DNA from: a virus
Reading direction: 5' to 3' (one strand)
IMG/VR virus record: IMGVR_UViG_3300050821_000267
Location: 1 to 48,084 of that record
DNA length: 48,084 nt
Under the pieces are notes generated by a model that was given only the letters and a program-made list of their open reading frames with translations, searched no databases and had not been told where the DNA came from. The position numbers and the translations under genes are program-made. Each line of letters starts with the position of its first letter. Positions within the stretch are counted from its first letter, which is position 1. This document shows, one piece after another, positions 1 to 48,084 of the stretch.

Positions 1-72
1 TAGGAGGCTGTGCCCCACCTTGTGGTAGACGAGACTTATCCTTGGCTGGTTGCAGGTCCTGAGCAAGTGTGA
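1..72. repeat. 72-bp terminal direct repeat, left copy
   Basis: These bases are identical to 48013-48084. The metallopeptidase gene reads in frame through the joined ends, so the repeat looks like the overlap of a circularly closed assembly (circular map or permuted genome). A biological terminal repeat is less likely because the repeat lies entirely inside a coding sequence. Confidence 0.95.
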
Positions 73-136
73 TAGGACGTTCCAGCAATAAATCCATGTC
101 AGAGTTATACGCTAATCCGTCACTGGTACCAATCAT
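1..136 (-). CDS. Zincin-type metallopeptidase, N-terminal part (gene continues at the right end of the window)
   Basis: This is the 5' part of the gene that ends at 46817. The ATG at 136-134 overlaps the TGA of the upstream 676-aa gene (ATGA coupling). Translation begins MIGTSDGLAYNSDMD and runs through the joined ends without a frame change into the 46817-48084 part. The joined protein is 443 aa. Its domain description is given with the right-hand part. Confidence 0.85.
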   Translation of the reverse strand, partial: MIGTSDGLAYNSDMDLLLERPITLAQDLQPAKDKSRLPQGGAQPP

Positions 137-2163
137 TGATGGGATACCTCTAAAGCTTTAATCATTCTACCTACTACACTAGATGGTTCTGCACCCAGAG
201 TATTCATCAGAGTATATAAGCCTGCACTAGGGTCTACTCCTTCTTGAGCGTAGATATCGTGCATAGCCTTAAGATGCTTAGAGACAGCAGCTAAAGGCTT
301 ATCTAACTCACTTTTAGGAGGTATTCTTCCATGCACAGGCTTAAGAACTTCTTTGAAGTTGCCTGTAGTGTTGTCGTATTTAATAGCATTCTGAGCATAC
401 TTGGTAGAGTCTGCATGTAGTAAGTCTTGATCGAAGACAAATCTAATATCGTTCTCTGCCCAGTTTCTGAAGTTAGTCCAGTACTCGGGATGTTCTTTAG
501 ATCTCTTAGCTACTTCTCTGATCATGTCTGGAGACGTAAGCTGGGAGAAGACGTAGTCTTGACTGCCCATAGGTGGTTGAACTACACGTCCTGACCTAAC
601 AACTGTACCACTACCTTTAGCGAACATGGCAAGCATGCCTTTATTTTGATCTGAGAAGGCATTCTCGATTAACTTATCTCTAGTCTCATCTGTGATGTGT
701 TTGTCACCGATCTTAGAGAAAAGATCAATCATCTGCTTGTAGTACTTACCATCGTTTATATTCTTAGCTTTAGCTGTCTCTAGAGTAGTCTTTAAGGGAG
801 CTGCACCGTTAGGTGTACCTACGGTCTTAGCTGCGTCCACTCCATACTTAGCTTGCAAGACAGGAGGTAAGTTAGCTTGAGCTGCAGACATGAATGAACC
901 CATTTGTGGATCCATCTGATGGATAGCTGCAGTGAGGAGTAAGGAGTCCTTGACATCTTTATCAGAGAACATAGCTCCCGCTTTGTCTCTGATCTTGCCG
1001 TCTATGATTTGTTTCTGAGATGTAGCTAAAGCCCATTGACCTTTTCCTAAGGCATCTGCAATAGGATCATAGTAAAGCTTAAGATCAGCTTCTATCTGCT
1101 TCTCAGCTTCTGCTGATCCACCTAGATCATCTACAGTAGATCTCTTAGATGCTGAGTTGTAATGGTTAGTAAGGTTAATAGCTAATTGAGATTTAAGTGC
1201 ACCTCTACTCTGATTTAGAAAGACAGACATCTGAGATAACTGTTCTTGAGTTGCATCAGGAGTCTGTCCACGTCTAATAGAGTTTAGAGCTGCTTGTAAT
1301 TGATCCTTATCTGAGAAACCGCTAGCAGCAAATAGAGCATCGAAAGAACTGTTAATTACTGTACTGTTAGAAGACGTAGCATCAGTCTTAGCTGAATCTC
1401 TAGCATCTTCTTGTCCTAGCTTCTGAATGCCTGCAAGAGCTTCTCTACGCTTGATACCCATCTCTAGCGTATGGTCTGCTGACTCATTGTCATTCAACCA
1501 TTGTAGAGCCATAGCGTCAGCACCGGGCTTACCTGATTGAATGTTCCTTACGATCATCGCCGCACCAGGAAACTTCATGCCTGTAGACATAACCTTGTCT
1601 AAGACTTTATCCTTGGCTCCACGTCTTTGATCTTCAAAGCTGTTAATATCTCCGATTACTTGACGTATGTATTCATTAGCAGAGTCTCTGCCTGTAGCTC
1701 TGTGAAAAGTTTCGTCTACGTATTCCCGATAACCAGGGTACTTAGAACGTATGTCTTTAGCGAGAGCATTGAGACGAGCATCGTAGTCTGTCTGAGATAT
1801 TTTACCATTAGACCTAGCGTTATTAAGCAGTTCCAATTGATTAGGTAGGGCTTTGACATCTGAAGGTTGAGCAGCGCCTGTAGTAGGAGAGACTAAGTTT
1901 ACTCCACCACGGATAGTCTGATCTGCAGTATGTAGATTGTTCATGAACTGATCACGAACAGGATCTACTTGAGAATAGATATCTGTCTGGATACCTTTCT
2001 TAATAGATTCGTCTACGTTCTGAACACCTGCACCTAGAGCTTCTGCAGAACCTTTAAGTAATACCTCTTTAGAAGTATCAGGACGAGGTTCTTGTATTTC
2101 TCTAGACCAGTTTATGTATGGATAATCAGGAGTCTGTTGTACTGCTGGGTTAAAATCAGGCAT
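133..2163 (-). CDS. Internal virion (core) protein, 676 aa
   Basis: A 676-residue soluble, helix-rich protein rich in Gln, Ala, Lys and Asp, without signal peptide, membrane segment or catalytic motif that I can recognise. It starts one base inside the stop of the 1680-aa gene (TAATG) and ends by ATGA overlap with the metallopeptidase gene, so all three are translationally coupled. Its place after the tail-nozzle, 191-aa and giant 1680-aa genes is the place of gp15 in T7-like core modules (gp14, gp15, gp16 are ejected with the DNA). I infer an ejected core component from position and size, not from visible sequence similarity. Confidence 0.55.
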   Translation of the reverse strand: MPDFNPAVQQTPDYPYINWSREIQEPRPDTSKEVLLKGSAEALGAGVQNVDESIKKGIQTDIYSQVDPVRDQFMNNLHTADQTIRGGVNLVSPTTGAAQPSDVKALPNQLELLNNARSNGKISQTDYDARLNALAKDIRSKYPGYREYVDETFHRATGRDSANEYIRQVIGDINSFEDQRRGAKDKVLDKVMSTGMKFPGAAMIVRNIQSGKPGADAMALQWLNDNESADHTLEMGIKRREALAGIQKLGQEDARDSAKTDATSSNSTVINSSFDALFAASGFSDKDQLQAALNSIRRGQTPDATQEQLSQMSVFLNQSRGALKSQLAINLTNHYNSASKRSTVDDLGGSAEAEKQIEADLKLYYDPIADALGKGQWALATSQKQIIDGKIRDKAGAMFSDKDVKDSLLLTAAIHQMDPQMGSFMSAAQANLPPVLQAKYGVDAAKTVGTPNGAAPLKTTLETAKAKNINDGKYYKQMIDLFSKIGDKHITDETRDKLIENAFSDQNKGMLAMFAKGSGTVVRSGRVVQPPMGSQDYVFSQLTSPDMIREVAKRSKEHPEYWTNFRNWAENDIRFVFDQDLLHADSTKYAQNAIKYDNTTGNFKEVLKPVHGRIPPKSELDKPLAAVSKHLKAMHDIYAQEGVDPSAGLYTLMNTLGAEPSSVVGRMIKALEVSHQ

Positions 2164-5100
2164 TACTGTAATCCTTGCTTTTGTCTTAATTGTAATTGTT
2201 TATTGTATATATCCATACGTCTGTTCTTCTCAGCATCCGGAATATCTTTAGAGGTAGCATTCTGGAAGTTAGTTCTACTAATCAAGTCTTGATTGTCTCT
2301 GTAAGCTTGAGCTACAGCTTCTGCTTTCATCTGCTCAGGGATACCGTTTAATATCCAGGCAGCATTCTTACCAAACCTCTCTGCATTGTCTGGATCGTTA
2401 TTGGCTACAGCTTGAATGTACTGCTGCATAACCTTTCCATACTCACGCATAGTCTGTTCTATCGCTGCCTTGTTGTCTTTAGCAGACAAGGACTTAGTAT
2501 ACATGTCTGACTCAGCTTCGCTAGACAGACCAGATATACCCATGAATAAGGCATTACCTGGAGAAGTAGGTTCTAAGTAAGAGTTATTACGAGACATCCA
2601 CTTACCAGTCTCCCAGCCCATGTATGTCTTCCAAGCATAGTTGACAGAAGATATCTCTCTTAAGGGATTGATCATATCTTCAGGAGACATCTTGAACTGT
2701 CCGTCTTGTCTCCACATAGAAGAGATGGCATTTCTATAACCATCACTGTTAGCCCATGCAGAAGAGAATGTACTATACAAAGCTCCTCCGAAGGCTTGCC
2801 ACATGTTGGTGTCTCCAGACAGAGACTTCTCTATGAAGTCTAAGTCTTTAGCTCCGTAGCTCTCACCTATGTTGTAGATATTACCTTTCTGGATATCTCC
2901 ACCACCACTAATAGTTCCTACTAGAGTGGATAGAGCACCTTCCATGAATAAGGTAGATGGTGTCGAGTAACCTGGAACATAGGTTTCCATTCCAGGCACA
3001 TTACCTTCGTTTACATTCTTACGAATAAGAGTAGATAGACCGAAGATGCCTGCGCCTGTAGGTACTCCGAACAGAGTCATATAGCCTAAGAACAGTCTAG
3101 ACTTCTCAGCTACCGAAAGTCTCTTTCCTAACAGAAGTTCTGCAAGACGTAAGTTATACGAAGAGAACATAGCTCCGAAGGTTACTAGACCTTTCTGGAC
3201 GGCAGACGTAGAAGCTCTAGACATGTTATGAGACAAGTCATTAGCTCTAAGGAGTATGTCTCCCCATTCTGCATCTGTAATTCTACCTGTAGGATGTGCA
3301 GCTCTCCATTCCTTATAGGCGGTAAACCATGAAGCAGTCTTGAGAGATTTAACACCGCCTCTAAATGGAAGCATACCTGCATCTAAGAATTGTTCACCTT
3401 TGTTCTTGATTATATTATTAGACATAGGATTGTCTACTAGAGCTAACTGTCCCTTCTCTACAGAATTGAAGTTAGTCCTGAACATCCCTTCTCTAGCTTC
3501 TAACCATTCTCCAGGTCTAAAGCCCATCTTCTGAGCTAACTCATCCATATGCTTTAAGACATTCTCAGAAGCATTTAGATAAGACCAACCATGTAACATA
3601 GAAGCAAATGCTCCTGATGGTGCATGCATGGGAGATATCAACATACCGTTGATAAAGGTGAAGGCATGGATGAAGAATTGTCTAGGAGAGAAGAAGCCCA
3701 TCTTAGTATTGTAGATAATAGACCTAAGAACTCTGGGTGCATCTGACAGAGAAGAGACATGCCATAGAGGAGATAACTTCATAGCCTTAGGACCGAACTT
3801 ACCGTGTATGGAGTCGGCTAGCTTTTGTTCTATAGAATGTAAGGCTGTATCCACTACGGAAGGTGTTCCCATGAACTGACGTATCTTCATACGATCAGCT
3901 AATAAGGCTGACTTGACTTCTATAGGTGTTCCAGGTCTGAACTCAGGATCATTAAAGAAAGTAAAGGGAGAATGTAAGATCTCACTTAAGTTCTTAGCTT
4001 TTAAATAGTTAGCTGCTCCGTGCATTTTACCTGTAAGAGGATCAGCTACTTGAGCTCCGAAGAGCCAATGATCGATAGCAGACGTCTTATAGTCATCCAT
4101 GTATAGACTATTGATGATCCTACCTAAAGCACGGTTCATCATAGGAATAGCGTTGATGTGTTGAGCAGGAGCTATTTGATACAGAGGATTGTTCAGAGAC
4201 CCTCTGTCTTGGATAGCATGGACTTCGTAGGCGTCTCTCTCACCTGTATATTGGACAGCAGAAGTACGTAGTAAGTTACCCTGTCTAGTCCCATCTACTA
4301 AAGTTGTCTTACCTTTCTTAGACGTAAATCTAGACTCGATACGATCTCTACCTAAGTCTATTAATTGCTTATCCTTAGGTCTTAGTTGAATGGGTTCAGA
4401 CTTACTTAGACGAGGCTTAATCTTCTTGCCTCCTGGTCCTGTAGAAGTCTCGAAGTCTGATCTAAATCTATCGTAGTCTATAGGTATAGCTGTAGTAGGG
4501 TCAGTAGCTAGACGTCTAGCTCCATCTTCATTACCTGCTTCAATTAACTTACGAACATTGTCGTACTTCTCCATCACTGCTTTCTTCTGAGAAAGAGTCA
4601 TAGAGTTGTCTAGAGGATGTAAGTTAGTATCACCTACGTAGTTGTGAGTCTTAGTGCTGGAGTCCCAGTAGATATTAGCTTGACTAAGGTAATGATCGTA
4701 TTCTTGATCTAAGTGTCCACCACCTCTAGTAGGTACTTGATTTAACCAATCCAGAGGGTTCTCTTCAGGTTTATAAGCATAGACATATCTGATACGATGA
4801 GTATCTTCTACACCTCCAAATCCAGTAAGAGGATGCTCATCAGGATTGAGTATTTCATATAGAGAAGCTTTACCAGTCTTGATGTTCTCGATCATTTCTT
4901 TTCGAGTATCACCAGCAATCTTACTAGTATCTCCAATTACTGTATGGTCTATATGTCTCTTAGTTATTAAGATACTACTACCACCTTCTTTAGAACCAAT
5001 AGGTAATTCACTGAGAAGTTTACCTTCGAAGGCAGGAGATCTTACAACATTCTTATCGTCATCCTCTAATACAGCTTGAACAGACTTACCACCTAGACGG

Positions 5101-7205
5101 CTCTTAATCCTCATCTTAGACGCAATACGGAAGTATTGATCTGCTATGTAGTTACCTCTAAATTCAAAGTAAGCTGCTACTTCACTGTCTTCAGGGAGAC
5201 GATTGAGAACACGTAAGTATTCGTCGTCTAAGTCTCCGATGCTACGTGCAAAGGTTCCTGGTATTCCATTGTTATTAGGATCTGGTTTATTCTGCAAGGA
5301 CTCAAGGATAGTCTCTAGATCATTAGCTTGAGACCTAGATAACTTCTTAAGCTCATTGATATTGTTTCTCATAAGATCGTAGAAGTGAGCAGGTCCTTCA
5401 GTAGACAACATCTTGTTGATACGTTGATCTCTGGACTGAGTATCTTCAGGAGTACTTATCCAAGATGTAAAAGAACGTATGAAACTGGTAGGAGCTTTAG
5501 AAGACTCTGTCTGTCCATAGAATTGTTTAAGTCCTGGTTGAGTCTCATCGAAAGGCATATTCTTAGCTATATACCAGCCTGAACCAGCACCATCGTTTCT
5601 AACCTCTGCGCCGAACTTCTTAATCTTAGGACGCTTTCCTAAGAAAGGCATCAGCTTGAACTTGCCCATCATCTTGATGGGTTCTAGTTCTTCTCTAGTT
5701 AGAGGTATTCTATTGTCGTTAGCCCATTCGATAGCCTCCCCTTCACTCTTGAAGAAGGTAGCATCATTCTGTCCGAATATAAGATCGTAAGTCCAAGTGT
5801 TGGAAATAGGTTCGTGAAAGAAGCCTTTAACATTCATAATGTTTCCAGCTATACCGGGATACTTAGTTCTTTCTTGTTCTAAGACAGTTCTAGTAAGTTC
5901 TTCACTCTTAGTGATGTCTGGAATACGATTAGGACGTAATTGACTCTTGAGAGATTCTATTACGTTGTTGAGACGAGAAGAGAGACCTTGATTAATCCTG
6001 TTGACTAATTCTTGTCCGTGATTGCCAGGATTAAGTTCATTGTCTCTGATCTGTTTCTTGTATAAGTCTGGCAGAGCTTCTAGAGCTCTCTGAGTAGGAT
6101 TACTAGTACCTATAACATCTTTAGTTACGTCTATAGTAGCTTTCTTTACTGCAGCTTCTTCTAAGTCACCATGGGCAGCAGGACGAGATACTTCAGGAGG
6201 TATAGCTCCACCTGCATTCTCCCATCTAGCTATATCAGGATTATCTATTGCAGATCCTACATCTTTAGCACCTTCAGTTAAGTCTCTAGCAGCTTGAGTA
6301 GCTTGCTTGAATAGACCAATCTTACGAGCTATGCCTCCTAACATTCCAGCAGCCATAGTAGCTGTCCAGAAGTTATCTAAGTTAGGGCTAGCATCTTGAG
6401 AGTGCATTACGTAAGCTAAGAATTGATGAGCTAAGGTAGGATTATCATTCTTAAGTTTCTCGACAATAGCATCAAGCTTAGGCTTAGCCTGTTCTAAAGG
6501 AAGTCTGTTGATATCGTCTGCTTCAGCTTTAAGAGTAGACCCAAGCATACCTTCTGCGAATGTATTAGCTTGGTCTGTAAGACCACGCATCTTAAACTCT
6601 ACATAAGGCTGGAACATATTCTTAATCTGGTCAGCCCACCAGCCTAACCTGGATTGATTCTGCAGAGTAGTGTCTACACCTTCAGATAAGGTCTGATAAT
6701 ACTGTTGCTTAGCTATTACTCTAGAACTGATATCTGCTAGAGAGTCTACCTGTTGAGGTATCTCTCTCTGAGCATCTCTCATAGACGTGTTAGAGATGAA
6801 TGGATCAGTTCTATTCAGAAGAGGATTGACGTAGTGATTGGCAAAGGAGGTCTCTATTACAGTAGACGGGTCAGTTCTATTGTAAGACGTAGCTATTTGA
6901 TTAAGCTGGTCTAGAGGAACTCCTTGGACTAGTCCCTGTTGGAATACTTGATTACGTTTAGCAATATTATATCGATCTAACTGAGCTGCTGCATTATCTC
7001 TGAAATTACCTTCCTTACCAGATAAGATCAAATCTTGTATCTCACCTTGAGACATCCCTGTTACTTGGGATAGTCCTAGGGAGGCTTTAGAAGCCCGTAC
7101 AGAAGCTATTTTAGGATTGACCGATATATCCCCTAGCCCACCAGTGTCTATGCTAATAGGGTTCTGTTGGACGGGATCGGGACCAGGAAGTTGAATAGGA
7201 TCCAT
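2163..7205 (-). CDS. Giant internal virion protein, 1680 aa
   Basis: The longest gene in the window. The product is 1680 residues, comparable to or larger than T7 gp16 (about 1320 aa). No lytic transglycosylase signature or RNA polymerase motif is evident. The first ~300 residues are rich in Gln and Asn. A hydrophobic stretch follows near residue 290 (MAAGMLGGIARKIGLF). The last third alternates amphipathic and hydrophobic segments, as expected of a DNA-ejection channel protein. Stop and start codons overlap both neighbours (TAATG at 7205 and at 2163). By size, position and company it is probably the core protein that spans the envelope during ejection; a polyvalent-type multidomain protein is an alternative. 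Confidence 0.6.
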   Translation of the reverse strand: MDPIQLPGPDPVQQNPISIDTGGLGDISVNPKIASVRASKASLGLSQVTGMSQGEIQDLILSGKEGNFRDNAAAQLDRYNIAKRNQVFQQGLVQGVPLDQLNQIATSYNRTDPSTVIETSFANHYVNPLLNRTDPFISNTSMRDAQREIPQQVDSLADISSRVIAKQQYYQTLSEGVDTTLQNQSRLGWWADQIKNMFQPYVEFKMRGLTDQANTFAEGMLGSTLKAEADDINRLPLEQAKPKLDAIVEKLKNDNPTLAHQFLAYVMHSQDASPNLDNFWTATMAAGMLGGIARKIGLFKQATQAARDLTEGAKDVGSAIDNPDIARWENAGGAIPPEVSRPAAHGDLEEAAVKKATIDVTKDVIGTSNPTQRALEALPDLYKKQIRDNELNPGNHGQELVNRINQGLSSRLNNVIESLKSQLRPNRIPDITKSEELTRTVLEQERTKYPGIAGNIMNVKGFFHEPISNTWTYDLIFGQNDATFFKSEGEAIEWANDNRIPLTREELEPIKMMGKFKLMPFLGKRPKIKKFGAEVRNDGAGSGWYIAKNMPFDETQPGLKQFYGQTESSKAPTSFIRSFTSWISTPEDTQSRDQRINKMLSTEGPAHFYDLMRNNINELKKLSRSQANDLETILESLQNKPDPNNNGIPGTFARSIGDLDDEYLRVLNRLPEDSEVAAYFEFRGNYIADQYFRIASKMRIKSRLGGKSVQAVLEDDDKNVVRSPAFEGKLLSELPIGSKEGGSSILITKRHIDHTVIGDTSKIAGDTRKEMIENIKTGKASLYEILNPDEHPLTGFGGVEDTHRIRYVYAYKPEENPLDWLNQVPTRGGGHLDQEYDHYLSQANIYWDSSTKTHNYVGDTNLHPLDNSMTLSQKKAVMEKYDNVRKLIEAGNEDGARRLATDPTTAIPIDYDRFRSDFETSTGPGGKKIKPRLSKSEPIQLRPKDKQLIDLGRDRIESRFTSKKGKTTLVDGTRQGNLLRTSAVQYTGERDAYEVHAIQDRGSLNNPLYQIAPAQHINAIPMMNRALGRIINSLYMDDYKTSAIDHWLFGAQVADPLTGKMHGAANYLKAKNLSEILHSPFTFFNDPEFRPGTPIEVKSALLADRMKIRQFMGTPSVVDTALHSIEQKLADSIHGKFGPKAMKLSPLWHVSSLSDAPRVLRSIIYNTKMGFFSPRQFFIHAFTFINGMLISPMHAPSGAFASMLHGWSYLNASENVLKHMDELAQKMGFRPGEWLEAREGMFRTNFNSVEKGQLALVDNPMSNNIIKNKGEQFLDAGMLPFRGGVKSLKTASWFTAYKEWRAAHPTGRITDAEWGDILLRANDLSHNMSRASTSAVQKGLVTFGAMFSSYNLRLAELLLGKRLSVAEKSRLFLGYMTLFGVPTGAGIFGLSTLIRKNVNEGNVPGMETYVPGYSTPSTLFMEGALSTLVGTISGGGDIQKGNIYNIGESYGAKDLDFIEKSLSGDTNMWQAFGGALYSTFSSAWANSDGYRNAISSMWRQDGQFKMSPEDMINPLREISSVNYAWKTYMGWETGKWMSRNNSYLEPTSPGNALFMGISGLSSEAESDMYTKSLSAKDNKAAIEQTMREYGKVMQQYIQAVANNDPDNAERFGKNAAWILNGIPEQMKAEAVAQAYRDNQDLISRTNFQNATSKDIPDAEKNRRMDIYNKQLQLRQKQGLQ

Positions 7206-7780
7206 TATGCTCCGCCTACTGAGAACCCAGAAGAATTCATTATATTTGTTATTGGATTACCAGGAGTATTAGTATTACCTGGGAATAGATTACCGAAGAT
7301 ATTGCTTGCTGTCCCACTACTTCTAGCCAATGTACTTCCCATTGAAGAGATACCCGAGTAAGTGGCTTGCTGTCCTTGGAGACTAGACAGGTTCATCTTG
7401 TCTACTCCAATTTGAGCATCCAGACCGAAGATAGCGTTACCTACCTGTAATTGCTGATTTTCACCAGTCAAGTTAGAAGAAGATTGACTTGCAATCTGAG
7501 ACTGACCTCCAGCAACTCCAGAACCAAACTGAGCTCCTTGATTGACTCCTGCAGCCTTAGCTTGAGCAGCAGTCTGTTGAGCAGTACGTATAGTCTGCAT
7601 CTGATTTCTACGTCCAGTTATCTGCATAGCTAGCTGACGTTGTTGGTTCTCTTGAGTTTGTAAGTTAGCTATATTGGAAGATATAGCAGCAGACTTCTTA
7701 GCGGTAGCAGCTCCTTCTATGCTTCCGAACAGACTCATACCTATTCCGGCTATACCTAAGATTGATGTAATAGGGTCCAT
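7205..7780 (-). CDS. Internal virion protein, gp14-like, 191 aa
   Basis: The N-terminus MDPITSILGIAGIGMSLFGS is a short hydrophobic helix. It is followed by about 110 residues of Ala/Gln-rich coiled-coil-like sequence with repeated QTQ and AAQ patterns, then a Ser/Gly/Asn-rich tail. This plan (hydrophobic N-terminal helix plus Gln/Ala helix, about 190-200 aa) is typical of the smallest T7-like core protein, gp14. The gene sits directly between the tail-nozzle gene and the giant core gene, as gp14 precedes gp15 and gp16. It leaves a one-base gap to the upstream gene and overlaps the downstream start. Confidence 0.65.
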   Translation of the reverse strand: MDPITSILGIAGIGMSLFGSIEGAATAKKSAAISSNIANLQTQENQQRQLAMQITGRRNQMQTIRTAQQTAAQAKAAGVNQGAQFGSGVAGGQSQIASQSSSNLTGENQQLQVGNAIFGLDAQIGVDKMNLSSLQGQQATYSGISSMGSTLARSSGTASNIFGNLFPGNTNTPGNPITNIMNSSGFSVGGA

Positions 7781-7781
7781 G

Positions 7782-10145
7782 TTAAACTCCTGCGTCCATA
7801 TCGTTTATCACTGACCATCCCATAATATCAAAAGGTTGTCCGGTTAAAGAAGAGACCTGGAATTGTAAGACAGTTCCATGTCCTCTGAGTTTAATTCGTC
7901 TGAATAGTTTATCGTATAACGTTGTAAAGCTATTAATTATCTGTGGAGTAGACCATCTACCTGAATTACCAGATGTAGCAAAGTCCCATACAGCTTGAAT
8001 ACTGTATTGAGTATTAGTCGTATTCCTGGTGTACATCTTTATATATTGAGGCTGAAATTTAACCATTGCATTGCCAGGAAGCCTGTATCCAGTAACAAAA
8101 GAACTGACATAGTTTACTGCAGAAGGAAGAAACCCTGCTTTGAAATAAGCCTGCCAATCTAAGTAATTACTATTGTTCTCTTCAGAGAAAGTAATCTGAT
8201 AATTAGTTGTATACGCTGTAGTAATAAACTTAAAGGTAGGAGATGGAGAAGTACTTCCTCCAGGACCTTCTACGTATAGTACTCCTGCTATACTTGGTCC
8301 TGTATTAGAAACTGTATATGGGTAGAAAGCTTTGTTAACTGTATTTAAGTTTAGTACTGAGTCGAACTGATATCTAGAAGTTATGTCAGTTTCATTAGTA
8401 CTTCTATAAACCCACCTAAGTACGTAAGTAATAGGATTATAAGCACCTCTGGCAAACTTCTTACTTTGTAAGGGAATACTGTTGTAGAAAGTAAGTATCG
8501 TTCCTAAGGTAATAGGCGTGACAGCTAGACCCATTTGTTCATTGGTACGTTCTCCGGAACCAGCTCTTTGGGGTTCGACAGAGTAGATACCTTCTTCATT
8601 CCAGAACATAGGGAAACCATTAACATCCACGTAGGAATGTCTAGAGATACTCTTCACTCCAGATATCTTAGTCAGGGCATAATCATTAGCACTAAAACCA
8701 ATACTAGACCCACCAGTTAAGAACCATACACCATTGGCAGCAAAGATTATCATCCCATTCTGTATAGGGAACAGTTTATAAATCGATCCACAGCCTTGTA
8801 TACTGATCACCCCCCCATCTGTAGGAAGTTCATTGAATAAGTTCTCATCAGTAGGATCATTGATCTCATAACAGGAACCAAAGTCTACAGGGGTATTAAC
8901 CACTTGAGAGAAGTATAAAGCTTCAGACCAAGACACAGGGGAATTGCCTGTAGGGAAAGCAGCATCTACGCCTGTGTACCAGACACGTCCTTGGAACCAT
9001 GTTCCTGTCTTAGGGCGTATATTGGTAGAGACATCAAAACCTCCTATACCAGAGACAGAACTTCTTAGTTGATTGAAGGCATTGAGGATGTAGTGACCTT
9101 TAGGTGCAGGACCTGTTCCTAAAGTAACGTTAGCTATAGTTACTGCAGGATTGAATACGTTAGTATCATCTTTGAAGGTCCACCATACATCTGCATTAGA
9201 TGGATAGTTTCCTATTTCAGATGTCCATGTGTTTAACTGTTGAGTTGCAGCAGATGGAGTAATAGACCAGTTACTATAAGGAACTGCAGTAGAGTCAGAA
9301 CTAAAACTAGTTACATCTACAGTTAAAGTAGTCCCTGAGTAGAAGTTAACTACACCTGAGAAATTAGCATTATCAATGCTGAACCCTGTATTGTGACTTC
9401 CTCGTCCTGTTACTGTTACACCAGGAGTTATAGGTAAGCCTGCTTGAACAGTGAATGAAATGTTTCCTACAGTCAAATTGACATTGGTGGTAGAAGTAGC
9501 TGTCCAAGCAACTGAGCTAGCCCAGCCTTGGTTCTGTAGATTATATAAATGCTGGCTTGTTACATTAGACGGCAGAGGTCTTACGTTATCCGCAATGTTC
9601 TCTACAACACCTACAACATCTCTAATCTGAACTATAATTCTATTAGCAGCTATAGTCCCTGAACTATAAGTACAATAGAACGTATCTAAATTAGGATGGA
9701 AGACAAATAGATATCCATTACCATCGGCATAAGTACATTCAGTTCCATTAGGAACTGTAGTAGATCCTGAAGGCAAGAACTGGGTAATATTAACAGTAGA
9801 GAAGACAGTTGTAGATAAAGGTGCAGTCGTTGTAGCTGAACTAGACCTAGCAAAGTATAGAGTAGCACCTACTTGAAAGACTACAATCTGAGTAGAGCCA
9901 TCACCTCCGGCATTATTCCACTTATAGTTGGATATAGCTTGTTCAGGAGTATTGGATTGAATGGTATTGTAGTTAGTTTCGAAGTCTATCCCCAGACGTC
10001 TAGTCACATCCCCAATAAGAGTGAAAACGCAGTTCTCTGTTGAAGTACATGCGTTTTCAGGAAAGTTCAGACCGGTAAATTCTGTCTTTAAACCCCCTGT
10101 AAAGTTATTTACAACTTCGATGGGGGTTTGCTGTTGCATAGGCAT
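7782..10145 (-). CDS. Tail tubular protein B-like (tail nozzle), 787 aa
   Basis: A 787-residue beta-rich protein. The N-terminal region (about residues 10-55: NNFTGGLKTE, NFPENACTSTENC, DVTRRLGIDFETNY) matches the opening of T7 gp12-type nozzle proteins, which start with 'GG..Q.P...R.P.Q...N......G...R.G' logic. T7 gp12 has a similar length (about 794 aa). It follows the gp11-like gene, separated only by a 102-aa gene, and precedes the internal core genes, in T7 order. The start overlaps the upstream stop (TAATG at 10145). A hairpin (10090-10097 with 10122-10129) lies within the first 20 codons. Confidence 0.75.
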   Translation of the reverse strand: MPMQQQTPIEVVNNFTGGLKTEFTGLNFPENACTSTENCVFTLIGDVTRRLGIDFETNYNTIQSNTPEQAISNYKWNNAGGDGSTQIVVFQVGATLYFARSSSATTTAPLSTTVFSTVNITQFLPSGSTTVPNGTECTYADGNGYLFVFHPNLDTFYCTYSSGTIAANRIIVQIRDVVGVVENIADNVRPLPSNVTSQHLYNLQNQGWASSVAWTATSTTNVNLTVGNISFTVQAGLPITPGVTVTGRGSHNTGFSIDNANFSGVVNFYSGTTLTVDVTSFSSDSTAVPYSNWSITPSAATQQLNTWTSEIGNYPSNADVWWTFKDDTNVFNPAVTIANVTLGTGPAPKGHYILNAFNQLRSSVSGIGGFDVSTNIRPKTGTWFQGRVWYTGVDAAFPTGNSPVSWSEALYFSQVVNTPVDFGSCYEINDPTDENLFNELPTDGGVISIQGCGSIYKLFPIQNGMIIFAANGVWFLTGGSSIGFSANDYALTKISGVKSISRHSYVDVNGFPMFWNEEGIYSVEPQRAGSGERTNEQMGLAVTPITLGTILTFYNSIPLQSKKFARGAYNPITYVLRWVYRSTNETDITSRYQFDSVLNLNTVNKAFYPYTVSNTGPSIAGVLYVEGPGGSTSPSPTFKFITTAYTTNYQITFSEENNSNYLDWQAYFKAGFLPSAVNYVSSFVTGYRLPGNAMVKFQPQYIKMYTRNTTNTQYSIQAVWDFATSGNSGRWSTPQIINSFTTLYDKLFRRIKLRGHGTVLQFQVSSLTGQPFDIMGWSVINDMDAGV

Positions 10146-10453
10146 TAGTCGATAACTTCTACAATCTTTATATTTCTCTTACTAAAGTAATCTTCAGCAT
10201 GCTTGAATAGTCTACCAAACGTAGTGTATCTAGAATGTTTAAGAACTTCAGGTAAGGAGCCCATCTCGTATTTAAGATACCAGAAGTTATTCTCTGGATC
10301 TTTAATAGCGTGAAGCTTGTTCTCTCCTGAGAATAGTCGCTTATCAACTAGACCAGTACTGGAAACTGGAGCTTTGTCGTCTATCTGTGCTAGACTAAGG
10401 ATTCTATCGTCACCAGTATTCTTAGAAGGAGTTACTGTATATTCATAAGGCAT
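10145..10453 (-). CDS. Small virion-region protein, 102 aa
   Basis: A 102-residue protein with a charged N-terminus and a conserved-looking C-terminal half (YLKYEMGSLPEVLKHSRYTT). No motif assigned. It is inserted between the gp11-like and gp12-like tail tube genes and overlaps both by one base, so it is likely co-translated and could be a tail-assembly or adaptor component. The family is not recognised. Confidence 0.6.
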   Translation of the reverse strand: MPYEYTVTPSKNTGDDRILSLAQIDDKAPVSSTGLVDKRLFSGENKLHAIKDPENNFWYLKYEMGSLPEVLKHSRYTTFGRLFKHAEDYFSKRNIKIVEVID

Positions 10454-11304
10454 TATCGTCTTCCAAAGTGTTTTAATTGCTCGAAGGGTGTGGGTCTGTT
10501 AGCCAGAGCTTTAAACTTAGATAGACTAGAGAGCTGTCTAAGGACTTCTTGTTCTGCTTTCTGATGAGGTCTGTTCTTAAGTTCTAAGAAAGCTAGAGAC
10601 TTAGCTTCATTGAGAAGCATAGGTACTTGCGCTTCATCTAAGTTAGGGATGAAGGTATCTACCATTTCAAACTTAGGGACAACCCAACCAAGACATAAGG
10701 TCTTGGAACCTTGTAGTGTGGAGTCTACAGAACTGTCGAAAGAGTCGAAGATAAAGTAATAGTTCTGAACTATGCAACAGTACTGAGGGACTTTATCGTT
10801 CTTATACTGGAAGTTAAAGACATTAGGCTCATTGTTAGAATTGATATTAACCGTTAATGAGAAAGTATCTACATCATTCTCATTAGGGTTGAAATTATTA
10901 ACATAATCTAAGAAGTCTTTAATATCTAAGATCTTTACATCCGTATACCCCGGGGGAAAAGGAGTAGTAGTTGTAGTTGTAGTTAAGTCTAAGTTCAGAT
11001 CATGGATGAAAGAACTAGGGGTAGTTGTACCTGAGATGGCTGAGTTGTAGTACTTAATCCATTCAATACGATTAACACTATCTGGTCTATACATTACGAC
11101 AGGAGAAGTTATATCTTCAGAGGGGACTAACTGTAGTAACTGATTATGTTCAGGAAGGTCATACCTACCTTGCATATTCAAGTAACTAGTCTTGATACAC
11201 TCAGCAACTTGCTTAGCTTCTGCGGTATCTCCAATAGAGTTTACTTCATCACTGTTAAGTGAACTTAAGATACTTTGAGTTAGTTCAAGTAATGTAAGTT
11301 TCAT
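10453..11304 (-). CDS. Tail tubular protein A-like (adaptor/gatekeeper), 283 aa
   Basis: The N-terminal region has the helical pattern of podoviral adaptor proteins: LTQSILSSLNSDEVNSIGDT, then EAKQVAECIKTSYLNM. The C-terminus (LLNEAKSLAFLELKNRPHQK, then a QxxxxL helix) is also typical of gp11-like proteins. The middle carries a Thr run (TTTTTTPFPPG, about residues 111-121) encoded by an ACT/ACA triplet tract at 10960-10990, probably a surface loop. It lies upstream of the nozzle gene as in T7. It probably joins the portal to the tail nozzle. Confidence 0.72.
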   Translation of the reverse strand: MKLTLLELTQSILSSLNSDEVNSIGDTAEAKQVAECIKTSYLNMQGRYDLPEHNQLLQLVPSEDITSPVVMYRPDSVNRIEWIKYYNSAISGTTTPSSFIHDLNLDLTTTTTTTPFPPGYTDVKILDIKDFLDYVNNFNPNENDVDTFSLTVNINSNNEPNVFNFQYKNDKVPQYCCIVQNYYFIFDSFDSSVDSTLQGSKTLCLGWVVPKFEMVDTFIPNLDEAQVPMLLNEAKSLAFLELKNRPHQKAEQEVLRQLSSLSKFKALANRPTPFEQLKHFGRR

Positions 11305-11675
11305 TTAAGCACCGAATGTAAGAAGTAAAAGCCAAGTACAACCATTATGACTGTCCATAAAGGACTATCAGTAGGAATGGTTGTAGTTCCGAAACCAGTC
11401 TCATCATAGAAGAAAATCTTACACAGAATGAAGGCAGGACCGGATGCGATTATAGTTCGCATCCAGATATCCCAACTACTCTTCTGAGCATCAGCTACTA
11501 AGACATCTCTAGCAGATTGAAGAGCAGATATTCTTTCTTCAGAAGCTGCTTGAGCCTGAGCAGTAGTAGCATTTATTTGTGCTATCTTCTCATTAGCAAT
11601 AGCATTAGTAATATTGTCGATAGTATCGAAAGCTTTAGGTAGAAGACCTAGTAAGCTTAATATGCTACTGAGCAC
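11301..11675 (-). CDS. Holin-like membrane protein, 124 aa
   Basis: Read with a GTG start at 11675; no nearby ATG is available. The N-terminus is a hydrophobic segment (LSSILSLLGLLPKAF). A charged Ala/Gln-rich helix follows (about residues 25-62), then two hydrophobic segments (MRTIIASGPAFILCKIFFY and LWTVIMVVLGFYFLHSVL). This layout resembles 3-TM holins of the gene-transfer-agent release type. It lies two genes downstream of the lysozyme, within a lysis cassette. Its start lies inside the 92-aa gene and its stop overlaps the next start (ATGA). Function is inferred from topology and context. Confidence 0.55.
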   Translation of the reverse strand: MLSSILSLLGLLPKAFDTIDNITNAIANEKIAQINATTAQAQAASEERISALQSARDVLVADAQKSSWDIWMRTIIASGPAFILCKIFFYDETGFGTTTIPTDSPLWTVIMVVLGFYFLHSVLK

Positions 11676-11943
11676 GCGCTTGAACTCTATCGCCTATACC
11701 GCGGAGCCAGAAGGCTAAGGTGAACAGGACCAGAGACGTCACTGCAATCTGGGTACCAGAGACTACGTTACCAGGAAGTCCAGTCAATCCTGAGATGTAC
11801 TCCTGCATAGAAGCAGCAGCCATCCCTAGAGCACCTAAGCCAGACACAATACGTGTCTTAGCTCCTGGAGCCCAAGAAGCAACCCAAGCCTCAAATGTAG
11901 CCCATTTAGTTTCAATCCAAGTACAGAGTGACTTAAGCCACAT
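11665..11943 (-). CDS. Small membrane protein of the lysis cassette, 92 aa
   Basis: A Trp-rich amphipathic N-terminus (WLKSLCTWIETKWATFEAWV) is followed by one clear hydrophobic stretch near residues 64-82 (QIAVTSLVLFTLAFWL) and a basic C-terminus. It overlaps the lysozyme gene by 11 nt and the holin-like gene by 11 nt, so it is translated with them. It could be a second holin, an antiholin or a spanin subunit; there is no lipobox and I cannot choose between these. Confidence 0.55.
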   Translation of the reverse strand: MWLKSLCTWIETKWATFEAWVASWAPGAKTRIVSGLGALGMAAASMQEYISGLTGLPGNVVSGTQIAVTSLVLFTLAFWLRGIGDRVQARAQ

Positions 11944-12616
11944 TTGTAATTACCTTTCTATTCATAATCTTGTGGTAGATGATATCTGCAAGTATGCCTG
12001 CAATAACAACTCCAATGGCAATATACCAGAAATGATCTGGGGAACGAGTAACAGCTACAGTACTGACAGCAGCTACTGAACCGGCTACAGTCCCTGTGGT
12101 CATAGGAATTCTAGTATAGCTGACAGTAACTACATCTGGTTTAGGAGCTACGTAAGGCGTATTAAACAAAGCTTTCTCCGCAGCACGTCTACGATCTAAG
12201 CCTGCAAGGACTACGCCCTGAGCTCTATCGTAAAGCATGAAGTCTTCGTCAGCCAAGTTATAATTACCTGAATTGAGTGCTGATAGGAGCGAACAATGCT
12301 GATGTGCCAACCAGCCAGTGTTGAACTGGAAGCTGACTAGAGCATCGTACTGGTTCTGGTTCAGAGGAACCTTAACCAGAATGTTAACATCTTTCTCTGC
12401 ACCAGCAAGATCTTTAGATAGAAGCTGATCTGCTTGATCTTTAGTAATCTTTTCTCCGACTGTTACATCGGAGCCAGTATGCCCATAACCAATCGTGAGA
12501 GTGCCGATTGGCTTTTCTCCAGGCTGTACAATCTTATCGTTGTGGTCGTCGTAAGCTTGAAGAATAAGACCTTCAAAGCCTTCTATTAATTTACGTCCGT
12601 TATCACTTGTTTTCAT
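11933..12616 (-). CDS. Endolysin, T4-type lysozyme (GH24) with C-terminal membrane segment, 227 aa
   Basis: Residues 1-150 are a phage lysozyme domain that cuts the glycan backbone of peptidoglycan. The catalytic triad Glu-Asp-Thr is visible: E15 in LIEGFEG, D24 in AYDD nine residues later, and T41 in LTIGYGHT. The domain continues with NQNQYDALVSFQFNTG and RRAAEKALF. Unusually for GH24 phage enzymes, a linker (about 150-190) and a hydrophobic helix (FWYIAIGVVIAGILADII, about 195-212) follow, ending in a basic tail. The enzyme may be membrane-tethered before lysis. It heads the lysis cassette and is coupled by TAATG to the tail-fibre gene. Confidence 0.9.
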   Translation of the reverse strand: MKTSDNGRKLIEGFEGLILQAYDDHNDKIVQPGEKPIGTLTIGYGHTGSDVTVGEKITKDQADQLLSKDLAGAEKDVNILVKVPLNQNQYDALVSFQFNTGWLAHQHCSLLSALNSGNYNLADEDFMLYDRAQGVVLAGLDRRRAAEKALFNTPYVAPKPDVVTVSYTRIPMTTGTVAGSVAAVSTVAVTRSPDHFWYIAIGVVIAGILADIIYHKIMNRKVITNVA

Positions 12617-14289
12617 TAAAGGTATTTACCTCTTGTATCTAACCAACCAGAAGCTCCGAAACTCGAATTCATAGTGCCTGTTCCAATTACTCTTATCTGT
12701 GAAGAAGTGTTTGTCCTGACATTAAGATTAGGAATAACAACAACAGCAGCGGCAGATTGCTGCGCTAAATTTTGAACTGTTGCAGATACTGCGGTAGAAG
12801 TAACATCTGGTGAAGAGAAGTACGCAGCCAACGGTCCCCCTGCCGAAGTTATTTGTCCAACGATTAAGGCATTAACTTTTACACCTAATGGAACACTTAA
12901 CGTGGCCAAAGAAGCAGCAGTAGTGATTTGAGTAGTCCAGTCAGTCGTAGGAACTAACCATAAAAACTCATCACCATTTTGAGCGAATGCTTTAATATTA
13001 ACTGAGGCATTAGTCTGGAAAGATCCAATACGTCTTTTAACCGTATAGTTAGTTGGCATTGTTGGAGTCGTCGCAGAAGTAGAGATTAAAGCATCTACAA
13101 CTAAAGTATCCAGACGTTGAATAATATAGACATGGTACCAAGTACTAGCAGCAACAGAGCCTGTATCTAAACCACCACTACCTGAACCTACTGTCCAAGA
13201 ACCTGTAGTCTTAGTAATAGCAGCGCTCTTAATTAGAGTAGACTGATCATCGGAGCAAACAACCCCTGCAGAAATATCAATTATAGTGTTAGGGGTTCCG
13301 CTGTCATTAGAAAGAGTACAACCAGAAATATACCCTCGCATATAAGAGGCATCTGTAAGAATCGTTGTACTTGAATTAGTAAGACCTGCTCCTAAAGAAA
13401 GCGTCCCTACTTGTCCTCCTAAAGAACTGACACCGGCAGTATTAGATCCAGCGATAGTAACTGGGTTAACTTTCTTTAATGTACCTGCAGTGTGATCCCA
13501 GATTACTAAGTAATCGTTAGCAGCATCAGGACTATTAGAAGTAGTTAAACTATTAATTGTAAAGTCTGAAACATTCGCAGTTGCGTTAGTAGGATTACCT
13601 TTCAAAGTAACTGCAGGAGACTGTGCTAGAGCAGTATTTCCCACTAAATTAGTTGCAGTGAAAGAAGAAGTAATCGTAGGTGAACTAATACTAGGGCTAG
13701 TAGCTAATACAACTGAGTTCCCAGTTCCTGTAAGACCTGTAATAGATTGACCATTGATTTGGAAAGCATTGCCAGTCCCTGCTGTATTGAAGGACTTATT
13801 AGTAAGAGCATTGTTAGATGCATCTGTAAGAACATTACCAGTAACCGGAGGAAAGGTGAATACAGTGTTGTCTGTCCCAGATAAGGTTAACGTATTAGTA
13901 GCAGATAAAGTCTTACCCGAAGTAACATTGACTCCAGAGACAACGTTAGTCCAACCTACGTCATAATTGTTATTACTATTCTTAGCTAAGACTTGACCAG
14001 TCGTTCCTCCAATAGGTAAGGGTTCAGAAGTAATAGTTCCCCCTCCATTAAGCAGAGCTGCATCTTGTAGACGAAGAGGTTCTGCAGAGTTAACAGGGAG
14101 AGGTAAGTTAAGGATACGATTAGAATTCATATCCAGATTGGCACCCATCTGATTAGGAGAGGTGCCATCTCTAGATAAAGTATTATCTATCGCCGAGACG
14201 ATAGTACTGAAGTTAGAATTAAGATCGGAAGTGGCAGACGTATCGTTCTGCAAACTACCGAACGTGGTAAGCGTAATTTTGTCTGTCAT
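12616..14289 (-). CDS. Tail fibre protein, 557 aa
   Basis: A Ser/Thr/Asn/Gly-rich beta protein. The N-terminus (MTDKITLTTFGSLQND, LNSNFSTIVSAIDNTLSRDG, PNQMGANLDMNSNRILNLP) is the standard opening of many podoviral fibres that attach to the virion. It is followed by repeated beta-strand segments with TGN, SGT and TLSG motifs. The C-terminal third (from about 400) probably forms the receptor-binding part. It precedes the lysozyme gene. The specificity cannot be read from the sequence. Confidence 0.75.
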   Translation of the reverse strand: MTDKITLTTFGSLQNDTSATSDLNSNFSTIVSAIDNTLSRDGTSPNQMGANLDMNSNRILNLPLPVNSAEPLRLQDAALLNGGGTITSEPLPIGGTTGQVLAKNSNNNYDVGWTNVVSGVNVTSGKTLSATNTLTLSGTDNTVFTFPPVTGNVLTDASNNALTNKSFNTAGTGNAFQINGQSITGLTGTGNSVVLATSPSISSPTITSSFTATNLVGNTALAQSPAVTLKGNPTNATANVSDFTINSLTTSNSPDAANDYLVIWDHTAGTLKKVNPVTIAGSNTAGVSSLGGQVGTLSLGAGLTNSSTTILTDASYMRGYISGCTLSNDSGTPNTIIDISAGVVCSDDQSTLIKSAAITKTTGSWTVGSGSGGLDTGSVAASTWYHVYIIQRLDTLVVDALISTSATTPTMPTNYTVKRRIGSFQTNASVNIKAFAQNGDEFLWLVPTTDWTTQITTAASLATLSVPLGVKVNALIVGQITSAGGPLAAYFSSPDVTSTAVSATVQNLAQQSAAAVVVIPNLNVRTNTSSQIRVIGTGTMNSSFGASGWLDTRGKYL

Positions 14290-14301
14290 TCCGATTTATC
14301 C

Positions 14302-14814
14302 TTAGGAAGTAGCAAACGGAGTAGCTAACGTGCCAGAGGCAGTCACCGTACCGGAGACAGTCCACGAAGTGGAACTGACGCAGGTGATGGTAAAGATATC
14401 TCCGATGGTCGCTCCACCAGTCGTAGTACCATTAAGATTGATAGAACGAATGGTCGAGTTATCTGCTGCATACCTAGTAACGGTCAGAGACTTATCGAAA
14501 TTAATCCCACCAGTCAGAAAGACTGACGCGGGAGTGATAACCTTCTGAGCATTAGAAGTAGCAACAGTGCCGATTGCAAAGTTATAAGTAATTCCAGGGG
14601 TAGCTGCTGGTAAAGTAACCGTAGTTCCTGAAGCACTGTTAAAAACAAAAGTAATACCAGACTGAGACGGAGTAAGCGTTGCCGTAGCAGTAGTAAGACT
14701 TACACTGCCTGCAGAGTCTGCAACAGTTTGAGTTAGAGAACCAGGGGTTGTATTCCCAGTGTAAATAGCATTTACGTAAAGGTCATCCCCAGCCATATCA
14801 ACTTGTGTACCCAT
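14302..14814 (-). CDS. Small virion protein (fibre or decoration type), 170 aa
   Basis: A 170-residue Thr/Ser/Ala/Gly-rich beta protein with a repeated xGTxxTLP-like texture and few charged residues. The start at 14814 has a good Shine-Dalgarno sequence (AAAGGA, 8 nt upstream on the minus strand). The base composition is more GC-rich than the core genes and like the capsid gene, suggesting high expression. It lies between the 172-aa protein and the tail fibre. A decoration protein or fibre-associated trimer is plausible; no family recognised. Confidence 0.55.
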   Translation of the reverse strand: MGTQVDMAGDDLYVNAIYTGNTTPGSLTQTVADSAGSVSLTTATATLTPSQSGITFVFNSASGTTVTLPAATPGITYNFAIGTVATSNAQKVITPASVFLTGGINFDKSLTVTRYAADNSTIRSINLNGTTTGGATIGDIFTITCVSSTSWTVSGTVTASGTLATPFATS

Positions 14815-14838
14815 TATATTTCCTTTCTGGGTTATGTA

Positions 14839-14860
14839 GTGGGGCTATTGCTAACCCCAC
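14839..14860 (-). other. Intergenic hairpin between two virion genes
   Basis: GTGGGG (14839-14844) pairs perfectly with CCCCAC (14855-14860) across a 10-nt loop, in the 60-nt gap between the 172-aa and 170-aa genes. No U-tract follows on the minus strand, so I read it as a processing or mRNA-stability hairpin rather than a full terminator. Confidence 0.5.
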
Positions 14861-14874
14861 CAACATAATAAGTA

Positions 14875-15393
14875 TTAGAACGATATCGTTCCAATGCCGT
14901 GGTAGTAGATCCTAACACGAATTTTACCCGTGCCGACAGAACCGGCGATAAGGGCAGTGATGTAGTAGGGACCTGTAGTGGATGAAGGGGAAGACCCAAT
15001 CAGACCACCAGCGTTAGTAGTATCCTCATTGTAAGTAATCGAGTCACCTGCATCCGACAATGCCGTTTCGGCGTTGATGAATGCGGTGCTGTAATTACTG
15101 GGGATCGTAGCACGATCCTGTTGAATGAGTCCGACACTAATACTAGTGATTGTTGCGACAGCAGTCTCAACAACAGCTTCCACCTTTTCGATAAAGATAT
15201 TCGTCCCGGAGGGGAAGAAAGTCGTATCGGATTGGATAGATGCAGTCGTAGTCAGCTTCGAAACGTCGATCAGAACTTCGATGACCCGATTACCCGCAGG
15301 GGATTGATATTCACCTGCGTTCTCGGGGTCGGCTAATGACGTACCGTACTTGTGATACAGATTGTCATTATCAAGCCAATTTCCTGATACCAT
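14875..15393 (-). CDS. Capsid-adjacent virion protein, 172 aa
   Basis: A 172-residue beta-rich protein directly downstream of the capsid gene. It contains NRVIEVLIDVSKLTTTASI and ends GKIRVRIYYHGIGTISF, strands like those of small capsid or neck proteins. A strong Shine-Dalgarno sequence (AAGGAG) lies 9-10 nt before the ATG at 15393. Its GC-richer codon use matches the capsid gene, consistent with an abundant product. A head decoration or minor capsid role is inferred from position and composition only. Confidence 0.55.
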   Translation of the reverse strand: MVSGNWLDNDNLYHKYGTSLADPENAGEYQSPAGNRVIEVLIDVSKLTTTASIQSDTTFFPSGTNIFIEKVEAVVETAVATITSISVGLIQQDRATIPSNYSTAFINAETALSDAGDSITYNEDTTNAGGLIGSSPSSTTGPYYITALIAGSVGTGKIRVRIYYHGIGTISF

Positions 15394-15406
15394 GTGTCAT
15401 TACTCC

Positions 15407-16378
15407 TTAGGTTGGCACTACAGAAGTGCTGGAAATAACGGTGACCATGTTTTCAGGCCGGTAGAGCTTGAAGCCCCACTCTGCGATCGTCAGATACTCT
15501 TCCTGCTGTTGGTCCTTGTTGAACTCGGAGTAGACAGTAGGATACTGACGGAAACCGCCGATCCAGGGACACGTGTCACCGGTCGTAGCGGAGAACAAGA
15601 AGTTTGCGACACCATTCGCCCCCGAGCTAACGGAACTGATGGTTTCGTTAGAGATCGAAGGAAGATAGTTAGACTCGTAAACGTCAAAGCCGAAGAGGTT
15701 GAAACGGAATTTAAAGCCGTTAACCAGACCCGTCTCAGGCAGTTCGTTCCAACGAACGTTGGGAGACAAGAGGTTGACGACGTTAGTCTGGGTCTCAAAC
15801 ACGTAGGCCACAGAGGGGTCCACAATCGCACAGAGATTGTTCAGAGGAACGTTAGCCTTGGTTAAGGCATATCTAGCTCTGGCAAAGTCAGCGAAGGTGA
15901 GAGCAGGAACTGCGTTAACAGTACCTGTTGCAATCCATCTATGATCAGCATTATTGATTGTATTGGTATTAGATGCAGTCTGACCGGAATTAGCCTTGGA
16001 AAGGATATTGGTCTCAACGGCTTCCATGAGAGCGCGATGTTCACGAGGAACAAACGCAGCAATCACATCCGAAGAGTAATAACTATCGCGCTTGAACTTC
16101 TCTGAAATAGCGTGCGCAGAGTACTTGTAGTTATCGAAGGAGAAGGTAAAATTACCAGTATCCATCGAGTTGTACTTAATAGCCTGTCCTTCGACGAAGT
16201 CTGCAGTTTCTGCAGCACCGATCGACGGGATATTAATAGTCTGCCCATCTGGGAAGTCTGAGATAATCCGGACAAACTTCATGGCATTCAGCTCATCTAA
16301 GAGCAACTGTTTGATCTGACGAGACCAAAGATTTGTTCTTAGGAGATTAGCTGTATTGTTATCATTAAAACCAGCCAT
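15407..16378 (-). CDS. Major capsid protein, 323 aa
   Basis: A 323-residue protein typical of podoviral HK97-fold capsid proteins. It opens with NLLRTNLWSRQIKQLLLDEL, which leads into a strand reading TINIPSIGAAETADFVEGQA. The motif FDNYKYSAHAISEKFKRDSY follows, and the C-terminal half contains residues of the P-domain (RYALTKANVPLNNLCAIVDP). It lies directly downstream of the scaffold gene, the usual order. Codon choice differs from most minus-strand genes (more C-ending codons), as expected for the most abundant virion protein. Confidence 0.85.
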   Translation of the reverse strand: MAGFNDNNTANLLRTNLWSRQIKQLLLDELNAMKFVRIISDFPDGQTINIPSIGAAETADFVEGQAIKYNSMDTGNFTFSFDNYKYSAHAISEKFKRDSYYSSDVIAAFVPREHRALMEAVETNILSKANSGQTASNTNTINNADHRWIATGTVNAVPALTFADFARARYALTKANVPLNNLCAIVDPSVAYVFETQTNVVNLLSPNVRWNELPETGLVNGFKFRFNLFGFDVYESNYLPSISNETISSVSSGANGVANFLFSATTGDTCPWIGGFRQYPTVYSEFNKDQQQEEYLTIAEWGFKLYRPENMVTVISSTSVVPT

Positions 16379-16402
16379 GGTTTCTCCTTAATTATGTTTT
16401 AT

Positions 16403-17164
16403 TCATTGGGAGTGGAAGTCTCCATCCTCGAAGGAATCTCCGAGAGCCAGGTAGTCTTTCTCCATTTGAATGGTGATTTTAGGATCATTGTAAAGCTGAG
16501 GGTTAGCCTTCTTAAGATCTTGGTAGTAAGACCAAGTTCTCTTAGGTCCACCTTTAGGAGAGAAGGTATCACTTCTCTTTTGTGATCTAGGGGGTGCTTG
16601 AAAACTGTCTTGCGTAGGCGCTTCTAACTCCAGAGCCTTAAATAAGGCTGTAGGAGATTTCTTAGCCAGAGCATTAACGTCTTCAGCAGACAACTCTAAA
16701 CTTTCAATGCGTTCATTTAGAATGGTTTGGTAATTAGAACCAAATCTTTCTACTAACTTGTCCTTCACCTTACTGAGGTTAGCTTGCTCTCTCTCGAATT
16801 GTTTTGTCTGTTTAATCCGAGTATCTACAAGTTCCTCAATTTGTTTAGGATCAATTCCGGGCTTATCTCTATCGTTCGCTGTTAGGTTGGTTTCGCTACT
16901 CGACTGTTGCTGAGAATTGAAATGTTTGTCCATCAACTCTTCTAGCTTGGCCCTTGCCTTGTAATCAGTATCTAACTTAGTATAGTCGTCTCGAAGTTGG
17001 TCTAACTTCTTAGTCAACAGACTAACGTAGTTATCTGCTTCATACTTACCCTTAGCTAAGTCTTGGGGAGTCTTAAATTTCTTTCCGTCTCCTACAAGTT
17101 CAGCTAAGTAATCTTTATTAGGATCGAGGGCGTTGTCCGCTCCTTCGAATAAACTATCGGTCAT
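16403..17164 (-). CDS. Scaffolding protein, 253 aa
   Basis: A highly charged, helical, coiled-coil-rich 253-residue protein without Cys. The N-terminus LFEGADNALDPNKDYLAELV and KFKTPQDLAKGKYEADNYV is a recognised opening of podoviral capsid assembly proteins. The centre (about 45-150) is Lys/Glu/Gln coiled coil. It ends in a short acidic region (DSFEDGDFHSQ). The gene lies between the portal and capsid genes as expected for the scaffold that directs prohead assembly. Confidence 0.82.
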   Translation of the reverse strand: MTDSLFEGADNALDPNKDYLAELVGDGKKFKTPQDLAKGKYEADNYVSLLTKKLDQLRDDYTKLDTDYKARAKLEELMDKHFNSQQQSSSETNLTANDRDKPGIDPKQIEELVDTRIKQTKQFEREQANLSKVKDKLVERFGSNYQTILNERIESLELSAEDVNALAKKSPTALFKALELEAPTQDSFQAPPRSQKRSDTFSPKGGPKRTWSYYQDLKKANPQLYNDPKITIQMEKDYLALGDSFEDGDFHSQ

Positions 17165-17185
17165 CTAAATTCCTTTGGTCTAAGG

Positions 17186-17338
17186 TTATAATTCTATCTT
17201 TAATCTACCCGTCTGGATGTTAATACCTAACGGTGTTAAATTCTCTTTCTCTATCAGCTTTAACCTTGCGTACATAAGTTCTAAGACTTTCTGACGAAGA
17301 TCTAAATCTTCAGTAAAGTTTAGAGAAGTGTCGGTCAT
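17186..17338 (-). CDS. Small acidic/basic helix protein, 50 aa
   Basis: An ORF of 50 codons beginning MTDTSLNFTEDLDLRQK and ending TGRLKIEL, with an excellent Shine-Dalgarno sequence (AGAAGGAGA directly before the ATG). It starts inside the stop of the 22-aa ORF. Located between portal and scaffold genes, where T7-like phages often keep a small gene. No family recognised. Confidence 0.6.
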   Translation of the reverse strand: MTDTSLNFTEDLDLRQKVLELMYARLKLIEKENLTPLGINIQTGRLKIEL

Positions 17339-17403
17339 TCTCCTTCTCGCTTTCTGAAGAAATTATAAAACCAACTGAAGATATCGTTAAAGAGTTTCCA
17401 CAT
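17335..17403 (-). CDS. Micro-protein, 22 aa
   Basis: The sequence is MWKLFNDIFSWFYNFFRKR plus GE: an aromatic amphipathic helix with a basic end. The ATG at 17403 overlaps the portal stop (ATGA) and its own stop overlaps the next start, so it forms a coupled chain portal-22 aa-50 aa-scaffold. It could be a membrane-active peptide or just a translational relay; evidence is the coupling and the unusual Phe/Trp content. Confidence 0.45.
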   Translation of the reverse strand: MWKLFNDIFSWFYNFFRKREGE

Positions 17404-19268
17404 CACTGTGTACCTAACAAGCCTCCAGGTTCAGCACCTGCAGGAGGTTGTCGTTTAAGATTGAATGGTTCTTGCTTTCCACCTCCAGGCTTAGGTCCTT
17501 CAAGGTCGAAGTCTTCTCCCATGCCTGTAGCGGTACCAGCTTGTTGATGTAACTGTTCTTGTAAGGCTTGAACTAATTTCTGTCCTTCAGCTTGCTCTGA
17601 GAGAGCGACGAAGGGAGTAATCACTTCATAGTCTTTAAGATCAAAAACGTCTTCTAAGATCTTGGCCAGTTTCTTACCTGAGAAATGAGGTTGAACTGTC
17701 TGCCATAGTCCAGAGCCAGTTAAGTTAGTTAAGTTTTGAATTAACTCAGCTTGCTCGGCAAAGTGTCGAGCAGCAATAGGTTTAATTCGACCTATGCCGG
17801 TGATGTCCTCGACTGTAAGTTCTTGGAAAGACGCTATCTTAAAATCATCATCAAATACTTTAATAGTAGTAGCACCGCCCATATTTCTACGGGCTAGCTC
17901 TAACATTGCATTCAAGACAGGTTCAATAACCTGTTCTTCGAATTGCATTATCTTGTTCTGGAAGACACGAGCAGAAGCATTCTCTAGACGTTGAACTTCG
18001 TACTTAGTCTTTTCACCTGGGCTTCTGAAACCCATAGCTTCCTTAGGAGCACCTGCCATCTCTTCCATATTCTGCGTTATGTATGCAGCTTCTGTATTGA
18101 GACGTAAAGGCTCTACGTTAGGAACTACGAGTTCTACATCTCCTTCTTCAGAGACGAAGATCTTCTCGCCGGGCTGCCATGTGAAGTCTTCTACGAAACC
18201 TTTAATCTTCTGGACAGGATATGTAACCAAGTCCATGATATCCGCCTTCATATTCTCGATATGATCTAAACGGTATTGCATTCCAATTAGATTATCTAAG
18301 GGACCCATTCCCCAGAGGTTGTCTTGCTTCTTTCTCCATGGAGAGTGGAAAATAGGAGGGTAGCCGAAGAAGGAGGGATTGGCTTTATCCCCAACAAGTT
18401 TATGTCGATCAACCACGGTGATGACTCTATTCTTTTTAAACTCATCGTTGTGAAGATCATACCAGTCTCCGTAGAATGTTAACACTTCAACCATATCTGT
18501 AATCAGATATGCTCTAAAAGAGGTGAAGCCGTCTACTGAATATAGACGGTCTCTCTGTATCCAATCTCCTTCAAATGTTCTGGCATTAAATCTAATATCT
18601 TTTAGATATTGATATAACGTTTCATACTCTTCTCTGTTCTCGTCGTTAGACATACGAGTAAGGAGATCTTTAAGTTCTCCCATACTAATTATAGATCTGA
18701 CAATCTTAGGAGACGAAGAAAAGTTCTCAGAGGTAGGGTTGAAGATAATATCTAGAGGATTGATACGACGTACAGCAGGACCTACGAAGCCTGCTTGAGT
18801 CTTATCTTTTTGTTGTACTCTTTGATCACACCATTCTACAGTTGCAAAGCAATTGCCAAAGTCAATGTAGTCTAAGATGATCTTATCTATTTCATGCTTG
18901 AAAGACGGTTGATCAATAACCCACGCCATGTAATTGATGATGGCGTCTCTCTTGTCTGAAGAGTTAGAATTCTTCTCTTGTGCTTCCCACTCTAACCATT
19001 TCCTCTTGGGAAAGAGTGTTGCCGTGTAATTGGAATATAAGTTATCCCTGATTTGGCAAAGCTTTGGGATAGTTGTTTTGTTCTTCCAAGGTAACTGGTT
19101 ATTGGTGGTCTGAGTTGTATCTGTGGCGTAGACATATCTACGTATCTCTTCCCAATCTGTTTTCTTAACGTTACGCAACGTATCCCACTCTTGCCATCTC
19201 TCAGTAATACGAGTAGCGAGAAGATCTGGAGTAATTACGTTCAGAAGATCCATTACCTTACCGGTCAC
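17403..19268 (-). CDS. Portal (head-tail connector) protein, 621 aa
   Basis: A 621-residue protein matching T7 gp8-like connectors. Landmarks include ITERWQEWDTLRNVKKTDWE near the N-terminus, LPWKNKTTIPKLCQIRDNLY (about 60-80), PKRKWLEWE, DYIDFGNCFATVEW, and a GFRSPGEKTKYEVQRLENA helix-loop in the C-terminal half that is typical of podoviral portals. The tail ends in a Gly/Pro-rich segment. It forms the dodecameric ring at the capsid vertex and is the docking site of terminase, whose gene precedes it with a 4-nt overlap (19265-19268). Confidence 0.88.
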   Translation of the reverse strand: MTGKVMDLLNVITPDLLATRITERWQEWDTLRNVKKTDWEEIRRYVYATDTTQTTNNQLPWKNKTTIPKLCQIRDNLYSNYTATLFPKRKWLEWEAQEKNSNSSDKRDAIINYMAWVIDQPSFKHEIDKIILDYIDFGNCFATVEWCDQRVQQKDKTQAGFVGPAVRRINPLDIIFNPTSENFSSSPKIVRSIISMGELKDLLTRMSNDENREEYETLYQYLKDIRFNARTFEGDWIQRDRLYSVDGFTSFRAYLITDMVEVLTFYGDWYDLHNDEFKKNRVITVVDRHKLVGDKANPSFFGYPPIFHSPWRKKQDNLWGMGPLDNLIGMQYRLDHIENMKADIMDLVTYPVQKIKGFVEDFTWQPGEKIFVSEEGDVELVVPNVEPLRLNTEAAYITQNMEEMAGAPKEAMGFRSPGEKTKYEVQRLENASARVFQNKIMQFEEQVIEPVLNAMLELARRNMGGATTIKVFDDDFKIASFQELTVEDITGIGRIKPIAARHFAEQAELIQNLTNLTGSGLWQTVQPHFSGKKLAKILEDVFDLKDYEVITPFVALSEQAEGQKLVQALQEQLHQQAGTATGMGEDFDLEGPKPGGGKQEPFNLKRQPPAGAEPGGLLGTQ

Positions 19269-20839
19269 GAAACGCCTCCAAACCTAGCATGATATTGAAA
19301 CATTGTCTGTTGCGATTGCTTTCTATTAAATAAATCTACAGGTGACTTGCCTTGAGCGAAGTCAATAGCCGAAGCTAGAGCATCTTTGATGTCATCGTGA
19401 GAAGGATTAGCGAATACTAATTCTTCTTCTAGCTGTTGTACGTTACCACCTTGATAGTGCCAGATTTGTTTATTGGCATATCTAGGTTCTAAAGTAGACA
19501 TTATTCGTTCTTCTTTAGAACCTTGCCATCGAGAAGGGCGGTACTCGTCGATAGTCAGAGTAAGTCCGTTCTTCCTTATATAATTTTCTTTAAGGTCCTC
19601 AACGATTACTTTCTGAGCTACTGATACTTCTGCCCTAATCTTACGGAAGCCCCACTTTTCGTAGAGCTTTAATATCCTATTGTAATAATCGGATATCTTA
19701 TCTGTCTTAAATCTGTCTATCTCTAAGACGTAGTAGTTTTGGTTCCCATCTACTCCGATAACGACAATCGACGTGTAATCCGCTTTCTTGCTGAGGGAGT
19801 AAGCAAAGTCGACTGAGGCAAAGACATTGATTCTTTCTCGTTTGAAGAACCATTGGTGGTCTTTTCTGAGCAAGTAGTTTTGGTCGTAGTATTGGAAGAG
19901 ACTTCTTTGGATGGGGGATGAGTCGATGTCGTGCGGATCGTTATAGTATTGGGCCCTGAAGTGCGTCTTGTTAAGATACTGCGCTCTCTTATCGGCAAGG
20001 ACTTTGGAATCGAATCCGTACCACTTTCCATCTGGACTTTTACTTCTAGCCCAAAGAAATTCTCCCGTTCCATCTCCTGCAGTCTCAACAGGGTATTCTT
20101 TAACTTCATAAAGGGATTCTCTTGAAATAACATTTCCAAGTTCATCGTGACTTTCAATCTCCATTGATATTACATTGGCATAATAGTCTAAAGGGTGGTA
20201 CCGGGTACCAACAATTAAACTTTCATAATCTGTCCCCCCGATAGAGGACAAATGTCCCATTTGTTCTTGTACTTTTTCTCTGCCTTCTAAAGTGTACGCA
20301 TTTGTAGAAACAACAATATCATCTGGGACAATAATATCTGCATGCATACCTACAATGTTACTTGTAAGTCCTGCTGTGAAAATAGAAGGGTCTCTAATGT
20401 ACGCTTCTTTTCTAGCAGGATGATCTAAAGATATTTCTCTTTCAGTCCACTTCTCTCGTTTAGCTTCTTCCTTCTCAACCATATCCGGCCAATAGAGACG
20501 GTATACGTCTGAAGTGAAGATGTCCTTCATAAACTTAAGCTGTTTAGTAGCTAAGTTAGAAGTAGATGAAATATAAAGAACTCTTAGAGTAGGATCTTTA
20601 GTTAATCTCCAGACAGTCCATAAACCTGCTATAGAGGACTTCATGTGGTCTCTTGGCAGGAGAAGTAGACGATGTCTAGTAGACCCTTGAGATGTAATCC
20701 ATTTGATTACCTCTCTGTGAATATTACCTAGCCAACGCTTAGGTTGGACTAGCTTAATGAATTCTTCTAAGTCTGCTTCTGCTAGATCTCTACGAGCTTT
20801 ACGCTCTTCAGAGATCTCTGAATTAGAGCGACGGGGCAA
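19265..20839 (-). CDS. Terminase large subunit, 524 aa
   Basis: ATP-driven DNA packaging motor and nuclease. The ATPase domain carries RLLLLPRDHMKSSIAGLW (residues about 58-75), a deviant Walker A of the PRDHxKS type found in podoviral terminases, and a Walker B-like MHADIIVPDDIV. The nuclease domain has VFASVDFAYSLSKKADYTS, with an Asp at the usual RNase H-like first metal ligand. The likely start is TTG at 20839, inside the end of the upstream gene (17-nt overlap); no ATG lies near enough to keep the N-terminal helix. No small terminase was recognised nearby. Confidence 0.9.
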   Translation of the reverse strand: MPRRSNSEISEERKARRDLAEADLEEFIKLVQPKRWLGNIHREVIKWITSQGSTRHRLLLLPRDHMKSSIAGLWTVWRLTKDPTLRVLYISSTSNLATKQLKFMKDIFTSDVYRLYWPDMVEKEEAKREKWTEREISLDHPARKEAYIRDPSIFTAGLTSNIVGMHADIIVPDDIVVSTNAYTLEGREKVQEQMGHLSSIGGTDYESLIVGTRYHPLDYYANVISMEIESHDELGNVISRESLYEVKEYPVETAGDGTGEFLWARSKSPDGKWYGFDSKVLADKRAQYLNKTHFRAQYYNDPHDIDSSPIQRSLFQYYDQNYLLRKDHQWFFKRERINVFASVDFAYSLSKKADYTSIVVIGVDGNQNYYVLEIDRFKTDKISDYYNRILKLYEKWGFRKIRAEVSVAQKVIVEDLKENYIRKNGLTLTIDEYRPSRWQGSKEERIMSTLEPRYANKQIWHYQGGNVQQLEEELVFANPSHDDIKDALASAIDFAQGKSPVDLFNRKQSQQTMFQYHARFGGVS

Positions 20840-21500
20840 TGGGCACTATCCAAGATTTAGTTCTAGTTCTTCGGTCTGAACCCCAAGGACGTCTACTAGG
20901 TGTCCACATACTGAAACTGTTCCAGTCTACAGGTACTGGAGGTTTGATCCTATTTAAGATCTGTGGAAAACCTGTGTAAAGGTAGCTTCCTGTAGAAGCT
21001 TGTAGAGTTACCCCAAAACTAAGAGGAATTCCCGTTACTATATAAGAACCTGCACTAGGAAAGATCGCTGCACCTAATACTACAGCTTTCCCTGTTAAAG
21101 AAATACTTCCCGAGACAGTAGACATTCCAATTCCAAAGGTGGAGGGATTGCCTGTTTGTGTATACGTTCCTAAGACAGTCTTTAATGCAGCACCTAGAGT
21201 ACTTGTATTTCCCGTAACAGAATAAGTTCCTAACGAAGTAGGTAAACTAATATTAAAGAAAGTTGTATTACCTGTTACTGAGTAAGTACCTAATACGGTT
21301 GTTATTGCTGCTCCTAAGGTTAAAGTATTACCTGTAAGAGAGTAACTGCCTGTCGTAGTAGGAACTGCTATTGCAAAAGTAGTTGAATTACCTGTGTAAG
21401 AGAAAGAGCCAGTTACAGTTACTAGACTATATTGGTTATTAGTAACATCTGATTCTTGCCCTAAAGCCCAGCGACCTAGAGCGTTTACACCTAGACCCAT
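20823..21500 (-). CDS. Tandem-repeat beta protein, eight 20-residue repeats, 225 aa
   Basis: Residues 31-180 consist of repeats of exactly 20 residues starting at G31, G51, G71, G91, G111, G131, G151 and G171, each opening G(S/T)(Y/F/I)xxTG. Alternate repeats carry TLGAAI or an FxI variant, giving a 40-residue super-period. Such strict periodicity suggests a beta-solenoid or fibre shaft. The last 45 residues are different and basic/aromatic (WNSFSMWTPSRRPWGSDRR), perhaps an anchor. It overlaps the terminase start and follows other virion-like genes, so a fibre or appendage protein is likely. Confidence 0.65.
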   Translation of the reverse strand: MGLGVNALGRWALGQESDVTNNQYSLVTVTGSFSYTGNSTTFAIAVPTTTGSYSLTGNTLTLGAAITTVLGTYSVTGNTTFFNISLPTSLGTYSVTGNTSTLGAALKTVLGTYTQTGNPSTFGIGMSTVSGSISLTGKAVVLGAAIFPSAGSYIVTGIPLSFGVTLQASTGSYLYTGFPQILNRIKPPVPVDWNSFSMWTPSRRPWGSDRRTRTKSWIVPIAPSL

Positions 21501-21501
21501 A

Positions 21502-22509
21502 TCACAGACTGTACATTATACAGCAGAAACCATTAGCACCTGCTCCACCAGCTTGGGTAGTAGCGTTAGAACCTCCACCTCCACTGCCCGGTGAAACTGC
21601 TGCAGAAGGTGAAGTTATTGTAGTATAATCAGAACCTTTACCTCCTGTTCCAAAGCAAGAACCTGCTCCATTTCCTCCAAAGAAATACACACCTCCTGAT
21701 GCTTCTGAAGAAGCAAATCCAGAAGCGCCTGATACTGAATAAGTAGGACTGCCACTAAAAGAAGATCCACCGGCGCCACCTTGCGCACTTCCTGTGGTAG
21801 AGCCTTTCCCACCAAGTCCTCCGGGAGCAGAAAGCGTAGTAATTCCTGTAGCTGCAATAGTTGTTGCACCTCCAGTACTTCCGTCTGAACCTGTCGAAAG
21901 ACCCCCAGCCCCGCCAGTGCCTACTGTTATAGTTACAGTTGCGCCTGCGGCAATACCGCTGAAAGTCCCTTCCATATAGCCGCCCGCACCACCACCCCCG
22001 GCTCCTATTCCGGCTGCAGAAGTACCTCCACCTCCTCCACCTGCTCCTACAGCTCTATAGTAATATACAGTTGAAGTTGTAGAATTGGCTGAAGTAGTAA
22101 AGGTAGCATACTGTGCGTTAAATACCGCAGTATTGTAGAGAACGTTAGTACTATTAGAAAGACCTTGACCTAAAGTAAATGCACCTACGTTACCTGCAAT
22201 TGAGGTAACTAAGTCTTCTGCACGTAGTGTTATATATACTTGAGCACCGCCGGAAAGATTAATAGCAGAGTTAGAATTGGTAGATTTAGTTACACTTCGG
22301 GTAAGAGTAGTTCCAGACGAAGTGTAAGTACCCGTTCCTACTTCTGAATTAGCTCCATCTTGAATACCATAAGAAACAACATCTCCATTAGAGACACCAG
22401 CACCTGCAAACGTAAGAAAACCGCTGACTGCTGAACCGAGAGTTATTGTCCCGGTACCAGTAGTAGCAGTAGTCATCCTAGCTAAATCTTGTAACTTAGA
22501 TACAGTCAT
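21502..22509 (-). CDS. Glycine-rich tail fibre/receptor-binding-like protein, 335 aa
   Basis: Residues 1-150 form a Thr/Gly-rich beta region starting TVSKLQDLARMTTATTGTGT, typical of phage fibre trunks. Residues 150-320 are strongly Gly-rich with blocks such as GAGGGGGGTSAAGIGAGGGG, repeated GGxGG runs, and a C-terminus GANGFCCIMYSL. Gly-rich C-terminal domains of this kind form polyglycine-II sandwiches in phage adhesins and end in a hydrophobic cap as here. Probably an adhesin or fibre tip. It abuts both neighbours. Confidence 0.65.
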   Translation of the reverse strand: MTVSKLQDLARMTTATTGTGTITLGSAVSGFLTFAGAGVSNGDVVSYGIQDGANSEVGTGTYTSSGTTLTRSVTKSTNSNSAINLSGGAQVYITLRAEDLVTSIAGNVGAFTLGQGLSNSTNVLYNTAVFNAQYATFTTSANSTTSTVYYYRAVGAGGGGGGTSAAGIGAGGGGAGGYMEGTFSGIAAGATVTITVGTGGAGGLSTGSDGSTGGATTIAATGITTLSAPGGLGGKGSTTGSAQGGAGGSSFSGSPTYSVSGASGFASSEASGGVYFFGGNGAGSCFGTGGKGSDYTTITSPSAAVSPGSGGGGSNATTQAGGAGANGFCCIMYSL

Positions 22510-22941
22510 TTAGGTTACTGTAAACAATCCGCTTCCGCTGAAAGACACAGTAAAGGTATCTCCAGAGTTTACTGAAAGAGACGAACCATAGTCAAACCAA
22601 CATACTAAAGGTTTGAGGGGAGACGTAGGAGTTGTGTTGTAGACAACTACATACCTGAATGGGCCAAAGCCTCCACCAGAACCTGTCCAGACTACGTTAG
22701 TAGCAGATACAGTTTCTGTACCTGTAGTAGATGAGTCAGACATTGCTGAAGACTGTCCTCCAGCAGTATAACCACCTGAGGTAGCTAGATCATTGGCAGA
22801 AATATCTCCATACAAATGATTAGTTGCTACAGGAGCTGTGTTAGTCAACATTACGTTGAATGTCTGTGCTCCAGAAGCAAAGTCATGTGTACCGCGACTT
22901 AAGTCTTGTGTGAATAGATTGAACTTATTATACGCGGCCAT
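22510..22941 (-). CDS. Virion-associated protein, 143 aa
   Basis: A 143-residue beta protein starting MAAYNKFNLFTQDLSRGTHD and containing FNVMLTNTAPVATNHLYGDI and GPFRYVVVYNTTPTSPLKPL. This arrangement is common in small phage structural proteins encoded beside fibre genes. It starts inside the 49-aa gene and abuts the Gly-rich fibre gene. Exact role unknown. Confidence 0.6.
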   Translation of the reverse strand: MAAYNKFNLFTQDLSRGTHDFASGAQTFNVMLTNTAPVATNHLYGDISANDLATSGGYTAGGQSSAMSDSSTTGTETVSATNVVWTGSGGGFGPFRYVVVYNTTPTSPLKPLVCWFDYGSSLSVNSGDTFTVSFSGSGLFTVT

Positions 22942-23077
22942 TGTCTTCTGACTTCTTAACTAAATATTTCTTGATTACCGTATACTCCACATACTCGTCA
23001 GGTTTGAACTCAACTGAAGACGGAGAGAAGGGGGCAGTTAAATGCCCCGTCTCTGCGTTTAGAGTATAGTCTGTCAT
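22928..23077 (-). CDS. Small protein, 49 aa
   Basis: An ORF of 49 codons, MTDYTLNAETGHLTAPFSP onward, ending KKYLVKKSEDNGRV. The ATG shares one base with the stop of the 204-aa gene and the stop lies 14 nt inside the 143-aa gene, so it fills the gap between them. It looks like the short connecting proteins found between fibre genes. Family not recognised. Confidence 0.6.
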   Translation of the reverse strand: MTDYTLNAETGHLTAPFSPSSVEFKPDEYVEYTVIKKYLVKKSEDNGRV

Positions 23078-23691
23078 TAGATCAGGTGCTCAGCCCAAGT
23101 AAGCGTTCCAGAGAAACCGGAAGCCGTAGTAGCTGCAACCGTAGTCGCAATATGAACGGTATAACCAGGGGGAACGATAATCGCACCATCGAAGTTATAA
23201 GTATTCACATCTGCCGCTGTGCTAGTAATTGCACCAGTGTAACCCACCAGAGCAACCTGCGTAGGCGTACCCACTGCAGTAATTGCAGAGTAAGGGACAG
23301 CAACCGCACCGGTAGGCGCTGAGAAGTTAAGGGCTACTGCAGTGCCTGGAGTAGTCAGGGTAGCTGCACCAGTAGGCGAAGAGTAGACACCGATACCATT
23401 GACCACGGTAGTAGCCACGGCATACGCCCAATCAAGACGAATCAGTTCTAAATTCTTACCTGAACCAACAGGATTCACGACGGCAAACTTACTCGCCAGA
23501 GTAGCTGCATTCACGGGAAGCGTGGTAGCGTTGACAGAGAAACTAAAAGTGTTCCCTGCATACGCAGACGGATAATACTTTCCATGGTACTCGGTGACAA
23601 TCTGTTCACCACTACGTCCATAGACATCACCTAAAAGATTAGACCCGAATGGGTTTGCCACCGACTCAGGATTAATTACGACTCCAACCAT
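23077..23691 (-). CDS. Virion protein, 204 aa (GC-rich codon use)
   Basis: A 204-residue Ala/Val/Thr-rich beta protein starting MVGVVINPESVANPFGSNLL and ending GFSGTLTWAEHLI, without charged clusters. Codon choice is C/G-ending and resembles the major capsid gene rather than its AT-richer neighbours, which suggests an abundant structural protein. Possibly a decoration or fibre-base component. Confidence 0.55.
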   Translation of the reverse strand: MVGVVINPESVANPFGSNLLGDVYGRSGEQIVTEYHGKYYPSAYAGNTFSFSVNATTLPVNAATLASKFAVVNPVGSGKNLELIRLDWAYAVATTVVNGIGVYSSPTGAATLTTPGTAVALNFSAPTGAVAVPYSAITAVGTPTQVALVGYTGAITSTAADVNTYNFDGAIIVPPGYTVHIATTVAATTASGFSGTLTWAEHLI

Positions 23692-23714
23692 TGTTTTATA
23701 TTCCTTGTTATTAA

Positions 23715-23996
23715 CTAGTTAATTTTATCTGCATCGTCATGCAGCTTGTCTATACTTGCGTTACGCACACGAATCTGCCAGATATCTTTGACTATGTTCT
23801 GAAAACGTTCGTCATCATGGCGTTCGTGATATTCTAGCTTATCTAGAATAATCTGTTTAGTCTGTTCAGTCTGTTCATAAATTAGAGACTTGAGAGAAAA
23901 GAATTGTCTAGACAACCACATAGTGGCGCCTAGCATGTAAGCTAAGAAGGAGCCCATAAGACCTATGGCTACCAAGAAAGGAGTCCAATCGATCAC
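23715..23996 (-). CDS. Single-TM coiled-coil membrane protein, 93 aa
   Basis: The N-terminal membrane segment (WTPFLVAIGLMGSFLAYMLG, about residues 4-23) is followed by a charged helical region (KQIILDKLEYHERHDDERF). This is the shape of an inner-membrane spanin or of a small phage membrane protein. It is far from the lysozyme, so lysis function is only a possibility. Confidence 0.55.
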   Translation of the reverse strand: MIDWTPFLVAIGLMGSFLAYMLGATMWLSRQFFSLKSLIYEQTEQTKQIILDKLEYHERHDDERFQNIVKDIWQIRVRNASIDKLHDDADKIN

Positions 23997-24005
23997 TTGA
24001 TGAAC

Positions 24006-24170
24006 TCAGACTTTACTTGATGTTTCATAATTGACTCCATCACTCTCTTGTGACGGAGAAATAGGTTTATGTTGGGAGGATTGTTGAATCTTGTCCCGCC
24101 ACCGGGCAAGTCCTTCAGCGAGGCGGGTCTTAAATCCCGCTGGAGTTCCTGTTTCACAGACCTGTGACAT
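24006..24170 (-). CDS. Small protein, 54 aa
   Basis: Begins MSQVCETGTPAGFKTRLAEG, followed by a LARWRDKIQQ helix and a polar tail. It overlaps the upstream 79-aa gene by 17 nt and leaves a 9-nt gap before the downstream 93-aa gene, fitting the packed operon. No function assigned. Confidence 0.5.
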   Translation of the reverse strand: MSQVCETGTPAGFKTRLAEGLARWRDKIQQSSQHKPISPSQESDGVNYETSSKV

Positions 24171-24393
24171 TGCTAGGATTGAGTCCCATATCCATGTTAC
24201 TAGGGTCTCCCCACATCTGGGGACCAGCAGTATCTGCAGAACGGTTCATGTGTTCTGTAGAAGTAGACAGGGTCTGGGTAGGAGGATTGTTAAGTCTATC
24301 TTGGTACTCACCAGAATGCTTTGCATCTGGATGTAAGTTACGAATAGGTTTGTGAGCTTCTTTAGCTTCTGAAGACTTACGTTTCTTAGCCAT
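24154..24393 (-). CDS. Small polar protein, 79 aa
   Basis: A 79-residue disordered-looking protein, starting MAKKRKSSEAKEAHKPIRNL and ending in a Met/Asn/Pro-rich tail (GDPSNMDMGLNPSNVTGL). It overlaps both neighbours (shared base with the Lys-rich 31-aa gene). Function unknown. Confidence 0.55.
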   Translation of the reverse strand: MAKKRKSSEAKEAHKPIRNLHPDAKHSGEYQDRLNNPPTQTLSTSTEHMNRSADTAGPQMWGDPSNMDMGLNPSNVTGL

Positions 24394-24488
24394 TACTTCT
24401 TACCGAAAGGATTCTTCTTATCCTTCTTCTTATCCATATCCTTCTTTTTCTTCATCTTATCTTTAGAGCTCTGTTCTTTAGAGGCCAT
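24393..24488 (-). CDS. Lysine-rich micro-protein, 31 aa
   Basis: MASKEQSSKDKMKKKKDMD, then further KKK/DKK repeats and NPFGKK. About half the residues are Lys. The stop overlaps the next start (TAATG at 24393). Possibly a nucleic-acid or virion-DNA binding peptide; the composition is the only evidence. Confidence 0.5.
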   Translation of the reverse strand: MASKEQSSKDKMKKKKDMDKKKDKKNPFGKK

Positions 24489-24503
24489 AGTATCTTTTCC
24501 TTA

Positions 24504-24611
24504 TTAACGGTGAATGAAAGTACCTATGAAGTTCAGGACATTAGAGCCTACTATCCAGCCCATACCCATAAACAGACCCCATAAGAACCAATCTACAATT
24601 TTCATTAACAT
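24504..24611 (-). CDS. Single-TM micro-protein, 35 aa
   Basis: MLMKIVDWFLWGLFMGMGWI followed by VGSNVLNFIGTFIHR: one hydrophobic membrane helix with a short basic end. A second ATG at 24605 would give 33 aa. It abuts the 44-aa gene. A membrane peptide of unknown role. Confidence 0.5.
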   Translation of the reverse strand: MLMKIVDWFLWGLFMGMGWIVGSNVLNFIGTFIHR

Positions 24612-24746
24612 TTATTTACTTTTCTTTCTAGGCAACTTCTTACCTTTACTAGACTTATTCCATTCGTCTACGTTTACACCTTGCTTCTCAAGTTCTTTCT
24701 TGTGGATGTTAAAGTAAGCTTCCTGAGCTTTAGACTTATAGGGCAT
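24612..24746 (-). CDS. Small basic phage protein, 44 aa
   Basis: MPYKSKAQEAYFNIHKKELE and a Lys-rich tail (SSKGKKLPRKKSK). The opening 'MPyKSKAQ' is shared by a family of short phage proteins found among structural genes. It lies between a zinc-ribbon and a TM micro-gene. Confidence 0.6.
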   Translation of the reverse strand: MPYKSKAQEAYFNIHKKELEKQGVNVDEWNKSSKGKKLPRKKSK

Positions 24747-24842
24747 CTATCTTCGTCTTCCACATTTAGGACATCTGTCTGCAGTAGTCCATATCTTACA
24801 AAAGGTACAGTACCACGTACTGCTAGGTATACCACGTGGCAT
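24747..24842 (-). CDS. Zinc-ribbon micro-protein, 31 aa
   Basis: Two Cys knuckles, CTFC and CPKC, twelve residues apart (WYCTFCKIWTTADRCPKCG), form a one-zinc ribbon. The ATG at 24842 overlaps the stop of the exported 75-aa gene. A nucleic-acid or protein-binding zinc ribbon; partner unknown. Confidence 0.6.
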   Translation of the reverse strand: MPRGIPSSTWYCTFCKIWTTADRCPKCGRRR

Positions 24843-25069
24843 TAAGTAGGATTACTCTCCGCTATACATTCATACTTTTGAATAGACAAATCAGAGTAAC
24901 CTAGGTTGACTAAAGATTTATAATAGACTAAAATATCATCATAAATAGCCTCTTGGCTCATTGCACTCTTACATTCCTCTATGGTAGAATAAGTAGAATT
25001 AGAAGTTAGAGTAACACTTGCTGGAGCTGAGAAGAGTATACCTGCAAAAATAACTAAGACGTGGAACAT
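24842..25069 (-). CDS. Exported small protein, 75 aa
   Basis: First gene of the minus-strand arm. Residues 1-17 (MFHVLVIFAGILFSAPA) look like a signal peptide with an Ala-x-Ala-type cleavage region. The mature part has two Cys (EECKS and KYECIAE) that could form a disulfide in the periplasm. Its promoter lies 40 nt upstream. Function unknown; an early envelope-acting protein such as superinfection exclusion is possible. Confidence 0.6.
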   Translation of the reverse strand: MFHVLVIFAGILFSAPASVTLTSNSTYSTIEECKSAMSQEAIYDDILVYYKSLVNLGYSDLSIQKYECIAESNPT

Positions 25070-25086
25070 TTAAACCTTTATATAAG

Positions 25087-25115
25087 TTATAATAACTCGT
25101 TTAGGATTATATACT
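25087..25115 (+). promoter_or_regulatory. Probable plus-strand promoter in the divergent region
   Basis: TTATAA (-35-like, 25087-25092), 17 nt, TATACT (-10, 25110-25115). It is weaker than the opposing promoter and lies within a very AT-rich 67-bp divergent gap. It would start transcription of the SLOG gene with a very short leader. It overlaps the minus promoter, so the two probably interfere. Confidence 0.45.
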
Positions 25116-25134
25116 ATTATTATAAGAAAGTCAA
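25106..25134 (-). promoter_or_regulatory. Consensus sigma70 promoter of the minus-strand arm
   Basis: On the minus strand: TTGACT (25134-25129), 17-nt spacer, TATAAT (25111-25106). Eleven of twelve hexamer positions match consensus. It is placed to transcribe the whole leftward arm, beginning with the exported 75-aa protein; I saw no equally strong minus-strand promoter further down. Confidence 0.8.
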
Positions 25135-25136
25135 AT

Positions 25137-25496
25137 ATGAGAGTATTAGTATGCGGTAGTAGACACTTTCACGATTATGAGAAACTGAAGGAAGAACTTC
25201 TTAAACTTCATACTCCAGATGGACATAAGGTAGATTGTATTATATCTGGGCATGCTAAAGGAGCAGATAGTCTAGGAGAAAGGTTTGCTGAAGAATATAA
25301 TATACCCTGTGAGATATACCCTGCAGACTGGGATAAGTACGGTAAAGCCGCAGGACTTATTAGGAATGCACAGATGTTGAAAGAAGGGAAAGTTGGTTTA
25401 GTCTTAGCCTTTCTTGCTCCGGAGAGCAGAGGAACCAAAAATATGATTGAGCAGTCTATTAAAGTTAAAAAACCAGTAAAGGTGGTAAATATATGA
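25137..25496 (+). CDS. SLOG-superfamily (DUF2493-like) nucleotide-sensing protein, 119 aa
   Basis: The protein opens MRVLVCGSRHFHDY, a Rossmann strand with the GSR loop of the DUF2493/YspA group of the SLOG superfamily. The second signature is CIISGHAKGADSLGERFAEE and the third PADWDKYGKAAGLIRNAQML, all in the expected order and spacing. Proteins of this type bind nucleotides or NAD-derived ligands; in phages the target is unknown. It is the first gene of the plus arm and its stop overlaps the next ATG (ATGA). Confidence 0.82.
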   Translation: MRVLVCGSRHFHDYEKLKEELLKLHTPDGHKVDCIISGHAKGADSLGERFAEEYNIPCEIYPADWDKYGKAAGLIRNAQMLKEGKVGLVLAFLAPESRGTKNMIEQSIKVKKPVKVVNI

Positions 25497-25771
25497 AACA
25501 CTACGGAACTGAAGATCTCCATTGGGAGAAGGAGCAAGTTTATCTTGGGAAGAGGAAACTCTGTTCTGTCTTTCCGGTAGGAGGAATTCTCTTACCTGGG
25601 GGAATGATGTATAAGATACGTTGGCCTGATGGAGTTGAGTCCGAAGATAAATATAATCTTGAGTGGGCTAAATACCATGCTTTGACGATCTCCCTAGACA
25701 TTGTAAGGGAGGAACAAGGATTAGAACAGGGGGCAGAGCCCTACGTAAGCCCCGTGGATGCGTTTAAATAG
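25493..25771 (+). CDS. Hypothetical early protein, 92 aa
   Basis: A 92-residue protein with a beta core (YLGKRKLCSVFPVGG, MYKIRWPDGVESEDKYNLEW) and an acidic helical tail. It is translationally coupled to the SLOG gene. The stop runs into a stem-loop element (25769-25793). No family recognised. Confidence 0.6.
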   Translation: MKHYGTEDLHWEKEQVYLGKRKLCSVFPVGGILLPGGMMYKIRWPDGVESEDKYNLEWAKYHALTISLDIVREEQGLEQGAEPYVSPVDAFK

Positions 25772-25793
25772 GTACCCCGCTACCCTAGTAGCC
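25769..25793 (-). repeat. 25-nt stem-loop element, copy 1 (minus orientation)
   Basis: The plus strand reads TAGGTACCCCGCTAC, then CCTA, then GTAGCC. GCTAC pairs with GTAGC around a CCTA tetraloop. The reverse complement is found at 36441-36465 with every base conserved except the four loop bases. It starts within the stop codon of the 92-aa gene. Confidence 0.75.
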
Positions 25794-25825
25794 AAAACAC
25801 ATAAAACTCACCAGTGAGGCTTAAA

Positions 25826-25924
25826 ATGAGCATTCTACAGATTTTGAAGAAATGTCCTAAATGCAAGTATGAAACCTATTTATGGTTTTGTCCTGTGTGT
25901 AATACTCCTACAGAACCTAAATGA
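25826..25924 (+). CDS. Zinc-ribbon micro-protein, 32 aa
   Basis: MSILQILKKCPKCKYETYLW, then FCPVCNTPTEPK. Two CPxC knuckles 11 residues apart are a minimal zinc ribbon. The stop overlaps the next start (ATGA). Confidence 0.6.
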   Translation: MSILQILKKCPKCKYETYLWFCPVCNTPTEPK

Positions 25925-26049
25925 TCGAAAACATAAAAAATCAACTAACTATATTTTGTAAACATTACTCAGAACAAACTAATTTAGATTTAGATCTAAT
26001 TTGGTCGCCTGAAGAACGATGTTTTAAGATTTTCTATTATGAACATTAA
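25921..26049 (+). CDS. Small protein, 42 aa
   Basis: MIENIKNQLTIFCKHYSEQT onward, ending CFKIFYYEH. Coupled by ATGA to the zinc-ribbon gene and by an 11-nt overlap to the next one. No motif recognised; its reality rests on the coupling. Confidence 0.45.
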   Translation: MIENIKNQLTIFCKHYSEQTNLDLDLIWSPEERCFKIFYYEH

Positions 26050-26167
26050 AAAGTTCGTTGAATCCTACAAATGTAGAATTTGTAAGGTTCCTTTGACTTT
26101 AGATAACTTTGGTGGTTTAGGAGATAACCATATGATCCTCTGTAAAAATTGTGTGCGATATTTTTAA
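26039..26167 (+). CDS. Zinc-ribbon micro-protein, 42 aa
   Basis: Two CxxC pairs (YKCRICKVPLTL and ILCKNCVRYF) 24 residues apart form a zinc ribbon. It resembles small phage zinc proteins that modify host factors. It is the last gene before the structured tract. Confidence 0.55.
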   Translation: MNIKKFVESYKCRICKVPLTLDNFGGLGDNHMILCKNCVRYF

Positions 26168-26503
26168 GGTGTAAAAAATTGTTAGATATATTTTTCGTGT
26201 AATTCATTCGGCGCATGGTGGGGGTGCAACCCCCTTGGTAGGGGTGGAGGGGAGGGTCTAATCTACTCAACTAGAAGTTGGGAAGTAAGGCCCAATACCA
26301 TCAAAGGTTGCATACAACCTAGTGTATCCTACGGATGTATATACTCTCGGTACGTTATAAAGATACATAACGTATGGTTATAGAGTATTACACTAGGTTA
26401 CCTAGTGTATCGGATAGTTAGATTACGATAATCTAGACCTAAGTTATTGATATCATTAGGTATACCTATAGAGCATAGCTGGTATGCAATCCTGGTAGAG
26501 GCA

Positions 26504-26532
26504 TTGACTTAAGGACTTGGCAGCATTACAAT
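26504..26532 (+). promoter_or_regulatory. Sigma70 promoter P1 of the accessory block
   Basis: TTGACT (26504-26509), 17-nt spacer, TACAAT (26527-26532). It shares the TTGAC(A/T)TAAG start with the promoters at 28520 and 30038. It drives the 79-aa and 403-aa genes with a leader of about 160 nt that contains one arm of the 24-nt inverted repeat. Confidence 0.75.
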
Positions 26533-26658
26533 AGGGACAATAAGAAACGTGAATGATCGGCCTGCCCTTTGTGGCCTAGTCCACTCCGATCCTGCTCTTT
26601 GAAAACGGTTAGCGGATAGCGATTGCCATGGGGCGATCAGCCGCGAAGCCTACATCAG

Positions 26659-26682
26659 TCTTACCGTCCTTCCCTAGGGTGC
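26659..26682 (+). repeat. 24-nt inverted repeat, left arm
   Basis: Starts TCTTACCGTCC and ends TAGGGTGC. It pairs with 26950-26973 at 22 of 24 positions (mismatches at positions 12 and 15), plus one more outer pair. It lies in the leader of the 79-aa gene, just before its Shine-Dalgarno sequence. Confidence 0.85.
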
Positions 26683-26700
26683 ATGGGGAAGGATACGACA

Positions 26701-26940
26701 ATGGCGTACAGACTTGACTGTGAGTGTGACGAATGCGTTGTGACGCGAGATTGGACAAGAGACAACATTCCCGCAGATTGGTTCTTTCTGGGCGAAGCGT
26801 ATCGGTTCGGAACGCTTAGTCCTAACTACCCGATGCCTGCTACGTTAGACGTATCGGATACGGCCGTTGCGTTCTCTTACAACGCACTGGCGATCAATGC
26901 GATAACCGTTCGATACTTCAAAGAACGGTTGCGACGTTAA
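26701..26940 (+). CDS. Hypothetical protein enclosed by inverted repeat, 79 aa
   Basis: I chose the ATG at 26701 because GGAAGGA lies 7 nt upstream; an upstream ATG in frame (26623) has no such site. The protein has a Cys cluster near the N-terminus (RLDCECDECVVTRDW) that may bind metal and a C-terminal helix ending RYFKERLRR. GC content is clearly higher than in the genes to its left. Family not recognised. It is flanked by the arms of a 24-nt inverted repeat, so its mRNA may fold into a closed loop. Confidence 0.6.
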   Translation: MAYRLDCECDECVVTRDWTRDNIPADWFFLGEAYRFGTLSPNYPMPATLDVSDTAVAFSYNALAINAITVRYFKERLRR

Positions 26941-26949
26941 CTCTAACTC

Positions 26950-26973
26950 GCACCCTAGCGATGGACGGTAAGA
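26950..26973 (+). repeat. 24-nt inverted repeat, right arm
   Basis: Reads GCACCCTAGCG, then ATGGACGGTAAGA. Complementary to 26659-26682 at 22 of 24 positions. It occupies the gap between the 79-aa and 403-aa genes, upstream of the latter's Shine-Dalgarno sequence. Confidence 0.85.
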
Positions 26974-26998
26974 CGAAGCAAACAACGGAGACTAAGCT

Positions 26999-28210
26999 AT
27001 GACTATGTTTCAAAGACTGTTGAACGGTTCCGCTGTTGCACACTCTCCGGCCAGCGATGGCAATGTCGGTGCCATGATCAAGGCGGCGAAAGACAAGGCC
27101 AACGCCAAGACGGTGAAGGGTATCAGCGCAACCGGGAACGATACCACCGCGAAAGCACTCATGTTCGCTGACGCGGTGGACGCGGACTTCGGTGCCAGTG
27201 TCGAGAAGTACCTTGACGCGAGTGAGGTTAAGGACCAAGGCCCGCTTACAATGGCCATGGAACTAGACCGAATGTTCGGCACGGTGACGGAAGGATCGAA
27301 CGTTCCTCCCGTCCACGAATGGCCCGAGCCCGGTTCCGAGCAGACCAGCAAGAATGCTGTCACTGGCGAAGTAATCCACCGTGATAACTTCGACAAGTGG
27401 AGTGACACTGACACCAAGACTGGCGCCGTCACGAAAGGTTCTTTCTATGGATCGTTCGCGGATGGTACTCCAGTCGGCAAGGCTCTCCGTGCCACGCTGG
27501 CACAAATCAAGACTGCAGATACTGGCACGGGTGAAGCGGAAGATACGGTAGCGCATCCTTCGGGAGAGATTACCGTGCTGTCCGACTTCGAGGGCATGTC
27601 TGATGCGCAACTCGAAGCAGCCCAAGGCCGCTGGAATAGCCGGCGGACCAACTACATTAACGCCCTTAAGAAGGGCGTTAATATCATCCGACAAATGATG
27701 GACGTGAACGACATGGATCATGTCGGCGCATCTCCCGTCATCGAACCGGATGGCACTGTCACCAAGAGCCGCAAGTGTATGCGTGTCTACTCGAAGCGTC
27801 CGGAGGACAACGGGGCTGGCCGTGCGATTACCATAGGACAATTTCTTGCTCTGATGCCTGACTTGGCGGAGGAAATGGAACACGGTGGGACGATGGGAGA
27901 ACTTCTCAAGACCGGACGCAAGCGGCAAGGCGGCAAGGGACAAGGCGATACGGGCAAGGAACCTGCTCGCATTGTGAAGCTGGACGAAAGCTGGTCGCAT
28001 CTCCAGGTGCTGGCGAACTACTACGACAACGACAGCAACGACGGCGTGAAGCATCAAGACATGCTTCTCGACCAGCTTCGGAAGGACATGAAGGATCATC
28101 CGGGCGAGGTGACGGATCGTATGCAGACGATCTACAATATTGCCCGCGCACTCGACAGTGCCTATTCTCTCGTCTCGCCTCGTATCGAGGCTCAAAAGAA
28201 AGTAGCGTAA
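26999..28210 (+). CDS. Large acidic protein of unknown function, 403 aa, capsid-like codon use
   Basis: A soluble 403-residue protein, acidic and rich in Asp, Lys, Gly and Thr. It starts MTMFQRLLNGSAVAHSPASD. There is a helical centre (LEAAQGRWNSRRTNYINALK, then KGVNIIRQMMDV), a Gly/Lys-rich linker near residue 305 (KRQGGKGQGDTGK), and a helical C-terminus (MQTIYNIARALDSAYSLV). No catalytic motif is evident. Codons end mostly in C/G, unlike the AT-rich genes to the left but like the capsid gene, which suggests very high expression. It has its own promoter (P1) and a strong terminator 17 nt after the stop. An abundant early DNA- or host-binding protein is one possibility; I do not assign a function. 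Confidence 0.8.
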   Translation: MTMFQRLLNGSAVAHSPASDGNVGAMIKAAKDKANAKTVKGISATGNDTTAKALMFADAVDADFGASVEKYLDASEVKDQGPLTMAMELDRMFGTVTEGSNVPPVHEWPEPGSEQTSKNAVTGEVIHRDNFDKWSDTDTKTGAVTKGSFYGSFADGTPVGKALRATLAQIKTADTGTGEAEDTVAHPSGEITVLSDFEGMSDAQLEAAQGRWNSRRTNYINALKKGVNIIRQMMDVNDMDHVGASPVIEPDGTVTKSRKCMRVYSKRPEDNGAGRAITIGQFLALMPDLAEEMEHGGTMGELLKTGRKRQGGKGQGDTGKEPARIVKLDESWSHLQVLANYYDNDSNDGVKHQDMLLDQLRKDMKDHPGEVTDRMQTIYNIARALDSAYSLVSPRIEAQKKVA

Positions 28211-28226
28211 GCTACCACGACGACAC

Positions 28227-28260
28227 AGCCCTAGGCCGAAAGGTCTAGGGCTTTTCTTTT
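28227..28260 (+). terminator. Rho-independent terminator after the 403-aa gene
   Basis: AGCCCTAGGCC (28227-28237) pairs with GGTCTAGGGCT (28242-28252): 11 pairs, one a G-U wobble, closed by a GAAA tetraloop and followed by TTTCTTTT. Strong and isolated between two transcription units. Confidence 0.92.
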
Positions 28261-28320
28261 GTCTGCATTCGTAAGCCGATACTTACCAATCATATTGCAC
28301 TGCGATATAACTATTGTTGA

Positions 28321-28361
28321 TGACGAATCACATATCGTCATGCGCGTTAAAGCATCGCGCA
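28321..28361 (+). other. Two adjacent perfect hairpins upstream of a micro-ORF
   Basis: TGACGA (28321-28326)/TCGTCA (28335-28340) with an 8-nt loop is followed directly by TGCGCG (28341-28346)/CGCGCA (28356-28361) with a 9-nt loop. They lie in the ~150-nt stretch between the terminator and the 33-aa ORF. Either operator-like palindromes or structured leader; the rest of 28261-28411 shows no gene. Confidence 0.5.
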
Positions 28362-28411
28362 CATCGCACAATCAACTCACAATCAAAGAGTATCAAACAA
28401 AGGAGTAGTAC

Positions 28412-28513
28412 ATGCAAAGCATGTATGTTTTTCCTATCATCACATGTGCGTGGCGTGGTGTTAGCTGTGTCGCGTTGTGTTGTGTAATCGTGCAATGTTG
28501 CATAAATGGGTAA
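28412..28513 (+). CDS. Cys-rich hydrophobic micro-protein, 33 aa
   Basis: MQSMYVFPIITCAWRGVSCV, then ALCCVIVQCCING. A near-perfect Shine-Dalgarno sequence (AAAGGAG) is 6 nt upstream of the ATG. Six Cys in a hydrophobic peptide is unusual. The ORF ends just before promoter P2. Moderately uncertain because of its size. Confidence 0.4.
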   Translation: MQSMYVFPIITCAWRGVSCVALCCVIVQCCING

Positions 28514-28519
28514 GTGACG

Positions 28520-28548
28520 TTGACATAAGATTTTAGGTGTGGGATAAT
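28520..28548 (+). promoter_or_regulatory. Sigma70 promoter P2
   Basis: TTGACA (28520-28525), 17-nt spacer, GATAAT (28543-28548). The -35 is perfect. The same TTGACATAAGA start and a GATACTG at the same downstream distance recur in promoter P3 (30038). It drives the 68-aa gene and the small-gene operon to 30031. Confidence 0.85.
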
Positions 28549-28648
28549 ATAGATACTGGGAAAGCAAAGAGGCGGATGCAACTAAACCGCCTGCTCGGTG
28601 AATGAGCATCGAGCATCAGCGAATACCAGTAACGAGAGGGAAATGGTC

Positions 28649-28855
28649 ATGCAAACCAAGGAAGAGGTTGCATTGGTTAAGCTAATCAGTGCATGGAAAT
28701 TGCTCTGTCCTAAGAAATACAGGGACAAGTTCGATGAGTTGATAACTGAGATGGTCAAGGGCGGTACCACCGATATGCGCGAACAGTGCCGCGTTATTGT
28801 GGGACGTCTTTGGGACGGTCTCACGTATGGCAATTGGCCGTCGGTGACGCCATGA
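28649..28855 (+). CDS. Small helical protein, 68 aa
   Basis: The ATG at 28649 has GAGAGGG 8 nt upstream; the ATG at 28643 would be too close. The protein is helical and charged (KEEVALVKLISAWKLLCPKK, FDELITEMVKGG). The stop overlaps the next ATG. First gene behind P2. Family not recognised. Confidence 0.6.
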   Translation: MQTKEEVALVKLISAWKLLCPKKYRDKFDELITEMVKGGTTDMREQCRVIVGRLWDGLTYGNWPSVTP

Positions 28856-29112
28856 GACTGTTCGCCCGGCTAGGTCATAATGCTGCGTGCTTCGATGGTT
28901 CTACCGCAGCACGAGCCATTCCTCCCAAGCATGTCCCGTCTCTGCTTAAAGAACAGAAGATTGTGGACCGAGATGGGCGGAACCTGCGTTCATCCGCAGA
29001 CCAGTACTGCGGTGTCTTGAAGGCATACTGCGATGGTATCATTCGTCTTAAGGAATTGGAGACATTCCTGATGACGCGCAACATCGCCGACATTCCTTAT
29101 TCACGGAGGTAA
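28852..29112 (+). CDS. Small protein, 86 aa
   Basis: Starts at ATG 28852, overlapping the upstream stop (ATGA), with GGTGA 5 nt before it. Contains FARLGHNAACFDGSTAARAI and a C-terminal helix CDGIIRLKELETFLMTRN. No family assigned. Confidence 0.6.
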   Translation: MRLFARLGHNAACFDGSTAARAIPPKHVPSLLKEQKIVDRDGRNLRSSADQYCGVLKAYCDGIIRLKELETFLMTRNIADIPYSRR

Positions 29113-29116
29113 AACC

Positions 29117-29326
29117 ATGCGCTTCGGTGGACAAGACAACATTGACTTTGAAGAGCCTGATGACGACATCGATGTTGATGTCTGTCTCAGTTGTGGACGC
29201 TATTACTCTGTTACTCCTGCTCTTGAAACAGCGTGGAGAAACAGTTTCAACTACCGGGAAGGCGCTGTGATGGACCAGAAGTGCCTTAGTTGTATGCGCG
29301 GTGATGCACCGCCTCACGAATATTGA
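29117..29326 (+). CDS. Zinc-ribbon protein, 69 aa
   Basis: A strong GGAGG precedes the ATG. Two CxxC pairs (DVCLSCGRYYS and QKCLSCMRG) separated by about 33 residues form a zinc-binding module after an acidic N-terminus (FEEPDDDIDVD). Likely protein- or nucleic-acid-binding. Confidence 0.65.
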   Translation: MRFGGQDNIDFEEPDDDIDVDVCLSCGRYYSVTPALETAWRNSFNYREGAVMDQKCLSCMRGDAPPHEY

Positions 29327-29385
29327 GATAGTCCTGCGTGGTCCTGAGCATGACCTTAAACTGCTCATAACTTATGGAGGGTGGG

Positions 29386-29583
29386 ATGTTTAACATTGCC
29401 TTTGAGAAGGACGGACAGACTCGACACTACTGTCTGCAATGGGCAGAGCGTTCCACAATGGAACGTATGCTTGAACTCTTCATTCGAAGATACGGTAATG
29501 GTGTGGATGATTTGCGTCCTTATCCTAACGGCAAGGGCGTGTATCATTTCACCAATCCTCGTATCGTGGAGAAGGAGAACTAA
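29386..29583 (+). CDS. Small protein, 65 aa
   Basis: The ATG at 29386 has GGAGG 5 nt upstream and is preferred over the in-frame ATG at 29374. The sequence MFNIAFEKDGQTRHYCLQWA, then MERMLELFIRRYGNGV, suggests a mixed alpha/beta fold. Function unknown. Confidence 0.6.
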   Translation: MFNIAFEKDGQTRHYCLQWAERSTMERMLELFIRRYGNGVDDLRPYPNGKGVYHFTNPRIVEKEN

Positions 29584-29584
29584 C

Positions 29585-29755
29585 ATGGAACTGCGCCTGC
29601 AATGGTTGCTGCTCCTGCTTGCCTTTCTTCTTGTCCTGTATATTCTTTTCTTACCTGCAATCATGAGGGGGATGACCTATGAGGGGGTACAGGCTATTCA
29701 AAGCCGGTGTGTCTGTGTTCGCACTGTCGTGGTTCACTATGTCTCAAATACTTGA
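29585..29755 (+). CDS. Small membrane protein, 56 aa
   Basis: The N-terminal membrane helix (LQWLLLLLAFLLVLYILFLP, about residues 5-24) is followed by a short soluble tail with a CVCV pair. It begins 1 nt after the previous stop region (TAACATGG), with GGAGAAGGAG just upstream. Nested reading frame partner at 29679-29813. Confidence 0.55.
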   Translation: MELRLQWLLLLLAFLLVLYILFLPAIMRGMTYEGVQAIQSRCVCVRTVVVHYVSNT

Positions 29756-29813
29756 CGGGTATCCGTGGTTTCTTTCGTTACTTTTCATATGGCCAATCAC
29801 AGTGGAGGACTGA
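29679..29813 (+). CDS. Nested small membrane protein, 44 aa
   Basis: An ORF in a different frame overlapping the last 77 nt of the 56-aa gene. It starts MRGYRLFKAGVSVFALSWFT and ends FLSLLFIWPITVED with two hydrophobic stretches. GAGGGGG lies 8 nt before the ATG and the stop overlaps the next ATG (TGATG). Overlapping small membrane genes recall holin/antiholin or spanin pairs, but there is no lysozyme here. Confidence 0.5.
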   Translation: MRGYRLFKAGVSVFALSWFTMSQILDGYPWFLSLLFIWPITVED

Positions 29814-30031
29814 TGCCACAGACCAGAAGCAATCATACGCCCAGACGTCTGGATAAGTTCTGGCATGAAGGTAACGGTTCAGGTTACATCGTACAGGTAA
29901 ACTGGTCCGACAAGACTGTTGAGGTTGTGTTCTACAACCTACGTAATTCATGGGTTGAATATTCTTTCGATGAGATTGAAATGTACTGGACAGATAAGTT
30001 CGGAGGGACGTATTACATTGAAAACCTGTAA
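29813..30031 (+). CDS. Small protein, 72 aa (SH3-like beta barrel possible)
   Basis: The ATG at 29813 overlaps the upstream stop and follows GGAGG. The pattern GSGYIVQVNWSDKTVEVVFY, then EYSFDEIEMYW, resembles a small beta-barrel that reads 'exchange of surface strands and acidic turns'. Last gene of the P2 operon. Function unknown. Confidence 0.6.
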   Translation: MPQTRSNHTPRRLDKFWHEGNGSGYIVQVNWSDKTVEVVFYNLRNSWVEYSFDEIEMYWTDKFGGTYYIENL

Positions 30032-30037
30032 GCCGGT

Positions 30038-30066
30038 TTGACATAAGAAGTTAGCCGGGCTATACT
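30038..30066 (+). promoter_or_regulatory. Sigma70 promoter P3
   Basis: TTGACA (30038-30043), 17-nt spacer, TATACT (30061-30066), then GATACTG as in P2. It is 7 nt after the previous stop and serves the 156-aa gene. Confidence 0.85.
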
Positions 30067-30107
30067 TATGATACTGAAGATGGGCACTCAAGTGAGGGAC
30101 ATGGGCA

Positions 30108-30578
30108 ATGTCAATAAGCACGAAGGGCGGTCGACGTGCGTATCTGAAACGGTTTAGTATGCGTTCGGGTATTATTCCCAACAAGGGAGTAATCGCTGAG
30201 TATCATTCTCGCAACATTCGTTACCCGGAAGAAGCCGTCCACGATGGCATTCCGCTTAACGCAGTTCCCGATACGCTGTACTTGTCTACTTGGCTTCATG
30301 CCAAGAACGTCCCGCCTCGTGTTCAAGTAATGCGTATGCGTAAGATGTGGCAGGGTATTCGTGGTCAAGGCATCGCAGAGTACTATTGTACCGTGCTGAA
30401 GCCGGGCCGATACCAAGCCATAAAGATGTTTCATTGTGGACATGAATACATCTTCATAAAAGAAGAGGGCAACCAACTCTCTCGGTCCATCATCTATACA
30501 TCTCGTGATCGTGCCATGCGTGATTATCCAAATCACATCACATGGATTGCGTTCATAGATCAGGTTGCCCTGGACTAG
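30108..30578 (+). CDS. Hypothetical protein, 156 aa
   Basis: Starts MSISTKGGRRAYLKRFSMRS. Basic N-terminus, a central region PPRVQVMRMRKMWQGIRGQG, and an alpha/beta C-terminal half (RYQAIKMFHCGHEYIFIKEE). It is transcribed alone from P3 and followed by a terminator 36 nt after the stop, so it is a monocistronic early gene. No family recognised. Confidence 0.65.
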   Translation: MSISTKGGRRAYLKRFSMRSGIIPNKGVIAEYHSRNIRYPEEAVHDGIPLNAVPDTLYLSTWLHAKNVPPRVQVMRMRKMWQGIRGQGIAEYYCTVLKPGRYQAIKMFHCGHEYIFIKEEGNQLSRSIIYTSRDRAMRDYPNHITWIAFIDQVALD

Positions 30579-30601
30579 TCCCTGACCCCCACCCTCCTAG
30601 T

Positions 30602-30660
30602 CCGGGGTTTACAGCCCCGGTGTCTGCGTCCCCCCACGTAGATACCGGGGCATTTCTTTG
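30602..30660 (+). terminator. Terminator with a competing anti-terminator-like hairpin
   Basis: CCCCGGTGTCTGCGT (30615-30629) pairs with ACGTAGATACCGGGG (30636-30650): 15 pairs including two G-U wobbles, a C6 loop, then CATTTCTTT. The upstream CCGGGG (30602-30607) can instead pair with CCCCGG (30615-30620), which would open the terminator. This gives an attenuator-like choice before the zinc-ribbon/tRNA region. Confidence 0.75.
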
Positions 30661-30697
30661 TCTGCGTCAGCAGACATGTTTTGTCTGGAGAACAGAT

Positions 30698-30940
30698 ATG
30701 ATTTATCTCTGTGCTTGCGGGAATTTCAAATCAGCTTCACCACACCACTCCGCTGCTACTAAGCGATGGGTGTGTTTCCGTTGCAGGCACAGTACAATCA
30801 TTTACCGAGGCTTCCTATTGACTTTGCTACTTCGGCACAAGGCTCACGTGGTGGAAATGGTAGACGCGCGGGACTTAAAATCCGGTGGCTTAGGCCGTGT
30901 CGGTTCGAGTCCGACCGTGAGCACCAACAATAGGAGGTGA
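30698..30940 (+). CDS. Zinc-ribbon ORF that reads through the tRNA gene, 80 aa
   Basis: An ATG with GGAG 7 nt upstream opens MIYLCACGNFKSASPHHSAA and a second Cys pair WVCFRCRHS, a zinc ribbon over residues 1-37. The frame then continues straight through tRNA-Leu (giving the usual GSSPT nonsense of a translated T-arm) and stops at 30940, just before the next ATG. The N-terminal half looks real; the C-terminal half is probably the result of the tRNA lying in or having been inserted into the gene. Confidence 0.4.
   Translation: MIYLCACGNFKSASPHHSAATKRWVCFRCRHSTIIYRGFLLTLLLRHKAHVVEMVDARDLKSGGLGRVGSSPTVSTNNRR
30842..30926 (+). tRNA. tRNA-Leu(UAA)
   Basis: The acceptor stem GCTCACG/CGTGAGC is perfect; the discriminator A and an encoded CCA follow. 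T-arm GTCGG-TTCGAGT-CCGAC. The anticodon loop is CTTAAAA, giving anticodon UAA. A long variable arm (class II) is present as required for Leu. One G-G mismatch occurs in the anticodon stem (CGGGA/TCCGG). It would read UUA, a codon frequent in the AT-rich late genes. Confidence 0.92.
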
Positions 30941-30941
30941 T

Positions 30942-31475
30942 ATGCAACCTTGGTTGTTCTCGCTAACAGTAGGAGTTGGTGTCCTACTGGCTCTGCTGTG
31001 GCTATCTTGGATGATCTACTGGATCATTGAGGGAATGATCTGGGTGTGCAGGTTATTCAAGAACTTCCGGCTACCGCGGATCAAGTGGTCCTTCTGGACC
31101 AAGAAGGGGGTACCGATGGGCAAGAGAGCTCGTCTGTCATACCGACAGCGTCTATTGTCGGATGCGTACTGCCATATCCTTGAAGAGCTTAGGTATCAGA
31201 AGCTACTCACGGACAAGGAAGTTAACTCCGAGTACTCTCGTCTGGCTAGGATTGGTCTGCCTGATATGTTCCCGCGTAAGGCTTCCTTACCAGCACCTAG
31301 CGCTCTCACAAAGCGCATCAAGACTTACAAGCTGAAGCGAGACATCAAGGCTCGTCTTGCTAACGGCGTGTACAAGAAGAAGGATGTACCTTCCAAGCAG
31401 CCTGAGAAGGCAGCAGCGAAGCCGAAGAACCGGCTCGAAGAAGTGTTGATGCAAACCGCGAGACAGAAAGGATAA
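30942..31475 (+). CDS. Membrane-anchored basic protein, 177 aa
   Basis: The N-terminal membrane region (LFSLTVGVGVLLALLWLSWM, then IYWIIEGMIWV; residues 5-36) is followed by a very basic cytoplasmic part (RLPRIKWSFWTKKG onward) with helices and a Lys/Ala-rich tail. A perfect AGGAGGTGAT Shine-Dalgarno sequence precedes the ATG. An internal ATG (31116, MGKRARLSYRQRLL) could give a soluble short form. It could anchor DNA or a replication complex to the membrane; this is inference. Confidence 0.65.
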   Translation: MQPWLFSLTVGVGVLLALLWLSWMIYWIIEGMIWVCRLFKNFRLPRIKWSFWTKKGVPMGKRARLSYRQRLLSDAYCHILEELRYQKLLTDKEVNSEYSRLARIGLPDMFPRKASLPAPSALTKRIKTYKLKRDIKARLANGVYKKKDVPSKQPEKAAAKPKNRLEEVLMQTARQKG

Positions 31476-31481
31476 TCGACT

Positions 31482-33002
31482 ATGTCATCGCACCAAGGCT
31501 TAATACTGCTCAAGCGTCCCAACATGCTGGTGCCGAAGGAGTACCTCGACTTAGTACTGCCCAAGTATCAGACTGGTATGGGCGTCGCGCTGGTCGAAGG
31601 CTCCGCCATCACCATGGATACGGTGGATCAAGGTGTCCCCACCGATGCCTTCATGGAGATGCAGGAGAAGATCAAAAAAGAGTTGGCCATCTTCTACTTC
31701 GCCAACTTCCCTGCCGGTTACATGAAGGACGACATCCAGCCGTTCACATTGCTCAGCAGTGAGGCAGGCAATCCCTTGATCGTGGGCTTCATGGACGGCG
31801 ACTTCTCCCGGTTCCATCAGGACAAGTCCGATCACTCGGACGAGTTCCATATGGCTAATAGGTTGCTGGTCCCTAAGTTCCAGCAGCTCTGGCGGTTGTG
31901 TGGGGAGAACATGACCAAGTTCCTGGAAGAGATCAGGGGTCCTCTGATCAAGCAGGAACTGATCAGCGGCAAGACCAAGCGTGAGCATATTTTGCTCCTT
32001 ACCAATACCAAGGAGTCTGTGGGCATTTTCGATAACGCCCTCAAGGCTGACTTCCCATGGGGCGTGGTGTCCAACCATCACGGCTACGTGGAGGGCGAGA
32101 ACAAGACGGTGTCCGAGAAACCCTCGGGTGGACTGTTCTCCAAGCTGGCTTCGTCTCAGTTCGGCAAGTCGGCTGTTCATCCTGCCAAGAACACCACACT
32201 ATCGGAGCAGGCTATCCTGCAGCAGGACGTGAAGAACGCGGACGCCTTGAAGACGTCCACGGCTCTGCATCCTGATGCCGGTACGTCCATCGAGAAGGAC
32301 GAGCTGCCTGATCTAATCTCCCCGCCTGCTTCCATCCCCATGGGCAAGCAGGGGAAGAACCAGTTGAAGAGCTGGTACAGGAACAACTTCGGTACGTTGC
32401 CGGAGAAGTATCTTTCAGATCGTCCTGCTCTTCCACGATCAATGTTGCTTCGAACTGCACCACTGCTCCGGTCTCTGGAGAATGTTGGCAGTCTGGTTAA
32501 GCCTAAGAGCAGCGATGCTCCGGCTCAGCCTGCTGCCGTTCCTGGTACTGGTCCTCAGCCGGAACCACACGTTGCTCCCAAGGCGCCGGAGGTTAAGGGG
32601 GACGAAGATGGCCCTATCATCATCCCACCGGCGGCACTGAAGGACATCGAAGCATTGTACAAGAGCTTCGGTGCTGACCCCATCTTGGACCCTTCCAAGA
32701 TCCAATCCTTGGAGGCTCCCAAGCCAACGTACTCTACTCAGACCGGTCTGGCTGGACTGGAGACAACGTTCGGTTGGTCCGAGGAACGGTGGAAGCAGAT
32801 CGCCGATCTGGACAAGAAGCACGGTTCCTACATGATGGTCTTGGCCGTCATGCAGTACCGGTATGCTTACCTGTCCGAGCTGGCCACTCAGCCTGTCCGT
32901 GGCAAGGACACCGAGACCAAGCACGTCCAACCCGCTTCGACCAAGGCGGAAGAGACCGTCCGTAAAGGTGGCGTCTTCGGCAACCTGAAGCGAGCTGGCT
33001 AG
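31482..33002 (+). CDS. Large protein with N-terminal class-II glutamine-amidotransferase-like region, 506 aa
   Basis: Residues 1-200 have the layout of a class II amidotransferase (Ntn) domain: an N-terminal strand SSHQGLILLK directly after Met, a TGMGVALVEGS strand pair, DIQPF where the family has HPF, and LIVGFMDGDFSRF followed by DHSDEFHMANRLL where the family has HNG...SDT. The catalytic Cys2 is replaced by Ser, so activity is doubtful. A Pro/Ala-rich linker (about 335-375) joins a C-terminal helical region. Codon use is capsid-like and GC-rich. The next gene is GGCT-like, a known partner type of such domains in peptide-tagging clusters. The assignment is tentative. Confidence 0.5.
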   Translation: MSSHQGLILLKRPNMLVPKEYLDLVLPKYQTGMGVALVEGSAITMDTVDQGVPTDAFMEMQEKIKKELAIFYFANFPAGYMKDDIQPFTLLSSEAGNPLIVGFMDGDFSRFHQDKSDHSDEFHMANRLLVPKFQQLWRLCGENMTKFLEEIRGPLIKQELISGKTKREHILLLTNTKESVGIFDNALKADFPWGVVSNHHGYVEGENKTVSEKPSGGLFSKLASSQFGKSAVHPAKNTTLSEQAILQQDVKNADALKTSTALHPDAGTSIEKDELPDLISPPASIPMGKQGKNQLKSWYRNNFGTLPEKYLSDRPALPRSMLLRTAPLLRSLENVGSLVKPKSSDAPAQPAAVPGTGPQPEPHVAPKAPEVKGDEDGPIIIPPAALKDIEALYKSFGADPILDPSKIQSLEAPKPTYSTQTGLAGLETTFGWSEERWKQIADLDKKHGSYMMVLAVMQYRYAYLSELATQPVRGKDTETKHVQPASTKAEETVRKGGVFGNLKRAG

Positions 33003-33148
33003 AAACTTGTGGGTGGTTATTCGCGTGGTCCAAGGGCTTGAACCTCGGCACGGAATAGACTGCAACCCTCCGTGAATGCTCCCGTATGAATAGAGCTGAC
33101 AGCCGGGAAAGACCGGCACCTAATTAGTCAATTTAGAAGGAGGTCGGG
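33003..33148 (+). other. Structured 146-nt leader between the 506-aa and 213-aa genes
   Basis: No ORF. It contains CACGGA (33049-33054)/TCCGTG (33069-33074) and GCCGG (33102-33106)/CCGGC (33113-33117) hairpins, without U-tract, and ends in a strong Shine-Dalgarno sequence (AAGGAGG). Its texture is like the large RNA at 42.5 kb. Confidence 0.45.
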
Positions 33149-33790
33149 ATGTTTCACAAGTCCCCTAAGCTTTCCCAGAAGTTCGTGAACGATGCCTGCG
33201 ATGAGTCCAAGTACTCTCCAGACCTATGGAAGCTGGAGATGTATCACTCTCAGCTCCTGTACGTCTACGATGAGTTGATGCAGGGACATCGTGCTCACGA
33301 GCTACTAGCGGACCACTGCGTTCCCTTGGAAGAGAATACTACGATGGGTGAGGACAGACCACTCCCTAGGTCTGTGTTCACTGCTCCTAGTTTTCACATG
33401 ATCAAGAGGAACCTAGGCCAGGAAAGCTACCCCATCGTCATGGGAGAAGGGACTTTCAATGCTCCGCCAGGACGAATCAAGGGTGAACTGTACGCAGTTC
33501 GTACCCAACGGTTCAGGATACTTGACGAGTACCACGACAATCTGGTAAAGTTCGTCCGTGTCCGTGTTAACCTGGACATCAGTTATCAACAATTGTGCCG
33601 ACGATCCGGTGAACTATTCTTTTCTGAGCGGACTAAGCGAGTCCGGGCTTGGATGTACATTGGTATCCCTAAGTATTGGAACCCTTTAATCGACGGTGGA
33701 TACCTCTTCAAACCTGTCCGTGCTTACGAACCCAACAACTTCCGGATGGGTCGGTACTACTATTTCTCGCAGCAGGAGTATGACGTCTAA
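33149..33790 (+). CDS. Gamma-glutamylcyclotransferase-like protein, 213 aa
   Basis: The central motif GRIKGELYAVRTQRFRILDE followed by YHDNLVKFVRVRVNLD matches the GGCT/AIG2-like fold pattern (GxLY, then LD, then a beta strand with Arg). GGCT-like enzymes release 5-oxoproline from gamma-glutamyl compounds and occur in phage peptide-tagging clusters with amidoligases. I see no amidoligase gene here. The C-terminus is Tyr/Phe-rich (RMGRYYYFSQQEYDV) and overlaps the primase start by 11 nt. Confidence 0.6.
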   Translation: MFHKSPKLSQKFVNDACDESKYSPDLWKLEMYHSQLLYVYDELMQGHRAHELLADHCVPLEENTTMGEDRPLPRSVFTAPSFHMIKRNLGQESYPIVMGEGTFNAPPGRIKGELYAVRTQRFRILDEYHDNLVKFVRVRVNLDISYQQLCRRSGELFFSERTKRVRAWMYIGIPKYWNPLIDGGYLFKPVRAYEPNNFRMGRYYYFSQQEYDV

Positions 33791-35468
33791 CATTATCGAA
33801 CGACACGTTCAGTGTCCATCTTGCCCGTCTTCAGATGCATATTGCCTGTACGAGGACGGGCATGGTTATTGCTTTTCATGTAACTATTTTTATAAACCTA
33901 ATAGGGAGAATGTATTGGAGGATTGTACTTATGAATACTTACCTTGGCGTGGTATTTCTAAAACGACGATGGAATTCTTTGATTGTAAGACTAAGGTCAG
34001 TTCTGAAGGGGTGCCTGTTGAACTTGGATACAGATACCCAAACAGTTCTTACAAGATCAGAAGCTTATCGGAGAAAGATTTCAGAGCTGTTAAGGGAAGA
34101 GCTGGTGAGTCAATCACAGACGCGGGTCTTTTCGGAAGAGACAAGTTTTCATTAGGTACTCACAAGTACGTTACGATAACTGAAGGAGAGTTGGATGCCC
34201 TTTCCCTCTACCAAGTTCTTCGCTCGCCTGTGGTTTCTGTGCAGTCTGCTACTACTGCTAGCCGTGATTGTACTGTGGACCGATCCTGGCTTAACTCATT
34301 TGAAAGGGTGTATATCGCCTTCGACAATGACCAAGCTGGACGAGATGCTGCACGAAACGTGGCACGTCTCTTCGATTACAATAAGGTCTATCTGGTTCGA
34401 TTTGGTCGTAAGGACGCAAATGATTATCTCCTGGCTAATGAGCCTGATGTCTTAAGGAACATCTGGTGGAACTCTAAGAAGTATCTACCGGACAATATCC
34501 TTTCTTCGTTCCAGGACTTCAAGGAAGTCTTAGAGCAGCCTACTCATGTAGGTGTCCCATATCCGTTTCCAACATTGACTGAGATGACGTATGGGATGCG
34601 TACAGGTGAATCTGTCCTTCTTACTGCCCAGGAGGGTGTGGGGAAGACAGAGCTGATGCACGCTATCGAGTATCAACTCTTGAAGGAGACAGATGATGGA
34701 GTCGCAGCAATTTACTTGGAGGAACCTAAGAAGCGACATCTCCAAGCTATTGCAGGGCTTGAGATCAAGAGACCTGCTCACCTGCCAGACAGCGGTTGTT
34801 CAAATCACGAAGTTTATTCTGCACTGGAAAGAGTTCTGGAGAAGGATGACCGCCTTCATGTTTATAGTCACTTTGGCTCAGATGATCCAGATGCTCTGTT
34901 GGACACGATACGGTTTCTGGTTGTGGCCCGTGGCTGCCGCTGGGTTATGTTTGACCACATTACTATGGCCGTTAGCGGTCTTGCAGGAGAGGACGAAAGA
35001 AGAGCCCTCGACCACCTCTCAACCCGACTAGAGATGATGGTGAAGGAACTCGACTTTGGTCTGATCATCGTCTCTCATGTAAACGATGTTGGTCAGACCA
35101 GAGGTTCTAGGTACATATCTAAGATTGCAGACATACGTATTGATGCTACTAGAGATTTGTTAAGTGCTGATCCAGTGATTAGGAATACCACTCAGTTGGT
35201 AATATCTAAGAACCGGTTCTGTGGTAAGACTGGTCCTGCTGGTGTGCTTGTGTTCGACTTAGCTACTTACTCTTACAGGGAAATCAGAGAAGGGGTTGAA
35301 GATGGGAGACATTCTAGTGGTGAAGAACTTCGGACGTCTGTACCTAATTGGACAGACGGACAAGGGGAAGACACACCTCTTCCAGAACTACAATGGTGTG
35401 CATCCCCCCCATTACACGTTGGGGATGAGCTCGGAGTACGAGCAAGAAGTTTTGAAACAATTAGTTGA
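33780..35468 (+). CDS. T7-like primase-helicase, 562 aa
   Basis: Start chosen at ATG 33780, which overlaps the upstream stop and precedes the zinc motif directly. C12PSC15 and C31FSC34 form the template-reading zinc ribbon. TOPRIM signatures follow: VTITEGELDALSLYQVL and VYIAFDNDQAGRDAARNV. The C-terminal RecA-type helicase has Walker A AQEGVGKTELMHAI, a switch region VMFDHITMAVSGLAGEDERR, and LIIVSHVND. It primes and unwinds DNA at the fork with the DNA polymerase. The last ~56 residues overlap a separate ORF (35302) and look like out-of-family sequence. Confidence 0.92.
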   Translation: MTSNIIERHVQCPSCPSSDAYCLYEDGHGYCFSCNYFYKPNRENVLEDCTYEYLPWRGISKTTMEFFDCKTKVSSEGVPVELGYRYPNSSYKIRSLSEKDFRAVKGRAGESITDAGLFGRDKFSLGTHKYVTITEGELDALSLYQVLRSPVVSVQSATTASRDCTVDRSWLNSFERVYIAFDNDQAGRDAARNVARLFDYNKVYLVRFGRKDANDYLLANEPDVLRNIWWNSKKYLPDNILSSFQDFKEVLEQPTHVGVPYPFPTLTEMTYGMRTGESVLLTAQEGVGKTELMHAIEYQLLKETDDGVAAIYLEEPKKRHLQAIAGLEIKRPAHLPDSGCSNHEVYSALERVLEKDDRLHVYSHFGSDDPDALLDTIRFLVVARGCRWVMFDHITMAVSGLAGEDERRALDHLSTRLEMMVKELDFGLIIVSHVNDVGQTRGSRYISKIADIRIDATRDLLSADPVIRNTTQLVISKNRFCGKTGPAGVLVFDLATYSYREIREGVEDGRHSSGEELRTSVPNWTDGQGEDTPLPELQWCASPPLHVGDELGVRARSFETIS

Positions 35469-35496
35469 AGAAGGATTGGATGTTGAATGCAAATGA
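35302..35496 (+). CDS. Small protein overlapping the primase end, 64 aa
   Basis: ATG 35302 has AAGGGG 6 nt upstream. The protein MGDILVVKNFGRLYLIGQTD, then a helix YEQEVLKQLVEEGLD, reads as a well-formed small alpha/beta protein, better than the overlapping primase tail in the other frame. The stop overlaps a start of the UDG gene. Confidence 0.55.
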   Translation: MGDILVVKNFGRLYLIGQTDKGKTHLFQNYNGVHPPHYTLGMSSEYEQEVLKQLVEEGLDVECK

Positions 35497-36143
35497 AATC
35501 ATGGGATGAACTAGACTTTTGGTCATCTGGGGAATGGCAAGTAATTCAGGAGAAGCTCGATGAGCTGGATCAGAAAGGTATTGCGTATTGTCCGTCGAGG
35601 GAGAACATCTTTGCAGCCTTGGACGCCACGACATTCGAGCGTACTAAGGTTGTATTTGTGGGACAAGACCCTTATCCAGCCCCTACCCACGCTACAGGAT
35701 GTGCCTTCGACGTCCCTACAGTCATTCGAGACTACCCCCCGACCCTTGCAAATATTCTGTCAGAATACCAATCCGATTTGCACTATCCAACACCTAGTTC
35801 GGGTAACCTACGAAGATGGACTGACCAGGGAGTTCTCCTGTGGAACGCAATTCCTACGTGCGAGGCACGTAAGTCTCTCTCACATGACTGGACGGAATGG
35901 GAGTGGCTCACCAAAGAGATTATAGAAAAGACTATTGCAGAAGTATTTGTTTTCTTCGGTGCTTTGTCTCGTAAGTTCGTAGAGTTTGTTCCGGAGGATA
36001 AGGAGATCATCTGTGTATCTCATCCTAGTCCTAGAGGTTGTAAGTCTGGAAACAATCCTTTTATCGGTTCTCGTGTGTTTAGTACTGTTAATGCTAGGCT
36101 CTGTGAACAAGGACTGAGCCCTATTGATTGGAGACTTTTATAA
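35487..36143 (+). CDS. ung: Uracil-DNA glycosylase, family 1, 218 aa
   Basis: Removes uracil from DNA. The water-activating motif reads VGQDPYP (residues 58-64; the catalytic Asp is D61), where family 1 usually has GQDPYH. The uracil-binding strand is VLLWNAIPTC (about 116-125). The leucine-loop motif reads HPSPRGCKSGN (from 179), with Arg in place of the intercalating Leu neighbourhood of HPSPLS. 218 aa is the usual length. Phage-encoded UDG next to replication genes suggests protection from uracil or host defence. The substitutions might alter activity. Confidence 0.9.
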   Translation: MQMKSWDELDFWSSGEWQVIQEKLDELDQKGIAYCPSRENIFAALDATTFERTKVVFVGQDPYPAPTHATGCAFDVPTVIRDYPPTLANILSEYQSDLHYPTPSSGNLRRWTDQGVLLWNAIPTCEARKSLSHDWTEWEWLTKEIIEKTIAEVFVFFGALSRKFVEFVPEDKEIICVSHPSPRGCKSGNNPFIGSRVFSTVNARLCEQGLSPIDWRLL

Positions 36144-36161
36144 AAACAATGGGGAAAACCC

Positions 36162-36431
36162 ATGTACAGGAAGATCAGGAAAGACTCACTTTCAGAAGTG
36201 CAATCATCTTTGAAACTCATCTCTGAACTACTTGCTCAGGTAATTCGTATTATCTCTCCGAGTACCGAGTCCAGAGATGAGAAGATTGTAAAGATGCACA
36301 AGGCTAATTTCAAACAGAAACAGATAGCTTACGAATTGAACATCAATCGAGCTACCGTCCGAAGAGTGTTAAACAACCACGGTATCGGACGGAAGAATAA
36401 AACCTCTCAGAAGGACCTATTTGAGGTTTGA
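36162..36431 (+). CDS. Small helix-turn-helix DNA-binding protein, 89 aa
   Basis: The C-terminal half carries a Hin/resolvase-like HTH: DEKIVKMHKANFKQKQIAYE, then LNINRATVRRVLNNHGIG. The N-terminal half is a helical, Ser/Leu-rich dimer-like region. The likely job is transcription control; the stem-loop element 36441-36465 lies just after its stop and could be a target, though the element also looks like RNA. Confidence 0.8.
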   Translation: MYRKIRKDSLSEVQSSLKLISELLAQVIRIISPSTESRDEKIVKMHKANFKQKQIAYELNINRATVRRVLNNHGIGRKNKTSQKDLFEV

Positions 36432-36440
36432 GACCTTTCA

Positions 36441-36465
36441 GGCTACCCATGTAGCGGGGTACCTA
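36441..36465 (+). repeat. 25-nt stem-loop element, copy 2 (plus orientation)
   Basis: GGCTAC, then CCAT, then GTAGCGGGGTACCTA. GCTAC pairs with GTAGC around CCAT. It matches the reverse complement of 25769-25793 at 21 of 25 bases; only the four loop bases differ. It lies between the HTH and HNH genes. Confidence 0.75.
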
Positions 36466-36511
36466 AAATAACGCATGTACGACCTTCCTAGAGGCTCTGG
36501 AGGGCATCCTA

Positions 36512-36805
36512 ATGTCGAAGAAGGACCTGACTGGAAGTCAGAGAACACGTCTCCTGAGGCTTCGAGACGCAGCTTTCTGGAGACAGAACGGTAAGTGCTA
36601 CTGGTGTGACGTGAAGATGTTCTTACCCACGTCAAACAGACACCAGACTTCCCCCTTCCTTTGCACCGGTGACCACATCTTGGAACGGTCTAAAGGTGGG
36701 AAGACGACGAGAGAGAACATTGTTGCTGCTTGTAAGCTTTGCAATGATACCCGTAGCAATCCATCCAAAATTCAGTCTACGGATTTTCTATGGAGTGAAG
36801 GATGA
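36512..36805 (+). CDS. HNH endonuclease, 97 aa
   Basis: Zinc-bound HNH fold: CYWC, then TGDHILERSKGGKTTRENIV, then AACKLCNDTRS. The H of GDHI and the N of NIV and CND are the metal/catalytic positions. The size is that of free-standing phage HNH enzymes. The operon position (between HTH and 110-aa genes) does not point to an intron. Possibly a homing or packaging-associated nuclease. Confidence 0.88.
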   Translation: MSKKDLTGSQRTRLLRLRDAAFWRQNGKCYWCDVKMFLPTSNRHQTSPFLCTGDHILERSKGGKTTRENIVAACKLCNDTRSNPSKIQSTDFLWSEG

Positions 36806-37134
36806 CCATCGAGGAAGATAACAATCTGACAGAGACAGAAGATCGAGCTAAAGCTCTCGGCTTGTCTCTGGTCACTGGTGGTAAAGGTCCTCCAGGAACT
36901 AATTGGATGAGTGCTCTTCCTAAGGGTACTATATTCCTCTGTAGAATGAGAAATACTAACTCACCTGAAGTACTTAATCCCTTACTAGAAGAGTACCATA
37001 TTATACATAAAAGAACTATTAGTACTGCTATACTCTTATATACTAACCTTAATAGGGAAGAATATATATGGGTAGACCCAGACAGGTTCTGTTGGAGATT
37101 TGAACTGATTGAAGTCATAGGTGAAGATCCATGA
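36802..37134 (+). CDS. Hypothetical protein, 110 aa
   Basis: Starts MTIEEDNNLTETEDRAKALG; contains GTIFLCRMRNTNSPEVLNPL and a beta-rich end FCWRFELIEVIGEDP. Overlaps the HNH stop and the next start by 4 nt each (ATGA type). Family not recognised. Confidence 0.6.
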   Translation: MTIEEDNNLTETEDRAKALGLSLVTGGKGPPGTNWMSALPKGTIFLCRMRNTNSPEVLNPLLEEYHIIHKRTISTAILLYTNLNREEYIWVDPDRFCWRFELIEVIGEDP

Positions 37135-37310
37135 CCGTATATGAATTTTCTAAGAAGGACTGGACAGTCCTAAGTAACTTAAAAGGGGCTATTAATTTTA
37201 TGTCTTTGAATAATCGAGATCGTAGGTACGATCTAGCAATGAAAGAGGAAAGGGAGTTGTACGAACAGTACATCACAAAGGGGAAAAGAGCTGATGAGAT
37301 TATTCAGTAA
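37131..37310 (+). CDS. Small helical protein, 59 aa
   Basis: MTVYEFSKKDWTVLSNLKGA onward to YITKGKRADEIIQ. Charged, helical. The ATG overlaps the upstream stop and the gene overlaps the next start by 17 nt. Unknown. Confidence 0.55.
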   Translation: MTVYEFSKKDWTVLSNLKGAINFMSLNNRDRRYDLAMKEERELYEQYITKGKRADEIIQ

Positions 37311-37701
37311 ACTTCTTGCGTCTCTCTTGATGATCTTGGTCTTAGGAGGTACTTCAAATGCTTCGAACCTTAAGCATCATCATAGGCACGGCAATGTCAG
37401 CAGCCATCGCCTCCATTATCCTGATGGCCGCCCATCAGCATGGTGTGGCTGGGCAATGCGACAATTGGTACCCACTGACCCAGGACCTTCGTACAATCTG
37501 GCAGCCAACTGGGCGCATTACGGTACCCATGCAGAAGGACCAGCAGTGGGAAGAATAGCTGTATGGCCTCATCACGTAGCCATGATTGTAGGCTACGATA
37601 CTAAGTCTCATCGATGGATTACTCACGAAGGTAATTACTCTCATGCGTGGCATTTGGGACCACGATCACTCTCAGGAGTAATGACCTACAGGAATATTTA
37701 G
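37294..37701 (+). CDS. Exported NlpC/CHAP-like cysteine peptidase domain protein, 135 aa
   Basis: A signal peptide (LLASLLMILVLGGTSNA, cleavage near residue 23) is followed by a His-rich linker (LKHHHRHGN) and a papain-like core: GRPSAWCGWAMRQ with C51, then GRIAVWPHHVAMIVGYD with candidate His, and a GVMTYR end. Very similar short exported proteins with CGWWMR and WxHHVG are frequent in Rhizobiales genomes. It probably acts on the cell wall or periplasm. It lies among replication genes, away from the lysis cassette. Either early host manipulation or transfer from an alphaproteobacterial host. Confidence 0.7.
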   Translation: MRLFSKLLASLLMILVLGGTSNASNLKHHHRHGNVSSHRLHYPDGRPSAWCGWAMRQLVPTDPGPSYNLAANWAHYGTHAEGPAVGRIAVWPHHVAMIVGYDTKSHRWITHEGNYSHAWHLGPRSLSGVMTYRNI

Positions 37702-37737
37702 TTATCTTGAGAAACCTCCCCACAGAAGGAGAGTGCT

Positions 37738-38754
37738 ATGGGTCTGCAAGAACTTGAGCAGAAGGTTGCTGCCATCCCCACTCCGGACGTCTTCCAGACG
37801 GCGAATGATAACGCTGTCTCTCCCGTCATCGAGAGCCTAGCCTCTGCGCTGGGTTCCTTCTTGAACCGAGATCAGGTCAAGGAGCTGGTCACCCAGCAGA
37901 TGCATGAGTTCAGTTGCTTGAAGCAGATTGAGCTCAAGAACGGTAAGGTGCAGGAACGTCTCCCCGATACTCCCCGCCACTACCTCTTCCCTGAAATCCT
38001 GTCTGCAGTGAACATCAATGTTCCTGTTGCTCTGATCGGTCCTGCAGGTTCAGGTAAGTCCACTGTCTGTGAGCAGATTGCCGATGCTCTGCATCTGCCA
38101 TACTACTTGCAGAATGGTGTGACCAGTACCCATGAGCTCACTGGTTACAAGGATGCTTATGGTGTGTACCACGGTACTTCCTTCCGTACTGCATTCGAGA
38201 GTGGTGGTTTCATTCTCGTGGACGAAGCGGATACGTCGGAGCCTGCTGCATTCAAGTGGATTAACACTGCTCTGGCCAATGGGAATGCTTGCTTCCCTGA
38301 TAAGCTTGAGCCGGTGAAACGGCATCCTGACTTCCGTATCGCCATGGCTGCTAACACCTACGGGACCGGTGCTGATCGGTTGTACGTGGGTGCTAACCAG
38401 ATCGATGCTTCCACGTTGGACCGGTTCGTGTTCTTCGATTTCGGGTACGACGAGAAGCTGGAGACGTTGCTCGCTGGTAACCAGGAATGGACTGAGCGTG
38501 TCCAGGCTCTGCGTAAGGCAGCGATGGAAGCCAAGGCTCGTGTCGTGATCTCTCCCCGTGCTTCTCTGCACGGTGCTAAGCTTCTCTCCATTGGTTGGAA
38601 GCCTGAGGTCGTGGAGCAGCGTACTGTCTGGAAGGGTATCGACCCTGACCTGAAGAAGCGGATCGAGGACAAAGTTGTCAGTGTTCGTTTAGCCCCTGAG
38701 GGCACTACAGTCAAAACTTTCTATAACCTTGGCAAAAAGAAAAAGGCAGCATGA
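37738..38754 (+). CDS. MoxR/CbbQ-type AAA+ ATPase, 338 aa
   Basis: Walker A GPAGSGKST (101-109), Walker B ILVDEAD (159-165), sensor-like MAANTYGTGAD and an STLDRFVFFDFGYD arginine region. This is the CobS/CbbQ-like group common in phages. MoxR ATPases remodel partner proteins with vWA-like partners; the next gene is the expected partner. Codons are C/G-ending, suggesting strong expression. A GGAGAG-type ribosome-binding site lies before ATG 37738. Confidence 0.85.
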   Translation: MGLQELEQKVAAIPTPDVFQTANDNAVSPVIESLASALGSFLNRDQVKELVTQQMHEFSCLKQIELKNGKVQERLPDTPRHYLFPEILSAVNINVPVALIGPAGSGKSTVCEQIADALHLPYYLQNGVTSTHELTGYKDAYGVYHGTSFRTAFESGGFILVDEADTSEPAAFKWINTALANGNACFPDKLEPVKRHPDFRIAMAANTYGTGADRLYVGANQIDASTLDRFVFFDFGYDEKLETLLAGNQEWTERVQALRKAAMEAKARVVISPRASLHGAKLLSIGWKPEVVEQRTVWKGIDPDLKKRIEDKVVSVRLAPEGTTVKTFYNLGKKKKAA

Positions 38755-38755
38755 C

Positions 38756-39763
38756 ATGGAAGAAAAGTTGATTGGGAATGCGGATGAGATTGCAGAACTG
38801 TACCCAAAACTAACTGGGGATTTCAAACTGATGCAATCCTTCTGGTCTTCTCCCGAGGCATTTGCTGCCAATGTGGAGAAGGCAGGACAGAATAATTCCT
38901 GGAACGACTCCGGTTGGGGCTACGACTCTGGTGAAGACTGGTATGGTACCAAGTCGATGCAAGATGCCTTGAAACTGATCCGAGAGGGTTGGAAAGAAGG
39001 AGCGGAGAAAGCTTCCAGGCTGCAGGGTAAGATCCTATCACAACATCCTTTGCAGCGGAAACAGATAAGCTACGACATCGTTGGGGCGTATCCTAACGTA
39101 CCTCGGGCTGTCGCAGGTAACCCGTTGAACATGCGGGTACCTGATTTGACGAAGGCAAGTAGACGTCCAGTGGTTACACTGATGTCTAACATGGGTGCTA
39201 GTTGTGGGCACTCGTCTGATGAACTCGTCAACAGGGCGGCCGTAGTGGCCGCTCTGGTTGACCAGATCGAAGCTGCAGGATATGCCTGTGAAGTAATAGG
39301 CATGGCTTGGGGAGCAAATAATAATCATGGGATTAAGGTACGTACTAACGTAATCCTTAAGAACAGTAGCCAACCTGTGGATATCACTAGGCTAGCCTTT
39401 GGCTTAGGACATGCTTCCATGTTTCGTAGACTTGTCTTTGCTGAATGGTGTCAAGATCCTTTCACCAAAGATTTGGGAAGTCATCTAGGCTATCCTGATG
39501 CTCTTAAGCCCTCCAAAGAGCTTGCAGAGAACAACGTGTATGTGATACCTTCTGTCCAAGGACACGGTAAGCTCTTCAAGACAGAAGAAGCAGCAGAGAC
39601 AGAAGGACTGAAGTTTATCCTTAGGTCTATGCGAGACCAAGGCTTCCCTATGTTCAAGAAATTGAAGTGGGATGATGATCCTAAAGAGGGCGATGAAAAG
39701 CCTATCCTGTATGTTGAAGCTCCACCTGATTTTGATGATGAGGATGAGGATGATGATAATTGA
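38756..39763 (+). CDS. Partner of the AAA+ ATPase, vWA-like, 335 aa
   Basis: ATG 38756, right after the ATPase stop, is preferred over the in-frame ATG 38729 inside that gene. The N-terminal half has FWSSPEAFAANVEKAG, then WGYDSGEDWYGTKS and LIREGWKEGAEKA. The C-terminal half has a Rossmann-like vWA pattern: RRPVVTLMSNMGASCGHSS, then VVAALVDQIEAAGYACEVIG. The MIDAS DxSxS is degenerate (SNMGAS). A very acidic tail (DFDDEDEDDDN) ends the protein. The pair recalls CobS/CobT-type phage modules; the target is unknown. Confidence 0.65.
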   Translation: MEEKLIGNADEIAELYPKLTGDFKLMQSFWSSPEAFAANVEKAGQNNSWNDSGWGYDSGEDWYGTKSMQDALKLIREGWKEGAEKASRLQGKILSQHPLQRKQISYDIVGAYPNVPRAVAGNPLNMRVPDLTKASRRPVVTLMSNMGASCGHSSDELVNRAAVVAALVDQIEAAGYACEVIGMAWGANNNHGIKVRTNVILKNSSQPVDITRLAFGLGHASMFRRLVFAEWCQDPFTKDLGSHLGYPDALKPSKELAENNVYVIPSVQGHGKLFKTEEAAETEGLKFILRSMRDQGFPMFKKLKWDDDPKEGDEKPILYVEAPPDFDDEDEDDDN

Positions 39764-41700
39764 AACTAGCAATTGATATTGAAGCCAATGCATTAGTTAA
39801 GCCTGATAAGATTTGGGTTATTGTCTGTAAGGATTTAGACACAGGCGAATATCATATCTTCAGGGAGGTGACCAATGATGCGGAAGCTAAGAAAGCTTTT
39901 CTTGCACTACTTGATAAGTGCACTCTACTTGTTGGTCATCATATACTGGGATATGATCTTCCGGTTGTTGAGGATCTCTTGCAAGTACGATTTGAAGTTG
40001 ACAAGAGCGTTGACACTTACATTGTTAGCAAGCTTGCCAACTACTCTAGACCGGATGGCCACTCTATACAGGAGTATGGTCTTGAATTTGGACTAGAGAA
40101 GATTGATTTTAGCGACTTTACCAAGTACTCATTAGAAATGGAGAAGTACTGTGTACGTGACGTTGACATTTGTGAGCGAATATACCGTAAGTATTTACGA
40201 TACATTCATGATTGTGGAGATGCGATCCTACTCGAGTCTCAGTTTCAACTGATCGTTAGCCAATTACATCGGAACGGTTTCTCGTTTAATACTAAGAAAG
40301 CAGAGAAGTTGCTCTTGAAGGTTAAGGAGGATTTAGATGTCCTCGACAAAGAAATCGAGAAAGCGTTCCCCAAGAGATTGCGTCCTGTCCGAGAAGTTCA
40401 CCCTGTATATACCAAGTTCGGAACACTTAATAAGAAAGACTTCCGATGGGTGGAAGACGGTGATCTCTCACAATTCGCAGGAGGTCCTTTCACTCTGTGT
40501 CGATGGGAAGAATTCAACCCGGCTTCACCTAAGCAAGTGGTTGATGTCCTTAATGGTGCGGGGTGGGTTCCTTCAGATAAGACGAAGACGCACGTCGACG
40601 TTGAAAGAGAAATAAACAGGATCAAGTTTAGCAGAGACAAGAACAAAGACCTTGACTTAACAAGGCTTTCTGCTAGACTTGAGGGACTGAAGAAGTACGG
40701 TTGGAAGATCAATGAACAGAACTTAAGTACCTTACCTTCTTCAGCTCCTACTCCTGCTCGAACGCTAGCTAAGCGTATCCTACTTGAGTCCAGACGCCGT
40801 ACTCTAACTGAATGGTTAGGGCTGGTCGACGAGAGTGGCCGGATCCATGGCGAGTTTTATGGGATCGGTGCCTGGACCCATAGGATGGCTCACCAGAAGC
40901 CTAACACAGCGAACATACCTAATGCTCATAAGCAAGACGGTAGTGTTAAATTGCTGGGAAAGGAGTTAAGGTCGCTGTGGCAAGCACCTAAAGAGAGATT
41001 ACTCGTAGGTGTGGATGCAGAAGGTATTCAGCTTAGAATATTTGCTCATTACATTAATGATCCTGAATTTACGGAAGCTTTAATCAATGGACGAAAAGAA
41101 CTTAAAACCGATCCGCACTCCCTTAATAAAACCATTCTCGGACCAGTTTGCAAAACCCGAGACGCTGCGAAAAGGTTTATCTACGCACTACTACTTGGTG
41201 CAGGCTTTGGGAAGCTTACTCAAATATTGGAGTGCTCAAAAGAAGACGCCCAATCAGCTCTTGATCGTGTCCTCGAAAGGTATCAGGGGTTTGATTACCT
41301 TAAAAGAGAAGTCATTCCAAGTGACGCTAAACGAGGATATTTTATCGGACTCGATGGGCGAAGAGTACCAATTCTTGGAAGTACAGTTGGAGAACGAAAA
41401 CACCTCTGTATGTCCGGATATCTCCAAAATGGAGAAGCAATCATTATGAAGAAAGCCACTGTTAAGTGGTTTGATCTTCTAAAGGATGATGATGCAATTT
41501 TAGTTAATTTAGTCCATGATGAATGGCAGACTGAAGTACCAAACAACATGGAAATTGCTTTGAAGATTGCGAAGATGCAATCGGACTCGTTGAAAGAAGT
41601 AGGTGAAGAACTGAAACTTAAGTGTCCTCTTGCAGGTTCGTATTGGAACGACGATGTGAAGGATTATACAATTGGAACAAACTGGTCAGTCACCCACTGA
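39760..41700 (+). CDS. T7-like family A DNA polymerase, 646 aa
   Basis: Starts at TTG 39760, which overlaps the previous stop (TTGA). The 3'-5' exonuclease begins LAIDIEANALV, with both metal ligands of the DxE motif. Polymerase motifs: A VGVDAEGIQLRIFAH (D419), B AKRFIYALLLGAG (K471, Y475, as in T7), C VHDEW (H586, D587, E588). The steric-gate Glu of motif A (E480 in T7) is Gln (Q424). 646 aa, slightly shorter than T7 gp5 (704). It copies the genome with the primase-helicase and SSB; the host thioredoxin-binding loop was not examined. Confidence 0.94.
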   Translation: MKLAIDIEANALVKPDKIWVIVCKDLDTGEYHIFREVTNDAEAKKAFLALLDKCTLLVGHHILGYDLPVVEDLLQVRFEVDKSVDTYIVSKLANYSRPDGHSIQEYGLEFGLEKIDFSDFTKYSLEMEKYCVRDVDICERIYRKYLRYIHDCGDAILLESQFQLIVSQLHRNGFSFNTKKAEKLLLKVKEDLDVLDKEIEKAFPKRLRPVREVHPVYTKFGTLNKKDFRWVEDGDLSQFAGGPFTLCRWEEFNPASPKQVVDVLNGAGWVPSDKTKTHVDVEREINRIKFSRDKNKDLDLTRLSARLEGLKKYGWKINEQNLSTLPSSAPTPARTLAKRILLESRRRTLTEWLGLVDESGRIHGEFYGIGAWTHRMAHQKPNTANIPNAHKQDGSVKLLGKELRSLWQAPKERLLVGVDAEGIQLRIFAHYINDPEFTEALINGRKELKTDPHSLNKTILGPVCKTRDAAKRFIYALLLGAGFGKLTQILECSKEDAQSALDRVLERYQGFDYLKREVIPSDAKRGYFIGLDGRRVPILGSTVGERKHLCMSGYLQNGEAIIMKKATVKWFDLLKDDDAILVNLVHDEWQTEVPNNMEIALKIAKMQSDSLKEVGEELKLKCPLAGSYWNDDVKDYTIGTNWSVTH

Positions 41701-41824
41701 ACTAAAGACTTGGCTGCAGTCTCTCCGAAATAATATGACAGAGTTCAGCAAAGAAGAGATGGATTACCTAATCTTTTTAGTTGATGAAGATATTCGAAGA
41801 AATCCTGAAAGGAGAATTATATGA
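41672..41824 (+). CDS. Small protein overlapping the polymerase end, 50 aa
   Basis: An ORF in another frame starting with TTG 41672, with GAAGGA 8 nt upstream. MEQTGQSPTELKTWLQSLRN, then MTEFSKEEMDYLIFLVDED: a helical acidic protein. The stop overlaps the next ATG. If the TTG is not used, an internal ATG at 41735 would give 29 aa. Confidence 0.55.
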   Translation: MEQTGQSPTELKTWLQSLRNNMTEFSKEEMDYLIFLVDEDIRRNPERRII

Positions 41825-41982
41825 AGTACTTAGTTGATATTGAAGGTTCATTTGAAGTTGATGCTACTAGCGAGACTGCTGCACAGGATATTGTTATGAC
41901 TGTTCTTAACAGTCTTGTGGAGGAAGAGAATACTTCCTTCTTAGCAGACTTCGAAGTTCTGGCTACTAACGAGATTGATTAA
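41821..41982 (+). CDS. Small acidic protein, 53 aa
   Basis: MKYLVDIEGSFEVDATSETA, then VLNSLVEEENTSFLADFEVL. AGGAGA precedes the ATG. Starts in the upstream stop (ATGA) and ends in the SSB start (TAATG). Family not recognised; the coupling to SSB suggests a replication accessory. Confidence 0.6.
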   Translation: MKYLVDIEGSFEVDATSETAAQDIVMTVLNSLVEEENTSFLADFEVLATNEID

Positions 41983-42470
41983 TGGCTGAACGTAAGTCCG
42001 AAGAAATTATATTACACGGTAAGACAAAGTTCTGTAGACCGTATCAGGCAGACGACTACGGTAAGTTTTCAATGCTTCTGTATTTCAAGCCTGAGTCTCT
42101 AGAGAAGTTTAAGTATTTAGGTGTTAAGACTGTATTGAAGAAGGATGACGATGGTTATTATGCCAGGATTAGCTGTCCGGTTCAGAAGCTTATCAAAGGA
42201 CGGATGGTGGGCATGCCTCCCATTCAAGTCATTGACAAGGAAGGTAAACCGTTCCACGACCCCATCGGCGATGGATCTACTGTTGCTGTCAAGGTCGTAT
42301 ACTATAAGTATACCTCTCCGTTGGGAGAGAAGGGAGCGGCTATTCGTTGGACTGGTCTAAAGGTTATGGAACATATTCCTTTTGTTCCTGTAGATCACTT
42401 TAAGGAAGATGAGAAAGCTCAAATAGGCTCTCTCCAAGATCTTCCCGCTACTGTTGAAGAAGGTTGGTAA
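41982..42470 (+). CDS. Single-stranded DNA-binding protein, T7 gp2.5-like, 162 aa
   Basis: An OB-fold ssDNA-binding protein of the phage type. Landmarks: HGKTKFCRPYQADDYGKFSM in the first strand region, VLKKDDDGYYARIS, GMPPIQVIDKEGKPF, then IGDGSTVAVKVVYYKYTSPL and IRWTGLKVMEHIPF. An acidic C-terminal end (PATVEEGW) is typical of SSBs that bind partner replication proteins. The large non-coding tract starts directly after its stop. Confidence 0.82.
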   Translation: MAERKSEEIILHGKTKFCRPYQADDYGKFSMLLYFKPESLEKFKYLGVKTVLKKDDDGYYARISCPVQKLIKGRMVGMPPIQVIDKEGKPFHDPIGDGSTVAVKVVYYKYTSPLGEKGAAIRWTGLKVMEHIPFVPVDHFKEDEKAQIGSLQDLPATVEEGW

Positions 42471-43943
42471 TCGACGGCAGTCTCTCTTCTAGAGAGGGAC
42501 GCGTGTGGTGTAGTGCTCGTATGGGGCTATACTTGACGGTGGACTCTGTGTCGCGACCGTCGCCAATTTGATTAGTTACTTTGGTCGTCTAGAACCGCCT
42601 GTGTGCCTCCAAATAAGGGAGAGTGAAATATCTCTCCTTTGTTTGTAACATGTAAGACCTCAGTCCCAGGCATTGCGTGGCACTAAGACACTAGGGAATA
42701 GGACAACGGTTGTCTACCGTGACCTAAAGAGCCGAGTAATGTGCAGCCCATACCAGTGGCGGAGGGTGTTCTCTAACCCCCACATGATCCAGCACTATGA
42801 CTGGATACTTTGTGAAAGGTGTTCTCGGGCATGTCCGTTTGAAACCTAGTACGTAGGAGTTGCGATCCTACCCGAAACAGAGGTCCATACTCTGGGTAAC
42901 ATCCACGGTTTGTCCGTTTCTGCGGTCAGGTAAGGGAGAAACGCGAGAATACCAGTATGTGCGCCACTCTCCGGTGACAGACGAGTGAGGACTAATAACT
43001 CACCTGCAACAAATAAGCATGTTGCAGAGATCAGTCAGCAATATCCTCTAAGGACGAAGTCCTGTTCAGCATAGGTGGCCCCTGAAGAAGGAAGCGCCAG
43101 ATAAGCGCTGCATAATGCTGAGCCTAATTGTAAATTAGGTTCCTTGGGTGAGCAAAAGAGTGTCAACGCCACCAGGGCTAACAACCCTGGGTAGCAACCA
43201 GAACCTTGCGAGCACGACTCCTGTACGATATCTGGCGTTTGGATGTGGACCAGATTGCTAAGAACTACAGTTCCATATGAGCACTCGCATTGTAGGATAA
43301 CGTAGATGAGAAGCGTAGGTGACGCTGAAAACTGAAGGAATGTCTCAGGTGACGGTTCGACTCCTTCCCCTTAAGAGGGATAGCTCGGTAGCTGAGACCA
43401 GTGCCCCTGGTCTTGTGAGAGACAACTTCCTACGGAAGCTAGTTGGATGCAACCAACATACATACTGGGGTTCGCCGTCCCAGTCCTACGGAAAGTTCTC
43501 GGTACGTGCAGCCAAGATAGTTGGTCCACTAAACGGACTGGCATGCAATCCAAAGCAGACTGTTCTTAACTCGATGACCCTTCTGAGGGCGAGAGACTGT
43601 TAGGGCTCATTACCCCTCCAGGTGGACAGGAAGATGGGTTTGACTCCCAACTCTACATAGGACGCTAGCTAGGGGAAGCCATAGCAGATGTCCGACGGAA
43701 GACCTAGAGAATACGCTATGACCCGAAGTCGGTTTCTTACATAACTGACGAAGTAGGTGAGTCGGAAATCAGTTAAGTCTTCTTGTAGAGAGACTATTCT
43801 TCACCGCACTCGAACCAGAACGGAGGTTGAAATGTGCAAGCGCACTCTGACCGAAGCCGTTCAAAAGTTAAGACTGGTGCCCTGGGTAAGGCCACCTTAA
43901 GTTAACCTTCCGTTGCGTGAGTAGGGAACAATGGAGAAAAACA
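42471..43943 (+). ncRNA. Giant structured non-coding RNA candidate, about 1.45 kb
   Basis: No convincing ORF, but stem after stem. Local helices include CTCTCT/AGAGAG (42482-42496), AAGGGAGAG/CTCTCCTTT (42615-42640), ATCCAG/CTGGAT (42787-42806), GTAGGA/TCCTAC (42853-42871), CTGCAAC/GTTGCAG (43004-43027), AGGAC/GTCCT (43051-43063), CCTAATT/AATTAGG (43123-43139), CCAGGG/CCCTGG (43172-43190) and AGACCAG/CTGGTCT (43395-43413). Longer-range helices: CGCCAGATA (43095-43103) with TATCTGGCG (43229-43237), and AACGGAGGTT (43819-43828) with AACCTTCCGTT (43904-43914, one bulge). T-arm-like pieces occur (GACGGTTCGACTCC, GGGTTCGCCGTCCC). It resembles the GOLLD/ROOL class of phage giant RNAs in size and texture; the family is not confirmed. 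Confidence 0.8.
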
Positions 43944-44255
43944 ATGCCCTACGTTTATATTCCAGATACGCCTCAGACAGCCAGCACCGTGCAGGTTCCC
44001 TCAGGCACAGATCCTTTGAAGGTTATCGAGATTGTAGAACGTCTACGTCGTAAGGACGACAAGAAAAAAGATAAGGCTGCCAAGGAAGAGAAGGAAAAGA
44101 AAGACAAAGAGAAGAAGCCTGAGAAGTTCTATGATCGTAAGTTTAATTTCTTAGAGCTATTTGGTATTACACTACTCATCGGTCCTCTTGTGGGTGTTCT
44201 TGATATAGCCTGCTTGAAGATGTTCCTTAACGCATTACAGACAATTCCAAAGTGA
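43944..44255 (+). CDS. Lys-rich coiled-coil protein with C-terminal TM, 103 aa
   Basis: The ATG at 43944 has GGAG 9 nt upstream and is preferred over the ATG 27 nt earlier. MPYVYIPDTPQTASTVQVPS is followed by a Lys/Asp/Glu-rich helix (KKDKAAKEEKEKKDKEKK, about 45-65) and a membrane segment LFGITLLIGPLVGVLDIACL (about 76-95). It might hold DNA or RNA at the membrane. The stop overlaps the exonuclease GTG start. Confidence 0.6.
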   Translation: MPYVYIPDTPQTASTVQVPSGTDPLKVIEIVERLRRKDDKKKDKAAKEEKEKKDKEKKPEKFYDRKFNFLELFGITLLIGPLVGVLDIACLKMFLNALQTIPK

Positions 44256-45118
44256 ACGAGATTAAAACATTAATACCTGATATCCAGGAACTGGTTACAA
44301 AGAAGAATGGGTGGTTCAATGACGAACTCTCCAAAGACTTTGCTGCGAGCGTTGCTAAACGTGTACAAGACCAGTTTGCAGAGAAAAAGAGAACGCCTGA
44401 ACTCTATCTTAGCCAGATGGGACCGCGCTGTCCTAAAGCACTCTGGCACAGCATTCATACACCGGATCAGGCTGAGAGACTCCCACCGTGGGCAGAAATA
44501 AAGTATTCATTTGGTCATTTAATCGAAGCTCTGGCAATCACTCTAGCTAAGGCTTCTGGACATAAAGTCGAGGGAGAGCAGGATGCTATTACTGTCGATG
44601 GTGTCCGAGGCAGAAGAGATTGTGTTATTGATGGCGCTATATGTGACATCAAATCTTCTAGCAGCCGTTCTTTTCAGAAGTTTAAGGATGGATCAATCGC
44701 TATGGAAGATAGTTTTGGTTATCTGGATCAGTTGGATGGGTATATTTGTGGAAGCCTTCAAGACCCTCTTGTTACAGTGAAGGACCGAGGTTATTTACTT
44801 GTAGTTGACAAGACCCTCGGGCACATGGTATTGTATGAACATGCAGTCAGACTTGACTCGATTAGAATGCGAATTAAGACTTACAAAGAGTACGTTGCTA
44901 GAGATGTTAGTCCATCTTGCACGTGTGGAACCGTTGCCGAAGGAAAGTCTGGAAACATTAAACTCGGTACAAAGGCTAGTTACAGCAGCTATAAATACTG
45001 TTGTTTCCCGAGACTCAGGACTTTCATCTACGCATCAGGACCAGTCTACCTTACCAAAGTAGTGAGGAAACCAGATGTCCCAGAAATTGACAGATATGGA
45101 AACCTCGTCTACGCCTAA
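44252..45118 (+). CDS. PD-(D/E)XK exonuclease (Cas4/RecB-like), 288 aa
   Basis: Starts at GTG 44252, overlapping the previous stop (GTGA). Signatures: FGHLIEAL (88-94, the GxxxE helix), GRRDCVIDGAICDIKSSSSR with D123 and the D132-I-K134 catalytic pair. Cys60 (GPRCPKALWH) plus three or four Cys near the end (SPSCTCG, YCCF) resemble the Fe-S Cys arrangement of Cas4/AddB-type nucleases. It probably does the job of T7 gp6 in host DNA degradation and recombination. Confidence 0.8.
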   Translation: MNEIKTLIPDIQELVTKKNGWFNDELSKDFAASVAKRVQDQFAEKKRTPELYLSQMGPRCPKALWHSIHTPDQAERLPPWAEIKYSFGHLIEALAITLAKASGHKVEGEQDAITVDGVRGRRDCVIDGAICDIKSSSSRSFQKFKDGSIAMEDSFGYLDQLDGYICGSLQDPLVTVKDRGYLLVVDKTLGHMVLYEHAVRLDSIRMRIKTYKEYVARDVSPSCTCGTVAEGKSGNIKLGTKASYSSYKYCCFPRLRTFIYASGPVYLTKVVRKPDVPEIDRYGNLVYA

Positions 45119-45239
45119 GATTGTTGTTACTGTCTTATATAAAGAAGATGATACTTCGTTCCTTACTGCTCAAGAAGCTTTACTATACTATGAGCAAGAT
45201 TTTCAAAACCAGAGAGGTCAATATGAGTCGAGAGATTGA
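45075..45239 (+). CDS. Small protein overlapping the exonuclease end, 54 aa
   Basis: ATG 45075 with AGGAAA 6 nt upstream, 44 nt before the exonuclease stop. MSQKLTDMETSSTPKIVVTV, then YKEDDTSFLTAQEALLYYEQ: an acidic alpha/beta protein. It ends inside the next gene (17-nt overlap). Accepted because of the ribosome-binding site, sensible composition and tight coupling. Confidence 0.5.
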   Translation: MSQKLTDMETSSTPKIVVTVLYKEDDTSFLTAQEALLYYEQDFQNQRGQYESRD

Positions 45240-45423
45240 ATTTAATATCCGCGCTATTGTTAACGGTTTCATCGTTCGTGACTACGATGGTGACTATAAC
45301 CGTTCTGAAATGTTTTTCTCTACTATCCAAGATGCTAATCAATATTTAGTTAACGCCTTTGAAACCAAGATTGCCCAAGAACAAGTTCGAGACGAGAGTC
45401 CAGTCGCAACTCCGTCGGTCTAA
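45223..45423 (+). CDS. Small protein, 66 aa
   Basis: The ATG at 45223 has GAGAGG 6-8 nt upstream; an upstream in-frame extension exists but lacks such a site. MSREIEFNIRAIVNGFIVRD, then FFSTIQDANQYLVNAFETK. Overlaps the endonuclease I start by 65 nt. Confidence 0.6.
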   Translation: MSREIEFNIRAIVNGFIVRDYDGDYNRSEMFFSTIQDANQYLVNAFETKIAQEQVRDESPVATPSV

Positions 45424-45709
45424 GGTCTCGTTCAAGTACGAGTCTGAAAAGATCCCTTACATTCTTGCTAGACATTACATTCCTGACTTTGTCGTTACTA
45501 CACCTACCGGTAAGATCTACGTAGAGTGTAAGGGATACTTCAGACCTGAACATAAGTCTAAGATGGTTGCAGTCAAGAAGTGCAACCCTAAGCTTGACAT
45601 CCGTATAGTGTTCTATAGTTTTAATGAACGGAATGTTAAGTGGGCTTTACGTCACGGTTTCAAATACTCAATTGAAAAGATACCTAAAGAATGGCTTGAG
45701 GGATGGTGA
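45359..45709 (+). CDS. Endonuclease I (Holliday junction resolvase), T7 gp3-like, 116 aa
   Basis: PD-(D/E)XK resolvase. Residues corresponding to T7 E20, D55, E65 and K67 are E11 (KFETRVQSQL), D43 (HYIPDFVV), E56 and K58 (IYVECKG). Further matches: KLDIRIVFYSFNE and FKYSIEKIPKEWLEGW, the family's usual ending. T7 gp3 is 149 aa, so this is slightly short. The start is probably TTG 45359 inside the upstream gene. It resolves branched DNA before packaging and helps degrade host DNA. Confidence 0.9.
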   Translation: MKPRLPKNKFETRVQSQLRRSKVSFKYESEKIPYILARHYIPDFVVTTPTGKIYVECKGYFRPEHKSKMVAVKKCNPKLDIRIVFYSFNERNVKWALRHGFKYSIEKIPKEWLEGW

Positions 45710-45825
45710 TGAGTGATGGAGAATTTGTCATGAGTTCAGGAACTTCATTTGTCTTTGGTCTTGCTATAGGCATTCCTATTGGCATGTTGTTGATCCTGTC
45801 CTATGCTTATACCTTTTGGCAATGA
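45709..45825 (+). CDS. Single-TM micro-protein, 38 aa
   Basis: MSDGEFVMSSGTSFVFGLAI, then GIPIGMLLILSYAYTFWQ: one membrane helix over the last 25 residues. It overlaps the endonuclease stop by one base and the next ATG by 4 nt. A small envelope-acting protein is possible. Confidence 0.5.
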   Translation: MSDGEFVMSSGTSFVFGLAIGIPIGMLLILSYAYTFWQ

Positions 45826-46016
45826 TACACCCTACTAACAAAAGAGAACGTTTGCTTAATGAGCTTAAAAAGAAGTCGGTCCCAAAAGCGGACACCGGCG
45901 CCAAAGGTTGGCGACGACGCAAAGACGACATCAAAGTCAAGGAGACCGAAGATGCTCTTAAAGACCCGGACTATTCCAGTGGAGATGTCGTACTCCAATC
46001 TGTTCTCGAAGATTGA
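45822..46016 (+). CDS. Small basic protein, 64 aa
   Basis: ATG 45822 overlaps the previous stop (ATGA) and is chosen over an upstream TTG. MIHPTNKRERLLNELKKKSV, then GAKGWRRRKDDIKVKETEDA: basic N-terminus, acidic C-terminus. Overlaps the next gene by 65 nt. Unknown. Confidence 0.5.
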   Translation: MIHPTNKRERLLNELKKKSVPKADTGAKGWRRRKDDIKVKETEDALKDPDYSSGDVVLQSVLED

Positions 46017-46206
46017 AGAGTTGTTGAAACTTACTAGGACTATCAAACCTTCCGAGGAAGTGTCTGATATTGAATTTAATCCTATGATCATGTGGGCACA
46101 TGCCCCTAACGGACAGACACCTGAACAGGCTAAGACCTGCTTCAAGATGGATGTGAAGGTCAGGGAGAGAGGGGAGGTGGAAGTTACTTACGAAAAATAT
46201 GACTGA
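45952..46206 (+). CDS. Hypothetical protein, 84 aa
   Basis: ATG 45952 has GGAG 7 nt upstream. A longer in-frame version from 45859 would overlap the 64-aa gene almost completely. MLLKTRTIPVEMSYSNLFSK, then a helix EELLKLTRTIK and a beta tail RGEVEVTYEKYD. The stop overlaps the next start. Confidence 0.5.
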   Translation: MLLKTRTIPVEMSYSNLFSKIEELLKLTRTIKPSEEVSDIEFNPMIMWAHAPNGQTPEQAKTCFKMDVKVRERGEVEVTYEKYD

Positions 46207-46438
46207 ACGGGACTATAAAAAAGAATACAAGGACTACCATGCAAAACCTGAGCAAAAGAAAAGACGTGCTCAGCGTAACAAGGCACGTCGTAAAGCTATG
46301 CGTGATGGTAGAGTTAAGAAGGGTGACGGGAAAGAAGTCGATCATGTCGGATCACACCGTACAGGCAGTCTGGCAAACGTACCAACTCGTGTCACTAGTC
46401 GCACAGCGAATAGGCGTCGACAACCTAAACGTTCATAG
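46199..46438 (+). CDS. Small HNH-like nuclease-family protein, 79 aa
   Basis: The pattern QRNKARRKAMRDGRVKKGDG, then KEVDHVGSHRTGSLANVPTR and TSRTANRRRQPKRS, follows the common short phage HNH proteins (KGDGxxVxH, Asn-rich loop, S..NR). The first His is present (VDH) but the usual HK/HH neighbour and the central Asn are altered, so catalysis is uncertain. Very basic. Confidence 0.65.
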   Translation: MTERDYKKEYKDYHAKPEQKKRRAQRNKARRKAMRDGRVKKGDGKEVDHVGSHRTGSLANVPTRVTSRTANRRRQPKRS

Positions 46439-46450
46439 GATATTAGGATT

Positions 46451-46663
46451 ATGAATATACTCGCTGATATTTTAAAACCTTTGAAAGAGAAATCAATGAA
46501 TGAGAAACAAGCAGCTATCGATGAGCAGATGGCAGAAGTGGAAACTTCATTTCACAGCCCTGCTGTGGATGCTGCTCCCTCCACCGCTCCGGATGAAGAC
46601 CTGCCAGTCTTCGTCCAAACGAAGGAGAATAAGGGGTCGGAGAACCAGCCCATTATCCTCTAA
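46451..46663 (+). CDS. Acidic protein, 70 aa, last gene of the plus arm
   Basis: MNILADILKPLKEKSMNEKQ, then a helical acidic middle and a Pro/Ala/Glu-rich disordered tail (AAPSTAPDEDLPVFVQTKEN). An internal ATG at 46496 would give 55 aa. It ends 90 nt before the bidirectional terminator. Confidence 0.5.
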   Translation: MNILADILKPLKEKSMNEKQAAIDEQMAEVETSFHSPAVDAAPSTAPDEDLPVFVQTKENKGSENQPIIL

Positions 46664-46752
46664 TAAAAGCTAGCCCATGGCCCCTAGGGGAATGGAATTA
46701 GCTGTCTGGCAAGACTAGCAGCCAGCCTAAGAAGAACGCTAGACAAACTAAA

Positions 46753-46795
46753 AGCCCGTAGGGTTTATCCGTTGTGGACCCTACGGGCTATTTTT
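46753..46795. terminator. Strong bidirectional terminator between the converging arms
   Basis: AGCCCGTAGGGT (46753-46764) pairs perfectly with ACCCTACGGGCT (46778-46789), loop 13 nt, followed by ATTTTT on the plus strand; on the minus strand the stem is followed by TTTAGTTT. It ends the plus arm and, 22 nt beyond the metallopeptidase stop, the minus arm. Confidence 0.93.
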
Positions 46796-46816
46796 GTGTC
46801 TAAATGACTAGTTAAG

Positions 46817-48084
46817 CTATTTTATCTGTTTTTCTCTAGGTATGTCCTCTGTATGTTCTGGATTAGGAAACATACGATAAGCTTCTGGATTTTCGTAACG
46901 TGTCTGAACATTTCGAGCTTCAGTCTCTCCTGCAAGTCTGCGATAAGCTTCATAAGCTAGCTCGTCTATATTATCAGATTCAATACCCTTTTGCTTAAGA
47001 GCTTCCATAACAATAGGCTTCATTGCATCAGGATTACCACCCTTTGAGAATCCTTCTTTATCTTGAATAGCGTGTTGCACTTCATGAAGAAGTGTAGACA
47101 TCATATCCTCTTTATTTAATAGAGGATCTATATAAATTGCGTTCTGATCGACTCTCCAAAGACCTTGATAATCTTTATCTATCGGCATAGGCTTTACTTT
47201 AATATCTTTAAAGTCCGGATAAGATTTATATAAGTCAGGATGATGTAAGACATCTTTTAGATTATAAGATCCTTCAGGAGGAAGTAGGTGTAGCTTAGGA
47301 GTATCCCGACCTTTTAAAGGAATTAGTTTAGCTTCGGTATCCTGTATCTCTTGTCTCCACTTATTATCCCCACCTCGATACCAAGTACCTACCCCTTCAC
47401 GAGCATGTCCACCTGGATTGGAATAGTGTGGTGACGCAGGATCAAAAGGTTCAAATACTCCAGTTTCAAGAGTACCGTCTGTAGCAGTAATCCCAGCACC
47501 TTTAAGCCCTCGGAAGAGGGCTTCTTTCTTGAACGATCTACCTAGCTCAGCTTCATCTAAACCGAACGTAGTGGTGTGAGCATCAGGATGTCGATCAGGG
47601 TACTCTTTAGCAGAAGCATTAGAAGCTACGTCTCTCCAGTACTGTTTATACTGATCTAAGAACTCATCAGGGTCTTTGCCATTCCTAGCTGCTACAGCTC
47701 TAATATAAGCTGTCTCAGTTGGAGTGGCTATTTTATCATGAGCTTCATGGTAGGCATCTGTAGCAGACATACCTGTAGCCATGAGGTTGTTCATATGATC
47801 TAGCTCTGACTTCTCGTGTAAGGCTACGCCATGCATAGGATGGAAACCTGGAATACCTAAGTCAGTATCAGGTGCATCCTTGTCTATTGCTAGTCCATAC
47901 ATCTGTCCATCTTTATGTAGGGCAGAGGCGGCCAGGGGAACGTCGTGGGTGCGATCAATCTGGAACTGGCTAGGTAGGGGTGCCTTGTCTGGAAACTGAC
48001 CAGGGAGCCACGTAGGAGGCTGTGCCCCACCTTGTGGTAGACGAGACTTATCCTTGGCTGGTTGCAGGTCCTGAGCAAGTGTGA
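46817..48084 (-). CDS. Zincin-type metallopeptidase of the polyvalent-protein (LPD23-like) group, C-terminal part; gene continues at 1-136
   Basis: Joined across the ends the protein has 443 aa. The zinc motif is HEVQH (residues 355-359) in LLHEVQHAIQDKEGFSKGGN, with a downstream Glu candidate ligand in LAGETEARNVQTR. Upstream lie a WYRGGDNKWRQEI segment and a LHHPDLYKSYPDFKDIKV segment, both typical of phage polyvalent-protein metallopeptidase regions (LPD23 neighbourhood). It is the last gene of the virion-core operon, so it may be ejected with the core proteins or may process virion proteins. An adaptor role against host defences is also possible. Confidence 0.8.
   Translation of the reverse strand, partial: TLAQDLQPAKDKSRLPQGGAQPPTWLPGQFPDKAPLPSQFQIDRTHDVPLAASALHKDGQMYGLAIDKDAPDTDLGIPGFHPMHGVALHEKSELDHMNNLMATGMSATDAYHEAHDKIATPTETAYIRAVAARNGKDPDEFLDQYKQYWRDVASNASAKEYPDRHPDAHTTTFGLDEAELGRSFKKEALFRGLKGAGITATDGTLETGVFEPFDPASPHYSNPGGHAREGVGTWYRGGDNKWRQEIQDTEAKLIPLKGRDTPKLHLLPPEGSYNLKDVLHHPDLYKSYPDFKDIKVKPMPIDKDYQGLWRVDQNAIYIDPLLNKEDMMSTLLHEVQHAIQDKEGFSKGGNPDAMKPIVMEALKQKGIESDNIDELAYEAYRRLAGETEARNVQTRYENPEAYRMFPNPEHTEDIPREKQIK
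48013..48084. repeat. 72-bp terminal direct repeat, right copy
   Basis: Identical to 1-72. Removing one copy gives a circular sequence of 48,012 bp in which the metallopeptidase frame is intact. Confidence 0.95.

What the first reader, a model, noticed from the sequence alone, without database searches (positions are those of the whole stretch)
42471..43943. About 1.45 kb protein-free, hairpin-packed tract: candidate giant phage non-coding RNA
In a genome where genes overlap by a few bases, 3% of the sequence carries no convincing gene but has perfect stems every 30-80 nt and clear long-range helices (43095-43103 with 43229-43237, 9 bp; 43819-43828 with 43904-43914, 10 bp with one bulge). Several loops are tRNA T-arm-like. 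Known giant phage RNAs (GOLLD, ROOL) are several hundred nt to about 1 kb and lie in similar places; this tract is longer and could be a variant, a fusion of two RNAs, or a new class. It lies between SSB and a Lys-rich membrane protein, so it may be made early to middle in infection and could bind a phage protein or form a large RNA assembly.
Basis: partly seen in the sequence, partly recalled or inferred. Interest (0 to 1): 0.93.

Follow-up and report, generated by a model that had tools for sequence, protein, structure and literature searches.

The report
New giant structured RNA in phages
About sixty-five related but uncultured phages all carry, at the same place in their genomes, a 0.7-2.9 kb stretch that makes no protein but is preserved by evolution as a folded RNA of a class not found in RNA databases, ending in a tiny conserved gene whose protein always stops after two prolines, a sequence known to slow ribosomes.

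Summary
Window 42471-43831 carries no conserved protein and has 17 short perfect hairpins against 7.0 expected. Sixty-six related IMG/VR phages keep a protein-free, GC-rich tract at the same place, between an SSB-like gene and a Lys-rich membrane-protein gene (0.7-2.9 kb, median 1.5 kb). In six clusters of relatives the tract shows strong covariation: 55 stems with two or more compensated pairs against about 3 expected, while a coding control shows none. G.U exceeds A.C 24:6, so the sense-strand RNA is what is selected. The window tract shares the family's hairpins, which have invariant loops and covarying stems, including TCCGGTGACAGACG...GATCAGTC and CAGATAA. No Rfam family matches, GOLLD, ROOL and OLE included, so this looks like a new class of giant phage RNA. 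Unexpectedly, a short ORF ending Pro-Pro-stop (window 43832-43900) closes the tract in 68 of 68 genomes, against 7.2 expected. It is a candidate ribosome-arrest leader for the membrane-protein gene. Function and expression are untested.

The parts
42471..43831 (+). Body of the large structured RNA (5' and 3' ends of the transcript unknown)
   Evidence: No conserved ORF; syntenic protein-free tract in relatives; covariation in six clusters of relatives but not in a coding control
42706..42720 (+). Hairpin ACGG-TTGTCTA-CCGT, family loop YTGTYTA
   Evidence: Hairpins with this loop and a stem of at least 5 bp: 12 in tracts vs 0.5 expected, 10 distinct stems; same element as model R1 positions 97-111 (not significant alone)
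42853..42871 (+). Hairpin GTAGG-AGTTGCGAT-CCTAC
   Evidence: Same 9-nt loop with different, covarying stems in L017, L037 and L076; 4 seen vs 0.4 expected
42970..43039 (+). Family signature TCCGGTGRCAGACG ... GATCAGYC; R pairs with Y; in the window two extra hairpins (42985-43003, 43004-43027) are inserted in its loop
   Evidence: Exact match in the window; 3-bp helix with 9 doubly changed cells vs 3.2 in shuffles, 0/500
43093..43109 (+). Hairpin AGCGC-CAGATAA-GCGCT
   Evidence: Invariant loop apart from one variable base, covarying stem in 19 sequences including the window: 18 doubly changed cells vs 5.3, 0/500
43172..43202 (+). Hairpin CCAGGG-CTAACAA-CCCTGG followed by GTAGCAACCAGA
   Evidence: Same loop type and 3' flank, different stems, in L044, L045, L049, L055, L108, L109
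43603..43615 (+). Hairpin GGG-CTCATTA-CCC
   Evidence: Invariant loop CTCATTA, covarying stem in 19 sequences including the window: 22 doubly changed cells vs 5.2, 0/500
43635..43649 (+). T-loop hairpin TGGG-TTTGACT-CCCA
   Evidence: T-loop hairpins with stems of at least 5 bp: 87 in tracts vs 3.7 expected
43822..43826 (+). Shine-Dalgarno GGAGG of the short ORF
   Evidence: Sequence; a Shine-Dalgarno is found before the ORF in nearly all relatives
43832..43900 (+). Short ORF MCKRTLTEAVQKLRLVPWVRPP-stop, candidate ribosome-arrest leader peptide
   Evidence: ORF ending Pro-Pro-stop at the same place in 68 of 68 genomes vs 7.2 expected; preceding residue Arg or Gln in 54 of 68, through synonymous codons
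43944..44255 (+). Membrane protein: Tyr/Pro-rich start, Lys/Glu-rich middle, C-terminal hydrophobic segment with GPxVG
   Evidence: A protein of this kind follows the short ORF in most relatives; alignment A3; no PHROG or Pfam family
41982..42470 (+). SSB-like gene upstream (flank)
   Evidence: Homologues at the same place in relatives; SSB role inferred from position and from the acidic DIPF-type C terminus of outgroup homologues; no family match
44252..45118 (+). Cas4-domain-like exonuclease (flank)
   Evidence: phrog_1990, E 1.2e-17

Best explanation
The tract encodes a large structured RNA of a new family, read in the same direction as the replication genes. Shown: in this clade of podovirus-like phages natural selection preserves base pairing over much of the tract while the sequence changes almost completely; the window copy carries the family's hairpin modules; an ORF ending Pro-Pro-stop sits at its 3' end. 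Inferred: it is transcribed by host RNA polymerase (I found no phage RNA polymerase among the proteins scanned) as part of the polymerase-SSB-RNA-membrane protein-exonuclease operon; it folds through many short hairpins with fixed loops (T-loops, CTCATTA, CAGATWA, YTGTYTA) that act as docking points of a compact RNA particle, as loops do in GOLLD and ROOL; and a ribosome that pauses at Pro-Pro-stop sets how much of the Lys-rich membrane protein is made, which could bind the RNA and hold it at the membrane. The docking, the particle and the membrane link are the speculative steps.
For: Synteny: ORF-poor stretches between SSB and exonuclease in the relatives; length 701-2885 nt, median 1501, GC higher than the rest of the locus in 66 of 67. 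Covariation: 95 blocks, mean z -2.47, 736 compensated pairs vs 420 by column shuffling; the exonuclease gene of the same phages gives z -0.56 and 131 vs 140. 55 non-overlapping stems with at least 2 compensated pairs vs about 3 expected; single departures are G.U 24, A.C 6. In one 153-column domain 17 of 32 pairs have compensated changes, and a covariance model of it finds the same domain in other clusters on the + strand (E 9e-8, 3e-7, 5e-5). Loop-fixed, stem-variable hairpins including the window's. Pro-Pro-stop ORF. Membrane protein next in line.
Against: The window tract has no significant sequence similarity to any relative, and model R1 does not find it; its membership rests on the signature, shared hairpins, synteny and the short ORF. 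Its folding energy is ordinary. No loop-loop partner by plain Watson-Crick pairing was found for three of the loops, so the docking idea has no direct support. No expression data. A long regulatory leader of the membrane-protein gene would look much the same.
Confidence: 0.62

Rival explanations
1. A very long cis-regulatory 5' leader: the RNA and the Pro-Pro-stop ORF form one attenuator that controls the membrane-protein and exonuclease genes, with no free RNA product.
For: The leader ORF, its Shine-Dalgarno and a GC-rich hairpin after its stop (51 of 67 within 65 nt, about 15 expected) are the anatomy of an attenuator and lie directly before the next gene.
Against: 0.7-2.9 kb is far longer than known attenuators need (own knowledge); the covarying domains lie throughout the tract, far from the start codon; in the window the stretch directly after the stop has no strong hairpin of its own.
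Confidence: 0.25
2. A distant member of GOLLD, ROOL or another known large RNA, too diverged for Rfam.
For: Phage-borne, large, sequence-poor but structure-rich, with many loop modules, as described for GOLLD and ROOL (PMC12286853).
Against: No Rfam family matches the window tract or nine relatives even at E up to 10, apart from unrelated noise; none but tRNA at gathering scores in nine more relatives.
Confidence: 0.05
3. The structure acts as single-stranded DNA, for example a replication origin in the replication gene block.
For: It lies among replication genes.
Against: G.U outnumbers A.C 24 to 6 at single departures from covarying stems and U.G closes the CTCATTA hairpin in 16 of 19 sequences, as expected for sense-strand RNA; strand-biased mutation is a caveat.
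Confidence: 0.04
4. Chance: unannotated or decayed genes with no RNA function.
For: No similarity of the window tract to relatives by plain sequence search; ordinary folding energy.
Against: Covariation far above controls and a shared signature.
Confidence: 0.02

Closest known systems
GOLLD RNA (Rfam; about 800 nt, phages and prophages)
   Same: Large structured RNA carried by phages, variable in sequence, many hairpin modules
   Different: No covariance match; longer on average; no nearby tRNA cluster in the window (the only tRNA is 11.5 kb away); Pro-Pro-stop ORF and membrane-protein gene at the 3' side
ROOL RNA
   Same: Large ornate phage/prophage RNA of unknown function
   Different: No covariance match; different gene context; loops not compared directly
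OLE RNA
   Same: Large RNA; OLE is known to bind proteins, and a membrane-protein gene lies next to the present RNA
   Different: No covariance match; partnership with the membrane protein here is only a guess; different organisms
Arrest leader peptides (TnaC-type Pro-stop; RAPP-type ApdA/ApdP)
   Same: Short ORF with its own ribosome-binding site before a gene, conserved mainly at its C terminus, ending in Pro-Pro often after Arg
   Different: Pro-Pro lies at the stop codon and most have Arg-Pro-Pro or Gln-Pro-Pro rather than Arg-Ala-Pro-Pro; stalling not shown; sits at the end of a giant RNA in a phage

Membership tests
GOLLD | Match to the Rfam covariance model | tested here: not met
   No match in the window tract or nine relatives at E up to 10, nor at gathering score in the window or nine more relatives
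GOLLD | Large (about 800 nt or more) phage-borne RNA with covarying helices | tested here: met
   701-2885 nt; covariation
GOLLD | Often near tRNA islands | tested here: not met
   Only one tRNA in the window, at 30842-30926
GOLLD | Homo-oligomeric RNA cage | not testable with these tools
   Needs cryo-EM or mass photometry
ROOL | Match to the Rfam covariance model | tested here: not met
OLE RNA | Match to the Rfam covariance model | tested here: not met
OLE RNA | RNA-binding membrane partner (OapA) | not tested
   A Lys-rich membrane protein follows the RNA; homology to OapA and RNA binding were not tested
Arrest leader peptide | Short ORF with Shine-Dalgarno upstream of a gene, conserved C terminus | tested here: met
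   68 of 68 with Pro-Pro-stop; Arg/Gln before it in 54 of 68 through synonymous codons
Arrest leader peptide | Exact RAPP motif | tested here: not met
   The window ends VRPP; residue before Pro-Pro is Arg in 27 and Gln in 27 of 68
Arrest leader peptide | Ribosome stalling that changes downstream expression | not testable with these tools
   Needs toeprinting or reporters

The most novel reading that the evidence does not exclude
A new class of giant phage RNA that assembles into an RNA particle from loop modules, anchored at the membrane by the adjacent Lys-rich protein, whose synthesis is gated by a ribosome arrested at Pro-Pro-stop at the RNA's own 3' end.
Probability: 0.2. Interest if true: 0.97.

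Novelty: new variant of a known kind. Interest (0 to 1): 0.87.

Why it matters
Only a handful of giant structured RNAs are known in bacteria and phages, and the functions of the phage ones (GOLLD, ROOL) are unknown. This would be a further, larger class, present in every member examined of a phage clade in a fixed place among replication genes, so that function can be asked directly. The conserved Pro-Pro-stop peptide at its end gives a testable handle: a link between such an RNA and ribosome pausing. More than sixty diverged homologues give enough covariation to work out its structure.

Tried and rejected
Sequence search with the tract (blastn, nhmmer) found no homologue. Single-sequence folding energy did not set the tract apart. 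The loops were tested for conserved complementary partners (kissing loops) and none was found. Structural alignment with mafft-xinsi/qinsi was not available, and plain MAFFT of the signature region across clusters aligned little beyond the signature itself. Covariance model R1, from one cluster, finds cluster F and L075 but not the window, so the family has at least two divergent types. A bare 14-base signature scan of viral contigs gave mostly chance hits; those with the phage genes are all in this clade. Rejected: tRNA cluster (ARAGORN; one doubtful tRNA-like call in L053), known Rfam classes, coding region, folded single-stranded DNA.

Full report
OBSERVATION. The window is a 48,084-base virus record. 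Between an SSB-like gene (41982-42470) and a Lys-rich membrane-protein gene (43944-44255) lies a tract without a convincing gene. Two of the larger ORFs there were tested and have no Pfam match. The tract up to 43831 holds 17 non-overlapping perfect hairpins of at least 5 bp, against 7.0 +/- 2.5 in dinucleotide shuffles and 11.9 +/- 2.5 in other windows of this genome. Its total folding energy, however, is not unusual for this genome, so thermodynamics alone would not make the case.

RELATIVES. Searches with the polymerase and exonuclease genes brought in about 100 related IMG/VR loci, some overlapping. Where the interval is complete, all of the closer relatives have a long gap between SSB and exonuclease, with a protein-free tract of 701-2885 nt (median 1501; 67 genomes with the window) whose GC content exceeds that of the rest of the locus in 66 of 67. 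More distant phages lack the Pro-Pro-stop ORF of the TAA/TAG type and, with one partial exception, a long protein-free tract: L063, L065 and L092-L103. In L063 the SSB-exonuclease gap is only 235 nt; L095, the exception, has a 1.0-kb stretch with only short ORFs. In the cultured Lentibacter phage ICBM2 (Zobellviridae) the interval is filled with genes. So the element is universal inside one clade and absent outside it, as far as sampled. The genome itself has podovirus-type tail and internal virion proteins, a primase-helicase and a family A polymerase resembling those of Zobellviridae; among the proteins scanned there is no phage RNA polymerase.

COVARIATION. The window tract has no detectable sequence similarity to the relatives, but the relatives fall into clusters that align among themselves. 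In six clusters, RNAalifold on 160-column blocks gave mean z -2.47 and 736 compensated pairs against 420 after column shuffling, which keeps each column's pattern (blocks overlap by half). The same test on the exonuclease gene of the same phages gave z -0.56 and 131 against 140. A search free of energy rules found 55 non-overlapping 5-bp stems with at least two compensated pairs, against about three in shuffles; at single departures G.U outnumbers A.C 24 to 6 (one-sided binomial about 0.0007, my calculation), which points to RNA of the + strand. In one 153-column domain, 17 of 32 pairs show compensated changes. A covariance model of that domain, searched over 67 sources (1.0 Mb, the cluster's own members left out), hit three further phages well (E 9e-8, 3e-7, 5e-5), all on the + strand inside the tract, but not the window.

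THE WINDOW AS A MEMBER. Several hairpins have an invariant loop and a freely covarying stem across the clade. The window has: YTGTYTA (42706-42720); AGTTGCGAT (42853-42871); the signature TCCGGTGRCAGACG...GATCAGYC (42970-43039), whose R-Y pair is A-U in 11 and G-C in 8 sequences, with one extra C-G swap at the neighbouring pair; CAGATWA (43093-43109; 18 doubly changed cells vs 5.3, 0/500); a CTAAC-loop hairpin followed by AGCAACC (43172-43202); CTCATTA (43603-43615; 22 vs 5.2, 0/500); and a T-loop hairpin (43635-43649). In the window the signature loop has taken in two extra hairpins. The signature with GATCAG occurs in 13 stretches of the viral collection; those I could place by neighbouring genes are all at this locus (L107, a 2-kb fragment, comes from the same contig as L079), and it is absent from one genome for each of 84,980 bacterial and archaeal species. 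For CTCATTA the alignment rows were taken from a list that required a stem; as a check, all occurrences of the extended loops, not chosen by stem, are paired at 16-17 of 17 (TCTCATTAG, four inner pairs) and 19-20 of 20 (CCAGATWAG, three inner pairs), against about half or less in the rest of the genomes.

THE SHORT ORF. In 68 of 68 genomes with the region, an ORF ends Pro-Pro-stop before the exonuclease, as a rule just before the membrane-protein gene (expected 7.2 from shuffles); only 1 of 817 long ORFs elsewhere ends so. It is 11-33 codons long with a Shine-Dalgarno in nearly all (the start codon was chosen by the best Shine-Dalgarno). The residue before Pro-Pro is Arg in 27 and Gln in 27, through eight codons, and the third base of the first Pro codon is free, so selection acts on the peptide. 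The second Pro codon is CCT in 57 and the stop TAA in 67, so the mRNA may matter too. A GC-rich hairpin follows within 65 nt in 51 of 67 (about 15 expected). In the window the ORF reads MCKRTLTEAVQKLRLVPWVRPP (43832-43900). C-terminal proline can slow termination and cause SsrA tagging (Hayes 2002, cited in PMC7246954); CCC and CCU are the slowest codons for diproline synthesis in E. coli (PMC8129111); RAPP arrest peptides are similar at the stalling motif (PMC10951233). Arrest here is an inference.

COMPARISON. GOLLD and ROOL are phage RNAs of unknown function that form RNA cages (PMC12286853). The tract may work in a similar way, but I do not file it as a member of either: no Rfam family matches the window tract or nine relatives even at E up to 10, beyond noise, and none matches nine further relatives at gathering scores except tRNAs. 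The literature searches, limited to open-licence papers, found no description of it. I therefore call it a new class within the known kind 'giant structured phage RNA'.

LIMITS.

Noticed in passing
43832-43900, and at the same place in relatives: Conserved short ORF ending Pro-Pro-stop with a Shine-Dalgarno sequence, a possible phage-encoded arrest peptide family that deserves study apart from the RNA.
   Followed up: partly
43944-44255: Membrane protein family with a Tyr/Trp/Pro-rich start, Lys/Glu-rich middle and GPxVG hydrophobic end; no PHROG match and no convincing PDB relative. Its own start is often poly-proline in relatives.
   Followed up: partly
L013, L014, L021, L074 (cluster A), end of tract: The Pro-Pro-stop codons read CCTCCTTAA, the same letters as the 3' end of 16S rRNA (anti-Shine-Dalgarno); codon variation elsewhere suggests the peptide, not this sequence, is what is conserved.
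   Followed up: partly
L053:11065-11160: ARAGORN reports a tRNA-like fold with an abnormal four-base anticodon inside the RNA tract.
   Followed up: no
37738-39763: Two neighbouring genes matching phrog_249 (listed as porphyrin biosynthesis; a CobS-like ATPase by my own knowledge) and phrog_1909 (unknown function), upstream of the polymerase.
   Followed up: no
30842-30926: tRNA-Leu (UAA), the only tRNA in the window; several relatives also carry a tRNA-Leu or tRNA-Ile upstream of the polymerase.
   Followed up: no
42985-43027: Two hairpins inserted inside the loop of the conserved signature, absent in the relatives aligned; suggests these RNAs grow by taking in hairpins.
   Followed up: partly
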